Of a stretch of 53,045 bases of DNA, positions 1 to 53,045 are shown piece after piece. The notes beneath the pieces were generated by a model. It worked only from the letters and a program-made list of their open reading frames with translations, was not told the origin of the DNA and did no database searches. A program made the translations under genes and the position numbers. The DNA comes from Pirellulales bacterium. Lineage in GTDB: Bacteria; Planctomycetota; Planctomycetia; Pirellulales; JADZDJ01. The DNA lies in contig DATJYL010000216.1 in assembly GCA_035499655.1 (NCBI GenBank), positions 1 to 53,045 on the forward strand. The letters run 5' to 3'. Position 1 is the stretch's first letter. Every line of letters starts with the position of its first letter.

Positions 1-237
1 GCCGCTGGTGGGCAAGTCCTTGGGCGGATTCAGCGGCCCAGGCTGTCCGTCGGCGCCCAGCAGCGGCCACAGCCGGACCAGCGACGGATTCTGCTCCACG
101 CTGGGCGCATCATCGAACACCAACGGCGAACCCATCGCCCGACCATACACCCACCACAACACGACGCCCAGCACGATTACGGCTACCCAGGAAAAAATCG
201 CATCTTTTCGCTGGAGAGGATGATTCTTGGTCAGCAT
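1..237 (-). CDS. N-terminus of a membrane protein (truncated by the window edge)
   Basis: A 79-codon open frame starts at an ATG at 237 on the minus strand and runs off the left end without a stop. Residues 1-12 are polar and basic. Residues 13-31 form a strongly hydrophobic segment rich in V, I, L and W. A short motif (SPLVFDD, residues 37-43) and a Pro-rich stretch follow. An FDD-type motif just after the first membrane helix, followed by a 'xQNPSL' stretch, resembles the N-terminus of large bacterial TPR/glycosyltransferase-like membrane proteins. That family resemblance is from memory and only the N-terminus is present, so function is left open. The gene probably has its own promoter in the 60-bp gap separating it from the carbonic anhydrase stop. 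Confidence 0.6.
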   Translation of the reverse strand, partial: MLTKNHPLQRKDAIFSWVAVIVLGVVLWWVYGRAMGSPLVFDDAPSVEQNPSLVRLWPLLGADGQPGPLNPPKDLPTSG

Positions 238-302
238 CGAGAATTGGCTGCTCGTGTGCAAAGTGCCCCGGCGGAAGCTCCTCGGCACTTTCTCACCGAC
301 GT

Positions 303-980
303 TTAAATCGACGCCATGTCTAGGCGCGGCGGCGTGGTCGATTCAGGCGCGTGCTCTCGGAGCGAAACAAATTGGCCCGCGTCCGGGCTGAAGCCGAATA
401 CTTCACCCGTTTCTAGCTTGTACACCCAACCGTAAATTTGCAAATCGCCCCGTGCCATGCGCACGGCCACCGCGGGATGGGTGCGCAAGTTCTCCAATTG
501 GCACAGCACATTTTCCTGAACGGCGACGTTCAATTTCGCATCTTCTGGCAATTCGGTGTAATTTTCCTGAACAATCCGCCGGGCGCTTTCCGCGTTGGCC
601 AGCCAGCCGCGGACGCTTGGCATGCGCGATAAACCGTCCAGGTTCAGCAACCCTTGAACTGCACCGCAACGAGAATGGCCGCAGACAATAATGAATTCCA
701 CCTTCAACTGGGTGGCCGCATATTCAATGGCCGCGGCTGCCGCGCCGTCGGCGGTATGCGGCGTAAACGGCGGAACAATGTTGCCGATGTTTCGCAAAAT
801 GAACAATTCCCCCGGCTTCGTCTGTGTGATTAAATTGGGGTTCACCCGCGAATCCGCGCAGGTAATGAACAGGCCTGGCGGACTCTGGGTTTCCGCCAGA
901 CGCTCGAAAAACTTGCGTTGATTGGCAAACACGTTGTTTTGAAACTGATGGACGCCGGCCACCAGCCGATGCAATTCCAT
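303..980 (-). CDS. Beta-class carbonic anhydrase
   Basis: This cytosolic zinc enzyme interconverts CO2 and bicarbonate. The zinc-ligand pattern of beta-carbonic anhydrases is complete: C41-A-D43-S-R45 and H102-S-R-C105 (within CGHSRCGA), with the conserved RNIGN stretch around residue 63. The 225-residue length fits the family. The frame stays open to 1094, but I chose the ATG at 980 because a GAGG lies 8 bases upstream and the conserved fold begins right after it; the upstream 38 codons look unlike any family N-terminus. It is a single gene. No bicarbonate transporter (SulP) is adjacent, so a link to transport is not supported here. Confidence 0.93.
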   Translation of the reverse strand: MELHRLVAGVHQFQNNVFANQRKFFERLAETQSPPGLFITCADSRVNPNLITQTKPGELFILRNIGNIVPPFTPHTADGAAAAAIEYAATQLKVEFIIVCGHSRCGAVQGLLNLDGLSRMPSVRGWLANAESARRIVQENYTELPEDAKLNVAVQENVLCQLENLRTHPAVAVRMARGDLQIYGWVYKLETGEVFGFSPDAGQFVSLREHAPESTTPPRLDMASI

Positions 981-1396
981 AGCGAATACCTCAGCGGGAA
1001 GATTTCTGAAAGGATGATTTTCAAATCGGTCAGGCTGATTCCGGCCAAAGCGCCGTCCACGGTGTGCAAAATCATGAACGAACGAGCACGGCAATTTATT
1101 ATCGCTGAAATTTAGATTAAAGCGAAGAGGCCTTTACGAATGGTAGTGGGCCAATTTGAACATAGCCCGACTGTGTCAGTCGGGAAAAGCGGCTGTCGGA
1201 ATTTCAAATTGTCCCACCACCTTACGAATCTCTCCATGAGCGGCGGCTCACACTATACGATTCCCGCTTCTGCTATGATGGGCGAAATGTTCATGATTTG
1301 TTCTATGTGCATACACCGGTCAGCACCTATCATCTCATACTACGGCTCACAGGCCGTTCAAACCGCTGGCCATTCTGGCGCCGGCAAAAGATAAAG
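981..1396. other. Intergenic region between divergent genes, carrying the 80-bp mobile element
   Basis: This 416-bp gap separates the carbonic anhydrase (minus) from the oxidoreductase (plus). It should hold both promoters. I see only a weak minus-strand candidate: GATAAT (rc of ATTATC, 1099-1104), with a TTCGCT 17 bases upstream. The MITE copy at 1142-1221 sits in the middle. No convincing small gene is present. Confidence 0.5.
1142..1221 (+). mobile_element. 80-bp MITE-like palindromic element, copy A
   Basis: The ends are inverted repeats: bases 1142-1160 match the reverse complement of 1203-1221 at 17 of 19 positions. Inside is a second perfect hairpin, CCCGACTG-TGT-CAGTCGGG (1166-1184). 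An 8-bp direct repeat, TTACGAAT, flanks it at 1134-1141 and 1222-1229, as expected of a target-site duplication. An identical 79-base copy in reverse orientation lies at 51817-51895 with a different 8-bp duplication. The element has no coding capacity, so it would need a transposase in trans that makes 8-bp duplications. The family is not identified. Confidence 0.85.
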
Positions 1397-2554
1397 ATGC
1401 AATTCATGCCTCATGATAAACAACAAACGTCTCAAACTTGGCCGCAATCGCTGGCGATTGCCGGCGCTTGGGGGTACATCGGTCGTAAGTTTCTCGAAGC
1501 GTCACAACAGCTTGGCCTCCAGCCCAGCGTTTTCGATCCAGGACCCGCTCCCGCCGACATACCCACCGATCAATACCGCCGAATCATTGAAGAAGAAGCA
1601 TTCTATCGTCAGCCCGCTGATTTATTTCATCTGGCTTTGCCCCCCGACGCGCGGCAGCGAGGATTGGATATTTTGCTTAGGCGGAGCCGCAGCGGACCCC
1701 TGGCCATCTTGAACGAAAAGCCAATGGTCGCGCCGGAGCATCCCCAACATGGTCGGCAGCTCATCAAGGCTGTCGACCACAGCGGGGCCCTGATGTTGTT
1801 CGATTTTCTGGAGTTGTACAGTCCGTTGACGGAAATAGTTCTCGGTCATTTATCAAAATTTCGCGAAGTGACCATCCATTCGTTCGATATGCTGCGCTCC
1901 AAAGATCGGGAAGATATTGCCAACTTGCGCAACTACAAACGCATGACGCCGATTCAATTCCAGGAATCGGTACATTGCCTCGCGTGGATTTTATTTTTCC
2001 TTGCTCGGTTGCGCGGCGGCCTGGCGGCAGCCCTGGACGGCGGTCTTAAAATCACCGCCGAATCGGAACCATACTCCCCGCCAAATCCGCAAGATTATCC
2101 CTACGTGGTTGATGGCCGATGTGTGTGGCAACTGCAGTGTGGTGAAACTTCTGTGACGGCGCGCACCGATTTCAAACGCCACGCCCCCTGGACCAAACGG
2201 CGTGTCGCGCGAGGTATCGCCGATGGTCAACCATTCGAAATCGAAGCGGAATATCTGGAGGGAAAAAAGCGGCTGCTGATCAATGGCGTCGACCAGCAGG
2301 TCGATCCGCGAGCCAATTCTTACGCGCAAGTGATCAGCACTTTCGCGCGTTGGCGCGGGAAATTAAGTCGCGAAGAACTGCTCGCCGGCGTGTACCCCAA
2401 CCCGCGCTTTGCACAGGTTACGTATCAGTTATCAAGCGCTCTATGGCGCGCCGGGTTCGATCGGCGGCCCCTCCAATTCAAGAGTCTTCAATCGCTGTTG
2501 GATTTTGACGCCGGTTTCGCCGCCGCGGTGCCCTGGCTGGGACGATATGGATGA
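1397..2554 (+). CDS. Gfo/Idh/MocA-like NAD(P)-dependent oxidoreductase
   Basis: The predicted 385-residue protein begins with a Rossmann nucleotide-binding loop (GAWGYIG, residues 23-29). It then has the family's E-K-P motif (N-EKP-M, residues 107-109), in which the Lys acts in hydride-transfer catalysis in characterised members. An alpha/beta C-terminal domain follows, as in sugar and inositol dehydrogenases. The substrate is unknown. The second half contains a long HCLAWILFF helix and a WQLQCGETSV strand. The ATG at 1397 is used; a second ATG at 1406 is equally possible and neither has a clear ribosome-binding site, while the frame upstream of 1397 is Arg/Trp-rich and unconvincing. It converges on the sugar kinase at 2611, so a carbohydrate role would be reasonable but is inference. 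Confidence 0.75.
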   Translation: MQFMPHDKQQTSQTWPQSLAIAGAWGYIGRKFLEASQQLGLQPSVFDPGPAPADIPTDQYRRIIEEEAFYRQPADLFHLALPPDARQRGLDILLRRSRSGPLAILNEKPMVAPEHPQHGRQLIKAVDHSGALMLFDFLELYSPLTEIVLGHLSKFREVTIHSFDMLRSKDREDIANLRNYKRMTPIQFQESVHCLAWILFFLARLRGGLAAALDGGLKITAESEPYSPPNPQDYPYVVDGRCVWQLQCGETSVTARTDFKRHAPWTKRRVARGIADGQPFEIEAEYLEGKKRLLINGVDQQVDPRANSYAQVISTFARWRGKLSREELLAGVYPNPRFAQVTYQLSSALWRAGFDRRPLQFKSLQSLLDFDAGFAAAVPWLGRYG

Positions 2555-2592
2555 GAAGAAGTCGATAGCTCCAGCGACAGCCTAACCCTTTT

Positions 2593-2615
2593 TGTGACAC
2601 TTTTTTTCTGTCACA
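2593..2615. terminator. Hairpin between convergent genes, possible bidirectional terminator
   Basis: The arms TGTGACA (2593-2599) and TGTCACA (2609-2615) are perfectly complementary around a T-rich loop (2600-2608). A T-run precedes the 5' arm. The hairpin overlaps the kinase stop codon (2611-2613) and lies 39 bases after the oxidoreductase stop. The U-tract is in the loop rather than 3' of the stem, so the terminator call is weak. Confidence 0.3.
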
Positions 2616-3786
2616 CGATCCGCGCCCCGTCGTCCGATTGGCATAACAGGACGCCGGCATGCGGCGCTAATTCTGGAATCGTCTCCTTGTATTTACGCTC
2701 CACGTGCCTCGCGATATCTTCGGCCGTCGTACGGTCGACCAACGCCACGCAGCATCCGCGAAAGCCTGCTCCGCTGAACCGTGCGCCGTATACCCCCGGA
2801 GTGGAAATCAGGAGTTCGTAGAGTGTAACCAGCGGCGGCGCGCCACACTCGTAATTGTGGATGGAGCTGGCGCACGATTGCGTCATCAATCGGCCGAATT
2901 CCACCAAGTTGCCGGCCTGCCAGGCCTTGATGCCCTGTGCCACCCGAGCAATTTCGGTGAAAAAATGCTCCGCTCGTCGGCTTTCTGCACCGCTCAAGTG
3001 GTGTTTGTGCTGGGCATATTCCTCGGGCGAAATATTCCCCAATTGAGGCGGCATTCTAGGGCGCCCTAAAGCTTCTAGGAGTATCCGGGCCGCCGCAGCG
3101 CACTCGTCAACTCGGCGATTGTAGTCCGTAGTTACAAGCGATTTGGTCAATCCGGAGAATGCCAGCAAAATGGCAAAGGGCGCCATATTCTTTGCCGATG
3201 CCAATAATTCGTGTTGCTGGGTGCGGCAGTCGATACACGTTAGTTTTCCGCGGCGCGAAAGTAAAATCGCCGCCTGATCGAGAATCCCGTTCCGCAGACC
3301 GAGATACTCGTTCTCAATTTTTTGATCCAGTAAAATATTGTCGTGCCGAGAAACACCCAGGCCGTTCACTGCTTCGAGCGCCATCAGGCAAGCCACGCCA
3401 AACGCGGCGGAAGAACTTAATCCCCCTTCCGAAAGCGAGCCGGCCGTAACACCCACGATCCCCTTTCGCAATGCATGCTTCTCAGAAAGGGCCTTCACAG
3501 CACCTCGCACATAATTGCCCCAGTCGCCCGGCTGTTTGCCCGGCACACGGTCAAGCGGAAATCGTACTTCGCCGGGAAACGACAAGCTGGTCATTCGGAT
3601 TTCATGATTTTGTGATGGGGCAAAGGCTAGATTTACCGCCCGGTCGATGGTCATTGCCGTCACCCGCCCCAGCTGGTGATCGACGTGGGCTCCCAAGGGA
3701 CAAATGCGATACGGTGCGACCACCACGCGCACGTCAGCGGGAGCCAGGCCATACTGGGACACGACCTGTTTTCGAACGGCTTCCAT
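2611..3786 (-). CDS. GHMP sugar kinase, galactokinase family (resembles galacturonokinase)
   Basis: The enzyme is predicted to phosphorylate a galactose-type sugar at C1 using ATP in the cytosol. Three GHMP signatures are present: the sugar-binding motif PYRICPLGAHVDHQ (residues 25-38), the phosphate loop GGLSSSA (121-127) and the C-terminal RFSGAGFRG motif. The first motif has ICPLGAHVDHQ where classical GalK has N-x-x-GEHTDY; as I remember it, plant D-galacturonate kinases carry nearly the same variant. Galacturonate may therefore be the substrate (inference). The ATG at 3786 gives 391 residues, normal for the family. A TTG at 3885 would add 33 poorly ordered residues and has a GAGGGG only 2-4 bases upstream, so the longer start cannot be excluded. 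Confidence 0.85.
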   Translation of the reverse strand: MEAVRKQVVSQYGLAPADVRVVVAPYRICPLGAHVDHQLGRVTAMTIDRAVNLAFAPSQNHEIRMTSLSFPGEVRFPLDRVPGKQPGDWGNYVRGAVKALSEKHALRKGIVGVTAGSLSEGGLSSSAAFGVACLMALEAVNGLGVSRHDNILLDQKIENEYLGLRNGILDQAAILLSRRGKLTCIDCRTQQHELLASAKNMAPFAILLAFSGLTKSLVTTDYNRRVDECAAAARILLEALGRPRMPPQLGNISPEEYAQHKHHLSGAESRRAEHFFTEIARVAQGIKAWQAGNLVEFGRLMTQSCASSIHNYECGAPPLVTLYELLISTPGVYGARFSGAGFRGCCVALVDRTTAEDIARHVERKYKETIPELAPHAGVLLCQSDDGARIV

Positions 3787-3969
3787 AGTCGGCGTTTCGA
3801 ACACGATTGCAGCTCCACGATCTCGCCAGCCCGAACCCCCGGCCGCGACTTTTCCCAATTTTTTATTTCGTGGGGTGCTTGCCAAAACCCCTCATCTGGC
3901 GTTAGCATTTCCCACTCACGGATGACCAAGTTTACAAATTGAGTCTATCCATTCTAACGGGGTGTCACG

Positions 3970-4458
3970 ATGAAAAGGAGATTCTGTGTAGGTTCTTTGT
4001 TGTGTTTAGTTTTGACTTTTCCAGTCATTTTGCGTGGAGCCGACGATCAGTCGAATAAAGCGACTGACGCGAAGCAGACGGCTAATGCGCCGGCCACTGC
4101 GACCGCGGCTCCTGCTGCCGCTGCTGCGACAGATTCCACTTCCGCCACCGACGACGCGAAAGCCAAAGGTCGTTTGCCCAGCGGGTGGGGAAAGCTTGGG
4201 ATCACCGATGCGCAAAAGCAATCCATCTACAAGGTTGAAGCTTCGTATGAGACGAAGATCGAATCGCTGCGCAAGCAGTTGTCCGATCTGGAAACCCAGC
4301 GCGATGCCGACATCCGCAACTTGCTGACCGACGCGCAACACAAGCAACTTGATGATGCGGCCAGCGCCAAATCCGCTAAAAAGGCCGCTGCCGCGGACGC
4401 CAAGAATAATGCGGCTGCCGCCAATGCCAATAAAACTTCGATGAACGATGCCAAATAG
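3970..4458 (+). CDS. Small secreted, Ala-rich protein with a Spy/CpxP-like helical core
   Basis: A 162-residue protein begins with a clear signal peptide (MKRR, hydrophobic to about residue 20, then RGADDQ). An Ala/Thr low-complexity linker (residues 25-58) precedes a charged helical stretch, LGITDAQKQSIYKVEASYE through LLTDAQHKQLDD (about 75-130). The tail is Ala/Lys/Asn-rich. The two 'LTDAQ/ITDAQ' phrases bracketing a helical hairpin recall the LTxxQ motif of Spy/CpxP periplasmic chaperones. I see this only as a pattern match. It is not obviously operonic. A structured-RNA candidate and palindromes lie downstream. Confidence 0.7.
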   Translation: MKRRFCVGSLLCLVLTFPVILRGADDQSNKATDAKQTANAPATATAAPAAAAATDSTSATDDAKAKGRLPSGWGKLGITDAQKQSIYKVEASYETKIESLRKQLSDLETQRDADIRNLLTDAQHKQLDDAASAKSAKKAAAADAKNNAAAANANKTSMNDAK

Positions 4459-4578
4459 CGGCGCTCTGGGCGTTTTTGAAGGGTTGTCAGGAGTTGCTGC
4501 ATTTTAGCTGTGATTGGATGGGTCAGGCCAACAGGCAGGACTTATTTTCGGGTCGTTGCCTCTTTTGAAAATTGGAGC

Positions 4579-4657
4579 GGTCCCGGCGCGTCGGGATCCC
4601 CAGACGCCCGCAGTTTTCTCGAAGTAAAACGGCTGAGGACCCCGGCGCGCCGGGGTC
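4579..4657. repeat. Pair of GC-rich palindromes sharing a CCCGGCGCG core
   Basis: The second palindrome is perfect over 20 bp (GACCCCGGCG/CGCCGGGGTC, 4638-4657). The first (4579-4599) is imperfect around the same CCCGGCGCG core. Between them a small GTTTT/AAAAC hairpin is possible (4613-4630). The arrangement resembles REP-type interspersed palindromes. No flanking target duplication is visible. Confidence 0.6.
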
Positions 4658-4711
4658 ACTGCATCGTTTTGATTCAAATTAGGCGACGACCTTGGCTTGC
4701 TATCAGCATCC

Positions 4712-4885
4712 GATCAAGATATAGTTTTGAATATCGGGATTTGCGGCCGCTTGCAGCCTTCAGAACTGCTAAAGTGCCATCGCGTGGTTGGTTTTCAGTT
4801 GGCTCATAGGAGCCGCTGCCGCGATTTAGCTTGATCAGAAACCCTGAAGCCGCTCTTGGCCCGTTGAGCCCAGAGCGGCTTTTTT
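4712..4885 (+). ncRNA. Candidate structured RNA ending in an intrinsic terminator
   Basis: Several complementary segments nest in this gap. GATCAAG (4712-4718) pairs with CTTGATC (4830-4836). TTGCGGCCGC (4741-4750) pairs with GCTGCCGCGA (4815-4824) with one mismatch. GGCTC-ATAG-GAGCC (4801-4814) forms a closed hairpin. A terminator follows at once. The layout is what a stand-alone small RNA or a leader element of the downstream sulfur-amino-acid operon would show. I find no match to the SAM riboswitch cores I know, and no good promoter. This is a structural reading only. Confidence 0.28.
4847..4885 (+). terminator. Rho-independent terminator
   Basis: A perfect 10-bp stem (AAGCCGCTCT at 4847-4856 with AGAGCGGCTT at 4872-4881) can be extended inward by GGC/GCC. 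A run of six T (4880-4885) follows the stem. It lies 84 bases before the start of the next gene, so it terminates either the transcript from 3970 or the RNA candidate just upstream, or acts as an attenuator for the operon beginning at 4969. Confidence 0.75.
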
Positions 4886-4968
4886 GTTTGATGCGTCCAG
4901 CTGCTTCCCGGTGTGAGATTATTTTTCCACTTTCGTACGGGAGCGCGCGTTTGTCGCAGCGAAAAAAA

Positions 4969-6294
4969 ATGAGTGCCAAGCCACACGCCAAAAGTCATCT
5001 GACCGAAAACTTGCCCAAGGCCAAGCCGGGCAATCCTGCCCCGCCCAACCACCGAAAAAACGGCGCACCGGCGGCGAAGCCGGCCGCTGCAAATGCTCAT
5101 TCCGAACCGAATCCCGCGGACGCCTCGCCCGGTTCTTCAACTTTGGCGGTCCACGCCGGCGAAGATCGGCAAAAGGTGGCTCACTCGATTACCGATCCAA
5201 TTTTTGTCGCTTCAACGTATACCTTCGCCGACACGCAATCGGTCATCAATTACATCGAGCAAAAACAACCCCGCGAGGAATACGGTCGCTATGGCAATCC
5301 CAGCGAGCGCGTCGTGGAGCGCAAATTGGCTGCTCTGGAAGGAGGCGAATCGGCGCTGCTGTTTTCCAGCGGCATGTCGGCGCTGGTGGCGCTGCTGTTG
5401 ACCAAGCTCAACTCCGGCGATGAAGTGGTTTTTTTTGACGAATGCTACCATCGCAGTCGCGAATTTTGCAGCAAACATCTGTCCCGCTTCGGAGTCACCA
5501 CACGCCAGGTCCCTGCCTGCAATTATGCGGCGATGGAAGCCGCCATCACGCCGCACACCAAATTATTGATCAGCGAATCCCCCACGAACCCGCACCTGAG
5601 CGTGGTCGATTTGGATCGTTTTGCCGAGTTGGGTAGTCGCCACAACGTGGAAACGCTGATCGATGCCACGTTGGGCACCCCCTTTAATATCCGGCCGTTG
5701 GTTGCGGGCATCGATTACGTACTGCATTCCGCCACAAAATATCTGGGTGGCCACAACGACTTACTTGCCGGCGCGCTGGTTGGCACTGCCGAAAAACTGG
5801 AACCGGTCCGCAAGTTACGCGGCATTACCGGAGCCGTCAATTCGCCGCATAACGTCTATTTGTTGGAGCGTGGACTTAAAACGTTCGAGCTGCGCATGCA
5901 GCGGCATAATGAAAACGGGCTGGCCGTGGCGCAGTTTTTGGCTGCCCACCCGCGAATCGAAAAAGTTTTTTACCCCGGCCTGCCTTCGCACCCATATTAT
6001 GAGGTGGCCCAACGAACCATGCGCGGCTTCGGCGGCTTGGTGACGTTTTTGGTGCGCGATGCCGATTGGCAACAGACTGCCCGCATCGTCGATAGCGTGA
6101 AAATTCCGCGCATCGCTCCCAGCCTGGGCGGTGTGGAATCGCTCATTGAGCAGCCGCTGGTGATGAGCTACTTCGAATGCACCCCGGAAGAACGCCGGCA
6201 ATTTGGCATTCCTGATAATATGATCCGCGTGGCCTGCGGCATCGAAAACCCGGAAGATTTGGTCGCCGATTTGAAGCAAGCGCTGGAAAGATGA
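4969..6294 (+). CDS. Cystathionine gamma-synthase-like PLP enzyme (trans-sulfuration)
   Basis: This PLP enzyme of the Cys/Met metabolism family probably makes cystathionine (or a homoserine-derived thioether) from an activated homoserine and cysteine. The PLP lysine is K257 in HSATKYLGGHND. YGRYGNP (105-111), SSGMSA (133-138) and ESPTNP (203-208) are typical. The phrases YGRYGNP and GGHNDLLAG remind me of plant-type cystathionine gamma-synthases. An unusual Lys/Pro/Ala-rich, probably disordered N-terminal tail of about 55 residues precedes the catalytic domain. The ATG at 4969 is chosen because the frame upstream crosses a terminator; there is no good Shine-Dalgarno. It is co-transcribed with the paralogue 3 bases downstream. 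Confidence 0.88.
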   Translation: MSAKPHAKSHLTENLPKAKPGNPAPPNHRKNGAPAAKPAAANAHSEPNPADASPGSSTLAVHAGEDRQKVAHSITDPIFVASTYTFADTQSVINYIEQKQPREEYGRYGNPSERVVERKLAALEGGESALLFSSGMSALVALLLTKLNSGDEVVFFDECYHRSREFCSKHLSRFGVTTRQVPACNYAAMEAAITPHTKLLISESPTNPHLSVVDLDRFAELGSRHNVETLIDATLGTPFNIRPLVAGIDYVLHSATKYLGGHNDLLAGALVGTAEKLEPVRKLRGITGAVNSPHNVYLLERGLKTFELRMQRHNENGLAVAQFLAAHPRIEKVFYPGLPSHPYYEVAQRTMRGFGGLVTFLVRDADWQQTARIVDSVKIPRIAPSLGGVESLIEQPLVMSYFECTPEERRQFGIPDNMIRVACGIENPEDLVADLKQALER

Positions 6295-6297
6295 ACC

Positions 6298-7440
6298 ATG
6301 CACTTCCGCACCCGTGCGATCCATATCGGTAACCAGCCGGACCCACATACCGGCGCCGTCGTGCCGCCGATTCATGTTTCGTCCACCTTTGTGCAGCCGG
6401 GGGCCGGTGTCTGGGGGCAGTTCGATTATACCCGCAGTGGCAATCCAACTCGCAAAGCCTTAGAAACCACGCTAGCCGATTTAGAAGGCGGTACTGGCGC
6501 CTTGGCTTTTTCATCCGGGATGGCGGCAACGCACTGCGTGACTATGCTCCTTTCCGCCGGCGATCATATTGTCGCGGGTTCAGATATTTACGGTGGCACG
6601 TATCGTCTATTGCATAAAATTGTCAACCGGGCCGGCATTTCCGTGTCGCTGGTCAACACGACGAATTTGAAAGCCCTGGAAGCGGCCCTGACACCGAACA
6701 CCAAACTGTTGTGGATCGAGAGTCCCGGCAACCCGCTGCTTTCCATCACCGACATCGCCGCTTGCTCCGAAATTGCCAATCGACGCGGCCTGCTTTTGGG
6801 AGTTGACAATACGTTCGCCACCCCGGTCCTCACCCGACCGCTGGAATTGGGCGCCCATATCGTCATGCATTCCGCCACCAAATACGTTGGCGGCCACAGC
6901 GATTTGTTGGGCGGTGCTCTGGTGGTCCGGGAGAAAGAGCTGTTCGACCGGCTATACTTTATTCAAAATGCCACCGGTGCGGTGATGGGAACGTGGGAGG
7001 CGTTTCTTTGCTCTCGCGGATTGAAAACGCTGGAATTGCGGGTGCGCGAACAAAGTCGCACCGCACAACAACTCGCCGAGTGGCTTAGCCGGCATCCGAA
7101 AGTGAAACGTGTGTTGTATCCGGGGCTGCCCAGCAATTTGGGGCACGGCATCGCACAGCGCCAAATGCGCGGGGGATATGGGGCCATGCTCAGCTTTGAC
7201 CTGGGCGACAATTTCGCCGCCGCCAAGCGTGTGGCCGAATCGACGAAGTTGTTTCAGCTGGCCGTGAGTTTGGGGGCTGTCGAATCGCTGATCGAACAGC
7301 CGGCTTCCATGTCGCACGCCAGTTACGATGCCGCTGATCGCAAAGCGCACGGCATTTCCGATGGACTGGTGCGTGTTTCCGTCGGTTTGGAAGCGTTCGA
7401 AGACTTGCGCGACGATCTTGATCAGGCCCTGGCGACGTGA
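6298..7440 (+). CDS. Cystathionine gamma-lyase/beta-lyase-type PLP enzyme
   Basis: The 380-residue second enzyme of a two-gene operon starts 3 bases after the first. It has the full catalytic domain with no N-terminal tail: YTRSGNPTR (44-52), SSGMAA (72-77), ESPGNPLL (141-148) and the PLP lysine K195 in HSATKYVGGHSD. Sequence style (VDNTFATPVLTRPLELG) is that of bacterial cystathionine gamma-lyases and gamma-synthases. Substrate direction cannot be set from sequence alone. Paired with the upstream gene, it suggests that both arms of trans-sulfuration (Cys to Met and Met to Cys) may be covered in one transcript. A hairpin with a short T-run lies 135 bases downstream. Confidence 0.9.
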   Translation: MHFRTRAIHIGNQPDPHTGAVVPPIHVSSTFVQPGAGVWGQFDYTRSGNPTRKALETTLADLEGGTGALAFSSGMAATHCVTMLLSAGDHIVAGSDIYGGTYRLLHKIVNRAGISVSLVNTTNLKALEAALTPNTKLLWIESPGNPLLSITDIAACSEIANRRGLLLGVDNTFATPVLTRPLELGAHIVMHSATKYVGGHSDLLGGALVVREKELFDRLYFIQNATGAVMGTWEAFLCSRGLKTLELRVREQSRTAQQLAEWLSRHPKVKRVLYPGLPSNLGHGIAQRQMRGGYGAMLSFDLGDNFAAAKRVAESTKLFQLAVSLGAVESLIEQPASMSHASYDAADRKAHGISDGLVRVSVGLEAFEDLRDDLDQALAT

Positions 7441-7574
7441 ATCGTGCCCAGTCTGTCGTCTCGAGTCGCTCCTGGGGACTCGTCCATTTTCGCCGTGCTT
7501 TCGGCTAGCTGCGCTGGGTTTACGCCAAATCATAAAATCGCCTCGTCTTTGCCGTTTGACGCAACAGTTAAATT

Positions 7575-7606
7575 CTTCCGGTCGGGAAAACTTTTCCGGA
7601 AGTTTT
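7575..7606 (+). terminator. Probable terminator of the cystathionine operon
   Basis: CTTCCGG (7575-7581) pairs with CCGGAAG (7596-7602), with additional inner pairing GGAAAA/TTTTCC. Four T follow immediately. The tail is short, so confidence is moderate. Confidence 0.45.
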
Positions 7607-7688
7607 GCTTAGACAAACACCGATAAGACGCCTGCTATGTCTCTTAACAGGAATAGTTTGGGTAGTTTACGCATTTAAGGTATGTGAT

Positions 7689-9959
7689 ATGAGTACCGCA
7701 GTTCGTACATTTGGAAACTTGGCGATTTTGAGTTGCGTTGTGGCTCTTCTAGTGCCAGCGCGCCAAATTTGCGCCCAGAACAATTCCAATCAGTCTGTCT
7801 TCCCTAACTCTTCTTCCGCCGACGATAGCGACGCCAATTCTCCCGACTATAGTCCAGCGAATTCGCAACGACTTAAATCCGTGCAAACAACCCATGACGT
7901 GAATCCGCGGGCAGGATCGAATTATCGCAACCAGGCATCCAGTGATGGAACTTCTGCCGATCCACGCAGTCGGATATCGAGTTCGGCGGCTTTACCGACG
8001 AAGAATACTGCCCCAAATTACAACAACGGTTACAACCAGTCGCACCCCGCAAAATCGCCTTCGAGCAACAATGTTGCGGTGCAGACTGGTTATCAGTCCA
8101 ACGGTCAGAGCTTTCAGAGTGATCAAAATGGGGCCGGGGGCTCGGTGCCCGGTTATCAGCAACCGCCCCGAGGTAATCCGTCGGGAAACGTCGGCGCCTT
8201 TGGATCGCAGTCCCAGCGCTCTCAACAGAGCGGCACAGCGTCTAACAACACACTGAAAAACAATTCCCAGGCTAACATGCAGTCGGCCCAACGAATGCAG
8301 ACGAATAACTTCGCTCCCGGCTATCAAAGAGCCGGCAGCATTCCGCCCGACCATCAGCCGTCGAACAATAACACCTCGGCCAAGTCTCAGGAGTATCAGC
8401 CATCGGACAGTGTTCAGAATAGATATCAACAAACAGCAAACACACCGCCCAAGTACGCATCAGCGACTGGCACGCCGCGCTATGTGGCCCCCACGCCGCC
8501 GTTGCCTTCTCGGAACATGCAGGCAAGCCTGCAAGCGACGCCGCCCAGCAGTGTGATGTCGAGCAATAATTCCTACGGCAGTGGCACGTACAGCCCGGCA
8601 ACCCCGGGTGCCGTGGTATCGGGTCCGATGTCCTTGCCCGGTTCGGCGCCCAAACTGCGATCCACATCGAACATGCCAAGCATGGTGCATCAGCCCATGG
8701 TTACGCCCAACGCGGTTTATCTCGATGCTGCCGTGCCGGTCGAAACAATCGGTCCGGGACAACAACCCCGAGCCGGCAGCCACGTGATGTACGGCGGCGC
8801 GCCGGGTAGCCCGATGATGCAGTCGGGGCCGCCGATGGCTGAATCGGGCGAAATGATCAGTCTTGGATTGGCGCCGGGAACGGAATCAATGACCATGGAT
8901 CCAGAATCGCCGATGGATGCCGGTCCCATGATGGACCACAGTCCCGACGGTTTCACAAATCCATATTGCAACAGTTGCAATGCTTGCGGCGGATGTGGTT
9001 GTGGCGGATGTGGCAACAGTAGTTCGTGGCTTGGTTCAACCTGCGGCGGAGGTTGCTGCAACTCTGGAAATTGCGGCTGTGGCTCCGGTGGCGGCTGCTG
9101 CGATTGCGACAATTGCGGCTCCTGCTGCGAACATGCGCCCTACGGTCGACCTTGGATTTTGGCGCCCTTCGATTGGCTGGCTGGCGAAGTGAACGGCTGC
9201 CACAACGATTGGTGGTGGGGAGAAGACCTTACGGTTTTTGCCGGCGTGCAAGATTTCAAAAACATCGCCGATGGCGGGCTCATTTCCAGCTTCGGCTTTC
9301 AGGAAGGCGTCAATTGGGGTTTGCCCCTGTTGCCTGATTTGGGCATCAACGGACAAGTCGGCTACGAAGCCACGCAAAGCGAGTTCGAAAACATCGACGG
9401 TTCCCGACAGCAATCGTTTCTCACCGCGGGGGTGTTTCATCGTCCGTGGTGCGACCAGGGCTGGGATGATGGCATCGTATTCGACTGGCTGCACGACGAT
9501 TTCTTCGGCAATAGCTTCGATATTTGCCAGCTGCGCGGCCAACTGGGCTGGCAATGGAATCGTTGCAACGAAATCGGCTTTTGGTTTGCCGCAAACGTAA
9601 GCAGCGATTTAGGTTTTCAGACGCTTGATCAGTACAACTTCTATTATCGCCGGCAGTTTTGCTCCGGCGGCGATGTCCGTTTCTGGGGCGGTTTTACCGG
9701 TGGCAACCGGAGTTCCACCTCCGGCGGCATGTTCGGCGCCGATTTTGAAGCGCCCCTGGCTAAGCGCTGGGCGCTGGATGGCGGATTCAATTACTTCATT
9801 CCCAGTGCTGGAGCCGGCAATGGCGGGTTTTCCGAGGAATCTTGGAATGTGGGATTTTCCCTGGTGTGGTATCTGGGCGGCACTGCCCAATGCTACAGTC
9901 CATACCGACCGCTGTTTAACGTGGCCAATAACGGCAGCTTGATCACGATTTCGCACTAA
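7689..9959 (+). CDS. Large secreted surface protein: Ser/Asn/Gln-rich stalk, Cys/Gly-rich module, C-terminal outer-membrane-barrel-like domain
   Basis: The 756-residue protein has a signal peptide (about 1-32, ending near ARQICAQ). A long low-complexity Ser/Asn/Gln/Pro/Tyr-rich region follows (about 33-420). Next is a module with 17 cysteines in about 57 residues (about 425-482), dominated by Gly-Cys repeats. The C-terminal domain of about 270 residues is Trp/Phe/Gly-rich with alternating strand patterns (WILAPFDW, GFQEGVNWG, WFAANVSSDLG) and ends in ITISH. This architecture is typical of planctomycete cell-surface barrel proteins; it may correspond to a Pirellulaceae-specific DUF, but I cannot name it with confidence. 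Start: the ATG at 7689 has AAGG nine bases upstream and directly precedes the signal peptide; the frame opens earlier, at 7605. Likely monocistronic. Confidence 0.75.
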   Translation: MSTAVRTFGNLAILSCVVALLVPARQICAQNNSNQSVFPNSSSADDSDANSPDYSPANSQRLKSVQTTHDVNPRAGSNYRNQASSDGTSADPRSRISSSAALPTKNTAPNYNNGYNQSHPAKSPSSNNVAVQTGYQSNGQSFQSDQNGAGGSVPGYQQPPRGNPSGNVGAFGSQSQRSQQSGTASNNTLKNNSQANMQSAQRMQTNNFAPGYQRAGSIPPDHQPSNNNTSAKSQEYQPSDSVQNRYQQTANTPPKYASATGTPRYVAPTPPLPSRNMQASLQATPPSSVMSSNNSYGSGTYSPATPGAVVSGPMSLPGSAPKLRSTSNMPSMVHQPMVTPNAVYLDAAVPVETIGPGQQPRAGSHVMYGGAPGSPMMQSGPPMAESGEMISLGLAPGTESMTMDPESPMDAGPMMDHSPDGFTNPYCNSCNACGGCGCGGCGNSSSWLGSTCGGGCCNSGNCGCGSGGGCCDCDNCGSCCEHAPYGRPWILAPFDWLAGEVNGCHNDWWWGEDLTVFAGVQDFKNIADGGLISSFGFQEGVNWGLPLLPDLGINGQVGYEATQSEFENIDGSRQQSFLTAGVFHRPWCDQGWDDGIVFDWLHDDFFGNSFDICQLRGQLGWQWNRCNEIGFWFAANVSSDLGFQTLDQYNFYYRRQFCSGGDVRFWGGFTGGNRSSTSGGMFGADFEAPLAKRWALDGGFNYFIPSAGAGNGGFSEESWNVGFSLVWYLGGTAQCYSPYRPLFNVANNGSLITISH

Positions 9960-10110
9960 GCGACCTCTTTTTCGCAATAATCGGCGCCGACGGTGCTGGC
10001 GAAGCCAAGAGATCAATCTCTGCGGCAAAACCGCCGCTGTTCCTTTGGCTCTTTGGCGTTAGAATATCGGTAATACCCTGTCGGGCCGGTATTTCTCTGG
10101 AGCACCCTTC

Positions 10111-11337
10111 ATGTCCGTCCGCACGATGCACCCCTTGGCGCCCCGACGTTGCGCCGCTGTCGGCCGCACCGGTTTGTTACCGTTCAGATGTCTTCGATGT
10201 GCGCTGTTGCTTGCGGTAACTTTGGTTGCCGGCTTGTGCATTGCAAATTCTTCCGCTTGTGCTGCGGACAAGTCTCCCTATACGCCCGGTAAATGCGGCA
10301 CGGCCGAACTGAAATTTGTGGACGGTCTGCCGATGGTTACCGCCATCGGCACTCCCGACGAAATCGGCCAACAGCTGGGCACGCTTTTGAAAGCGCCGCT
10401 CACGTCGCTGTTGGGCAAGAAAGAAGAAATCGCACACGGGTTTGGGTTTCGTTCCGCTCCTGATTTGTTGGTGAAGACCAGCCGCTTGCTGACGCCGTCG
10501 TTTCCTGAAAGCCAGCGGCGCGAAATGCAATCGCTCGTGCAAGCCGCAGGCGTCGATTTCGACACGCTGGCCTTTGCCAACGTAGTGTACGAAGTTTCTC
10601 ACTTTCCGGCCTGCTCTTCGTTGGCGGTGGAGCCACAGCGTTCGGCCACAGGCCAGCCCATTTTCGGTCGCAATCTGGATTTTCCCACGTTCGGTTTTCT
10701 GGACAAATATAGTTTGATTGAAGTCATTCGCCCGCAGGGGAAGCACGCCTTTGTGTCGATTTCGTTTCCCGGCGTGGTGGGCGTGTTTTCCGGCATGAAC
10801 GATGCCGGGCTGTGCTTAGCCCAGTTGGAAGTGAACTATTCCGCCGATCACGCGCCGCGAGTGAATTTGTCGGGCACGCCGGTGGCCATGTGTTTCCGCC
10901 GGTTGCTGGAAGAATGCAGCACCATCGACGAGGCCGAAAAACTACTCCGCGGGCAAAACCGGATGATGATGTGCAACCTCGCCCTGTGCGATCGGACGCA
11001 ATCGGCGGTGCTGGAAATCACGCCCAAGACGGTGGCTCGCCGTGACGACGACCACGGTCTGTGCCCTTGCACCAATCATTTCCGCACGCCGGAATTGGCC
11101 GTCGATACGCAATGCCGCCGGTACGACCAACTGCAGCACGGCCAAGAGCTGGACAAATTGGGCGTGTCCGACGTGGCGCGCCTACTCAATTCCGCCAATC
11201 AAGAGCAGTTCACCATTCAAACGATGATTTTTGAGCCCGCGTCGTTTTTGGCCCACGTTTCGTTCGGTCCTGCCCCGTCGTCCGCGCAACCGCTCAAAAC
11301 GATCGACCTGGCGGCGCTTTTGCATCCTGAAAACTGA
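10111..11337 (+). CDS. Secreted C45/choloylglycine-type Ntn-hydrolase (linear amide hydrolase)
   Basis: A 408-residue exported protein: a basic N-terminus, a hydrophobic signal helix (about 29-50) and a CAADK cleavage or lipid-anchor region. The mature part fits N-terminal-nucleophile hydrolases of the C45/acyl-CoA:6-APA acyltransferase group. The candidate nucleophile is C168 in FPACSSLAV, followed by the family-like GRNLDFP (about 187-193) and a GMNDAGLCLAQ strand. Such enzymes cleave non-peptide amide bonds; the substrate here is unknown. Unlike self-processed members, C168 follows a long stretch, so the prosequence would be about 115 residues after the signal. The start has GGAG at 8 bases. 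The AMP nucleosidase gene follows after 75 bases. Confidence 0.75.
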   Translation: MSVRTMHPLAPRRCAAVGRTGLLPFRCLRCALLLAVTLVAGLCIANSSACAADKSPYTPGKCGTAELKFVDGLPMVTAIGTPDEIGQQLGTLLKAPLTSLLGKKEEIAHGFGFRSAPDLLVKTSRLLTPSFPESQRREMQSLVQAAGVDFDTLAFANVVYEVSHFPACSSLAVEPQRSATGQPIFGRNLDFPTFGFLDKYSLIEVIRPQGKHAFVSISFPGVVGVFSGMNDAGLCLAQLEVNYSADHAPRVNLSGTPVAMCFRRLLEECSTIDEAEKLLRGQNRMMMCNLALCDRTQSAVLEITPKTVARRDDDHGLCPCTNHFRTPELAVDTQCRRYDQLQHGQELDKLGVSDVARLLNSANQEQFTIQTMIFEPASFLAHVSFGPAPSSAQPLKTIDLAALLHPEN

Positions 11338-11412
11338 ATCCTCAACGGCATTCACTCCATGGTTTTTGCTTTGCGATGGTTTCGTTGAATTGTTCGGTTT
11401 CGGCGCCCGCCC

Positions 11413-12186
11413 ATGAAAGATCGACTTGAAATCGCCAAAAATTGGCTCCCGCGCTATACGGGCATGCCGCTGGAGCAATTTGGCGACTACGTCCTGCTGA
11501 CGAACTTTCATTATTACGTCAGCCACTTCGCCGAAAAATTCCACTGCGATATTTGCGGCGAGGGTCGACCCATGCAGGCGGCCACCAATTCCGCCGGCCT
11601 GTCCATCATCAATTTCGGCATTGGTTCGGCCAACGCGGCCACGATCATGGATTTACTGTCGGCCAGGCATCCCAAAGGCGTGCTATTTTTGGGCAAGTGC
11701 GGCGGGCTGAAAACTTCCACGGAAATCGGCCATTTCATTTTGCCGATTGCCGCCATCCGGGGCGACGGCACCAGCGACGATTACTTTCCGCCCGAAGTGC
11801 CCGCCCTCCCCTCGTTCAAGCTGCATAAATTTATTTCAGAAAAAATCGTGGCCCGCGGAATGGAATACCGCACCGGCGTCATCTACACCACCAACCGCCG
11901 GCTGTGGGAACACGACACCGACTTTCTGGCCCGCCTGAAACGGATGACCTGCATCGGCATCGACATGGAAACGGCCACCATTTTCATCGTCGGCCATCAT
12001 AACGAAATTGCCCGGGGGGCGCTGTTGTTGGTTTCCGACACACCCTTTACCCCGGAGGGAATTAAAACCGAGGAATCGGACCGCGTCGTGACCGAAAACT
12101 GGTCCGACATCCATCTCAACTTGGGCATTGAAGCAATGACCGAAATCGGCACCAGCGGCGAAAAGATCAAACACTTTCGGTATTGA
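11413..12186 (+). CDS. amn: AMP nucleosidase (short form)
   Basis: A 257-residue member of the PNP/UDP phosphorylase superfamily that hydrolyses AMP to adenine and ribose 5-phosphate, adjusting the adenylate pool. Diagnostic segments are visible: NFGIGSANAATIMDLLSA (about 61-78), FLGKCGG (about 93-99), LPIAAIRGDGTSDDYFPPE (about 113-131), YTTNRRLWEHD (about 158-168), and IDMETATIF (about 182-190) where the nucleoside-binding Glu sits. It lacks the extra N-terminal regulatory domain of the E. coli-type enzyme, as in the short AMP nucleosidases known from Bacteroidetes. No close Shine-Dalgarno sequence is seen. It lies 75 bases after the C45 hydrolase and may be co-transcribed. Confidence 0.9.
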   Translation: MKDRLEIAKNWLPRYTGMPLEQFGDYVLLTNFHYYVSHFAEKFHCDICGEGRPMQAATNSAGLSIINFGIGSANAATIMDLLSARHPKGVLFLGKCGGLKTSTEIGHFILPIAAIRGDGTSDDYFPPEVPALPSFKLHKFISEKIVARGMEYRTGVIYTTNRRLWEHDTDFLARLKRMTCIGIDMETATIFIVGHHNEIARGALLLVSDTPFTPEGIKTEESDRVVTENWSDIHLNLGIEAMTEIGTSGEKIKHFRY

Positions 12187-12259
12187 GGGTTGCTGGTCCG
12201 GTGTCTAGTGGTCAGCTGAAGTGGCGATGGTGTCGCCGGATCGCTGGCTCAATTTTGGC

Positions 12260-12288
12260 TTGCGTGATGCGTCCAGTGGTCGTATACT
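12260..12288 (+). promoter_or_regulatory. Sigma70-type promoter
   Basis: TTGCGT (12260-12265), a 17-bp spacer and TATACT (12283-12288). The start would fall near 12295, giving a long leader to the gene at 12705. Confidence 0.5.
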
Positions 12289-12400
12289 GTACAAGCGTAT
12301 GGGTACACGATTTTTCGGCGCAAAGCGGCATCAAATGCAACGGTTTAGCTTTAGCCAGCAGTCGTAACCGTTCTTTGGCAATTCGAAATTCGGCGAATCA

Positions 12401-12484
12401 TTTTTATAGAAAAAATGTTGTGCCGCGGTTTTTCACCGTTTTTGCCTTCGTTTCCGGCGGTTTTCGACCGTTTTCTCGGTTTTT
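12401..12484. other. Helically phased T/A-tracts (predicted curved DNA)
   Basis: Six T-runs of 3-5 bases are centred at about 12431, 12441, 12452, 12462.5, 12472.5 and 12482, a spacing of 9.5-11 bp. A T5 and an A6 tract at 12401-12405 and 12410-12415 precede them. Spacing close to the helical repeat makes individual small bends add up. The tract lies about 220 bp upstream of the start codon at 12705. Confidence 0.6.
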
Positions 12485-12704
12485 CCACAACGATCTGAGT
12501 GCAGGCCGCAGACTTGTCGCGTCGCATGGAATGATGGTTGATTTTTCTGGGACTATTTCGTTTGCCAAAAATTTAGATGACAATCCGCCCCCCATTTGGT
12601 AAACTTTGGGCGGTTGGGGACGATTATGTTTTGAACAGAGGAATCACGCAGGCAACTTTTCTTCGCCGCATTGCGTAACGCCGGTCTCCGGCAGAGAGGC
12701 AACC

Positions 12705-14456
12705 ATGCGGACCACATTCCAGGGCCACGCTCGAACGGTTAGTTTTCTGGCGCCATTGACGGCGCTTCTGTTAGGGGCGGCAATTGCTTTCGCCGAAGCT
12801 CCAGCGGCGCAGCCGCCGGCGGCGAATGCAAAAGCCGATCAGGCGGCGAAGTTGGTCGAGCAGGCGCTGCAAGCGGAAGCAGCGGGCAAGCCGGCGGAGC
12901 GCGACGCGCTATTGAAACAGGCGCTGGCGATTGCGCCCGATTATGCGCCGGCGCACTGGCAGAGCGGCGAGCTGAAATCGGACAATGCGTGGGTTTCGGT
13001 CGACGATGCGGCCAAGCACGATGCGCATTCGGCCAAGCTGGACGAATATCGCCAGCGGCGCGATCAGGCGGGCCAAACGGTGGACGATCAACTGGCGCTG
13101 GCCGCGTGGTGCGAAAAGGCGGGGTTGAAAGAACAGCAACGTGCGCACTTGATGTTCGCGCTGCAGTTGCAACCGAATAATGAGGAAGCGATTGCGAAGC
13201 TGGGGTTGGTGTGTTTCCGAAACGCATTGGTGTCGGCGGCGCAACTCGATCAAATTAAAGCCCAAGTTCGCCAGTCGTTTGCGGAATCGAAGCAGTGGAA
13301 ACAACAGGCGGCGGCGTGGCAGCAACAATTGCGCGACAAGCCGAAGAGCGTGGATGACGTGGCGAAGCAAATTCGGGCCGTGCGGGACCCGGTATCGATT
13401 CCGAGCTTGGAGGGAACGTTCGCCAATAATAGCAGCCCGGAAATTGGCAAGGCGGTGATTGATTGCCTGGCGGCGATGCCGCAACAAGCGGCGACCGAAT
13501 CGCTAGTGCGGTTTGCGGTATTTTCGCCTTATGAGGATGTGTCCCGCGCTGCAGCGTATGCTCTGAGGAAGCGTTCCGAGTACGCATATGTGCCGATTCT
13601 ATTGGGTGCAATGCAGGCGCCGATTCGAGTGGAGACGAATTTGCGCAGCGGTAATCCGCTCGGTGCCAATTACGTAGTACTTGCAGAGCAGGAAGGTCCA
13701 TCGGAAAACTATATCGCTCCGGCATCAATATGGAGTGGTGTCTTAGTCGCACAAGCACCTGTGGTACACGTAGTTCCTAGTCACCGAGCATTTTATACTA
13801 GTGATGGTTTTATCCCATTGATGAGCAATGAGCAAATGGACCATTTGAACGCAGTACTTGCCAACGTGCTTCAGACGACCACCGATCAGCACTTGGGTGA
13901 CAATCCGACAGATTGGTGGAAGTGGTGGTTGGTCGACGAGAATGAATATTACGAACCGCCTCAAAAACCTAATGTTACGCCAGTTAGGTTTAGCAATTCT
14001 TGTTCCTGTTTTCCTGCGGGGACTGGGGTGTGGACGATGAGCGGGCCGATGCAGATTGAAAACATCAAAGTCGGCGAGTTGGTACTGGCGCAAAATACCG
14101 AAACCGGCGAGTTGGCATACAAGCCGGTGATTGGCACGACCATTCGGCCGGCCAGCCCGGTGATTGAAACGAAATTGGGCGAGATGGAAATTCGCTCCAC
14201 GCGCGGGCATCCGTTTTGGGTGGACGGCATTGGCTGGCAAATGGCCAAGGAATTGAAGGCGGGCCAGTGGTTGCACACGGCGCAGGGCATGGCGCAGATC
14301 GACAGTGCCGAGCCGAGCGAGGACGCCGTATGCTACAACCTGGTGGTGGCCGATTTTCACGATTATTTTGTGAGCGGCGCGAAATTGCTGGTGCATGATA
14401 ATTTGCTGCGCGGGCCGACGCTGGCCACTGTGCCGGGCCTGGCGGAAGGGAAGTGA
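12705..14456 (+). CDS. Secreted TPR/HEAT-like protein with a C-terminal Hint (intein-like) domain
   Basis: The 583-residue protein has a signal peptide (about 1-30, ending AEAPAA). Ala/Gln-rich helical repeats of TPR type follow (about 35-190), then a HEAT-like stretch (about 230-310, SPEIGKAVIDCLAAMP and DVSRAAAYALRKR). A linker rich in aromatic residues leads to a Hint domain from C435. Hint features: CFPAGTGVWT at the first splice-like position, IENIKVGELVLA, the TRGH box with H502, and a terminal VHDN. Only 17 residues follow, so there is no C-terminal extein or toxin domain. Hint domains self-cleave; VHDN instead of the usual H-N-C/S/T at the end suggests altered or N-terminal-only cleavage (inference). 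Start: GAGAGG five bases before the ATG at 12705. Confidence 0.8.
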   Translation: MRTTFQGHARTVSFLAPLTALLLGAAIAFAEAPAAQPPAANAKADQAAKLVEQALQAEAAGKPAERDALLKQALAIAPDYAPAHWQSGELKSDNAWVSVDDAAKHDAHSAKLDEYRQRRDQAGQTVDDQLALAAWCEKAGLKEQQRAHLMFALQLQPNNEEAIAKLGLVCFRNALVSAAQLDQIKAQVRQSFAESKQWKQQAAAWQQQLRDKPKSVDDVAKQIRAVRDPVSIPSLEGTFANNSSPEIGKAVIDCLAAMPQQAATESLVRFAVFSPYEDVSRAAAYALRKRSEYAYVPILLGAMQAPIRVETNLRSGNPLGANYVVLAEQEGPSENYIAPASIWSGVLVAQAPVVHVVPSHRAFYTSDGFIPLMSNEQMDHLNAVLANVLQTTTDQHLGDNPTDWWKWWLVDENEYYEPPQKPNVTPVRFSNSCSCFPAGTGVWTMSGPMQIENIKVGELVLAQNTETGELAYKPVIGTTIRPASPVIETKLGEMEIRSTRGHPFWVDGIGWQMAKELKAGQWLHTAQGMAQIDSAEPSEDAVCYNLVVADFHDYFVSGAKLLVHDNLLRGPTLATVPGLAEGK

Positions 14457-14468
14457 GCGGCGGGTGGA

Positions 14469-14517
14469 AGGCAGAAAGCAGAAAGCAGAAGGCAGAAAGG
14501 GGGCGGAAGAAGGCAGA
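14469..14517. repeat. Degenerate 7-bp tandem repeat (AGGCAGA type)
   Basis: Seven consecutive 7-base units: AGGCAGA, AAGCAGA, AAGCAGA, AGGCAGA, AAGGGGG, CGGAAGA, AGGCAGA. The array fills the gap between two convergent genes. It is all purine plus C on the plus strand. Likely slippage-prone; no function is implied. Confidence 0.7.
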
Positions 14518-14535
14518 AGATTGGCGTCGCAGGAG

Positions 14536-16416
14536 TCAGGTTTTTCGCTTGGATTTGCGGCGGCCGAGGCGGGGGACTTTGAGCGTGGGGGCTTCACGGG
14601 CGCTTTCGTCCAACTCGCGGCGGTAGACGGAAAGAATATCACTGCGAGTCAGCATGCCGACGATTTTCGGCGGTTTTTCGTGATTCAGCACCGGCAGGCG
14701 GCCAATGTTGTGCCGCGCCATGTGATCGGCGGCCTGGCGGACAGTGGTATCTTCGTACACAAATTTGGGGAGCCGGGTGAGAATGTCTTTGAGCGTGTTA
14801 CTGTCGGGCGATTGTGATTCCAAAATATCACGCCGGGTCAACACGCCCAACAGCACTCCGCCGGATTCGACAATGGGAAAGCCTTGATGCTTGGAGTCGG
14901 GGCCATCGGCGGCCATCCAAGCCCGAACTTCTTTGACGGTTTGGGTGTCCCGCAGCGCGATGACTTTTTTCGCGGCCACGTCACGCACCAGGACTTGTTG
15001 GAGCAAATCGGGGGTGAATTCGGAGGGAGCGGCCACACCGCGGCGGGTAACTTTTTCGGTCATCAACGAGTGCTTGGTCAAGAGCGAGGCCACCAAGTAG
15101 CTGGCGGCGCAGCCGCCTAACAGCGGCACCAGGCTGAACGGCTGCAGCGTGGTTTCAAAAGCCATGACGGTGGAAGTTAAGAGAGCCCGTGCGGCGCCGG
15201 CAAACAGCGAAGCCATGCCGACGACGGCGGCAATTCGCAGATCGACCCCCGCGGAGGGCATGATCCACGCGGCCAGCGCGCCCACTAACTGCCCAAGCCC
15301 GGCGCCGATGGTGAACAACGGCGCTAGCGTTCCGCCGGAAGTGCCGCTGCCGACGGAAATGGTCCAGGAAATCAGTTTCATGACGCACAAAATGGCGACG
15401 GTATTGAGGGCCCATTTATCGGAGATGAGATTTGAAATGTTGCTGTAGCCGACTCCGAGCGTGTGCGGCACAAAAAAACCGATGACGCCGACAGCCACGG
15501 CGCCAATGGCCGGACACCACATCCAGTGAATGGGGAGGCGTTCGAAGGCCCTTTCGATGGCATATACACCGCGCGTGACTCCGGCGGCAACCACGCCCAT
15601 CAATGCGCCTAGCGCCACATAAAACATCATCGCCCGTAAGTGTGGCTCGTCAACGTCGGGCATGGAGAAGGCCGTATGGGTGGTAATTAAAATCGCGCGC
15701 ATGCCGGCAGCCGATACGCTGGCCAGCGCCACGGGAATAATGGAGCGCGGACGAAACTCGAACAACAGCAGCTCGATTGCCAACATGACGGCCGCGACGG
15801 GGCAACCGAAGATGGCCGAAACGCCGGCAGCGGCCCCTGCGGCAAGCAAAGTTTTGCGTTCGGCTGGGGTGGTGCGGAAAAACTGTCCGACCAATGATCC
15901 CAACGCCCCGCCGGTGGCGATAATGGGGCCTTCTGCTCCGAACGGACCGCCGGTACCCATCGAAATGGCGGCCGACATTGGTTTTAGCAAAGTCACCCGC
16001 GCGGGAATGCGGCTGCGGTTGGTGAGCACCGTTTCGATGGCTTCGGGAATGCCGTGGCCCTGTATCGCTTTGGACCCGTAACGAGCCATCAGCCCGATGA
16101 TTAAACCGCCGATCACGGGGATAAAAATGACAAACAGTCCCAGGTGATTGTCCCAAGCGTCGACGGCGTCGAGCGAGAAGCGGCCGTAGAAGGCCAGGTT
16201 GGTGATGAAATCGATCAGGTGGATGAGCACTTTCGCAATGACCGCACCGGCCACGCCGATGCCGACGGCGACAGCGCACAGCCAGATGACTCGACGATCC
16301 AGCGGGGCCACGCGGGGGGGAGCCTGGACCGATTCCGCGAGCACATCCAACCCAGGCGAAGGTGAAATAACCACACCGTCCGGTCTGTTCACGTGGGAAT
16401 TGTTGTCACCCGCCAT
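14536..16416 (-). CDS. ClC-family chloride channel/antiporter with C-terminal CBS domains
   Basis: An inner-membrane ClC protein of 626 residues. The three selectivity motifs are present: GHGIPE (about 120-125), GAEGP with the gating glutamate at about residue 162, and GTSGGTLAP. A Glu at the gating position is found in both Cl-/H+ exchangers and channels, so the mode is not settled. Two CBS domains (about 460-610; FPIVESGGVLLGVLTRRDIL and LPVLNHEKPPKIVGMLTRSDIL) suggest nucleotide or energy sensing. The tail is basic (RRKSKRKT). Start: the ATG at 16416 is listed. A GTG two codons earlier (16422) has GGAGG at 8 bases and may be the true start. Possibly a single-gene unit. Confidence 0.92.
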   Translation of the reverse strand: MAGDNNSHVNRPDGVVISPSPGLDVLAESVQAPPRVAPLDRRVIWLCAVAVGIGVAGAVIAKVLIHLIDFITNLAFYGRFSLDAVDAWDNHLGLFVIFIPVIGGLIIGLMARYGSKAIQGHGIPEAIETVLTNRSRIPARVTLLKPMSAAISMGTGGPFGAEGPIIATGGALGSLVGQFFRTTPAERKTLLAAGAAAGVSAIFGCPVAAVMLAIELLLFEFRPRSIIPVALASVSAAGMRAILITTHTAFSMPDVDEPHLRAMMFYVALGALMGVVAAGVTRGVYAIERAFERLPIHWMWCPAIGAVAVGVIGFFVPHTLGVGYSNISNLISDKWALNTVAILCVMKLISWTISVGSGTSGGTLAPLFTIGAGLGQLVGALAAWIMPSAGVDLRIAAVVGMASLFAGAARALLTSTVMAFETTLQPFSLVPLLGGCAASYLVASLLTKHSLMTEKVTRRGVAAPSEFTPDLLQQVLVRDVAAKKVIALRDTQTVKEVRAWMAADGPDSKHQGFPIVESGGVLLGVLTRRDILESQSPDSNTLKDILTRLPKFVYEDTTVRQAADHMARHNIGRLPVLNHEKPPKIVGMLTRSDILSVYRRELDESAREAPTLKVPRLGRRKSKRKT

Positions 16417-16570
16417 GTCCACCGTGTCCACCTCCAAGTTGCGTTCTCAACAAGTTGTGCCAATCGCATCCGATCATGAAATCAGAGCATGGTAATTGCT
16501 TTCGTGCAAGTTGAACTGTTTCATTCAGAACAAAAAGTGCGCAATTTTCGTGGCAATTTTCCTGATTTTG

Positions 16571-17404
16571 TCAGCAAAATTCATCAATTTTTTTCCAGCC
16601 TGCCGCTTCTTCGCCATCGAGCCGCAAGGTGAGGCATTTGGCGCTGCCGCCGGCTTTCACAAATTCGTCGAGCAGCGTATCCTGCGGCGTGAAGCCGCGC
16701 TCGCGCAGGGCGGCGTGCAATTGCGGGCAACCAGTGTTGGTGGTGACCGTGCGGCCGACCACGACGGCATTGCAAGCGAAGCGGCGTGCTTCGTCGGGCT
16801 GCACTTCGATGAGTTCGGGAATGTGGGCCTGCAACGCGGCGCGGCCGTAATCGTCAAAGGCGGGGGAAAAATAAATTGCCTGCGTTGGCGAAAGCGGGCA
16901 AAAACAGGTGTCGAGATGATAGTAGTACGGATCGACCAGCTCGAGCGGAATCACACGGCAATTTAACATCTGGCCAATTTGTTGATGACCGCGGGCATGG
17001 CTGCGAATGCGATAGCCGGCGAAGAGCGTGTCGCCGCAGAACAGCGCGTCGCCGGCCCCTTCGAAGTGCAAATCTTCGGGGACGTGGCGGATTTCGAAGC
17101 CGTGCTCGCGGAGCCAGGCTTCGTCGTACGGCACTTCGCCCTGGCGTTCCGGATGACGGAAGCGGGCCATGACGGCGGTGTTGCGGTAAACGAGCGCCGC
17201 ATTGGCGGTGAACACCAAATCGGGCAAGCCGGACTGCGGCGGGAGCAATTCGATGGTGGCGCCGGCCTGCTCCAGCAATTTTTTAAGCGCCGCCCATTGC
17301 CCCACAGCCGCCAGCTTGTCGCTTTGCCGTTGGCGGCTCATCCAGGGATTGATTTCGTACTCGATCCCATAGAAGTCAGGCGGACACATGAGGATGCGAG
17401 GCAT
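16571..17404 (-). CDS. ArgZ-like arginine dihydrolase/deiminase domain protein (GME superfamily)
   Basis: A 277-residue guanidino-modifying enzyme. It closely follows the N-terminal domain of cyanobacterial ArgZ/AgrE, which converts arginine to ornithine, CO2 and ammonia. Shared features are MCPPDFYGIEYEINPW at the start (N19), DLVFTANA with N68, FEGAGDAL, YYHLDTCFCPL with the catalytic His163, and GGSAKCLTLRL with the nucleophile Cys257. The conserved Asn of the FTANA segment is, as I recall, what lets ArgZ go beyond citrulline to ornithine, so dihydrolase rather than deiminase activity is the best guess. It lies 50 bases downstream of the LOR/SDH gene on the same strand, an operon of two domains that are fused in cyanobacteria. 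Confidence 0.85.
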   Translation of the reverse strand: MPRILMCPPDFYGIEYEINPWMSRQRQSDKLAAVGQWAALKKLLEQAGATIELLPPQSGLPDLVFTANAALVYRNTAVMARFRHPERQGEVPYDEAWLREHGFEIRHVPEDLHFEGAGDALFCGDTLFAGYRIRSHARGHQQIGQMLNCRVIPLELVDPYYYHLDTCFCPLSPTQAIYFSPAFDDYGRAALQAHIPELIEVQPDEARRFACNAVVVGRTVTTNTGCPQLHAALRERGFTPQDTLLDEFVKAGGSAKCLTLRLDGEEAAGWKKIDEFC

Positions 17405-17454
17405 GGAGGTAATGGCGGAGCGTGTGGTTCCAAGCGAGAGTTAGGGAATGTCAT

Positions 17455-18789
17455 TCACGACGTCGATTTTTCCATGATTTCCAAATCTTCCACCAGGGCG
17501 CGGAGAAAGGGTTCGACATCGGTGACGAGGCCGACGGTTTGGAACGAGCCGCGGTCGCTAAGTTTGATGACCGTCGAGGGATTGATGTCGACGCAGACGA
17601 CTTTCACCCAGGCCGGCAGCAAATTGCCCACGGCCACGGAGTGCAACGTGGTGGCAATCATCAGGCAGAAGGAAAGGTCGCGGATTTTTTCCCGCATTTG
17701 CCGCTGCGCTTCCAGTGAATCGGTAATGACTTCGGGGAGCGGGCCGTCGTCGCGGATGCTGCCGGCGAGAAGAAAATCAACGCCGTGCTTCACGCACTCA
17801 TACATAATGCCGGTGCGCAAGACCCCCTGCTCCACCGCTTGGCGGATGCCGCCGGCGCGGCGGATGCGGTTGATGGCGCGCAAATGATGCTCGTGCCCGG
17901 CTTCGGCCAAGTCGCCCCGTTCCAGATGGACGCCCAGGCTGGTGCCGAACAGCGATTGCTCGATGTCGTGCGTGGCCAGCGCGTTGCCGGCGAACAGTTT
18001 GTGAATGTAGCCGCGGCGAATTAGCTCGCACACATAGGGCCCACTGCCGGTGTGAATGATGGCCGGGCCGCCCACGAGCAGCGATTTGCCGCCGGTTTGT
18101 CGGGTGTGGAACATTTCCTGGGCGATTTGCCGAATGGCGACGCCTTTGGGCTTTTCTGTAGAGACGGCGCTGTTCATGAATTCGAACGAATGCCGCTCCA
18201 ATTTTCGCTCTTCGGGAAACACGCGCACGCCGGCGTGGCCCACGACCAGCGACATTTCGCGGCGGACATCGGTCATGGCGATGCAGCGGGCGGTGGCTAT
18301 TTTTCTCGCTGCTGTTGAAGATGCGGCGCGAGCCGGCGCAGAAGATAATGCAGCGGCCGGTTCGATCACAATGCCGCAGTCCATTTCTTGATCGGCTACG
18401 GGAATCCAGTGTCCGCCCAGGCGGACTTCGGTCCGTTGATTGGTGGTGCTGTAAAAGCCCTCGGGGAATGCACCATCGATATCGGCCGGCTCCAGCCGGG
18501 CATCGTGGAGCGCGGTGGGGACTGCTCCGTGATCGGCGATTTGCCCCAGAATTTGCGAGAGGGTATCCGCGTTCGGCGCTTGCACTTCCAACAGTGCGTA
18601 GCTGGCATCGGTGCGGCTTTGGCCGATGACGATATTTTTGATCTGGAAAGCGCCGCCGCCGGCCATAATGACGTCCAAAATTTTTGGCAGCAGCAGGCTG
18701 TCGATAATGTGTCCGCGGACCTCCACTTCTTCCACGCATTTCGGGTGAGCGGCAGTTGCAGCGGCGGTTCGAGTGGATTGATGATTCAT
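17455..18789 (-). CDS. LOR/SDH-family (TIGR00300-type) protein, probable ornithine cyclodeaminase
   Basis: A 444-residue cytosolic protein. Residues about 20-130 carry the LOR/SDH domain (EEVEVRGHIIDSLLLPKILDVI, GGGAFQIKNIVIGQSR). A Rossmann-like half follows with GGPAIIHTGSGPYV and VVCVDINPSTVIKL. This combination is the C-terminal half of cyanobacterial AgrE and stand-alone archaeal proteins shown or proposed to turn ornithine into proline plus ammonia using NAD. The annotated 'LOR/SDH' name refers only to a shared domain. The ATG at 18789 (MNHQST) is used; earlier in-frame codons give an Asp/Leu-rich leader without family resemblance. With the downstream ArgZ-like gene, arginine to ornithine to proline is predicted. 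Confidence 0.85.
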   Translation of the reverse strand: MNHQSTRTAAATAAHPKCVEEVEVRGHIIDSLLLPKILDVIMAGGGAFQIKNIVIGQSRTDASYALLEVQAPNADTLSQILGQIADHGAVPTALHDARLEPADIDGAFPEGFYSTTNQRTEVRLGGHWIPVADQEMDCGIVIEPAAALSSAPARAASSTAARKIATARCIAMTDVRREMSLVVGHAGVRVFPEERKLERHSFEFMNSAVSTEKPKGVAIRQIAQEMFHTRQTGGKSLLVGGPAIIHTGSGPYVCELIRRGYIHKLFAGNALATHDIEQSLFGTSLGVHLERGDLAEAGHEHHLRAINRIRRAGGIRQAVEQGVLRTGIMYECVKHGVDFLLAGSIRDDGPLPEVITDSLEAQRQMREKIRDLSFCLMIATTLHSVAVGNLLPAWVKVVCVDINPSTVIKLSDRGSFQTVGLVTDVEPFLRALVEDLEIMEKSTS

Positions 18790-19132
18790 GCAGTGCCCGG
18801 AGAGGTCAGCGATCGGAGTTCGGTGGCCAGCAGTGAAGTAGGTGGTGAGTGTTCGGAGGCGATCAAGAATGGCATGCAATTGTACGTCGATTTTGTCCAA
18901 TCGAACAATTGCGCCATCCACTTAGCGAGATTGCCGAGCATTCCAGCGATTCCAATCGCGAAGTGCGTGCCAGCGGCGGGCAGCCCATCTTCCCAGCTTG
19001 CGGCACTGGCCTTATACTGACATGTGCAGGCAACAATGCCTCGCCACCACCATAACCCATTCAAAATACAAGGCCGCGGCTCCCATGCTTTTTTGGGAAG
19101 CTTCAGCGGCAGATTGCACTACAGGAACCTCT
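18790..19132. other. 343-bp divergent intergenic region
   Basis: The gap separates the arginine-catabolism operon (minus) from the RGG gene (plus). A plus-strand promoter is present (18990-19018). For the minus strand only a weak TTGTTC...TACAAT pair can be drawn near 18890-18915. No small gene is convincing. Confidence 0.5.
18990..19018 (+). promoter_or_regulatory. Sigma70-type promoter of the RGG-protein gene
   Basis: TTCCCA (18990-18995), a 17-bp spacer and TATACT (19013-19018). A start near 19025 gives a leader of about 108 nt before the ATG at 19133. Confidence 0.45.
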
Positions 19133-20461
19133 ATGAGCGACAATCCGAACGATCCCTGGCGGTCGTTAGCCGACGAACTGGGAGTTCAGCCCGGCGACGA
19201 AAGCGCCGCTCCTCCGCCGGCGTCCAGTCCGGCGAAGGCGCCGCCACAGCGGGCAGCGTCGACTTCCGCCCACCAAGCAGCGCCGCCGAAAAAAATGAAA
19301 CCCGATTGGAATGCTTTGGCCGGAGAGTTGGGTGTCGAAGCGCCGCCGGAATCGGAAACGACGCCGCATGACCCCGTAGCGGAATTACTTGGTTTCCCGC
19401 CGCCTAGTGCTTTGCCGCCGCAAGCAGAACGTGACCAAGGTCGCCGCGAGAAAGAATCGTATGGCGAGGATTACGACGAAGAACAGGTCAACCGGCCTGC
19501 CGCACGAGAACACTGGCGTGACGAGGCCGACGAACAACAGGTGCGCAAAGATTTCGACGATACTAAGCCCGTTTACTATGACGAGCCAACCGAGGGCAGC
19601 AGTTCTCGAGAACGTCCACAAGGGGACGAAGAGCGCAGTTTCCGTCCAAGCAAGCGTCGTCGGGGCCGTGGAGGTCGGGGCCGCGGCGGTCGAGATCGAG
19701 GTGGCGATCGTGGCGGTAGTGATCGAGCGAGTGGCGATCGAAGCGGCGGCCGAGCGAGCGGTCATCGAAGGAGTGAAGGAGGTGGGAATCGGACGGGCGG
19801 GCAATACCCTGGCCGCGAGCCGTACGATGATCGAGGTTATCACGAGCGTGAGCCGCATGCCGATCGTCCGCTTGATCAAGAAGCTACGGAGGGCCCTGCA
19901 TCGCCGGCCGGTGAATCAGGCGATGCAAATCTGCAGCATACCCGGGACGAGCAGTCGCAAAGGCGTCGTCGCCGCCGTCGACGAGGGCGCGGTGGGCGCG
20001 ACCGTGACGAACAACGTCCACGCAGTGCGGCAGGAGATTCCGAACGGCCGGAGGACCACGATCTTCCGTTTCTGGAATTGGTGTCTGAGGAAGAATTAAC
20101 CGCCGACATTGAGATGCCTGGGGGTGATTTCGCTTCCGTCGACAACCTACATGAGGGGCCGCACGACGCCGAATCTGTTCATCCCGACGAAGAGCTTTCA
20201 CGGGAGCCGGCCGGCGGTGGGGATGAAATGGACGACCACGACGAGGAAGGCCTTTCCGATGGGGATGAAAATCACGTCGGAAAAACTTCGGTGCGCGACA
20301 TCGTCACCTGGAAAGAGGCAATCGGCATGATTATCGAGGGGAACTTGCAAACCCGCTCCCATGCGCCGAGCCACGGATCGCATCACGGGTCGCACAACTC
20401 GCGGGGCCCGCGGGGCGGGCACGGCCGTGGTGGCCGAGGCCGTGGGGGCCGGCGTCGGTGA
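19133..20461 (+). CDS. Intrinsically disordered Arg/Gly (RGG)-rich protein with repeated LAxELG motifs
   Basis: A 442-residue, highly charged, mostly disordered protein. Three short related motifs open it: DPWRSLADELGV (8-19), DWNALAGELGV (about 61-71) and DPVAELLGF (about 81-89). An acidic region is followed by an RGG/RG block (about 172-230), an Arg-only run of eight to nine residues in an RRGRGGRD context (about 280-300), a strongly acidic stretch, a conserved-looking VRDIVTWKEAIGMIIEGNLQTR helix (about 387-408), and a His/Gly/Arg tail. RGG boxes usually bind RNA and drive condensation; an RNA-binding role is inference. Start: AGGAA six to seven bases before the ATG at 19133. No recognised catalytic domain. 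Confidence 0.75.
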   Translation: MSDNPNDPWRSLADELGVQPGDESAAPPPASSPAKAPPQRAASTSAHQAAPPKKMKPDWNALAGELGVEAPPESETTPHDPVAELLGFPPPSALPPQAERDQGRREKESYGEDYDEEQVNRPAAREHWRDEADEQQVRKDFDDTKPVYYDEPTEGSSSRERPQGDEERSFRPSKRRRGRGGRGRGGRDRGGDRGGSDRASGDRSGGRASGHRRSEGGGNRTGGQYPGREPYDDRGYHEREPHADRPLDQEATEGPASPAGESGDANLQHTRDEQSQRRRRRRRRGRGGRDRDEQRPRSAAGDSERPEDHDLPFLELVSEEELTADIEMPGGDFASVDNLHEGPHDAESVHPDEELSREPAGGGDEMDDHDEEGLSDGDENHVGKTSVRDIVTWKEAIGMIIEGNLQTRSHAPSHGSHHGSHNSRGPRGGHGRGGRGRGGRRR

Positions 20462-20647
20462 GGCACGATTGCCGTCTGCAGCGGCGGCGACTGAAAAGGG
20501 TATTCAGCAGCACCATTCCGGGGTTCGGCCTATCGAGCGCCTGCGGAACCAACAGCGGCGCTTGATCCCGGGCATCCAACGGTTTGCGGTGAGAGAGACC
20601 TGCTGCCCGGCCGCCACAACACTTCCCGATTGGGCGACGAGCCTGCA

Positions 20648-21259
20648 TCAGAATTGGGCGTGCTTCGGATCGGATCGGGGGAGTTCGCGCAACCGATCGC
20701 GCAAGGGAAACTCATCCTGCAACGAATCGCTCGATTCGTCCGGCAACAGGCTGACATCGGCGCGCTGGTCGGCCCCCAGTTGTGAGACGTACAAATTATC
20801 GTGGGCGCCGGCGCGATTGCTGTGGTCTGCGGGGGTGCGTCCAGTTTCGGTCCTTTCGGCGAACATTTCCATGCGCTGGGCGACGGCGTTGAATTCATCG
20901 GCCAGTTCGAACCAGTAATCTTCGTCACGGAAGCGGAGGAGGGATACGTTTTCACCCGCCGCCAGCCGCCGCAGTTCACGCCGTAAACGATAGACGGGGC
21001 CGGTGAACCTGTTGCTCAGTTTCATAATGTCGTAAACCAGCAGCGGCAAAATCAGCAAGGAGACGACCGCAGTGGGCAAGAAAAACCGCCACGCATCGAG
21101 GAAGAATTGATACAACGGCTGGTCCGGTCCGGTGAGCAGGCTCCAGGCCAACAGCGCCAAGGCGATGGTCAGCACGCAACAAAACCAGTACTCGACGGCG
21201 CGCAACATCAGCGCGCCTTGCACTTTGCGGTCCACAAATAATCGTTTGCGAATACGCAT
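20648..21259 (-). CDS. Two-TM membrane protein with a HAMP-like domain
   Basis: A 203-residue protein: a basic N-terminus, two membrane helices (about 21-43 and 59-79), then a HAMP-type segment (LSNRFTGPVYRLRRELRRLAAGE, helix, DEDYWFELADEFNAVAQRM). The conserved Pro of HAMP AS1 is at about residue 88. The last 60 residues are polar and acidic with no kinase, cyclase or methyl-accepting domain. Such stand-alone HAMP proteins are known in planctomycetes as hypotheticals. Start: a perfect GGGAGGA seven bases before the ATG at 21259; the longer frame to 21322 is rejected. Its leader of about 200 nt starts at a candidate promoter at 21474-21502. Confidence 0.78.
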   Translation of the reverse strand: MRIRKRLFVDRKVQGALMLRAVEYWFCCVLTIALALLAWSLLTGPDQPLYQFFLDAWRFFLPTAVVSLLILPLLVYDIMKLSNRFTGPVYRLRRELRRLAAGENVSLLRFRDEDYWFELADEFNAVAQRMEMFAERTETGRTPADHSNRAGAHDNLYVSQLGADQRADVSLLPDESSDSLQDEFPLRDRLRELPRSDPKHAQF

Positions 21260-21592
21260 TGGAATTTCCTCCCTCGATTGCGCTGGGACGGCCCATGACA
21301 GCTGGAAGTGACCGAAGAGCACGTCTCAATTTTCGGTCGGCTGGTGGCGCACGTCCCCCACATACAACGTAGCTTGCTGGCGGGCGTCAGGCCGTGGTTG
21401 CTACTTACGGGATGCGGGGGAAATGGACGGAAAACATCCGGTGCGAAACCGTCCGGCAATAGAGGTTGCACAATCGATATAATTGCGCGCCGGCTGCGGC
21501 AAAATTAAAACGTACCAAATGAGGGGGTTGGTGATTATTTGATCCATTCGCCGGCCCCCACACACCCGGGGCGCACGAATTCACCAACTTGT
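21260..21592. other. 333-bp intergenic region upstream of the HAMP gene
   Basis: The gap lies between two minus-strand genes. It contains a minus-strand promoter candidate (21474-21502) and a GGACGG/CCGTCC inverted pair that could fold in the leader. No further gene is supported. Confidence 0.5.
21474..21502 (-). promoter_or_regulatory. Candidate sigma70-type promoter (HAMP gene)
   Basis: Minus-strand TTGCCG (21497-21502), a 17-bp spacer and TATCGA (21474-21479). The -10 is imperfect. Confidence 0.35.
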
Positions 21593-22336
21593 TCAACGGA
21601 GGGCGATCGTCCGTTGCAACGGACGCAGCACGCTTTCGACCACGTACTGATCGACCACATCCTGGCAGACGCGGGCCAAGTTATCGACCACTTGCACAAA
21701 CGTCAGGTCCGGCTCCAAGCTGCCGTACTGCCGGGCGGTGACGTAAACGCTGAGTTGTTCCTCAGGATATTCGCCGGTGCGAATTTGAAAAGCATTGGTG
21801 CGGTTTTCCACGCTAACGCGCACTTGGGTGCGGCATCCTTCATCCAAGGACAATGTTAGCGAGGGTTCGAAATTAATCACGCTCCCGCCGGGGAGTTCCT
21901 GCAGCCGTTCCATGGCTGGACAGACCCCCAGGGCTTCCGCCACCAACTGGTTGTGGTTGCCCCGGTAAGTGAAATCGAAGCCAAACAATAGGTCCAGCGC
22001 CTCGCAATCCAGGGGACTGACCGACAGCATGAAGGGCGCCATCTCCAGTACCAGCCGATGTTGCTCCAGCGCCTCTTCCACGGAGGCCGGATTTACCTGG
22101 CCGGAGCACAGCCGTCGCGGTTCCACGGTGGCCCAGCGATATTGGGAGCGGTCCTTGTCTTCCTCCAGGACAAAATCGCGCTTATCGCGGCAATAAAACT
22201 TCCGCATGGTGGGATATTTTTTTTGAATCCGCTCGAAATAATGGAGCACCGTTTCGCGCTGCTGAGGGAGCTCCATCTCCGTGCTGAGATTCATGTTGAT
22301 GTAGAAATCATCGGCCAAAGCAGCGTATTTAGTCAT
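21593..22336 (-). CDS. Conserved hypothetical protein, soluble, 247 residues
   Basis: No signal peptide or membrane helix. The sequence is ordered and mixed alpha/beta: ETVLHYFERIQKKYPTMRKFYCRDKRDFVLEEDKD near the N-terminus, a CEALDLLFGFDFTYRGNHNQLVAEALG helix-strand in the middle, and a C-terminal PDLTFVQVVDNLARVCQDVVDQYVV helix. I do not recognise a family. The tone is that of a planctomycete core hypothetical. GGAG lies 10 bases before the ATG at 22336, and a near-consensus promoter lies at 22457-22486, so it is strongly and independently transcribed. It could be co-transcribed with the HAMP gene downstream, but the 333-bp gap argues against this. Confidence 0.7.
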   Translation of the reverse strand: MTKYAALADDFYINMNLSTEMELPQQRETVLHYFERIQKKYPTMRKFYCRDKRDFVLEEDKDRSQYRWATVEPRRLCSGQVNPASVEEALEQHRLVLEMAPFMLSVSPLDCEALDLLFGFDFTYRGNHNQLVAEALGVCPAMERLQELPGGSVINFEPSLTLSLDEGCRTQVRVSVENRTNAFQIRTGEYPEEQLSVYVTARQYGSLEPDLTFVQVVDNLARVCQDVVDQYVVESVLRPLQRTIALR

Positions 22337-22456
22337 CGCGAAGTTGCTCCTGGATGCACGAGATGAGAACTTCCATGGGCGAGGAGCGGCGGTGGTCGAG
22401 AACTCGATGGCGGTCTGTATTACTTAGCGGTAAATCAGTATCAGATTGCAGCGTTC

Positions 22457-22486
22457 AGTATAAATTGTACCGCCGGACGCTGTCAA
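22457..22486 (-). promoter_or_regulatory. Near-consensus sigma70 promoter of the 247-residue hypothetical
   Basis: Minus-strand TTGACA (22481-22486, exact consensus), an 18-bp spacer and TATACT (22457-22462). A start near 22450 gives a leader of about 114 nt. Confidence 0.65.
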
Positions 22487-22559
22487 AGGCGTTCTGATCG
22501 CTGCCGGACGCCGGGGGTTGCGCCGCCGCCAAAAATCTTCTGCTTTCCGATCCGGCGGC

Positions 22560-22587
22560 TTTACAGGCCGCCGACCGCCGCTATACT
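22560..22587 (+). promoter_or_regulatory. Sigma70-type promoter of ogt
   Basis: TTTACA (22560-22565), a 16-bp spacer and TATACT (22582-22587). A start near 22594 gives a leader of about 80 nt before the ATG at 22675. Confidence 0.55.
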
Positions 22588-22674
22588 GTCCAGGTGTTCA
22601 TTCAATGCTCGGTTCTGTGGCAAATATCGAAGCTAAAATCGCATCGCCATTCATCGGACAGGGAGGGATATACC

Positions 22675-23193
22675 ATGCATGACGAACTCACTACTTTTCG
22701 CACGCCTTTGGGCTGGTGCGCTATGTTGGGCCGCGGACACCAATTGCGGGCCCTGACGTTTGGCCATCGAAATGCAGACGGCGCCTTAGCGGCTTTGGAG
22801 GGCAAAATAGTGGCTGGTGCTCGATGTTCGGCGTGGAATCGGAGTCTGGCCCAGCGTTTGGTTGCTGCCTTAGAGGGCGAGCCCGATTTATTTACCGATG
22901 TGGATGTAGATTTGACTCATCTCACACCGTTTTCGCGCAAAGTGACGGCAGCTTGCCGCCGTATCCCGTGGGGTGAAACCCGCACTTACGGCGAATTAGC
23001 GGCTACGGCTGGAAGGCCCGCCGCTGCTCGAGCCGTGGGGCGAGTGATGTCGCAAAATCGCACTCCGCTGGTGGTGCCGTGTCATCGGGTGATTGGCAGC
23101 ACCGGCCGGCTCGTTGGGTTTTCCGCCCCGCAGGGGATTGCGCTGAAGCGCAGGTTGCTGATGCTGGAATCGGCGGCATTGGTCGGATGCTAG
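22675..23193 (+). CDS. ogt: Methylated-DNA--protein-cysteine S-methyltransferase
   Basis: A suicide repair enzyme that removes O6-alkyl groups from guanine. The 172-residue protein has the DNA-binding and active-site domain: PFSRKVTAACRRIPWGETRTYGELA (about 85-109) with the Arg-containing recognition helix RAVGRVMSQN (119-128), and the acceptor Cys136 in VVPCHRVI. A GRLVGFS loop follows. The N-terminal domain is short, as in Ogt rather than Ada. GGGAGGG lies 7 bases before the ATG at 22675, and a promoter lies at 22560-22587. An in-frame extension to 22594 is not used. Confidence 0.93.
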   Translation: MHDELTTFRTPLGWCAMLGRGHQLRALTFGHRNADGALAALEGKIVAGARCSAWNRSLAQRLVAALEGEPDLFTDVDVDLTHLTPFSRKVTAACRRIPWGETRTYGELAATAGRPAAARAVGRVMSQNRTPLVVPCHRVIGSTGRLVGFSAPQGIALKRRLLMLESAALVGC

Positions 23194-23367
23194 TACGGTT
23201 GAACGGCAGGAAGCCATTAAGATTGTGAAAATCGTCGAGAAATCTGGCCTAGAATTGATTCGGTTCCTCGACAACAATATCGCCCCTTGCCCGCCAGTCG
23301 AATCCCACCTGTCGGAAGTGGATTGTCGCTTCCGTTTTACCCACCCAACCGTTTGCCCAATCACGGC

Positions 23368-23571
23368 ATGCTTGCCGACGCTCAACAATCGCCGCTACCT
23401 GATTCGTGCATTCTGCAGCGCCGCTCCGACGGCGCGGTGTTGGTGCGCGTTCCTTCTCGCCACCGCGGAGCGGCTCCGCTGCCCGATGCCGTGTTCACGT
23501 TCCGGGCAGGCGATCCGCAATTCGATTTCTGGCACCAGCAATTAGCCCAGCAAGAATCGCAGCAGCAGTGA
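23368..23571 (+). CDS. Small hypothetical protein, 67 residues
   Basis: The frame reads a plausible small soluble protein: a short polar start, LQRRSDGAVLVRVPSRHRG, LPDAVFTFRAGDPQFDFWHQQLAQQ, and a Gln-rich end. The codon pattern and the ordered strand-like core differ from the usual shadow frames. The frame is open back to 23287, but that part is Pro-rich and unconvincing; the ATG at 23368 lacks a clear Shine-Dalgarno. It lies 174 bases after ogt and 59 bases before the end of the convergent gene. No family recognised. Confidence 0.45.
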   Translation: MLADAQQSPLPDSCILQRRSDGAVLVRVPSRHRGAAPLPDAVFTFRAGDPQFDFWHQQLAQQESQQQ

Positions 23572-23630
23572 AGGCTGCAGCTTACCACTGGCGCCAGACA
23601 ACGGGCTAGATGGGAGAATGTCGCGCTGGT

Positions 23631-25415
23631 TTACGGGCCGTGATGCTGCAATTGTTGCGTATAGGTTCCGATGCCCTGCAAAACCGCCGCGGGCACAAGC
23701 ATTTCTAAGTCGATGTTTTGCGAATCCATTTGTGCGGAAAAGCCGATATCCGGCGTGCTGGGAAACGGCGGCAACTGAAAGGGCATTTGCGGCATCATGG
23801 TTTGCATCATGTGTGCCGTAAATTCCAGATAGCCCGAGGGGCTAACGAAGGCCCGCCATTGGGCGTTTTTGGGCAACAGGGCGACGGTAGTTTTTACATT
23901 GACATCGGCGCCGAGCGAGGTATCGGGCGATTTGACCGCTTCGAGAACGGTTTTCAAATTTTCTGGTTCTCCCCAGGCCATTACCACGGTAGTCGGATCG
24001 GCCGCGGTCATATAAGTTATCAACTTTCCCTCGCTGCCGAAGAGCGACTTCACAAACGCATTGGCTTGGGGCGCGGCGGGATTTTGCTGCTGCATACTGT
24101 TGAATACGTTGGTCATATCAGTGGTGACTTCCACGACGGGCGTGCCATCGAGTTCCGATTTGCTGACTTCGTAACTGGGCATCGTCGGAATATGCAATTT
24201 TTGCAGCAGTGCGGCGTAAGTGGTCAGGGAAGATTCATAGTTTTGTAAACGGCTTTGCGCGTTTTCCACGCGCATGACGGCAAACATTTGCGAGTACATG
24301 GATTTGCCCGCGGGGGGCACGCCCATCACAAACGCCATCGACTTGCCGCCTTGCATCATCTTCTGTAGGGCATCGGCAAGTTGTTTCCAATCGTCGTCGC
24401 TGATTTTAACGTCGGGTTGTTGGGCGGCCGTGGCCTTGAGCGTGTTCAAGCTAAAGGTGGAAAGCCAATCTTGCAGGCGCGGGCCCATCGTTCCATCGAC
24501 GGCAGCCAAAAACGGACCCGCCGGCAGTCCGGCCAAAGGCATAGTTCCGGGGGGCGATAAATTGGCAGCCGCTTTGGACAATTCGCCGCCGCCGGCCAAA
24601 CAAACCCGGCTGGCGATGTGCACCGTATGGTCATCGTCAATTCGCAAGCCGACGCCAATTTGCGAGGCTTCCTTTTCCGCCATCGGGATTATCTGCGCGA
24701 GCATATTTTCCATCTGGCGTGCGGAAGTTGGGACCTGCTTTTTTTCGAAGGCGTTAATGCCGCGCTGAGCGCGATCGAGGAACAATTTGACTCCGCTAGG
24801 GGTCATGAGATATGCCAAATCTTGCTGCAGCGCCCAACTTTTTAACGGGGCGATGGTATTGGACATTTCCGCCTTCCGTTGCAACACGCTCTGTAATACT
24901 TTGCGCTGGTCGTCGGTAGCTTTCACGAACACCGCAAAGCCATTTTTTTGAGCGACGTATAATCCCGGAGTTTGTGGAACACGCACCAGGCTGATGCCCT
25001 GGCCTTGATCTTGCGGCGAGTATTGCCCAATCAGTTTTTGATAATCGTCGGCAGCGACGATGCCCAGGACGGCGCCGTAATCGTCATCTCCCTTGACCGG
25101 ACCCACCAGTGCCAGCACCAGGGGACCGTCGTCTTTTAATCCGTCTTTCAAACCGATCATGCTGCGGCCCAACATGACTGTGGACGGAATGGGCATTTGC
25201 AGCGGCCCACCCAGCCCAGAGATTTTGGCATCCAGCATGCTCAGTTGCGGCACGACCAGGGCGGCCAGCGTTTCGTCGGGCAAGATTTCCAGAGCGGCCG
25301 AGGCACTGGCAGCAGCTCCGCCTTCCGCGGCACGGGCGGCTGCGCCGCAAATTGGCCCCGCCAATGTAAGCCAAAGGGCTAGGTGCGACGCGGAAAAAAG
25401 AATTCGTTGTGGCAT
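23631..25415 (-). CDS. Secreted hypothetical protein, 594 residues
   Basis: A signal peptide (about 1-29, ending ARAAEG) is followed by a large soluble domain with the recurring theme LPDETLAALVVP, ALVGPVKGDDDYGAVLGIV and GLYVAQKNGFAVFVK. Similar secreted proteins of several hundred residues occur in planctomycetes, and the pattern recalls DUF3352-type proteins from memory. Gln/Met-rich stretches (MMQTMMPQMPF) are near the C-terminus. No catalytic motif is seen. The ATG at 25415 has AGGACA about 10 bases upstream, and a good promoter lies at 25508-25536. Probably monocistronic and exported to the periplasm/paryphoplasm. Confidence 0.72.
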   Translation of the reverse strand: MPQRILFSASHLALWLTLAGPICGAAARAAEGGAAASASAALEILPDETLAALVVPQLSMLDAKISGLGGPLQMPIPSTVMLGRSMIGLKDGLKDDGPLVLALVGPVKGDDDYGAVLGIVAADDYQKLIGQYSPQDQGQGISLVRVPQTPGLYVAQKNGFAVFVKATDDQRKVLQSVLQRKAEMSNTIAPLKSWALQQDLAYLMTPSGVKLFLDRAQRGINAFEKKQVPTSARQMENMLAQIIPMAEKEASQIGVGLRIDDDHTVHIASRVCLAGGGELSKAAANLSPPGTMPLAGLPAGPFLAAVDGTMGPRLQDWLSTFSLNTLKATAAQQPDVKISDDDWKQLADALQKMMQGGKSMAFVMGVPPAGKSMYSQMFAVMRVENAQSRLQNYESSLTTYAALLQKLHIPTMPSYEVSKSELDGTPVVEVTTDMTNVFNSMQQQNPAAPQANAFVKSLFGSEGKLITYMTAADPTTVVMAWGEPENLKTVLEAVKSPDTSLGADVNVKTTVALLPKNAQWRAFVSPSGYLEFTAHMMQTMMPQMPFQLPPFPSTPDIGFSAQMDSQNIDLEMLVPAAVLQGIGTYTQQLQHHGP

Positions 25416-25507
25416 GGGAGTTTGTCCTGATATGGAAAACAGCCGGAGAACAAAAGGATTGCAATGCTCGTTGATCCCCTGGCGCTGCCGACACGTAAAC
25501 CGTGCAA

Positions 25508-25536
25508 ATTAGACCAGCATCGGGCAGGTATTTCAA
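25508..25536 (-). promoter_or_regulatory. Sigma70-type promoter of the secreted hypothetical
   Basis: Minus-strand TTGAAA (25531-25536), a 17-bp spacer and TCTAAT (25508-25513); each hexamer is one base from consensus. The leader is about 86 nt. Confidence 0.6.
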
Positions 25537-25676
25537 TTGGCCCGGCGCGAACAAAGCGGGGTTTCAGCGCCTCGATTAAGATTCTGAAATGGTTTGAAAA
25601 CGGAGAAGCAGGCATCACCTGGGCGAGTTCGCATGGCGATGATTCGGTGATCTTAGGCCCACGTTTTAATCGGGCA

Positions 25677-25706
25677 TTGCAGGCTTTTCGCCGGGTCTGA
25701 TATGAT
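25677..25706 (+). promoter_or_regulatory. Promoter of the tRNA-Arg gene
   Basis: TTGCAG (25677-25682), an 18-bp spacer and TATGAT (25701-25706). The start would be near 25713, 8 bases before the tRNA. Confidence 0.5.
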
Positions 25707-25720
25707 TCAGTGTTTTACTT

Positions 25721-25794
<74 letters not shown>

Positions 25795-26214
25795 CTGCCA
25801 AGTAAGTTCTGCGAAACGCTGAGACTGGGCATCTTCTCCTCAGAGGCCGCGGTGAAGCACGGCACAACGTGCAACGGCTTTGCCCAATAAATCATGTCAA
25901 GCCACTAAATCGGGAAGCGGTCTGACGTTGCAGTCGCAAGCATTTGTGCATGCAAAGGACTTTTTGGGCAAAGCTGGTGAGGGATACGGATTGCCGCAAA
26001 ACCGCGGATGGTTGGGCTTTGCTCTTTGGAAAACGAAAATCAGTCGTTACTGTTTCTGCCCTACTCCGGAGCTCAGCCGTTTCAGGGTGAAAGCTCAGCC
26101 AATTCAAGGCAAAGTTCGACAATTCCAGGCGCAAGTTGCAGCGGTCTACCTGATTGCGTAGCGAGCGCGAGATGACTTTCGTTGAACTTACAGGCAAATC
26201 TGTCGGGCAAGTCT
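25795..26214. other. 420-bp upstream region of the exopolysaccharide locus
   Basis: It lies between the tRNA and the flippase gene. It contains a pair of 15-bp direct repeats (26070-26106). A 93-codon frame (25880-26161, TTG start) has no ribosome-binding site or recognisable protein character and is not called. No JUMPstart/ops-like element and no integrase or duplicated tRNA end is seen. Confidence 0.5.
26070..26106 (+). repeat. Two 15-bp direct repeats spaced 22 bp, possible operator
   Basis: AGCTCAGCCGTTTCA (26070-26084) and AGCTCAGCCAATTCA (26092-26106) match at 13 of 15 positions. The 22-bp period is about two helical turns, so both would face the same side of the DNA. They lie 109-145 bp upstream of the first exopolysaccharide gene. 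Confidence 0.4.
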
Positions 26215-27555
26215 ATGCTGACGCACAAGCGATTGGCGCTGAAACACATATTGCACACGGCTCAAATTGTTGGCAATGCGCTGATCGGGTATTTGTTTCT
26301 CAAAGTGCTGGCGAATCGCTTTGGCACATCGGCGGAAAAAGATATTTTCGACGTGGCCTACTCGATCCCGTTTCTGATTTTGAACGTGGGCGGGCTGGGC
26401 TTTGCACACGCCGTCATTTCGTCGTACTTCGCCAAAACATCGGTCACCCGGCCACACCGTTGTGGGCCGTTGTTCGCAACCACGGTAACCGGCGTGTTTT
26501 TGGTTTCGGGCTTGATGGCATTATCCTGCGCTTTATTTGCCGAACCGATTAGCACCTTGATGGCGCCTGGCGCCGCGCCATCGTTACAGGCCGAGTTATG
26601 CGAACTAACGCTATTGCTGCTGCCGATTGTGTTCAGCTTTAGTCTGTGCACATTATTTAGTGCTGTTTCCATTGCGCACGGCGTGCCGCTGAGCAGCGAA
26701 CTGGGACCGTTGATTGCGCGAGTGGTGGTGCTGTCTGGATTGATTCTTGGCCTGGTTGCTAACAGCCTTCGCCAAATTGCGTTGGGCTTGGCAGTCAGCA
26801 GCGTGCTGGGCTTGGCCGTGCAGTGGGTTCTATTGCATCGCACGACCAACTTTCGAGTGCGGGTGTCGCTGGATTTCCGCGATCGCGATTTTCGACAGAT
26901 GATGGGGCAGGCGATGGGTTTCTTTGTGGCTGCCTGTGTCGCGCAGGTCAGCATGACCTATATGCGCCGCATGGCGATGATGGACAACGCCGGCACCAAT
27001 GCGGCCCTCACCTACGCTCTTAGTCTGTTGGTGCCGCTGGGCTTGTTCGTGGGCAAACCCCTGGCGATGGTGACGGGACCGCATTTCGCGCGGACCTTTG
27101 CCCAAGGTGATACCCGGAAAGCCCGAGCGATATTTGATCGAGCCGTTTTGGGCTGCCTGACGATTGGCCTGTTGGCGGCATTGGCCGGAAACATGATGGC
27201 GGAACCCGTGATCCGCCTGTTTTATGGCGGGGGGCGTTTCGATGATCGGGCGGTGCATGCCACGGCCGAGTTGCTGGGCTGTCTGACGTGGTCGCTGCCT
27301 GGCAGCATTGTGCTGTGGGCCGTGTTGATGCCGATGATTTCGGTCAGTCGGACACACCGTCCGTCGATGATTTACATCGGCGGTTATTTGTTGCAACTGG
27401 CATTCATGGTGTTGTTTTACCCGGTGTGGGGAAGATTTGCGCTTGCTTGGGGTTACACGCTGGCCTCGACCACGCAAGCGCTACTGGCGTGGTTTGTCGT
27501 ATATCGAACCATTGAAATGCCCATGGGTGAGGTGCCCCTTGAACCTGCTTGCTAG
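26215..27555 (+). CDS. MOP-superfamily flippase (MurJ/Wzx-like)
   Basis: A 446-residue integral membrane protein with about a dozen hydrophobic helices. It starts HILHTAQIVGNALIGYLFLK and includes FGTSAEKDIFDVAYSIPFLILNVGG, the pattern of the MurJ/MviN and exopolysaccharide-flippase group (early FG-x-S-x-x-x-D-x-F). It would flip lipid-linked oligosaccharide units across the inner membrane. Within this locus an export (Wzx-like) role is more likely than peptidoglycan lipid II. The ATG at 26215 is used; a TTG at 26182 would add 11 residues. Its 3' end overlaps the next gene by 17 bases, so they are translationally coupled. Confidence 0.82.
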   Translation: MLTHKRLALKHILHTAQIVGNALIGYLFLKVLANRFGTSAEKDIFDVAYSIPFLILNVGGLGFAHAVISSYFAKTSVTRPHRCGPLFATTVTGVFLVSGLMALSCALFAEPISTLMAPGAAPSLQAELCELTLLLLPIVFSFSLCTLFSAVSIAHGVPLSSELGPLIARVVVLSGLILGLVANSLRQIALGLAVSSVLGLAVQWVLLHRTTNFRVRVSLDFRDRDFRQMMGQAMGFFVAACVAQVSMTYMRRMAMMDNAGTNAALTYALSLLVPLGLFVGKPLAMVTGPHFARTFAQGDTRKARAIFDRAVLGCLTIGLLAALAGNMMAEPVIRLFYGGGRFDDRAVHATAELLGCLTWSLPGSIVLWAVLMPMISVSRTHRPSMIYIGGYLLQLAFMVLFYPVWGRFALAWGYTLASTTQALLAWFVVYRTIEMPMGEVPLEPAC

Positions 27556-28144
27556 AATTTACCGCCGCTTGAATTGGCGGTATGTTCATCGCACGGCCTG
27601 GGTTCGAGGGCACGTGCAACTGGGGCGTGCGGTGCACATTGGCCCGCAGGCGGAATTGTTAGCCCGGCGAAGCGAACAGATAACGGTTGGCGACGGGACG
27701 TTCATTTTGAAAGGGGCATTGCTCCATCCGTACGGCGGCTGGATTTCTGTGGGTCGCCACGTGGGCATCAACCCGTACTGTGTGCTCTATGGACATGGGG
27801 GCTTGGAAATTGGCGACAACGTGCTGATAGCCACCTCCTGCGTATTGATTCCGGCGAATCACAAATTCGATTCGTTGGAGATTCCCATTAACGCGCAGGG
27901 GTTGACGACGCGCGGCATTCGCATCGAAGACAACGTGTGGCTGGGCGCCCGGGTGACGGTGCTCGATGGCGTTACGATCGGCACAGGCGCCGTGATCGGC
28001 GCGGGCGCCGTGGTGACACGCAATATTCCGCCGTTCAGCATTGCGGTAGGAGTACCGGCTCGAGTAATTGGCCAGCGATCGGGCTTCTCGACAAGCGAAG
28101 GCCGATCCCACGGTTTAAAACTTTCCGTCAATTCAGCTGGTTAG
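27539..28144 (+). CDS. Left-handed beta-helix (hexapeptide) acyltransferase
   Basis: A 201-residue O-acetyltransferase of the WcaF/CysE-like fold, likely acetylating a sugar of the repeat unit. Hexapeptide turns are visible from about residue 45 on: LHPYGGWISVGRHVGIN, GGLEIGDNVLIATSCVLIPANHKFDS with the catalytic His, IRIEDNVWLGARVTVLDGVTIGTGAVIGAGAVVTRNIPPFSIAVGVPARVIG. Start: TTG at 27539, preceded at 6 bases by GAGG and lying inside the flippase reading frame. A GTG at 27527 is an alternative. Its stop overlaps the convergent polymerase stop by 4 bases. Confidence 0.85.
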   Translation: MNLLARIYRRLNWRYVHRTAWVRGHVQLGRAVHIGPQAELLARRSEQITVGDGTFILKGALLHPYGGWISVGRHVGINPYCVLYGHGGLEIGDNVLIATSCVLIPANHKFDSLEIPINAQGLTTRGIRIEDNVWLGARVTVLDGVTIGTGAVIGAGAVVTRNIPPFSIAVGVPARVIGQRSGFSTSEGRSHGLKLSVNSAG

Positions 28145-29577
28145 CGAACGTAGGTTCGGTCTTCTGATGCGGGGCGATGATTACTTTCAAACGAACGGCT
28201 ACCCTGTAAGAGGCAGGTTTCAGCAGCTTGCTCTTGCGAAAACCAAAGCACGGCGAAGGGAACCAGCAGTGCATCAATGAACGCCCCCTTGTACACTTCC
28301 GGCCCCGCTCGAATGAGCGTGGGGAGGTAGGCTGAGAAGGACAGCGCCGCATAGCTAAAAAAAAGCCGCGCAGCCGGGGAACGGTATCGATCCAGCCGCC
28401 GTGATGCTGCAAATAGCCGACTCCAAACCCAGCCTAACAACACACCGCCCAACAGGACGCCGGGGGGTCCAAAATTCAAATACCATCCGGCGGCATGATG
28501 GATGGAATATCCTTGGCCCGCCGCAGCTTGAACCGAGACGGCGTAATGGGTGTAAATGTCCGAGGGACGGTCCGGCCAAAGATTGCGTGGGACCACGGAG
28601 GCCACCAGACTTACGAGACTGGAACCGTAGGTCAACGGGACTTCATAATGCAGGCAGCCATACAGGGACATGTGGCTGGCAAACGCTTCGTTGCTGGAGA
28701 TGATGTGGCCTAGCGCATCAAACACGTTCTCGGTGCTGATCAGTTCCTGCACGTCATTTGGTGCAGCACCACGGACGAAATCAATGAATGCCACGCCGGC
28801 GAAGGCGGCAATGCTCAATCCCCCCAGCAGAAATTTACGGGGTTGCAAATCGTTGGCCAGATAAAACAACACGCCGGTGACGAGCGCCACGAATAATTCG
28901 TTTTTGTTTCCCAAGATCAAACAAAACACGAACATGGCCGATAGCAGCGCCGCGTAGGCCAACAGGATGCCGGGTCCACCGGGCCCAAGCACCATCCGCA
29001 CGTTCTTCCCCGAAACGAGCACCGCCAGCCCGATGACCGCGGGGAACAGCGCCAGGCGGTTGAGCGTAGCATGCAGCGTAAACAAAGAAATCACATCGTA
29101 ATCGGTCTCTCCACGCGTAACCAAATAAGCAGAGATATTGTTGCTGGACGCAAATTCCAAGCTGTCTCGAATGAGGAAGTAGCTGACCAATCCGGCCAGC
29201 CCGCACAGGATCAATAGTTTATTGTGGGAAATGCGGATTAACCGTTCCGTCGGCAGCGGTTTAGGCAGTGGAGAGCAAGGCAAACACCACAGCAATGTTA
29301 TTTCTACGGCAATGACGAACAGTCCGAGATATACCAGTGCTTGGAAATAATCGCCATCGAGATCGACGGGGAACATTTTGTCGAATAGGTACTGATAGTG
29401 CATGCCACTGTCGCCGCCGCGCAGATCGAACACCAGCGACCATGCCCCAAAGAGGGACCAGTAATACAGAAAGCCGATGCCCAGCAGGATGGCAATCGAT
29501 TTGGTTTGTCGCCACAGCAACAGGGCGAATCCGCCGATCACCAAAGTCAGCGTGGCAAGGAGAGCGTAGAATTCCAT
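28141..29577 (-). CDS. Wzy-type polysaccharide polymerase
   Basis: A 478-residue protein with about 10-12 membrane helices and a large, partly polar loop (about 275-375). The FGPPGVLLGGVLLGWVWSRL segment near the end of the loop and the early WRQTKSIAILLGIGFLYYWSLFGAW helices fit oligosaccharide-repeat-unit polymerases, which have little conserved sequence. It would join lipid-linked repeats in the periplasm. Minus-strand; the next gene upstream ends 64 bases before its start... that is, the dehydratase at 29642-31516 precedes it in the same transcript. Assignment rests on topology and context. Confidence 0.7.
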   Translation of the reverse strand: MEFYALLATLTLVIGGFALLLWRQTKSIAILLGIGFLYYWSLFGAWSLVFDLRGGDSGMHYQYLFDKMFPVDLDGDYFQALVYLGLFVIAVEITLLWCLPCSPLPKPLPTERLIRISHNKLLILCGLAGLVSYFLIRDSLEFASSNNISAYLVTRGETDYDVISLFTLHATLNRLALFPAVIGLAVLVSGKNVRMVLGPGGPGILLAYAALLSAMFVFCLILGNKNELFVALVTGVLFYLANDLQPRKFLLGGLSIAAFAGVAFIDFVRGAAPNDVQELISTENVFDALGHIISSNEAFASHMSLYGCLHYEVPLTYGSSLVSLVASVVPRNLWPDRPSDIYTHYAVSVQAAAGQGYSIHHAAGWYLNFGPPGVLLGGVLLGWVWSRLFAASRRLDRYRSPAARLFFSYAALSFSAYLPTLIRAGPEVYKGAFIDALLVPFAVLWFSQEQAAETCLLQGSRSFESNHRPASEDRTYVR

Positions 29578-29641
29578 TTCTCTATCTCACAGAAAGCAGT
29601 CGGTGAGTCGCAAATACGGCCAAGCGAAATACGGGCAGATG

Positions 29642-31516
29642 TCAAGCAGCCAACCGAAGCTGCGCGGGCTTTGGGAAATGGAACTCGGGAATAAGTTTGC
29701 CCAACTCCGCGGCAATGGCAGCGAAGGGTTCTTCGGTAATCGCGGCTAATCGCTCCACGGCGGCCACGACCGCATCGGCATCGACGGGTTCTTGTGAGGC
29801 GACCATAATTTTGGGATGCCGCGTGGGCAAGTGCTGCTCGCCATAGGAATGCAGCTCCTCGAACAGCTTTTCGCCGGGGCGAACGCCGGTGAATTCGATC
29901 TCGATGTCCTCGCCCAAACGCAGGCCGGAAAGACGGATCATGTCGGCGGCGAGGTCGACAATTTGGACCGGCTCGCCCATATCGAGGGCAAAAATTTCGT
30001 GGGCCTGCCCGATGGCCGCGGCCTGAATGACCAATTGAGAAGCCTCGGGAATGGTCATAAAAAATCGCTGCATGGCGGGATCGGTGACTGTGACCGGTCC
30101 GCCGCGGCTGATTTGCTCGCGAAAAATCGGCACCACGCTGCCGGCGGAGTCCAACACGTTGCCGAAACGAACCGTGATGAACCGGCAGGCGGAGTTTTTG
30201 GCAACGGCCTGCAAGTACAGCTCGGCCGTGCGTTTGCAGGCGCCCATGATGCTGCTGGGCCGAACGGCCTTGTCGGAGGAAATCATTACGAATGAATCGA
30301 CCGCAAACTCGTCAGCCAAATCAGCCAATTCGCTGGTGGCCAGGACAATGTTTTTGACCGCTTCGCCGGGATTGCTCTCCATGAGCGGAACATGCTTGTA
30401 GGCCGCGGCGTGGAAAATGATTTCCGGACGATGCTGTGCCAACAGCGCCCGCATGCGGCGGCGGTCGGTAATATCGGCCACGCAAATTTCGATGGGGCAA
30501 GCGCTGTGTTTGACAATTAATTCTCGTTCGAGATAGAACTGTCCGTTTTCCCAGCGATCGACCAGCACCAATTTGCTGGGGGAAAAGTTCAAGAGTTGCC
30601 GGCAAATTTCGGTGCCGATGCTGCCGGCGCTGCCGGTAACCAGGATGACACGATTGTCGATAAATTGGGAGATATGTTGCAGATCGAGCTCCACGGGCTC
30701 GCGGCGAAGCAAATCTTCGATCGATACGGGACGTGGCTGGAATGAAACATGACCGGTTAACAGTTGTTCGTAACTGGGCAACACGGTGACACGAACCTGG
30801 TCATTTTGGCAGTCTTCAATAAGCTGCCGGACCTGCCGGCCGGAGAGAGCTCCTGCCACGATCAGCACTTCCTTCACCGCGTGTTGATGAACCAATAATT
30901 GGGTTTCGTCGAGCGTGCCGCGAACGGGAATGCCATCGACGCGCATGCCGACGTGTTGCGAAGAGCAATCGAGAAAACCGAGGACCTGATATTTCAATTG
31001 CGAGCTGTAACGGAGGATGCGCAGCAACGCTTCGCTGGAAGAATCGACCCCGGCAATAAACGTGCGGATAATCTTTTCCGACGGCGGCCGCGAACCCAGC
31101 CGCTCCCGCACCAGACGCAAGGCGACGCGTAGGCCGCTTACGGTCAAAATGGTTCCGCTTAAATCCAACAGTAACACACAAATTGGGATAGCAGGTTGGG
31201 AGGATTGCAGTTGGTCGATCAGGCAAATGGCGGCCGTGCTTCCAGCGGCGGCTTTAATGATGGCCAGCAATTCCTGCAGCGTAACATGGCGGCTCCAGTG
31301 CCGATAGACGTGAAACAGTCCGAAGAAAGCGAGTTTGACGGCCACGATCCAGGCGAGCGTTGCGGTGAAAACGCGCGTTTGCGGACGATCCAGAAATGGG
31401 CCGAATCGCAGCCAATAGGCTACATAATATACCGCGATAAAGAGGGGCGCAAGGACGCTTAAGCGCAGAAGATTTCGTAGCAGTCGGCGTTTTAACACGA
31501 TGGCCCCGTCGAACAT
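29642..31516 (-). CDS. CapD/WbpM-type membrane nucleotide-sugar 4,6-dehydratase
   Basis: A 624-residue protein with four N-terminal membrane helices (about 17-130), a CoA-binding-like Rossmann domain (about 150-250) and an extended SDR catalytic domain. The NAD loop is TGSAGSIG (294-301), followed by D-I-T at 348-350. The active-site region has SSDKAVRP (413-420) and MGACK (424-428), where Met replaces the usual catalytic Tyr, as in the WbpM/FlaA1 family. It probably makes a UDP-4-keto-6-deoxy-HexNAc, which the DegT aminotransferase at 46736 could aminate (inference). AGGAT lies 5-7 bases before the ATG at 31516. It lies 21 bases after the gene 31538-34333 in the same operon. Confidence 0.92.
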   Translation of the reverse strand: MFDGAIVLKRRLLRNLLRLSVLAPLFIAVYYVAYWLRFGPFLDRPQTRVFTATLAWIVAVKLAFFGLFHVYRHWSRHVTLQELLAIIKAAAGSTAAICLIDQLQSSQPAIPICVLLLDLSGTILTVSGLRVALRLVRERLGSRPPSEKIIRTFIAGVDSSSEALLRILRYSSQLKYQVLGFLDCSSQHVGMRVDGIPVRGTLDETQLLVHQHAVKEVLIVAGALSGRQVRQLIEDCQNDQVRVTVLPSYEQLLTGHVSFQPRPVSIEDLLRREPVELDLQHISQFIDNRVILVTGSAGSIGTEICRQLLNFSPSKLVLVDRWENGQFYLERELIVKHSACPIEICVADITDRRRMRALLAQHRPEIIFHAAAYKHVPLMESNPGEAVKNIVLATSELADLADEFAVDSFVMISSDKAVRPSSIMGACKRTAELYLQAVAKNSACRFITVRFGNVLDSAGSVVPIFREQISRGGPVTVTDPAMQRFFMTIPEASQLVIQAAAIGQAHEIFALDMGEPVQIVDLAADMIRLSGLRLGEDIEIEFTGVRPGEKLFEELHSYGEQHLPTRHPKIMVASQEPVDADAVVAAVERLAAITEEPFAAIAAELGKLIPEFHFPKPAQLRLAA

Positions 31517-31537
31517 GTTACATCCTGTTGTATGAAT

Positions 31538-34333
31538 TTAGCGCCGTGTTGCCGCGCTAATTTGTGCTTGCGTGCCTGTTTGTGTTTCCCGGGCTGGATG
31601 ATGTGCAGTGCGGGTATTTATGGTGCTGTTGTCCGCCGTTGCGGAATCGTGTGGGGTATCCAATCGTGCTTTCACGACGGCATCGCGAATGCGTTTAAGA
31701 TTGGCGTCGTTGGGCGCGCGGGCCAAACACCATTTCACCTGTTCATCGGCGTTGTCAAAATTGCTCTGCTCATAAAAGCAGTTGACCGCAGCGTAGTGAG
31801 CCGCATAGTTGGCAGGATTGGTGGCTAAAGCCTGTTGGATGCACCGCAGTCGCTGGGGTGCATCGTCCAGATCATGAAAGAGCGGTTCGGCCTCCAGCCA
31901 CAGAGCGCATGCCTCTGGCCCGGACTGTGAAGGAGCAGCCTTGATGAGTTGAGCAGCAGAATATTGCCACAGGGTGTTGCGTTGATCGGACGGAGGTAGA
32001 GAGCGATAGCGTGCTCGCAAATGGCGCAGGCCATCCAAGTCGGGTTGGAACTGATCGAGGAAGAAACTGATGGGAACTTGCGAAGCCAATTCGCCAGTGA
32101 ATAGCTCGATCAAACGGGTTTTATATTCCTGCCCACTGTGGTATGCCAGACGCCAATGTTCAATGGCTTGGTCGGATTGTCCCTGGAGAAAGCATTCTTT
32201 GCCTGCTTCGAATTGGACCTCGCCATCGAAGGGCCGCACCGCCAATGCCTGGGCCAGAAACTGAGTCTTGGCGGCGGGCGAGGTTCCTTCCAAGAAGCAT
32301 AAGTCGGCTAAGTAAAGGTAGGCTTCGCCATACAAGGGGCATAAAGCGAGCGCATGCCGAACTTCCACGCGCGCTTGTTCCAATTGCCGGCTGTGCGGGC
32401 CAGTGGCTCGCTGCAGCCATTCATCGAGTTGTGCGCGAGAGGAAAAATGCGATTGCAGCGCGGCATCGCTCACCGCGGCCAGCGGCATCGGCAGGGGCGA
32501 TTCTTGCTGGCGCAATTCGAACCATTGTAATCGGGCGGCGGCTAAACGAACGTGAGCCAGCACGTGTGTGGAATCGTAATTCACCACCGTTTCCAGTTCC
32601 GCGATCATGGCTTGAAGCTCGGTTTTGCGCCGCGAGAGTTCTGAGGCAACGTTGTTTGCGGCGACGCTATTTTGACCGGCATTGTTTTGAGTGGCGTCGG
32701 CGGCCAATAAATCGACTTTGGTGGCCGCCACGGAAAGCCGTAAATAACGATCCCACGCCGGCGCGGCTAACGCCGGGCCGATTGACAAAGCAATCATCCA
32801 AATTCCGCCGGCGGTTACGGCCAGAGCGGCCCATCGATAGTGTGCTACCGATAAGGCGCGACTATATTTTTCGATTCGCAAATCATTTCCCGACCAGAGC
32901 CAGAGACGGTAGGCGCAAGCGGCCAGGATGACCGTGGTCGCCATGCAACTGGGGATATACCAAACGAAATCGACCAGCGAATGCAGGGCGCTCACCATGA
33001 GGCCGGCAGAGACGGCGCAAATGCAACCGAGCGAGCGCTTCGAATCGGTTTCACGGAATCCACGCCAACACCAGCGACCGATCATTCCAATTGCCGCCAA
33101 AGCCAGCGCTAGGCCCACGACGCCTGTTTCCAATGCGATTTGCAAGTAACCGCTTTCGGCATGGGTGTATTCCAAATCGTCAGACGATTGCGGAAAGTAA
33201 ATCGGGTACACCGCCGCATGGGCGCCCACCCCGGCGCCAAACCATGGGAATTGAGCGATGGCCTGCAAGTCGGCTGACCAAATTTGACGCCGGCTGGCCG
33301 CATGGTCGAGCTTGTCCAGCGAGCCCGAGGTGACTTCGTCCAGGCGATTGAATATCCCGTCGGCGCCATGTACGAGCAACGCGACAGCCAATAATGCTAC
33401 TAGTCCGATCAGCGACCACTTCAAATTTGAGTTGAGCAACGCCGTATGCTGCAGCAAACCCACGCCGACAACGGTCGCTAACACCAGGGCTGCAATTCCG
33501 CCGCGCGATAAGGAAAGCAAACCCGCCAGACAAACCACGCCTAAACCCAGCCACAGCCATATAGGATACGCAGCAGCCTGGCGGCGATGACTAAATCTGT
33601 AGCCAGATCGAACCGACGCGGCGCGTTTTGTGATGTTGGCCAACCACCAGATGAGTGGCGCAATTCCCAGCGCAAGGAAATGCGCGAAATGATTTCGATT
33701 AATGTACGCGCCTTTGACAACATCGCTGGTGTCTCGATAGGGATGCTCGTAGAACCAGAAAAACTTTCCATTCCCCACCAGATATTGCAGCAGCCCGAAG
33801 GCCGCCATGGCGATGGCGGCGGAGGCAATCCACTTCAACACGCGTTCCACGTCGGAGATCTCTCGCACTCGTTGAACCATCGTCGTGAAGAGGAGAATGT
33901 ATGCCGAAAGCGTGACCAAGCCTGCGCGGGTGCCGGCGGGCAGAAAGGAAAGTTGATTCCAACGTGCAAATCCATTGGCGGGAGCCGCGCCGTTAGTCAG
34001 CGGCAGTAAGTTGCGCGTGTTTGGGGAAAGCCAATCCAGAACAGCTGCCGGCCAGGGAATCAATTGGACGATAAGTAGCGCAACGCATGCAGCGAGGACG
34101 AAGCGCAACGGCGAACGAACCCAACAACTGGGTTCGTTCTGCGATTGATACTGCAGCCATCCCGCGGCGGCAGAGACCGTGAGGGCAACCAGCAGTAGTT
34201 GTCCCCACGGATGCCGCCCGCCCATCACAAACGGCAAAAATAAGATTGTGCCAGCCAGATTGAAGTCGACGAAACGCAACAGAGGCGGATCGCTGGTGTG
34301 ACTGCGCCAATGTGGAATGAAGGATAGACTCAT
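31538..34333 (-). CDS. O-antigen ligase/polymerase-family protein with C-terminal TPR region
   Basis: A 931-residue inner-membrane protein. Residues about 20-480 hold 10-12 helices with a Wzy_C/O-antigen ligase pattern (the periplasmic loop around QIWSADLQAIAQFPWFGAGVGAH, where WaaL-type proteins carry an Arg/His catalytic patch). About 500-900 is a soluble Ala/Leu/Gln-rich helical region with TPR-like units (LAQALAVRPFDGEVQFEAGKECF; CIQQALATNPANYAAHYAAVNCF). It probably attaches or polymerises the exported glycan. It coexists with a second polymerase-like gene (28141), so one is likely the polymerase and the other a ligase. It lies 48 bases downstream of the tyrosine kinase gene. Confidence 0.82.
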   Translation of the reverse strand: MSLSFIPHWRSHTSDPPLLRFVDFNLAGTILFLPFVMGGRHPWGQLLLVALTVSAAAGWLQYQSQNEPSCWVRSPLRFVLAACVALLIVQLIPWPAAVLDWLSPNTRNLLPLTNGAAPANGFARWNQLSFLPAGTRAGLVTLSAYILLFTTMVQRVREISDVERVLKWIASAAIAMAAFGLLQYLVGNGKFFWFYEHPYRDTSDVVKGAYINRNHFAHFLALGIAPLIWWLANITKRAASVRSGYRFSHRRQAAAYPIWLWLGLGVVCLAGLLSLSRGGIAALVLATVVGVGLLQHTALLNSNLKWSLIGLVALLAVALLVHGADGIFNRLDEVTSGSLDKLDHAASRRQIWSADLQAIAQFPWFGAGVGAHAAVYPIYFPQSSDDLEYTHAESGYLQIALETGVVGLALALAAIGMIGRWCWRGFRETDSKRSLGCICAVSAGLMVSALHSLVDFVWYIPSCMATTVILAACAYRLWLWSGNDLRIEKYSRALSVAHYRWAALAVTAGGIWMIALSIGPALAAPAWDRYLRLSVAATKVDLLAADATQNNAGQNSVAANNVASELSRRKTELQAMIAELETVVNYDSTHVLAHVRLAAARLQWFELRQQESPLPMPLAAVSDAALQSHFSSRAQLDEWLQRATGPHSRQLEQARVEVRHALALCPLYGEAYLYLADLCFLEGTSPAAKTQFLAQALAVRPFDGEVQFEAGKECFLQGQSDQAIEHWRLAYHSGQEYKTRLIELFTGELASQVPISFFLDQFQPDLDGLRHLRARYRSLPPSDQRNTLWQYSAAQLIKAAPSQSGPEACALWLEAEPLFHDLDDAPQRLRCIQQALATNPANYAAHYAAVNCFYEQSNFDNADEQVKWCLARAPNDANLKRIRDAVVKARLDTPHDSATADNSTINTRTAHHPARETQTGTQAQISAATRR

Positions 34334-34381
34334 TTCGCGTATTTCGCCGTGCAGTCGTTGTGCTATTTTGTTGGTAGGTGA

Positions 34382-36655
34382 CTATGCTGCTTTGCTTGTG
34401 TAGTCGTCGGCAGTTGCTTCTGGGGACTCGGAATCCACACCATCCGTGGCAATTTCTTCGCCGTTGTATTCGTACCCATAGCCGTAACCGTAGTTGCCTT
34501 GCTCTTCCTCGCTGCCGGCGCAATTGACCACGACGCCTAGCACCGTTGCGCCCAAGCTCGTGAAGCCTTCGGCAGCGCGGATGACAGAGCGGCGTTGGTT
34601 TTTACCGGGCTGGACCACCAGCACGACACCATCGACCAACTGACTGATGGTGGCGGCATCGCTGGTGGCCAGAATGGGCGGACTGTCGACCAAAATTTGT
34701 TGGTAGTTTGCTTCGGCCCAAGCCAATAGCTCTTTGAAGCGATTGCCCAGCAGCAGTTCCGCCGCTTGAGCCGACCAATTGCCCGAGGGAAGTATATCGA
34801 GCGATTCAATTCCACTGGGTGTGATCAATTGTCGAGCGCGTTCGATCACGGGATCTGAGGAACTAAGCAGTTCAGAAAGTCCAGGACGGCCGCGCATTTC
34901 CATAAGCCGTGTAAGGCCGGGGCGGCGCATGTCGGCATCGATAAGCAGTGTTTTCTTGCCAGAGTAAGCGTAGGAAACTCCCAGGTTGGAAAGCATGGTG
35001 GTTTTGCCGTCGCCCGGCTCGGCGCTGGAGATGACCAGCCGCTGCGATTCTTTGCCGGAGAATGCCAATGCGGTGCGCAGCGTGCGGAAGGCTTCACTCT
35101 TGGGAGCATTAGGAGCGACGTACGCTTGGATGGCCCGTAGCCCGGTGGCGGGCAAGCCTTCGGTCGGACGGACAATTGCCAAAATGGGCACGCCCAAATG
35201 CAACTGCATTTCTTGCGGCGAACGGAAACGGTCGTCGAGCACATCGAGGACATAGACCACACCCAGGCCGAACAGCGTGCCGGCCAGCAGCGACATCAGG
35301 GCGATGCGCTTGCCGTTGGGCCAGATGGCCGGCTCGACGGCCGGCTCGCTGACGACGGCAGTGCGAATTTCGCCCTGGTCTTGCCGCAGGTCAATATTGG
35401 CGATTTGATTCAATAAAACATCGCGCAGGTTGCGCATCCATTTGACGTCGTGATCCAGGATTTCAATTTGGGCCAAGTCGCCGTTTAGCCGCACCGCTTC
35501 GGCCTGGGCTTCCGCGAAGCTTTGCCGCAAGTAATTTTCCTGGGCAGTGGTTTCGGCTAGTTTCTGCCGCACCAATTGCAACAACATCGGGGCTAGTTGT
35601 TTGTCTTTCAAAGCCGCCAATCGGTCTTGCACGTGGCCGGAATAACCCGCCAAGTATTGTTCTGTCAACTGGATTCGCTGAGTGATTTCTTGCACATCGG
35701 GATGATTGGGGCCCAGATGTTCCTGCAAGGTGCGGAGTTTGGCGCGGTCATCAAGCATGCTTTTTTCAAGTTCGGCCTGCATGGTGGCGTCACGTCCGCT
35801 CAGACCCAAATCGCTGAGAATCAATTCGCGTCCGGCGCCGTTATCGAGGCTCATCAGATGCGGCTCCAGGCTTTGGCCCGCTTTCACAGCCGCTTCGACC
35901 GACACGAGTAGTCCTTGCAATTCGATACGGCGTTGCTGCGTTTTGATGATTTCCTCGTTCACGCTGATGGCCCGTTGAATGATGGGGTGCGTAACCGTTC
36001 CATCAGATTTCATGCCCAAATCACCGCTTTGGCGCCGCGCGGCCAGGAGCTCCGCCTGTTTGCTTTCCAACTTTTCTTCGACCTGGCTTTTTTCTTTCGT
36101 GAGCACGGAAATCAACTGCCCGGCGGTGCCTTTGTGGGTGGTATCCATGAATTCCAAGTAAGCTTGTACGACCGCATTGACGACTGCGACGGCGGTTTCC
36201 GGCCGTTTTGATTCGTAAGACAACTCGATGATGTTCGTGCGGCGGATGGCCACGGCGCGAAGCTGCGTTTGCAAAAGTTCGATCCAGCGTTCCTGAGGCG
36301 TTTCATCAAAATCGATGCGGTCTTCATAAGGCAAGCGATTTAACGCGGCCTGCAGCACCACGGCGCTAGTCATCAAGCGTTCGTACGTGGGCATGAGGCC
36401 TTGACCGGCGTTTTCGGTCGACATGGATGTGGACGCCACATCGTTCCCCGCCTGAAGCACTAAGAGCGAAGCGCGCGACTCGTACCGGCGGTGGGCGGTG
36501 GCGTAATACAAGGCTCCCAACAACAAAGAAACCACGATGCAAGCGGCCATGACCCCGCGACGCAGCCGGACGACGCGCAAAAAATACCAAACGGAGTGAA
36601 CCAGGTTGGTCCGCATCGTGGAATCAGCAGCGTCAGATAATCGCGGCGTTTGCAT
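34382..36655 (-). CDS. Wzc-type polysaccharide co-polymerase and tyrosine autokinase
   Basis: A 757-residue BY-kinase. A PCP/Wzz domain lies between two membrane helices (about 35-55 and about 455-475), with a long coiled-coil stretch of Glu/Gln/Leu-rich helices between them. The kinase part has Walker A (AEPGDGKTT, about 545-553), Walker A' (LLIDADMRRPGL) and Walker B (LVDSPP). The extreme C-terminus has a Tyr cluster (NYGYGYGYEY, about 726-735), the autophosphorylation tail of this family. It controls chain length and export with the Wza-like protein upstream and the PHP phosphatase at 42248. The ATG at 36655 is used; a TTG at 36667 directly abuts the preceding stop. Confidence 0.94.
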   Translation of the reverse strand: MQTPRLSDAADSTMRTNLVHSVWYFLRVVRLRRGVMAACIVVSLLLGALYYATAHRRYESRASLLVLQAGNDVASTSMSTENAGQGLMPTYERLMTSAVVLQAALNRLPYEDRIDFDETPQERWIELLQTQLRAVAIRRTNIIELSYESKRPETAVAVVNAVVQAYLEFMDTTHKGTAGQLISVLTKEKSQVEEKLESKQAELLAARRQSGDLGMKSDGTVTHPIIQRAISVNEEIIKTQQRRIELQGLLVSVEAAVKAGQSLEPHLMSLDNGAGRELILSDLGLSGRDATMQAELEKSMLDDRAKLRTLQEHLGPNHPDVQEITQRIQLTEQYLAGYSGHVQDRLAALKDKQLAPMLLQLVRQKLAETTAQENYLRQSFAEAQAEAVRLNGDLAQIEILDHDVKWMRNLRDVLLNQIANIDLRQDQGEIRTAVVSEPAVEPAIWPNGKRIALMSLLAGTLFGLGVVYVLDVLDDRFRSPQEMQLHLGVPILAIVRPTEGLPATGLRAIQAYVAPNAPKSEAFRTLRTALAFSGKESQRLVISSAEPGDGKTTMLSNLGVSYAYSGKKTLLIDADMRRPGLTRLMEMRGRPGLSELLSSSDPVIERARQLITPSGIESLDILPSGNWSAQAAELLLGNRFKELLAWAEANYQQILVDSPPILATSDAATISQLVDGVVLVVQPGKNQRRSVIRAAEGFTSLGATVLGVVVNCAGSEEEQGNYGYGYGYEYNGEEIATDGVDSESPEATADDYTSKAA

Positions 36656-36667
36656 ATCAAGTTTCAA

Positions 36668-37960
36668 TTAAAACAGCGGAATGGAACCACTGATGCCGAA
36701 GCGGAGGAAGTTGTTGATGGTGTCGTACATGACGGTCGCCGGCGTTTGCTCCACACTGACGATATCGCCGGAGGCCAATCGAATGTTGCCCTTGCCGCTG
36801 GTTTTGGCCTCGTGCAGGCTGATATCGATGACAATGGGTTCGGTCTGGCCGGGCATCTGGCGGATGACGTGAACTTTGTCGGCCAGTTGCGAGCTGACGC
36901 CTTTGGCCTTCGCCAGGGCATCGAGCATCCGCATTTCGCGATTGACGGGCAATTCGAACTCGCCGGGTTCACGCACCAGCCCGATGACGTGAACGGGGTG
37001 CGGATCGCGCTTGTAAACCATGACCACGTCGCCATCGTTCAGGTAATAGGATTGATCGCCTTGTTTCACCGCCTGGGCCAGATCGATACGTGTGGAGACC
37101 GGGGGCGTTGCTCCGCCGCCCCCTGCGACCCATTGTGGATTGCCATTTCCCGCGATGTTGTCGGCAGCGGAACCGGCGATAGCTTCGGTCTGCGGGGTTG
37201 GTTGATCGGTATAAGCAGCCTGCACGGTGGACGGATCGGCCTTGGTTTGCGTCAAGCCATTGCCGTCATAAGTATGTGCCAAGCGGCTGTCGCCGTTCAA
37301 ATGCGGAGGCCGATGCAATTCCACTTCCGTGCCGGCGTCCTTGTTCAAACCGCCGGCCACCACCAATGCATTAAGCAAGGCGCTGGAAGCGCGCGGCAAT
37401 TCGTAAATTCCGGGATTTTCTACGGCGCCGATGACCGTCACTTTGTTCATGCGTTGCCGTTGCATGGTGACGGTGACCACCGGATCGCGGAAGATGCCGC
37501 GTTCCACGGAGGCAGTGCTAATGGCTTGTTCAGCGGCGCTGAGAGTTAAGCCAGCTAAGGGCACTCGGCCAATTAGCGGCACATTGGCGTTTCCATCGTC
37601 GCCTACGCGCACGGGCGTAACCGTGGGCCGGCGATCGTTTGTGCCGTTGAAGCTGCTATCCACGGTTACCGCCAAGACGTCTCCCCGATCGATGGCCTCG
37701 CTATTGACGGCCGGCGCGCTGAGCTTGGAGAGATCGACAGTTTGCACGTTGTCCACGTTGGGCGCCAAATACTTTGTCGGCAGTTTGGTGGCCTGAAACT
37801 CGTTGTGAGCGCAGCCACAGCACTGAGCAATTGCCAGCAGTACACTACCCCAGCACGCGGCCAAGCATCGAGAATTGTGCAGCCCGGCGGCAATCCGCTG
37901 CCGAGAAGAGTCGTCAGAGATAGCGTGCACGGCCCGGAATGTTGAGCGAGTTACACTCAT
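36668..37960 (-). CDS. Wza-like outer-membrane polysaccharide export lipoprotein
   Basis: A 430-residue export channel protein. The N-terminus has a signal sequence with a Cys-rich lipobox region (LAIAQCCGCAHN, about 49-60). A Poly_export domain follows (IDRGDVLAVTVD... VPLIGRVPLAGLTLSAAEQAIS), and then two SLBB-like domains (VTVIGAVENPGIYEL; VHVIGLVREPGEFELP). A Gly-rich linker separates the two. It would form the outer-membrane conduit. The frame is open to 38233, but the residues before the ATG at 37960 look unlike a secretion signal; no clear Shine-Dalgarno. First gene of the minus-strand block 37960-28141. Confidence 0.9.
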   Translation of the reverse strand: MSVTRSTFRAVHAISDDSSRQRIAAGLHNSRCLAACWGSVLLAIAQCCGCAHNEFQATKLPTKYLAPNVDNVQTVDLSKLSAPAVNSEAIDRGDVLAVTVDSSFNGTNDRRPTVTPVRVGDDGNANVPLIGRVPLAGLTLSAAEQAISTASVERGIFRDPVVTVTMQRQRMNKVTVIGAVENPGIYELPRASSALLNALVVAGGLNKDAGTEVELHRPPHLNGDSRLAHTYDGNGLTQTKADPSTVQAAYTDQPTPQTEAIAGSAADNIAGNGNPQWVAGGGGATPPVSTRIDLAQAVKQGDQSYYLNDGDVVMVYKRDPHPVHVIGLVREPGEFELPVNREMRMLDALAKAKGVSSQLADKVHVIRQMPGQTEPIVIDISLHEAKTSGKGNIRLASGDIVSVEQTPATVMYDTINNFLRFGISGSIPLF

Positions 37961-38247
37961 GAAAAAAAATGTCGACAGACAGTATTTGGTCTTTGCCGCC
38001 CGCAGCATCTGAGCCACCGCAAGCTTGGGACCATGATGAGAAGATAGGAAAGCGGCACTGAGCTTAACGGACACACGATGACGAGAAATCAATCGGCATA
38101 ACCCGCCGCCAACCAAATGCGGAGAGCCGCAAAATGATGCCTGAGAGGGGGCCGACAAACACATGGGCTTTGGAAGATCGTCAGAGGTTGTTACTTTCTG
38201 CGACCCGTGATGACGACCTCCATCCGAAGTCATTTAGAGAACCAAGC

Positions 38248-39333
38248 GTGAACAACACGACAGAAAGCGCAATAGCTTGCGCCCGGGTGCGCTTAAATCC
38301 GCTGCGAGTGCTGTCGGTCATTCCCGGCGGTAGCGGCAGCGGATCGATGATTTTTGCGAAGCGCCAGACACACTCGCTGGTGGGCGAAGGAGTGGAGAAT
38401 CGCAATTTTTTTCTCGCGAGCCGCACGTCACCGTGGAGATTGTGGCGAGAAATCTGGCGGTTTCGCAAGGAAATTCGTGAATTTCAGCCACATGTGGTGC
38501 ATACCCATTTTGGCACAATGACCGCATTGTTTTGCGCGGCGAGTACAGGACTTCCATTGGTTATTACGTTCCGGGGCAGCGATTTGAATCCTTGTCCGAG
38601 CATGCGTTGGTGGCGAAGTTTCTTGGGCAGATTGTTTTCGCATTTGTCTGCCGTTCGTGCTCAGCACATTATTTGCGTGAGCCTGCAGCTACGGCGTCGG
38701 TTATGGTGGCGGCAAAAACAAATCAGCGTGATTCCCTCGGGCGTGGACACCGACGATTTTCGGCCTCTGCCGCGCGATCAAGCCCGCCGGGAGCTGGGTT
38801 GGGGTGCAAAAGATGTGATTGTACTTTTCAACGCTGGGAAATCTCCAGCGGTCAAGCGGCTTGATCTCGCCCAAGCAGCCGTTGAAGTCGCACGGCGTGA
38901 GGCGCCAGCGGCCCGGATGGTTGTACTCGATGGATTTACCGCTCCCCAGTTTTTGCCGCTGATGATGAGCGCTGCCGATTGCTTATTGTTGACGAGCGAT
39001 TGGGAAGGTTCGCCAACCGTGGTTCAAGAAGCGCTGGCCTGCAATTTGCCTGTTGTGACGGTGAACGTAGGAGATGTGCGCGAGCGGCTGCAGGGAGTGG
39101 AATCGACGGCGATTGTGCCGCGGAATGCTGCCGCGATTGGAAAGGCCCTAGCGGCGATGGTCATGCCGCCACGGCGAAGCAACGGCCGGGCATTCACCGA
39201 AGAAATATCGCTGCGGGCTATCGCGCCGCAGATCGTCGACATTTATCGGGCTGTTTTACATCGGCCGACTCCGGCAGCACGAACGGACCATTGTGCGGGA
39301 GCCGAAGTGGGCGGTGCCGCGCGCGCAGCGTAG
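38248..39333 (+). CDS. Glycosyltransferase family 4
   Basis: A GT-B enzyme of 361 residues with a Rossmann N-domain starting LRVLSVIPGGSGSGSM and a C-domain with ISVIPSGVDTDDFRPL and the acceptor/donor E-x7-E-like region DWEGSPTVVQEALACNLPVV. It transfers a nucleotide sugar to the growing repeat unit in the cytosol. Start: GTG at 38248 with an AGAG 8-11 bases upstream. An ATG at 38134 would add 38 residues without domain content. It is divergent from the Wza gene, with a 287-bp gap that must carry both promoters. Confidence 0.87.
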   Translation: MNNTTESAIACARVRLNPLRVLSVIPGGSGSGSMIFAKRQTHSLVGEGVENRNFFLASRTSPWRLWREIWRFRKEIREFQPHVVHTHFGTMTALFCAASTGLPLVITFRGSDLNPCPSMRWWRSFLGRLFSHLSAVRAQHIICVSLQLRRRLWWRQKQISVIPSGVDTDDFRPLPRDQARRELGWGAKDVIVLFNAGKSPAVKRLDLAQAAVEVARREAPAARMVVLDGFTAPQFLPLMMSAADCLLLTSDWEGSPTVVQEALACNLPVVTVNVGDVRERLQGVESTAIVPRNAAAIGKALAAMVMPPRRSNGRAFTEEISLRAIAPQIVDIYRAVLHRPTPAARTDHCAGAEVGGAARAA

Positions 39334-39385
39334 GGTGCCCGCGCAAGACTTTTTATCGCTGGCCTAATCATTGAAAGCGCCGAAC

Positions 39386-41194
39386 ATGTGCGGAATCATG
39401 GGAATTGTTGGATTGCCGGATTTATCACGGCGGAGCCATATTTCGGCCATGGCTCAGCGGTTGGCACATCGGGGGCCGGACGATTTTGGAATGTTTTTGA
39501 ACGATAGTGCTGGGGTGGCGCTGGCGCATCATCGGCTGTCGATTATCGATTTGTCTTCCAACGGTCGCCAGCCGATGTCGACCCGCGATGGCCGTTGGAC
39601 CATTACGTTCAACGGCGAAATATACAACCACGGTGAGTTGCGCCGCGAGTTGGAACAGCTTGGTTGCACATTTTCCAGCACGAGCGATACGGAAGTTTTG
39701 CTATACGGCTATCGGGCGTGGGGGGAGCAGGTGCTGAACAGGCTGGTTGGAATGTTTGCCTTTGGCATTTGGGACGCGCACGAGCGGACGTTGTTTTTAG
39801 CGCGCGATCGAGTTGGGAAAAAGCCGCTGGTGTATTTTCGGCAAGGGAATGTGCTGGCGTTTGCCTCGGAACTGAAGGCGCTTTTGGCCGTGCCGGGGTG
39901 TGAGCCGGTTTTGAATCCCGATGCGGTCGATGCTTACTTAGCGTTGGGCTATGTGCCTGCGCCGTTGACGGTTTTCCGCGGCACGCAAAAACTCCCGCCC
40001 GGCCATTTGCTGGTCTGGCAGGATGGCCAACTCGACGTGCGGCGCTATTGGCGGCCGGAAACGACGGTGAAGACTTTGAAACCGCAGACGTCCGGATCGC
40101 AAGGCAGCGCGATCGACCAATTTCGCCAATTGTTCCGCGAGGCAGTTCGCTTACGGCTGCGGGCCGATGTGCCTGTGGGGTTGTATCTGAGCGGAGGCAT
40201 GGATTCTTCAGCCATTGCGGTGGAATGCGCCGCCTTGGGTCAGAACATTGAAGCGCTGACAGTGGCCTTCGATGAAGACAAAACCGATTTGCCGCATGCG
40301 CAAATGGTGGCCCGTCTGTTTGGATTGCGGCAGCAGATAGTAGGGGCATCGGGCCGGCAATTGGCGGACGATTTAACGAACATACATTGGTTTTACGACG
40401 AGCCATTTGCCGATTCGTCGAGCATTCCCTGCTATTACATCGCCCGGGAAACGCGGGGTCGATTCAAAGTCATTCTGACCGGCGACGGTGGCGATGAGGC
40501 GCTGGCTGGTTATGCGCACTATGAATTTGCGGCAGCAAAGCAATGGATCAAGCGTTGTGCGGCGGCCGTCGGCTTGTGCGACGGCTTGTGGCACGATGCG
40601 TGGGCTACGTATTTTCAATCGAAGGCTTTGTTTCGGAGACGGTTCCGCGACGAATTGCTGTGCGAGGGTCCGGCACGCAGCGGTGGCTTTGCCGGCTACT
40701 TGGAAGGCGAGCCATTTTTACAGGCCGGGCCAGCCAGCGATACGTTACATCGTGCGTTGTGGGCCGATCGGCATGTCTATTTGCCTAACGACCTGCTGTA
40801 CAAGATGGATATTGCCCTCATGTCGCACGGCATTGAGGGGCGATCGCCATTTCTAGATCACCGTTTGTTGGAATGGTGTCAAAGGTTGCCGGCCCGGCAA
40901 CTGGTGCGAAATCGGTCAAAAAAATGCCTGTTACGGGCCGCTTACATAAATGAACTGCCCGGTGAAATACTTCATCGGCATAAACACGGTTTTGGAGCGC
41001 CGGTCATGCAGTGGCTGCGCGGACCGTTGCGCGAGATCGTGCAGAGCCATCTGCCGACGGAGTTGTTCAACGCCGAAGCGCAAACCAAATTAATGGAGCA
41101 GTTTCAGCGGAAGACAAATCTTCAACTAGCCCGCCAAATATGGACACTGCTGGCCTTTGCGATCTGGGCCAAACAATGGAAGGCGACATGGTAA
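39386..41194 (+). CDS. asnB: Asparagine synthase (glutamine-hydrolysing) family amidotransferase
   Basis: A 602-residue enzyme beginning MCGIMGIVG. Cys2 is the glutaminase nucleophile, exposed by Met removal, which fixes the start at 39386. The Ntn glutaminase domain (to about 200, HRGPDD) precedes the ATP-pyrophosphatase domain with the PP-loop SGGMDSSAIA (about 270-280) and GDGGDEALAGYAHY. In exopolysaccharide and O-antigen loci such homologues (for example WbpS-like) amidate uronic acid sugars rather than make asparagine, a plausible role here (inference). Its stop overlaps the next start (ATGGTAA), so the two genes are translationally coupled. Confidence 0.9.
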   Translation: MCGIMGIVGLPDLSRRSHISAMAQRLAHRGPDDFGMFLNDSAGVALAHHRLSIIDLSSNGRQPMSTRDGRWTITFNGEIYNHGELRRELEQLGCTFSSTSDTEVLLYGYRAWGEQVLNRLVGMFAFGIWDAHERTLFLARDRVGKKPLVYFRQGNVLAFASELKALLAVPGCEPVLNPDAVDAYLALGYVPAPLTVFRGTQKLPPGHLLVWQDGQLDVRRYWRPETTVKTLKPQTSGSQGSAIDQFRQLFREAVRLRLRADVPVGLYLSGGMDSSAIAVECAALGQNIEALTVAFDEDKTDLPHAQMVARLFGLRQQIVGASGRQLADDLTNIHWFYDEPFADSSSIPCYYIARETRGRFKVILTGDGGDEALAGYAHYEFAAAKQWIKRCAAAVGLCDGLWHDAWATYFQSKALFRRRFRDELLCEGPARSGGFAGYLEGEPFLQAGPASDTLHRALWADRHVYLPNDLLYKMDIALMSHGIEGRSPFLDHRLLEWCQRLPARQLVRNRSKKCLLRAAYINELPGEILHRHKHGFGAPVMQWLRGPLREIVQSHLPTELFNAEAQTKLMEQFQRKTNLQLARQIWTLLAFAIWAKQWKATW

Positions 41195-42234
41195 CAGAAA
41201 ACAATATGGCGAACATCGGGGAAGCTGCCGAGATTGCACCGGGCAGACCGCCGATCGTATCGGTGTTGCTGCCGGTCTATAACCAGAAACCGGCATTGTT
41301 GGAGGTTGCGTGTGGTTCGATCCTGGCACAAACCTTTCGTGATTTTGAGTTCGTCGTGGTCGATGACGGATCGCGACGGCGCGACACGGTCGCCTGGCTT
41401 GATGGTTTAGCAGATAATGACGCACGAGTTCGCGTGTACCATGAGCCGCATCGGGGGCTGACGCGAACGTTGAATGTGGGGCTGGCGTATTGCCGGGGCG
41501 ATTTTATCTGTCGGCAAGATTCCGACGATTGGTCAGACCCTCAGCGGCTGCAATCGCAAATCGAATTTCTGCAAGAACGTTCGGATTTAGCCGTGGTGGG
41601 TAGCTGGGCCATGCTGCATCGAGACGACGCGGTGCCGCTGTGGATTGATCGATTGCCCACCGCCGCGCAGGATATTGCGGCGGCGTTTACGCACCAAAAT
41701 CCGTTTTGCCACGGGGCCATTTGTTTCCGTCGCGCGGCGGCGGAAACCATCGGCGGATACCGCGAGGAGTTTACCACGAGCCAGGATTACGATTTTTTGT
41801 GGCGGTTGTGCGAACGCTTCGGCGGGGAAAACTTGCCGGAGGTGTTGTATCATCGTCGGTTTACAGCCACTGCGATATCGACAAATCGAGCGCGGGATCA
41901 GGCACGCAATCGTGCTTTGGCACGACGGTTGGGCGCCATGCGGTCTTGCGGACAAACCGAAGATTTTCCTCGGGCGATGCAAGAAGCTGCCGGCGACGAG
42001 GAAGGCAAAGCACTATCAGCGCTGTCGACGCAAGGAGATTATTTGCTATTGTCGGGCCACTATCTGGCGGCGTTGAAGGCCCATTTGCGCGCAGTGCTGC
42101 GGGCGCCATGGCGGCAGTTGCCCTATTTGAAGACGTTGCGCTGGGCGTTGTACGTGCTTGCGCCGGCATTACGACCGCGGTTGTTTGGACATATGCGATC
42201 AGTAGAAAACGGCATGGTTGCTTCGAACGGGTAG
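41188..42234 (+). CDS. Glycosyltransferase family 2
   Basis: A 348-residue GT-A enzyme. VSVLLPVYNQKPALLEVACGSILAQTFRDFEFVVVDDGS opens the nucleotide-sugar-binding domain, with the metal-binding RQDSDDW motif at about residue 115. A helical C-terminal region (PWRQLPYLKTLRWALYVLAPAL) probably touches the membrane. Start: the ATG at 41188 has GGAAGG at about four bases and overlaps the asnB stop. An ATG at 41206 is also possible. It adds one sugar of the repeat unit. Confidence 0.88.
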   Translation: MVTENNMANIGEAAEIAPGRPPIVSVLLPVYNQKPALLEVACGSILAQTFRDFEFVVVDDGSRRRDTVAWLDGLADNDARVRVYHEPHRGLTRTLNVGLAYCRGDFICRQDSDDWSDPQRLQSQIEFLQERSDLAVVGSWAMLHRDDAVPLWIDRLPTAAQDIAAAFTHQNPFCHGAICFRRAAAETIGGYREEFTTSQDYDFLWRLCERFGGENLPEVLYHRRFTATAISTNRARDQARNRALARRLGAMRSCGQTEDFPRAMQEAAGDEEGKALSALSTQGDYLLLSGHYLAALKAHLRAVLRAPWRQLPYLKTLRWALYVLAPALRPRLFGHMRSVENGMVASNG

Positions 42235-42247
42235 TAAAGACGAATTC

Positions 42248-43045
42248 ATGGAAAACTTTGTCGACATCCACTGCCATTTGCTTCCTGCCCTTGACGACGG
42301 CGCCAAGAACATTGACGAATCGTTGGCGATGGCTCGAATGGCGGTGGCCGATGGCATTCGAGCCATCGTGGTTACCCCGCATCAACTGGGGGGCTTGTCG
42401 CTGGATGGCAATACCATTCGCCTGAAAACCAACGAGTTGCGGCTGCAATTGCAGGCTGCAAACGTGCCGTTGGAAATCTATCCCGGCGGCGACGTGCGAG
42501 TGGAACCTGATCTGTTACAGCGGATCCAACACGGAGAGGTGCTTACGTTGGCTGATCGACAAAAGCACGTGTTATTGGAACTACCGCACGAGTTGTTTCT
42601 GCCCATCGACCAACTACTTAAAGAGTTGCGAGCCGCCGGGATGGTGGGCATTTTATCGCATCCGGAGCGAAACGAGGGGCTGCTATCCCATGAGAAGCCG
42701 TTGCATGACATTGTTAATCAAGGCGGATTGCTGCAGATTACGGCCGGCAGCTTGCTCGGAACCTTTGGCGGCCGCATCAAGCATTTTGCGGAAACGCTGG
42801 TGGAAAAGGGTTTGGTTCACTTTGTGGCCACTGACGCGCACGGCACGCAGGCTCGTCCTCCTTTAATGCGAAAAGCGTTCGAACGGATCTGTCAACTGGC
42901 CGACGAGAGCACCGCGCTGGATTTATGCGCACGACACCCGGCCGATGTGGTTTTCGGGCGTGATGTAGCTGGCGGCCAGCGGGCGACATTTCGCACCCGT
43001 TGGCGGCGCTGGTTCAAGCCGAGTCAGTCGAAGCAGTTTCATTGA
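42248..43045 (+). CDS. CpsB/YwqE-type PHP-family tyrosine-protein phosphatase
   Basis: A 265-residue metal-dependent phosphatase. The PHP metal ligands are visible: DIHCHLLPALDDG (5-17), VTPHQ (42-46), LELP (about 113-116), SHPERN (about 138-143) and ATDAHGTQARPP (about 197-208). Enzymes of this type remove phosphate from the Tyr cluster of the cognate BY-kinase, here presumably the protein of 34382-36655. PHP (CpsB) phosphatases are typical of Gram-positive capsule loci, whereas Gram-negative Wzc systems usually use low-molecular-weight Wzb. The ATG at 42248 is 13 bases after the GT2 stop. Confidence 0.92.
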   Translation: MENFVDIHCHLLPALDDGAKNIDESLAMARMAVADGIRAIVVTPHQLGGLSLDGNTIRLKTNELRLQLQAANVPLEIYPGGDVRVEPDLLQRIQHGEVLTLADRQKHVLLELPHELFLPIDQLLKELRAAGMVGILSHPERNEGLLSHEKPLHDIVNQGGLLQITAGSLLGTFGGRIKHFAETLVEKGLVHFVATDAHGTQARPPLMRKAFERICQLADESTALDLCARHPADVVFGRDVAGGQRATFRTRWRRWFKPSQSKQFH

Positions 43046-43158
43046 GCGTGCGGTAAGCCGCAGACATTTCAATCAATCTCTGATTGTTAACAGGCCGATA
43101 GGACGATAGGAAAAGAGCAGCTACAATCACTCTTCTTATTGGCACGGAGAAGCCTGTC

Positions 43159-43707
43159 ATGTTGTCTCACTGGGGTGGCGGAATGAAAAAAACGATGTTG
43201 AGTATTGCCTGCTGCGGCATGATCTTGCCCGTTAATGTGTGGGCTGCCGAAGGTCAATCCACACCTGGCGTGGAAATTGCAACAGTGGCGCCGCCTGCGG
43301 CTACGCCCATGGTCTCTGATGTGGCCTTGCAGGCAGGCAATGTTCTCCAAGGACAAGTTGTCGATAGCGCGGGACAACCCGTGAGCGGAGCTCCTGTTTC
43401 ATTGCTCCAACAACAGCAGGAAATTGCCAAAGCGACGACCGCTGCCGACGGATCGTTCCAGGTCAACGGCGTTCGCGGAGGAGTTTACCGGGTGGTGACA
43501 TTCCAAGGAGATGGCACCTATCGAGCTTGGCCAATGAATGCTGCGCCGCCGGCCGCCAAGCCGAAAATTGTGCTCACGCAGAACAGCAGCGACGCGCATC
43601 CGGTGATTAAAGCTTTAACTTCGCCGCTTGCCATTTGCGCGATCGTTGCCACCGCCATTGCCGTTCCCGTGGCCTTGGCGAACCGGAACCACGGCAGCAG
43701 CAGCTAA
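43159..43707 (+). CDS. Small secreted protein with a carboxypeptidase-regulatory-like Ig domain and a C-terminal membrane anchor
   Basis: A 182-residue protein: a signal peptide (about 9-30, ending VWAAEG), an Ig-like CarboxypepD_reg module (LQGQVVDSAGQPVSGAPVSLLQQQQEIAKATTAADGSFQVNGVRGGVYRVVTF, about 60-120), a short Ala-rich linker, and one hydrophobic helix near the C-terminus (SPLAICAIVATAIAVPVALA) followed by RNHGSSS. The orientation would put the Ig domain outside the inner membrane. GGAG 9 bases upstream favours the ATG at 43159; the ATG at 43183 is possible. A TACAAT -10-like hexamer (43132-43137) is nearby. No direct link to glycan synthesis, but it is inside the locus. Confidence 0.7.
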   Translation: MLSHWGGGMKKTMLSIACCGMILPVNVWAAEGQSTPGVEIATVAPPAATPMVSDVALQAGNVLQGQVVDSAGQPVSGAPVSLLQQQQEIAKATTAADGSFQVNGVRGGVYRVVTFQGDGTYRAWPMNAAPPAAKPKIVLTQNSSDAHPVIKALTSPLAICAIVATAIAVPVALANRNHGSSS

Positions 43708-43868
43708 AATCATTTGTCGCCGCACTGTCCGATTGATCCGCCATCGCGGGTTCCCGCAATTTGGGCGAATTGCTCGCGTTGAAGCTGTGCCGCGGTGGGC
43801 TGTTTTGCTAAGGTTTGCGTCCCACTTCACGGCATAGGATGCCACAGGCATTTACAGGGACGTGGCCG

Positions 43869-45203
43869 ATGCGAATTTGGTTGGTGACGATCGGTGAACC
43901 ATTGCCTACCGACGGCAGTGCCGAGCGATTGCTGCGCACCGGCATGCTGGCGGATATTTTGGCACGGCGTGGGCATGAAGTGGTGTGGTGGACCTCGACG
44001 TTCGATCACGCGCGCAAGCGGCAACGGTTCGAACGAGATACCACTGTGTCGGTAGCGGGCAATTACGCGTTACGGCTGATCCACACCCGGCCGTATCCAC
44101 GGAACATTTGTCTAGAGCGGTGGTTCAGCCATCAAACCGTCGCCAAGCGGTTTGCAGCGTTGGCGGCCGCTGAACCGAAGCCCGATTTAATTTTGAGTTC
44201 GCTGCCGACGGTGGAACTCTGCCGTGCGGCGCTGGATTATGCGTGGCCGCGCGGTGTTCCGGTGGCCCTTGATATTCGCGATTTGTGGCCAGACATTTTT
44301 GTCGATTTGGCGCCTCGTTGGCTGCACGGGGCGACAAAGTTCGCTTTGGCGCCGATGTTTGCCCGGCTTCGAAATGTTTGCCGTCGCGCACAAGCGATCT
44401 TGGGCACGACGAACGAATATATCGATTATGTGTTAGCAAAGGTCGGCCGCACTGCTAGGTCGTGGGATCGAGCGTTTCCGTTGGGTTATCGGCGGGGCCG
44501 CAACTCGGAGGCGGCGATCGAGGCCGCCGATTCATTTTGGAATCGGCAGGGGGTCGCTCGTTCAGCCCCCGAATTCATTTGCTGCTATTTCGGCAACATG
44601 GGCCGGCATTGCACGTTGGAGACTGTCTTGCTGGCTGCCCAGGCCATCGAGCGGCGTGGTTTTCGAATGCGATTTGTTTTGTGCGGCATGGGGGACAAGC
44701 TGCCGCGCTATCGCGCACTGGCGCAAGGCTGCGGCTCGGTCGTGTTTCCGGGTTGGATTGATGCGGCGCAAATTGAAGCGTTGATGGCGCGCTGTTCCGT
44801 CGGTTTGGCCCCGTATGTTTCCAACACCAACTTTCAGAACAACATTCCGAATAAACCGATCGAGTATTTGTCGGCCGGCTTGCCGATTGTTTCCAGCTTG
44901 CAAGGCGTTTTGGAACGGTTGATTACACAGCACGATTGCGGTGCAACGTATGACGCCGGCAATGTGGAACAACTGACAACCCTGCTGTTGAATTTAGTAC
45001 AAAACCCAGGCCATGTGCGGCGGATGTCGGACAACGCTCGACGGTTGTATCAGGAAAAGTTCGACGCCCAGAAAGTGTACGGACAAATGGCCGACCATTT
45101 GGAACGGTTGACATCGGTTCGAAATGTTTCCAGGGAATTGCATCCGCGAAAAGTGCAGACCCTCAGTCCAGCTTTTCAGACCTGCAGCCACACTATCCGT
45201 TGA
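43869..45203 (+). CDS. Glycosyltransferase family 4
   Basis: A 444-residue GT-B enzyme beginning MRIWLVTIGEPLPTDGSAERLLRTGMLADILARRGHEVVWWTS. It keeps ALDIRDLWPDIFVDLAP and a C-domain with FICCYFGNMGRHCTLETVLLAAQAI and VFPGWIDAAQIEALMARCSVGLAPY, in the style of WbuB/colanic-acid glycosyltransferases. An Asn-rich loop (NTNFQNNIPNKPIEYLSAGLP) carries the donor-binding E. The ATG at 43869 is supported by AGGGAC about 8-10 bases upstream. It is followed at once by the initiating sugar transferase. Confidence 0.87.
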   Translation: MRIWLVTIGEPLPTDGSAERLLRTGMLADILARRGHEVVWWTSTFDHARKRQRFERDTTVSVAGNYALRLIHTRPYPRNICLERWFSHQTVAKRFAALAAAEPKPDLILSSLPTVELCRAALDYAWPRGVPVALDIRDLWPDIFVDLAPRWLHGATKFALAPMFARLRNVCRRAQAILGTTNEYIDYVLAKVGRTARSWDRAFPLGYRRGRNSEAAIEAADSFWNRQGVARSAPEFICCYFGNMGRHCTLETVLLAAQAIERRGFRMRFVLCGMGDKLPRYRALAQGCGSVVFPGWIDAAQIEALMARCSVGLAPYVSNTNFQNNIPNKPIEYLSAGLPIVSSLQGVLERLITQHDCGATYDAGNVEQLTTLLLNLVQNPGHVRRMSDNARRLYQEKFDAQKVYGQMADHLERLTSVRNVSRELHPRKVQTLSPAFQTCSHTIR

Positions 45204-45220
45204 AAGTGATCGGTGGGAAG

Positions 45221-45868
45221 ATGATCAAGCGGACTTTTGACATTATCGTTTCAACCATTGGACTACTGCTGGCAGTGCCGCTGTTGGCGTACATGGCCCT
45301 GCGCATCAAGTTCGATTCGCGCGGTCCGGTGTTATACCGCGGCGAGCGAGTGGGCAAGCACGGCAGAACATTTCGCATTTACAAATTTCGCACGATGGTT
45401 GTCGATGCAGAGCGGTTAGGAGCTTCGTCCACGGCCGCTGATGATCCCCGCATCACGCGCTGTGGCGCCTGGTTGCGACAGTACAAATTGGACGAATTGC
45501 CCCAGCTCATCAATGTGCTATTGGGCGACATGAGTCTGGTCGGACCGCGGCCGCAAGTGGGTTGGGCCGTGGCGCAATATACGGCGGAAGAGCGCAAACT
45601 GCTGAACGTGCGGCCTGGAATTACAGACGAAGCTTCGATCGCATTCCGCCACGAGGCGGAAATACTGCGTGGCAGTTCTGATCCGGACAAAACGTACTTG
45701 GAGTTAATTGCTCCCGAGAAAATCCGGCTGGGATTGCACTATGTAGAGCATCACAACTTGTGGAACGACATTTGGATTCTGGCCAAAACCATCGTGTGCA
45801 TGTTCGCCGAGCCGGAAAGCCTTTCATCCACAACATCACGCCCACTGCCCGAGCCAACTCATGGATAA
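45221..45868 (+). CDS. Initiating undecaprenyl-phosphate sugar-phosphate transferase
   Basis: A 215-residue bacterial sugar transferase (WcaJ/EpsL/WbaP C-domain type). One N-terminal membrane segment (IIVSTIGLLLAVPLLAYMALR) is followed by the catalytic core: YRGERVGKHGRTFRIYKFRTMVVDA, DELPQLINVLLGDMSLVGPRPQ and the GITDEAS segment. It transfers the first sugar phosphate to undecaprenyl phosphate, so it starts repeat-unit assembly. It lacks the extra N-terminal helices of full-length WbaP-type proteins. The ATG at 45221 is used; a GTG at 45206 and TTG at 45200 (overlapping the previous stop) are alternatives. It overlaps the next gene by 8 bases. Confidence 0.92.
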   Translation: MIKRTFDIIVSTIGLLLAVPLLAYMALRIKFDSRGPVLYRGERVGKHGRTFRIYKFRTMVVDAERLGASSTAADDPRITRCGAWLRQYKLDELPQLINVLLGDMSLVGPRPQVGWAVAQYTAEERKLLNVRPGITDEASIAFRHEAEILRGSSDPDKTYLELIAPEKIRLGLHYVEHHNLWNDIWILAKTIVCMFAEPESLSSTTSRPLPEPTHG

Positions 45869-46685
45869 CGTCAGCGTGCAAGTTTCCAACGGCAAAAGCC
45901 GAAGCGAGAACAAACATCGGTCGCATTCCGGTCGCGCTACGGTTGGGGCGGAAGGTGGCTTACGCAACCAGTCGGAGCGCGAAGCCACGGCCGCTTATGC
46001 GCGGTTGTTTGCCGAGAGCCCCGATCCGCTGGAACTGAAGCTGGCTCATTTCGCAAAGTACGTCCGCCGACAGGATATGACTCGGCTGCTGGCCAGGTAC
46101 GAAATTTTCAAACGCATTCTCCCGGTGAAAGGGTCGATTGTGGAATGCGGCGTGTATCGCGGGGGCGGGCTGATGTCGTGGGGAAATTTTAGCGCGATTT
46201 TGGAGCCAAACAATCTCACTCGCCGGGTATATGGCTTTGACAGTTTTGCAGGATTTCCGCAAGTTTCGGCCCAAGATGCGACGGCGGCACGGATCACTCG
46301 GCCGGGAGAGCTTGCGGCCGATTGTTTTGGCGAATTGCAGGAGTTAATCGGCGCGTTCGACCAGAATCGATTTTTGGGGCACGTTCCCAAGGTAGAACTC
46401 ATTCGGGGCGATGCAACGGAAACCATTCCGGCGTTTTTGAAATCGCATCCGCATGTGGTCATCAGCTTATTGTTTTTGGATTTCGATCTGTACGAGCCGA
46501 CCAAGGTGGCCTTGGAGCATTTGTTGCCGCGGATGCCCAAAGGCGCGGTCATCGCCTTCGATGAGTTAGATAACCCCGCTTGGCCTGGCGAAACTTTAGC
46601 GCTGCTGCATCAATCGGGCATTTGCCCGTTGCGGTTGGAGCGGTTGGAGTTTGATCCGTACATCGGCTTCGCGTTGATCGATTGA
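45861..46685 (+). CDS. TylF/MycF-type (macrocin O-methyltransferase family) class I methyltransferase
   Basis: A 274-residue SAM-dependent, metal-dependent O-methyltransferase. Ser/Asn/Lys/Arg-rich residues 1-40 look disordered. The core has VECGVYRGGGLMSW (SAM-binding glycine loop, about 91-104), VYGFDSFAGFP, and the metal-ligand region FLDFDLYEPTKVALEHLLPRMPKGAVIAFDELDN. Family members methylate deoxysugar hydroxyls (macrocin, mycinose), so a methylated deoxysugar on this glycan is likely (inference). Start codon overlaps the previous stop by 8 bases. Confidence 0.87.
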   Translation: MDNVSVQVSNGKSRSENKHRSHSGRATVGAEGGLRNQSEREATAAYARLFAESPDPLELKLAHFAKYVRRQDMTRLLARYEIFKRILPVKGSIVECGVYRGGGLMSWGNFSAILEPNNLTRRVYGFDSFAGFPQVSAQDATAARITRPGELAADCFGELQELIGAFDQNRFLGHVPKVELIRGDATETIPAFLKSHPHVVISLLFLDFDLYEPTKVALEHLLPRMPKGAVIAFDELDNPAWPGETLALLHQSGICPLRLERLEFDPYIGFALID

Positions 46686-46735
46686 GCGGCAGCCGTAGAA
46701 GCAACCAGAACAGCAGCGATTAAAAAGGACGGAAC

Positions 46736-47875
46736 ATGCCCATGGAATGGAAGGTTCGCTACGTTGATTATCCGACGCAATTTCGAGGGCTTGAATCCGA
46801 GGTGCTGGCGACGATTCGCAGCGTATTGGCTGGCGGCGATTTAATGCTCCGGCAGCAGCTGCGAGATTTTGAAACACACCTGGCGGCGTTTGTGGGGACC
46901 CAGCACGCCGTGGGCGTGAGCAATTGCACCGACGGTTTGCGGCTGATTCTGCAGGCGCTGGGCGTCGGTGCGGGAGACGAAGTCATTACCGTCTCGCATA
47001 CGTTTGTGGCCACGGCTGCGGCCGTGCATCATTGCGGTGCCAAGGTGGTGTTGGTTGACGTAGGAGACGATCATCTGATGGATCCGGACGAGGCCGCCCA
47101 GGCTGTCACGCCGCGCACGAAAGCAATTCTGACGGTCCATTTGAACGGGCGCATATGCGATATGCGGCGGATTAAATTGTTGGCACAGCGCCACGATCTG
47201 CTGTTAATCGAAGATGCTGCCCAAGCCTTGGGTGCTCGCTATGCCGGCGTGGGGGCGGGCGCCTTTGGCGTGGCCGCCGCGTTCAGTTTTTATCCTGCGA
47301 AATTGTTGGGGGCTTACGGGGACGCCGGCGCGGTGGTGACTTCGAATGCAGACTTGGCGCTACGAATTGCCCGGCTGCGCGACCACGGTCGAATGCCGGG
47401 GGGAGAAATCGCGGAATGGGGCTTCAATTGCCGGCTGGATAATTTGCAGGCCGCGCTACTGGATTTGAAGTTGGCTCGATTGCAGCGGGCGCTAACACGT
47501 CGGCGCGAATTGGCCGCGCAGTATCACGAGTTGCTCGTCGATGTCACATCGCTAAAACTGCCCCCGCCGCCGGCCGAGGGAAGGCACTTCGATGTGTACC
47601 AAAACTACGAAATAGAGGCCGACGAACGGGACCAATTGGTCGCGCACTTGCAAGCGCAGGGTATCGAGATCATGAAGCCATGGGGCGGTAAAGGCATCCA
47701 TCAATTTGCAGCGCTTGGGCTGGGGCATTTTTCGTTGCCTCGCACAGAAGCGATGTTCCGCAGAGCCTTGATGCTGCCCATGCATCCGGAACTGTCGAAT
47801 GAGCAGATCGAGTATGTGGCCCGGGAAATTAAGGCGTTTTATTCGGGTCGAATGGTACGCAATCGCGCCGCATAA
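46736..47875 (+). CDS. DegT/DnrJ/EryC1/StrS-family PLP sugar aminotransferase
   Basis: A 379-residue fold-type I aminotransferase. The N-terminal motif GGDLMLRQQLRDFE, LHSCTDGL-like NCTDGLRLIL, ED160-AAQALGA and PLP lysine K189 in FYPAKLLGAYGDAGAV are as in the family. It probably installs an amino group on a 4-keto- or 3-keto-6-deoxysugar produced by the CapD-type dehydratase at 29642-31516. A second ATG lies two codons in. AAGGA about 6-8 bases upstream supports the first. Confidence 0.92.
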   Translation: MPMEWKVRYVDYPTQFRGLESEVLATIRSVLAGGDLMLRQQLRDFETHLAAFVGTQHAVGVSNCTDGLRLILQALGVGAGDEVITVSHTFVATAAAVHHCGAKVVLVDVGDDHLMDPDEAAQAVTPRTKAILTVHLNGRICDMRRIKLLAQRHDLLLIEDAAQALGARYAGVGAGAFGVAAAFSFYPAKLLGAYGDAGAVVTSNADLALRIARLRDHGRMPGGEIAEWGFNCRLDNLQAALLDLKLARLQRALTRRRELAAQYHELLVDVTSLKLPPPPAEGRHFDVYQNYEIEADERDQLVAHLQAQGIEIMKPWGGKGIHQFAALGLGHFSLPRTEAMFRRALMLPMHPELSNEQIEYVAREIKAFYSGRMVRNRAA

Positions 47876-47958
47876 ACGTTGCTACACAAAACAATAAGGT
47901 GAGTTTGATAGTTCTGCTCTCCTGGCAAGATGCTTGCATCGGAATTCATTCAGCACGC

Positions 47959-48765
47959 ATGACTACCGACTTTTCCACCGTTACTGAATTGCCTGGCATA
48001 CGGGCGACGAGCCAGCAGCGCTCGATGTTGTATACGCGCTATCATTTGGCAAAATTACACTGTGTTGATAAAGACGTTTTAGAAGTTGCTTGTGGCGCTG
48101 GATTGGGGTTGGGCTACTTGGCACGCTGGGCACGCTCGGTCACGGGCGGCGACATCGACGAGACCAATTTGAACGTGGCCCGTCGGTCGTACCGCAACTG
48201 TCCGCAAATCCAATTGCATTGGCAGGATGCGGAGCATCTCGAGGTTCCCGATGGCAGCTTTGATACGTTGCTGCTGTTCGAGGCTATTTATTACTTGCCC
48301 GACGCTAAACAGTTTGTGTCGGAGGCGCGACGCGTGCTTCGTCCGGACGGAAAGTTGATTGTATGCACCGTAAACCATCGCTGGAGTGGGTTCAATCGCA
48401 GTCCTCATGCCGTGCGGTATTTCGATGCCGACGAATTGCGCAGCCTGCTAAATCAGCATGGGTTCGCGGTGCAAGTGTTTGGTGGATTTCCAGATCGAAC
48501 TGATTCGGCCGCCAAACGGCTGGTTTCCGCGATTCGTTCGGTGGCGATTCGCTGGCGATTGATTCCACAGACAATGAAAGGCAAACAATGGCTCAAGCGT
48601 CTGTTTTACGGCAAGTTGACTGCGCTGGAAGCGAAAGTTCACGAGCAGATGGCCGCTTTGGAACCGCTGGTTGAAGTGTCGCCCGGTAGTAAGACGCATC
48701 CGTATAAAGTGCTGTATGCGGTAGCACAGCGCGGAAATATTGCCGTGGGCAAGTTTGCCGCGTGA
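47959..48765 (+). CDS. Class I SAM-dependent methyltransferase (Methyltransf_11-like)
   Basis: A 268-residue protein with the motif I VLEVACGAGLGLGYLA, motif II-like DIDETNLNVARRSY, and LLLFEAIYYLPDAKQFVSEARRVLRPDGKLIVCTVNHRW. It probably methylates a sugar or lipid-linked intermediate. The 268-residue form starts at ATG 47959; the frame reaches a GTG at 47899 but the extra residues are unlikely. It sits between the aminotransferase and the split transketolase. Confidence 0.82.
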   Translation: MTTDFSTVTELPGIRATSQQRSMLYTRYHLAKLHCVDKDVLEVACGAGLGLGYLARWARSVTGGDIDETNLNVARRSYRNCPQIQLHWQDAEHLEVPDGSFDTLLLFEAIYYLPDAKQFVSEARRVLRPDGKLIVCTVNHRWSGFNRSPHAVRYFDADELRSLLNQHGFAVQVFGGFPDRTDSAAKRLVSAIRSVAIRWRLIPQTMKGKQWLKRLFYGKLTALEAKVHEQMAALEPLVEVSPGSKTHPYKVLYAVAQRGNIAVGKFAA

Positions 48766-48780
48766 TCGCCAAAGCCGAGG

Positions 48781-49668
48781 ATGAAAGATACTGATATGGG
48801 ATCAACTCCAATTAAGCTCGGTAAGGGGCATTTTTCCGATACTCGCGAACTTGCACGACGCATCCGCCTGCATGCCTTGCGGATGACGAGTTACGGCGGC
48901 AGTTCGCACATTGGGTCGATTTTTTCCATCGTCGACATTGTGGCGGTGCTGTATGGGCTTGTGGCGCGCGTCGATCCTGCCGTCCCGCAGCACCCGCAGC
49001 GAGATCGAATTGTGCTGAGCAAGGGTCATGCCGGGGCGGGAATCTACGCGGCTTTAGCGGAATTGGGATTTTTTCCGCTGGACTGGTTGAGCACACACTA
49101 CCAGGACGGGTCCAAGCTGAGCGGCCACGTTTCGCATAAAGGCGTACCGGGCGTGGAATTTTCGACGGGGTCGCTAGGCCACGGATTGCCGGTGGCCACG
49201 GGCATGGCGTATGCGGCCAAGCTACGCGGTGAGAATCACCGCATGTTCACCATCATGAGCGACGGCGAATGCGACGAGGGATCGAACTGGGAGGCTATTT
49301 TGTTTGCGGGCCACCACGGGCTTTCCAATTTGATAGCCGTGATCGATTACAACAAGTTGCAAAGTTTGGCGTCGGTGGAAGAAACATTGCGATTGGAGCC
49401 GCTGGCGGACAAATGGCGGTCATTCGGCTGGGCTGTTCAAGAAGCGGATGGCCACGATCATGCGACGTTAGAAGCTACGCTGAACGCTGTTCCGTTTGAA
49501 TCGGCCAAGCCGAGTTGCGTGATTGCGCACACGACCAAGGGCAAAGGCGTTTCGTTCATGGAAAATTCGGTGTTGTGGCATTACCGAACCGCGCGCGGCG
49601 AAGAGTTTGAAACGGCCCAAGCGGAATTAGCGGCCGACCAAAACCGCGGAGGATATTGCCATGCGTGA
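48781..49668 (+). CDS. Split transketolase, N-terminal (thiamine-diphosphate-binding) half
   Basis: A 295-residue half-transketolase. It has LHALRMTSYGGSSHIGSIFSIVDIVAVLY, SKGHAGAGIYAAL, GSLGHGLPVATGMA and the Mg/ThDP motif SDGECDEGSNWEA with DYNKLQS. Together with the following gene it makes a complete enzyme, as in archaea and in some secondary-metabolite and O-antigen loci. The ATG at 48781 is adjacent to GAGG; an ATG at 48796 is possible. The pair overlaps by 8 bases, so the halves are co-translated. In this context it may transfer a two-carbon unit in modified-sugar synthesis rather than serve the pentose phosphate pathway. Confidence 0.9.
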   Translation: MKDTDMGSTPIKLGKGHFSDTRELARRIRLHALRMTSYGGSSHIGSIFSIVDIVAVLYGLVARVDPAVPQHPQRDRIVLSKGHAGAGIYAALAELGFFPLDWLSTHYQDGSKLSGHVSHKGVPGVEFSTGSLGHGLPVATGMAYAAKLRGENHRMFTIMSDGECDEGSNWEAILFAGHHGLSNLIAVIDYNKLQSLASVEETLRLEPLADKWRSFGWAVQEADGHDHATLEATLNAVPFESAKPSCVIAHTTKGKGVSFMENSVLWHYRTARGEEFETAQAELAADQNRGGYCHA

Positions 49669-50617
49669 CGAATTCGTCGGACGGTTAACGCAGATGGCCG
49701 AGCGCGATGCGCGCATCATGCTTGTGACCGGCGATTTGGGATTTGGCGTATTGACCGAATTTGCACGGCGTTTCCCCAGGCAGTTCGTCAACGCCGGCGT
49801 GGCCGAGCAGAACATGACGTCGCTGGCCACCGGGCTGGCGTTGGAAGGATACATCGTATTCACCTACTCGATCGCCAACTTCGCCTTCATGCGGTGCCTG
49901 GAGCAAATTCGCAATGATGCGGCTTACCATCGGGCGAATGTGAACGTGGTGGCGATCGGCGGCGGGTTGAGTTATGGCCAACTGGGCGTATCGCACCATG
50001 CCACCGAGGATATTAGCATCATGCGGGCCATCCCCGAACTTATGGTCGTTTGCCCTGGCGATGCTTGGGAGGCGGCCGAGGCCGCGGAGGCGGTCGCCCA
50101 GCAACCTGGCGCCAGCTACATTCGGCTCGATCGCTCGTCCGCTCAGCGGATGGAGCAGCCCGGTGATCAATTTATATTAGGGAAGGCTCGCATAGTGAGA
50201 ACAGGAACGGATGTAGCGCTTTTGGCCGCTGGCGGCATATTAAGCGTGGCCCACGAGGCGGCATCGCAGCTTGCCCTGGAGGGCATTCAATGCCAGGTGA
50301 TCAGCATGCACACGTTGAAGCCGTTTGACGAAGAGGCGGTTTTGGACGCAGCGCGGCAAACCAGCGGCATTGTGACGTTGGAAGAACACACGGTCGACGG
50401 TGGATTGGGCAGCGCCGTGGCGGAGCGGTTGCTGGAACAGAGTTGTATTCCCGGCTTCTTTTATCGCGTTGGATTGCGGGGCGATTTTCCAAGTGTCGTC
50501 GGCTCGCAAGCGTATTTGCGACAATTGTACGGGCTGGACGCCGCCAGCGTGGCGGTTGTCGTAGCCAATTTAGTCAGGGGCCTGTCGGCAAGCGGTCGTC
50601 GCCAGCTTGCCGCGTGA
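49661..50617 (+). CDS. Split transketolase, C-terminal (pyrimidine-binding) half
   Basis: A 318-residue partner of the previous gene. FVNAGVAEQNMTSLATGLALEGYIVFTYSI carries the catalytic Glu that activates ThDP (in AEQN), and GQLGVSHHATEDISIMRAIPEL plus PGDAWEAAEA are typical. The C-terminal domain is present (HTLKPFDEEAVLDAARQTSGIVTLEEHTVDGGLGSAVAE). Both halves are required for activity (known of split transketolases). Stop to next start is 84 bases. Confidence 0.9.
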   Translation: MRDEFVGRLTQMAERDARIMLVTGDLGFGVLTEFARRFPRQFVNAGVAEQNMTSLATGLALEGYIVFTYSIANFAFMRCLEQIRNDAAYHRANVNVVAIGGGLSYGQLGVSHHATEDISIMRAIPELMVVCPGDAWEAAEAAEAVAQQPGASYIRLDRSSAQRMEQPGDQFILGKARIVRTGTDVALLAAGGILSVAHEAASQLALEGIQCQVISMHTLKPFDEEAVLDAARQTSGIVTLEEHTVDGGLGSAVAERLLEQSCIPGFFYRVGLRGDFPSVVGSQAYLRQLYGLDAASVAVVVANLVRGLSASGRRQLAA

Positions 50618-50701
50618 CAGCGCAGTGGCCGCTTGATATCGTTCGGTTCGCGTGAAGCATTGGTTTACAGGGAGCAATTCCTAGGATCGAAGGTTGGCCC
50701 C

Positions 50702-51730
50702 ATGCACTTGTCGTTTCTCGATTATTTAGCCGATCCCACGACGGGCGAACCGTTGCGTCTGAAAATCGCAGAGCAACGCGGCGAATTTGTCGAGGCTGGC
50801 CTCCTGGAATCGGCTGTGCACACTTATCGCATCGTCCGAGGCATTCCACGGTTTGTGGAATATAAAGCGGGCAATTATACGCGGAGCTTTGGATACCAAT
50901 GGCGGAAATGGCCCCGCTTGCAATTCGATTCGGAAAATGTCGGTCGGCCGATGGAGGGATACACCCAGAAGATGTGGGAAAAAATCACCGGCATGGCCGA
51001 CGAGAACGTGAATCTGAACGGCGGCAAGCCCAATGTGAATGGCGCCATACTGGCCGATATCGGTTGCGGGCCGGGAAGGTTTATTGAGGTGGCCCGTACG
51101 AAAGGCGCGCGAGCGATTGGCATCGATTACAGCGCCGCCGTGGAAGTGGCAGAACAGAATTTCAAGCATGACCCGAACGTGTGCATCGTGCAGGCAGATG
51201 CGTTGAACTTGCCGCTCAAGCCGCAGTCTCTGGACGGGGCGTTTTCCATCGGCGTGCTGCATCATACGCCCAATCCCAAGCGCGGCGTCCAGCAAGCATT
51301 TTGTGCAGTTCGCCCCGAGGGCTGGTTTGCCTTGTCCGTATACGGCCAGAACGGGTATTACGATTTTCCTGCGGTTCAATTTTGGCGGAAAGTGTTCAAA
51401 CGCCTGTGGCCGGTTTTGGGACATTATCCGCCGCTAGTCTATACGTACGGCACGGTTCATTTATTTTGGCCAGTGGCGCACTTCGTGCCGCCAGTCGGTC
51501 GGGCAATCCGCGCACTTCTGCCGTTCATCAAGCTGCCCGATTTTCAATGGTCATTGTTGGATACCTTCGATAGCGTGACGCCGTCTTACCAATCGGCACA
51601 TGCCAGCTTTGAGGTATTTAGCTGGCTCAAACAGGCCGGCTTTTCCAATATCGAACCGACGAATTGGGGATTCACTTCGTTTCGAGGGTGCGTATCGCAG
51701 AAGCCTTTAGCTCCCGCCCAAGCGGCATAA
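50702..51730 (+). CDS. Class I SAM-dependent methyltransferase with a Trm112-like N-terminal segment
   Basis: A 342-residue protein. Residues 1-60 (LSFLDYLADPTTGEPLRL ... YRIVRGIPRFV) resemble the zinc-ribbon-like start of bacterial methyltransferases, but the cysteines are absent. The methyltransferase core has ILADIGCGPGRFIEVARTKG (motif I) and SLDGAFSIGVLHHTPNPKRG. Membrane-like hydrophobic stretches occur later (about 230-290). AAGG 8 bases before the ATG at 50702 supports that start. It probably modifies the glycan. It ends the exopolysaccharide block, before MITE copy B and pyrF. Confidence 0.82.
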   Translation: MHLSFLDYLADPTTGEPLRLKIAEQRGEFVEAGLLESAVHTYRIVRGIPRFVEYKAGNYTRSFGYQWRKWPRLQFDSENVGRPMEGYTQKMWEKITGMADENVNLNGGKPNVNGAILADIGCGPGRFIEVARTKGARAIGIDYSAAVEVAEQNFKHDPNVCIVQADALNLPLKPQSLDGAFSIGVLHHTPNPKRGVQQAFCAVRPEGWFALSVYGQNGYYDFPAVQFWRKVFKRLWPVLGHYPPLVYTYGTVHLFWPVAHFVPPVGRAIRALLPFIKLPDFQWSLLDTFDSVTPSYQSAHASFEVFSWLKQAGFSNIEPTNWGFTSFRGCVSQKPLAPAQAA

Positions 51731-51815
51731 TCGTGAATTCCGGTGTCCATTGGCTATTTTGGGCCTGCGACCTAGGGACGAATTTGGGCGTCTTGCTGCA
51801 AAATCTGCTTCCGGG

Positions 51816-51895
51816 AGTGGTGGGACAATTTGAAATTCCGACAGCCGCTTTTCCCGACTGACACAGTCGGGCTATGTTCAAATTGGCCCACTACC
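51816..51895 (-). mobile_element. 80-bp MITE-like palindromic element, copy B
   Basis: Bases 51817-51895 are identical over all 79 positions to the reverse complement of 1142-1220; only the terminal base differs. The 8-bp direct repeat CTTCCGGG flanks it at 51808-51815 and 51896-51903. This differs from the TTACGAAT of copy A, so each copy inserted independently. It lies 86 bp after the last exopolysaccharide gene and 92 bp before pyrF. Confidence 0.85.
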
Positions 51896-51986
51896 CTTCC
51901 GGGTGACCCCTGTGGTGATTTGCCGCTTCGCATTATCATTTTTACAGCCCAAAACGCGAGTTGCATTAGCTTTTCGGTCGCCTGCG

Positions 51987-52955
51987 ATGATTTCCTTCGC
52001 CCAAAAACTTGCCGCAGCGGTGCGAGAAAAGCAAACGCCTGTCGTGGTGGGACTTGATCCGCGCTGGGAATCGTTGCCCGAGGGTTTGCGCCAGCCTTCC
52101 CAAGCACACGGTGACAATGAACCTGTGCAACGGGCGGCCGCCGTCGCTGAGTTTTGCCGGCGAGTGATCGACGTGGTTGCTCCGTTGGTTCCTGCTGTCA
52201 AACCGCAAATTGCGTTTTTTGAACAGCTAGGACCGCCAGGTCTAATGGCTCTTGGGCAAGTCATCGCTCATGCCCGAAAGCGGGAATTGTTGGTCATTGT
52301 CGACGCGAAGCGGAACGACATTGGTTCCACTGCCGAGGCTTATGCCGCAGCTTATTTTGGGCCGCAGGCGGCGTGGCGGGCCGATGCATTGACGGTCAGC
52401 CCATATTTGGGAGACGATAGTTTGACGCCATTTGTTACCGCGGCCGAAGAACATGGGGGTGGAGTGTTTGTGTTGGTGAAAACATCGAATCCCGGCGGCG
52501 GGCAATTTCAAGATTTATCGTGCGAGGGACGGCCCTTGTATCGCCATGTGGCGGAATTTGTTGAACGATTGGCCAGCGACGAAGTTCAGGCCGAAAACCA
52601 GGGCACGGAGAGCGACGGCTACAGCGAAGTTGAATACGGCAGCGTGGGCGCGGTGGTGGGGGCCACCTATCCGGAACAACTCGCTGAATTACGCGCTGGC
52701 ATGCCCCATGCGTGGCTGCTGATTCCCGGTTATGGCAGTCAGGGTGGCACGGCGAAAGATGTCGCGCCTGGATTTGATGCCCAGGGCCTGGGCGCCATTG
52801 TCAACAATTCCCGCGGCATCATTTTCGCGCATCAGCGTGCGGAGTACGCTGGCTTTGGCCCATCGCGCTGGCAGGAAGCGATTGAGGCAGCCACACGAAC
52901 GATGATTGCACAATTGCAAGCGGAAACCCCGGCCGGAAAATTGGTTTCGCATTGA
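51987..52955 (+). CDS. pyrF: Orotidine 5'-phosphate decarboxylase (type 2)
   Basis: A 322-residue enzyme that converts OMP to UMP, the last step of pyrimidine synthesis. The catalytic tetrad motif D106-A-K108-R-N-D111 ([10 protein letters not shown]) is intact, with D24 in VGLDPRW. The later [10 protein letters not shown] phosphate-binding loop and the family's ~320-residue length mark the long (type 2) form found in mycobacteria and planctomycetes. It has [10 protein letters not shown] and SPYLGDDSL. Start ATG at 51987 (MISFAQKL); the frame before it, back to 51903, lacks family sequence. No Shine-Dalgarno is evident. Unrelated to the exopolysaccharide locus except by supplying UMP. Confidence 0.93.
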
Positions 52956-53045
52956 AGCGATTCGATCGCTGCGGGTGTGGAAATCGCCGATCAAGCACTG
53001 CTAGCACGCAGCGGGTTGGGAAGTTGCTCTTGACCCGTGCTCCAG
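52956..53045. other. Right-edge intergenic sequence
   Basis: The last 90 bases follow the pyrF stop. No gene start, terminator or repeat is recognised. Confidence 0.4.

Follow-up and report, generated by a model that had tools for sequence, protein, structure and literature searches.

A recently active 80-bp MITE with IS1-like ends and a REP-like hairpin in a Pirellulales bacterium

Introduction

REPs and MITEs are usually regarded as distinct classes of repeat, each with its own enzymes. Within the 53,045-nucleotide stretch of Pirellulales DNA analysed here (the window, contig C216 of its assembly) lies a short element with inverted ends and an inner hairpin, which raises the question of what moves the element and where its hairpin came from. 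The best explanation, and in our judgement a likely one, is that an IS1-like DDE transposase acts in trans to move a MITE that encloses a RAYT-associated REP-like hairpin. The MITE is real, recently active and ordinary in mechanism; it is unusual in being a DDE-type MITE that carries a REP of the RAYT type.

Structure of the MITE and its copies in the window

Direct reading of the window confirmed the 80-bp MITE described in the original prediction, including the exact 8-bp repeats at its borders (Table 1). The element is short and without coding capacity, its ends match as inverted repeats at 17 of 19 positions, and its inner stem, CCCGACTG-TGT-CAGTCGGG, comprises 8 bp. The fold of the 80-bp sequence lies 4-5 s.d. 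below those of dinucleotide shuffles, and a search of window positions 800-1600 against Rfam at gathering thresholds yielded no match. The second copy that had been reported for the window is likewise present, with an exact duplication of its own and with a pyrF-like gene (OMPdecase domain) ~90 bp downstream. Separately, bases 1-163 of the window match C32:15941-16103 of the same genome at 98%, and they possibly represent a repeat that ended the contig.

Table 1. Positions of the two MITE copies and their component features in the window
Feature	Position	Strand	Remarks
MITE copy 1	1142..1221	+	80 bp; letter-identical to genome-wide consensus
Left target-site duplication TTACGAAT, copy 1	1134..1141	.	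read directly
Right target-site duplication TTACGAAT, copy 1	1222..1229	.	read directly
Terminal inverted repeat GGTAGTGGGCCAATTTGAA, copy 1	1142..1160	+	
Terminal inverted repeat GGTGGTGGGACAATTTGAA, copy 1	1203..1221	-	
REP-like hairpin ATAGCCCGACTGTGTCAGTCGGG	1162..1184	+	8-bp stem, 3-nt loop
MITE copy 2	51816..51895	-	80 bp; outer end with one changed base
Target-site duplication CTTCCGGG, copy 2	51808..51815	.	exact 8 bp
Target-site duplication CTTCCGGG, copy 2	51896..51903	.	exact 8 bp

Copies and target-site duplications in the genome

The genome to which the window belongs (G000) is represented by a 4.54-Mb assembly of 244 contigs, in which repeats are often lost. A blastn search with the 80-bp query revealed 40 copies, and at least 43 places are occupied once more diverged copies are counted, with one copy truncated at the end of a contig. 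For the 42 copies with both flanks, we compared the two flanking sequences by script over lengths of 8 and 9 bases. Duplications of 8 bp were found at 35 copies (27 matching at 8/8 positions and 8 at 7/8) and duplications of 9 bp at five others (3 at 9/9, 2 at 8/9), and no pairing of left and right flanks from different copies matched with equal quality (0 of 1,722). Many copies lacking duplications, which had been named beforehand as evidence against the element, were therefore not observed: 40 of the 42 retain an exact or one-mismatch duplication, and the remaining two are diverged copies that share 96% and 82% identity with the query. The genome-wide copies support the proposal of a non-autonomous element that generates 8-bp target duplications. 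Nine copies agree with one another in every letter, and copies diverge from the consensus by 3% on average; together with the retained duplications, this fits the recent MITE activity that had been suspected from the two window copies.

The comparison with empty sites proposed at the outset was informative in part. In the sister genome G001, the region upstream of the pyrF ortholog lacks the MITE, but the flanks fail to align up to the insertion point, and this site consequently provides weak evidence for insertion in the window's own lineage. At the site of copy 1, no DNA match to the surroundings was found in the sister genome. A gene seemingly disrupted by a MITE copy at another locus (L002) was dropped as a candidate, as the 459-codon frame of the reconstructed empty site reads like low-complexity antisense sequence.

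IS1-like transposons with matching ends

The original prediction did not recognise that the MITE ends belong to a group of IS1-like transposons. The ends of these transposons read GGTAGTGGGTCAGTTTGAA, from which the MITE end GGTAGTGGGCCAATTTGAA is 2 mismatches away over 19 positions, and the element of genome G051 comes closer still, its ends (GGTAGTGGGCCAGTTTGAA) showing 1 mismatch over 19. Matches to the end pattern occur in 20 of 296 genomes of the order, with the reversed-pattern control near zero. Complete transposase-bearing elements flanked by 8-bp duplications were found in G005 (2998 bp, AGCACTTC), in G001, which is of the same genus as the window's genome (3284 bp, GAGATGCC), and in G051 (4386 bp, CGGCATCG); their transposases are ~290 aa each, that of G051 being split by a frame change.

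A profile of five group transposases, searched against the window's own genome, led to an element at C1:3071-5936 (2866 bp, 8-bp duplication GAATGAGC) with a stop-free 288-aa transposase ORF whose product is 85% identical to that of G001. Its ends, GGTAGTGCGTCAGTCTAATC, are several mismatches from those of the MITE and, as they match less well, do not make it an obvious partner. A more distant element of the same genome, in C214, spans 4612 bp with a 9-bp duplication. The exact autonomous partner was not seen among the assembled contigs, and contig C216 contains no IS1-like transposase match, in agreement with the original prediction that the transposase lies outside the window. We infer the particular transposase that would have moved the MITE from sequence comparison: an IS1-like DDE transposase recognising GGTAGTGGGNCARTTTGAA-type ends would act on the element in trans, and insertion would create the target duplications of 8 bp, or sometimes 9 bp.

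A wider set of 80 related transposase loci, from many phyla, bears on the length of the duplication. Elements were accepted as complete if they had a flanking direct repeat of 8, 9 or 10 bp and ends starting with GG that matched at no fewer than 13 of 20 positions; 25 loci qualified, and for all 25 the best duplication length was 8 bp rather than 9 or 10. As this set was selected by the presence of a duplication, it gives the length of duplications and not their frequency. The ends of the accepted elements agree with GGTAGTGGGTCAGTTTGAAT, and their sizes (1852 to 3468 bp) in every case exceed that of the transposase gene alone.

Judged by its sequence, the transposase of the group that would include the MITE's partner is a distant IS1-like DDE transposase. 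The group proteins match the NCBIfam IS1 model (NF033558) with E values of about 1e-13 to 1e-17, end in an ERxNxxxR...FSKK motif, and belong to elements with 8-9-bp duplications, all of which resembles the IS1 family. They differ from that family in being encoded by a single ORF of about 290 aa, in residing in complete elements of 1.9-4.6 kb with passenger genes, and in scoring 52-64 bits against a model cut-off of 100 (C1, 51.7; G001, 54.3; C214, 63.6). With the Pfam model DDE_Tnp_IS1 (PF03400, cut-off 24.1), the C214 protein scores above the cut-off (34.3) and the C1 protein below it (17.5). A PDB profile search with the transposase alignment returned nothing meaningful.

Transposases of other families were also considered. 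Neither IS256 (PF00872) nor ISL3 (PF01610) transposases had a match in the window's own genome at E 0.001. Elements of the IS1595 family are known to make 8-bp duplications, and the genome does contain an IS1595-family gene (C126:15039-15413) at a contig end, as expected of a repeated element. It is nevertheless very unlikely that such a transposase moves the MITE, given that the sequence upstream of this gene showed no recognisable match to the MITE ends and that IS1-like elements match these ends closely.

The passengers of the IS1-like transposons include, in the C1 element, a gene for a 441-aa AAA/STAND-like ATPase (C1:3636-4961, L240). Several passengers elsewhere (L206 in G001:C135, L190 in G005:C88, and L297, L300, L310, L313 and L328 in other genomes) have matches among the PADLOC models for anti-phage systems of the toxin-antitoxin type, namely PD-Lambda-2_B (E 1e-39 to 4e-49), RmrA (to 2e-144) and RmrT (3e-51), and several others have no PADLOC match.

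A REP-like hairpin between the MITE ends

The original prediction also did not recognise the inner hairpin as a REP-like repeat in its own right. In the window's own genome, ATAGCCCGACTGTGTCAGTCGGG has about 49 occurrences, nearly all within the MITE, and in the sister genome G001 it has about 55-56 (reversed-pattern control, 0). Many perfect hairpins of G001 sit in flanks that do not resemble MITE ends. One RAYT gene in each genome (C145 of the own genome and C39 of the sister, encoding proteins 65% identical to each other) has MITE-type hairpins on both sides, as do none of the 16 other Y1_Tnp loci inspected in the two genomes. When the RAYT-flanking stems, CCCGACCG/CGGTCGGG and CCCGACTC/GAGTCGGG, are compared with that of the MITE, the inner-stem changes are paired, or compensatory. 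The free hairpins of G001 and these variants with paired changes make capture of a REP-like sequence between IS1-like ends the best reading of the hairpin.

The stand-alone hairpins might alternatively be nothing but decayed MITEs, the hairpin having been born within the MITE. About five hairpins of G001 (L090, L092, L096, L088 and L094) do retain degenerate MITE ends. Decay should, however, affect ends and hairpin alike, whereas many sister sites preserve a perfect 22-nt hairpin in flanks unlike the ends; these sites, together with the RAYT gene bracketed by compensatory variants in each genome, make a MITE-born hairpin improbable.

The REP-like hairpin, of the kind associated with RAYT (HUH/Y1) genes, was probably captured by the MITE rather than the reverse. 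The relics of the sister genome share the MITE's end-ACATAG junction, and because the same end-to-hairpin junction is present there, the capture probably preceded the split from the sister species.

The presence of a REP-like hairpin and of a RAYT gene in the same genome could also be taken to mean that the hairpin, and not the ends, drives dispersal. Target duplications are not expected of REP dispersal, and nearly all hairpins of the genome belong to complete 80-bp elements that have both ends and are flanked by duplications, so that RAYT-driven spread is scarcely credible here. With both ends and a duplication on nearly all copies, it seems to be DDE activity that drove the recent spread in this species.

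Relation to known repeats

In being short, non-coding and present in many near-identical copies with inverted ends and target duplications, the element resembles bacterial MITEs such as MITEAba12 and Nezha. It differs from them in that its ends are of the IS1-like group and in that it surrounds a REP-like hairpin that also occurs independently in its own and the sister genome. Like the REPs and REPINs associated with RAYT genes (Di Nocera et al., 2013, PMC3733652; Bertels and Rainey, 2011, PMC3116915), the hairpins are short and dispersed, include some inverted pairs, and flank a RAYT gene; unlike these, the window element carries the tag ATAG rather than the REP-type GTAG, and most hairpin copies here lie within a DDE-type MITE.

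One precedent is recorded for REPs inside palindromes: in Anabaena variabilis, GTAG-15 dimers occur within long inverted repeats (Di Nocera et al., 2013; PMC3733652), an arrangement similar to that described here. The passage on GTAG-15 gives neither a transposase family nor a target duplication, and it does not pursue the association of REPs with other repeats. Searches of the open-licence PMC literature turned up no IS1-type MITE described as containing a REP, although an earlier report is possible. The novelty here lies in recognising the inner hairpin of the MITE as a REP-like palindrome. The REP-carrying MITE has over 40 recent copies in one species, with relics and free REPs in its sister, and this pair of genomes allows the REP and MITE systems to be distinguished and the order of capture to be tested.

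Other MITEs enclosing hairpins

A second MITE family of the same genome (81-141 bp, IS1-like ends GGTAGTGGGTCAGTTTGA) appears older, its duplications having mostly decayed. Its members enclose GTAG-tagged hairpins, some as inverted pairs (L060, L063, L064, L065 and L066), and free GTAG hairpins of the matching type occur nearby in L061. In G001, 133-bp elements with IS1-like ends surround another palindrome, which is also found without ends among the sampled G001 loci. Short elements in G181 and G030 enclose hairpins as well, with a GTAG tag in the G181 MITE; a hairpin of REP type was not seen by eye in a 521-bp element of G219. It is possible, if somewhat short of probable, that IS1-like MITEs in these planctomycetes repeatedly acquire REP/REPIN hairpins, in which case an unrelated DDE transposase would be spreading sequences of a RAYT-linked repeat family.

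Contig C146 of the window's genome contains a further IS1-like transposase gene (L066:2594-3485; 385-aa frame) with the end GGTAGTGTCTTAAGAG, and this gene directly adjoins a copy of the second-family MITE.
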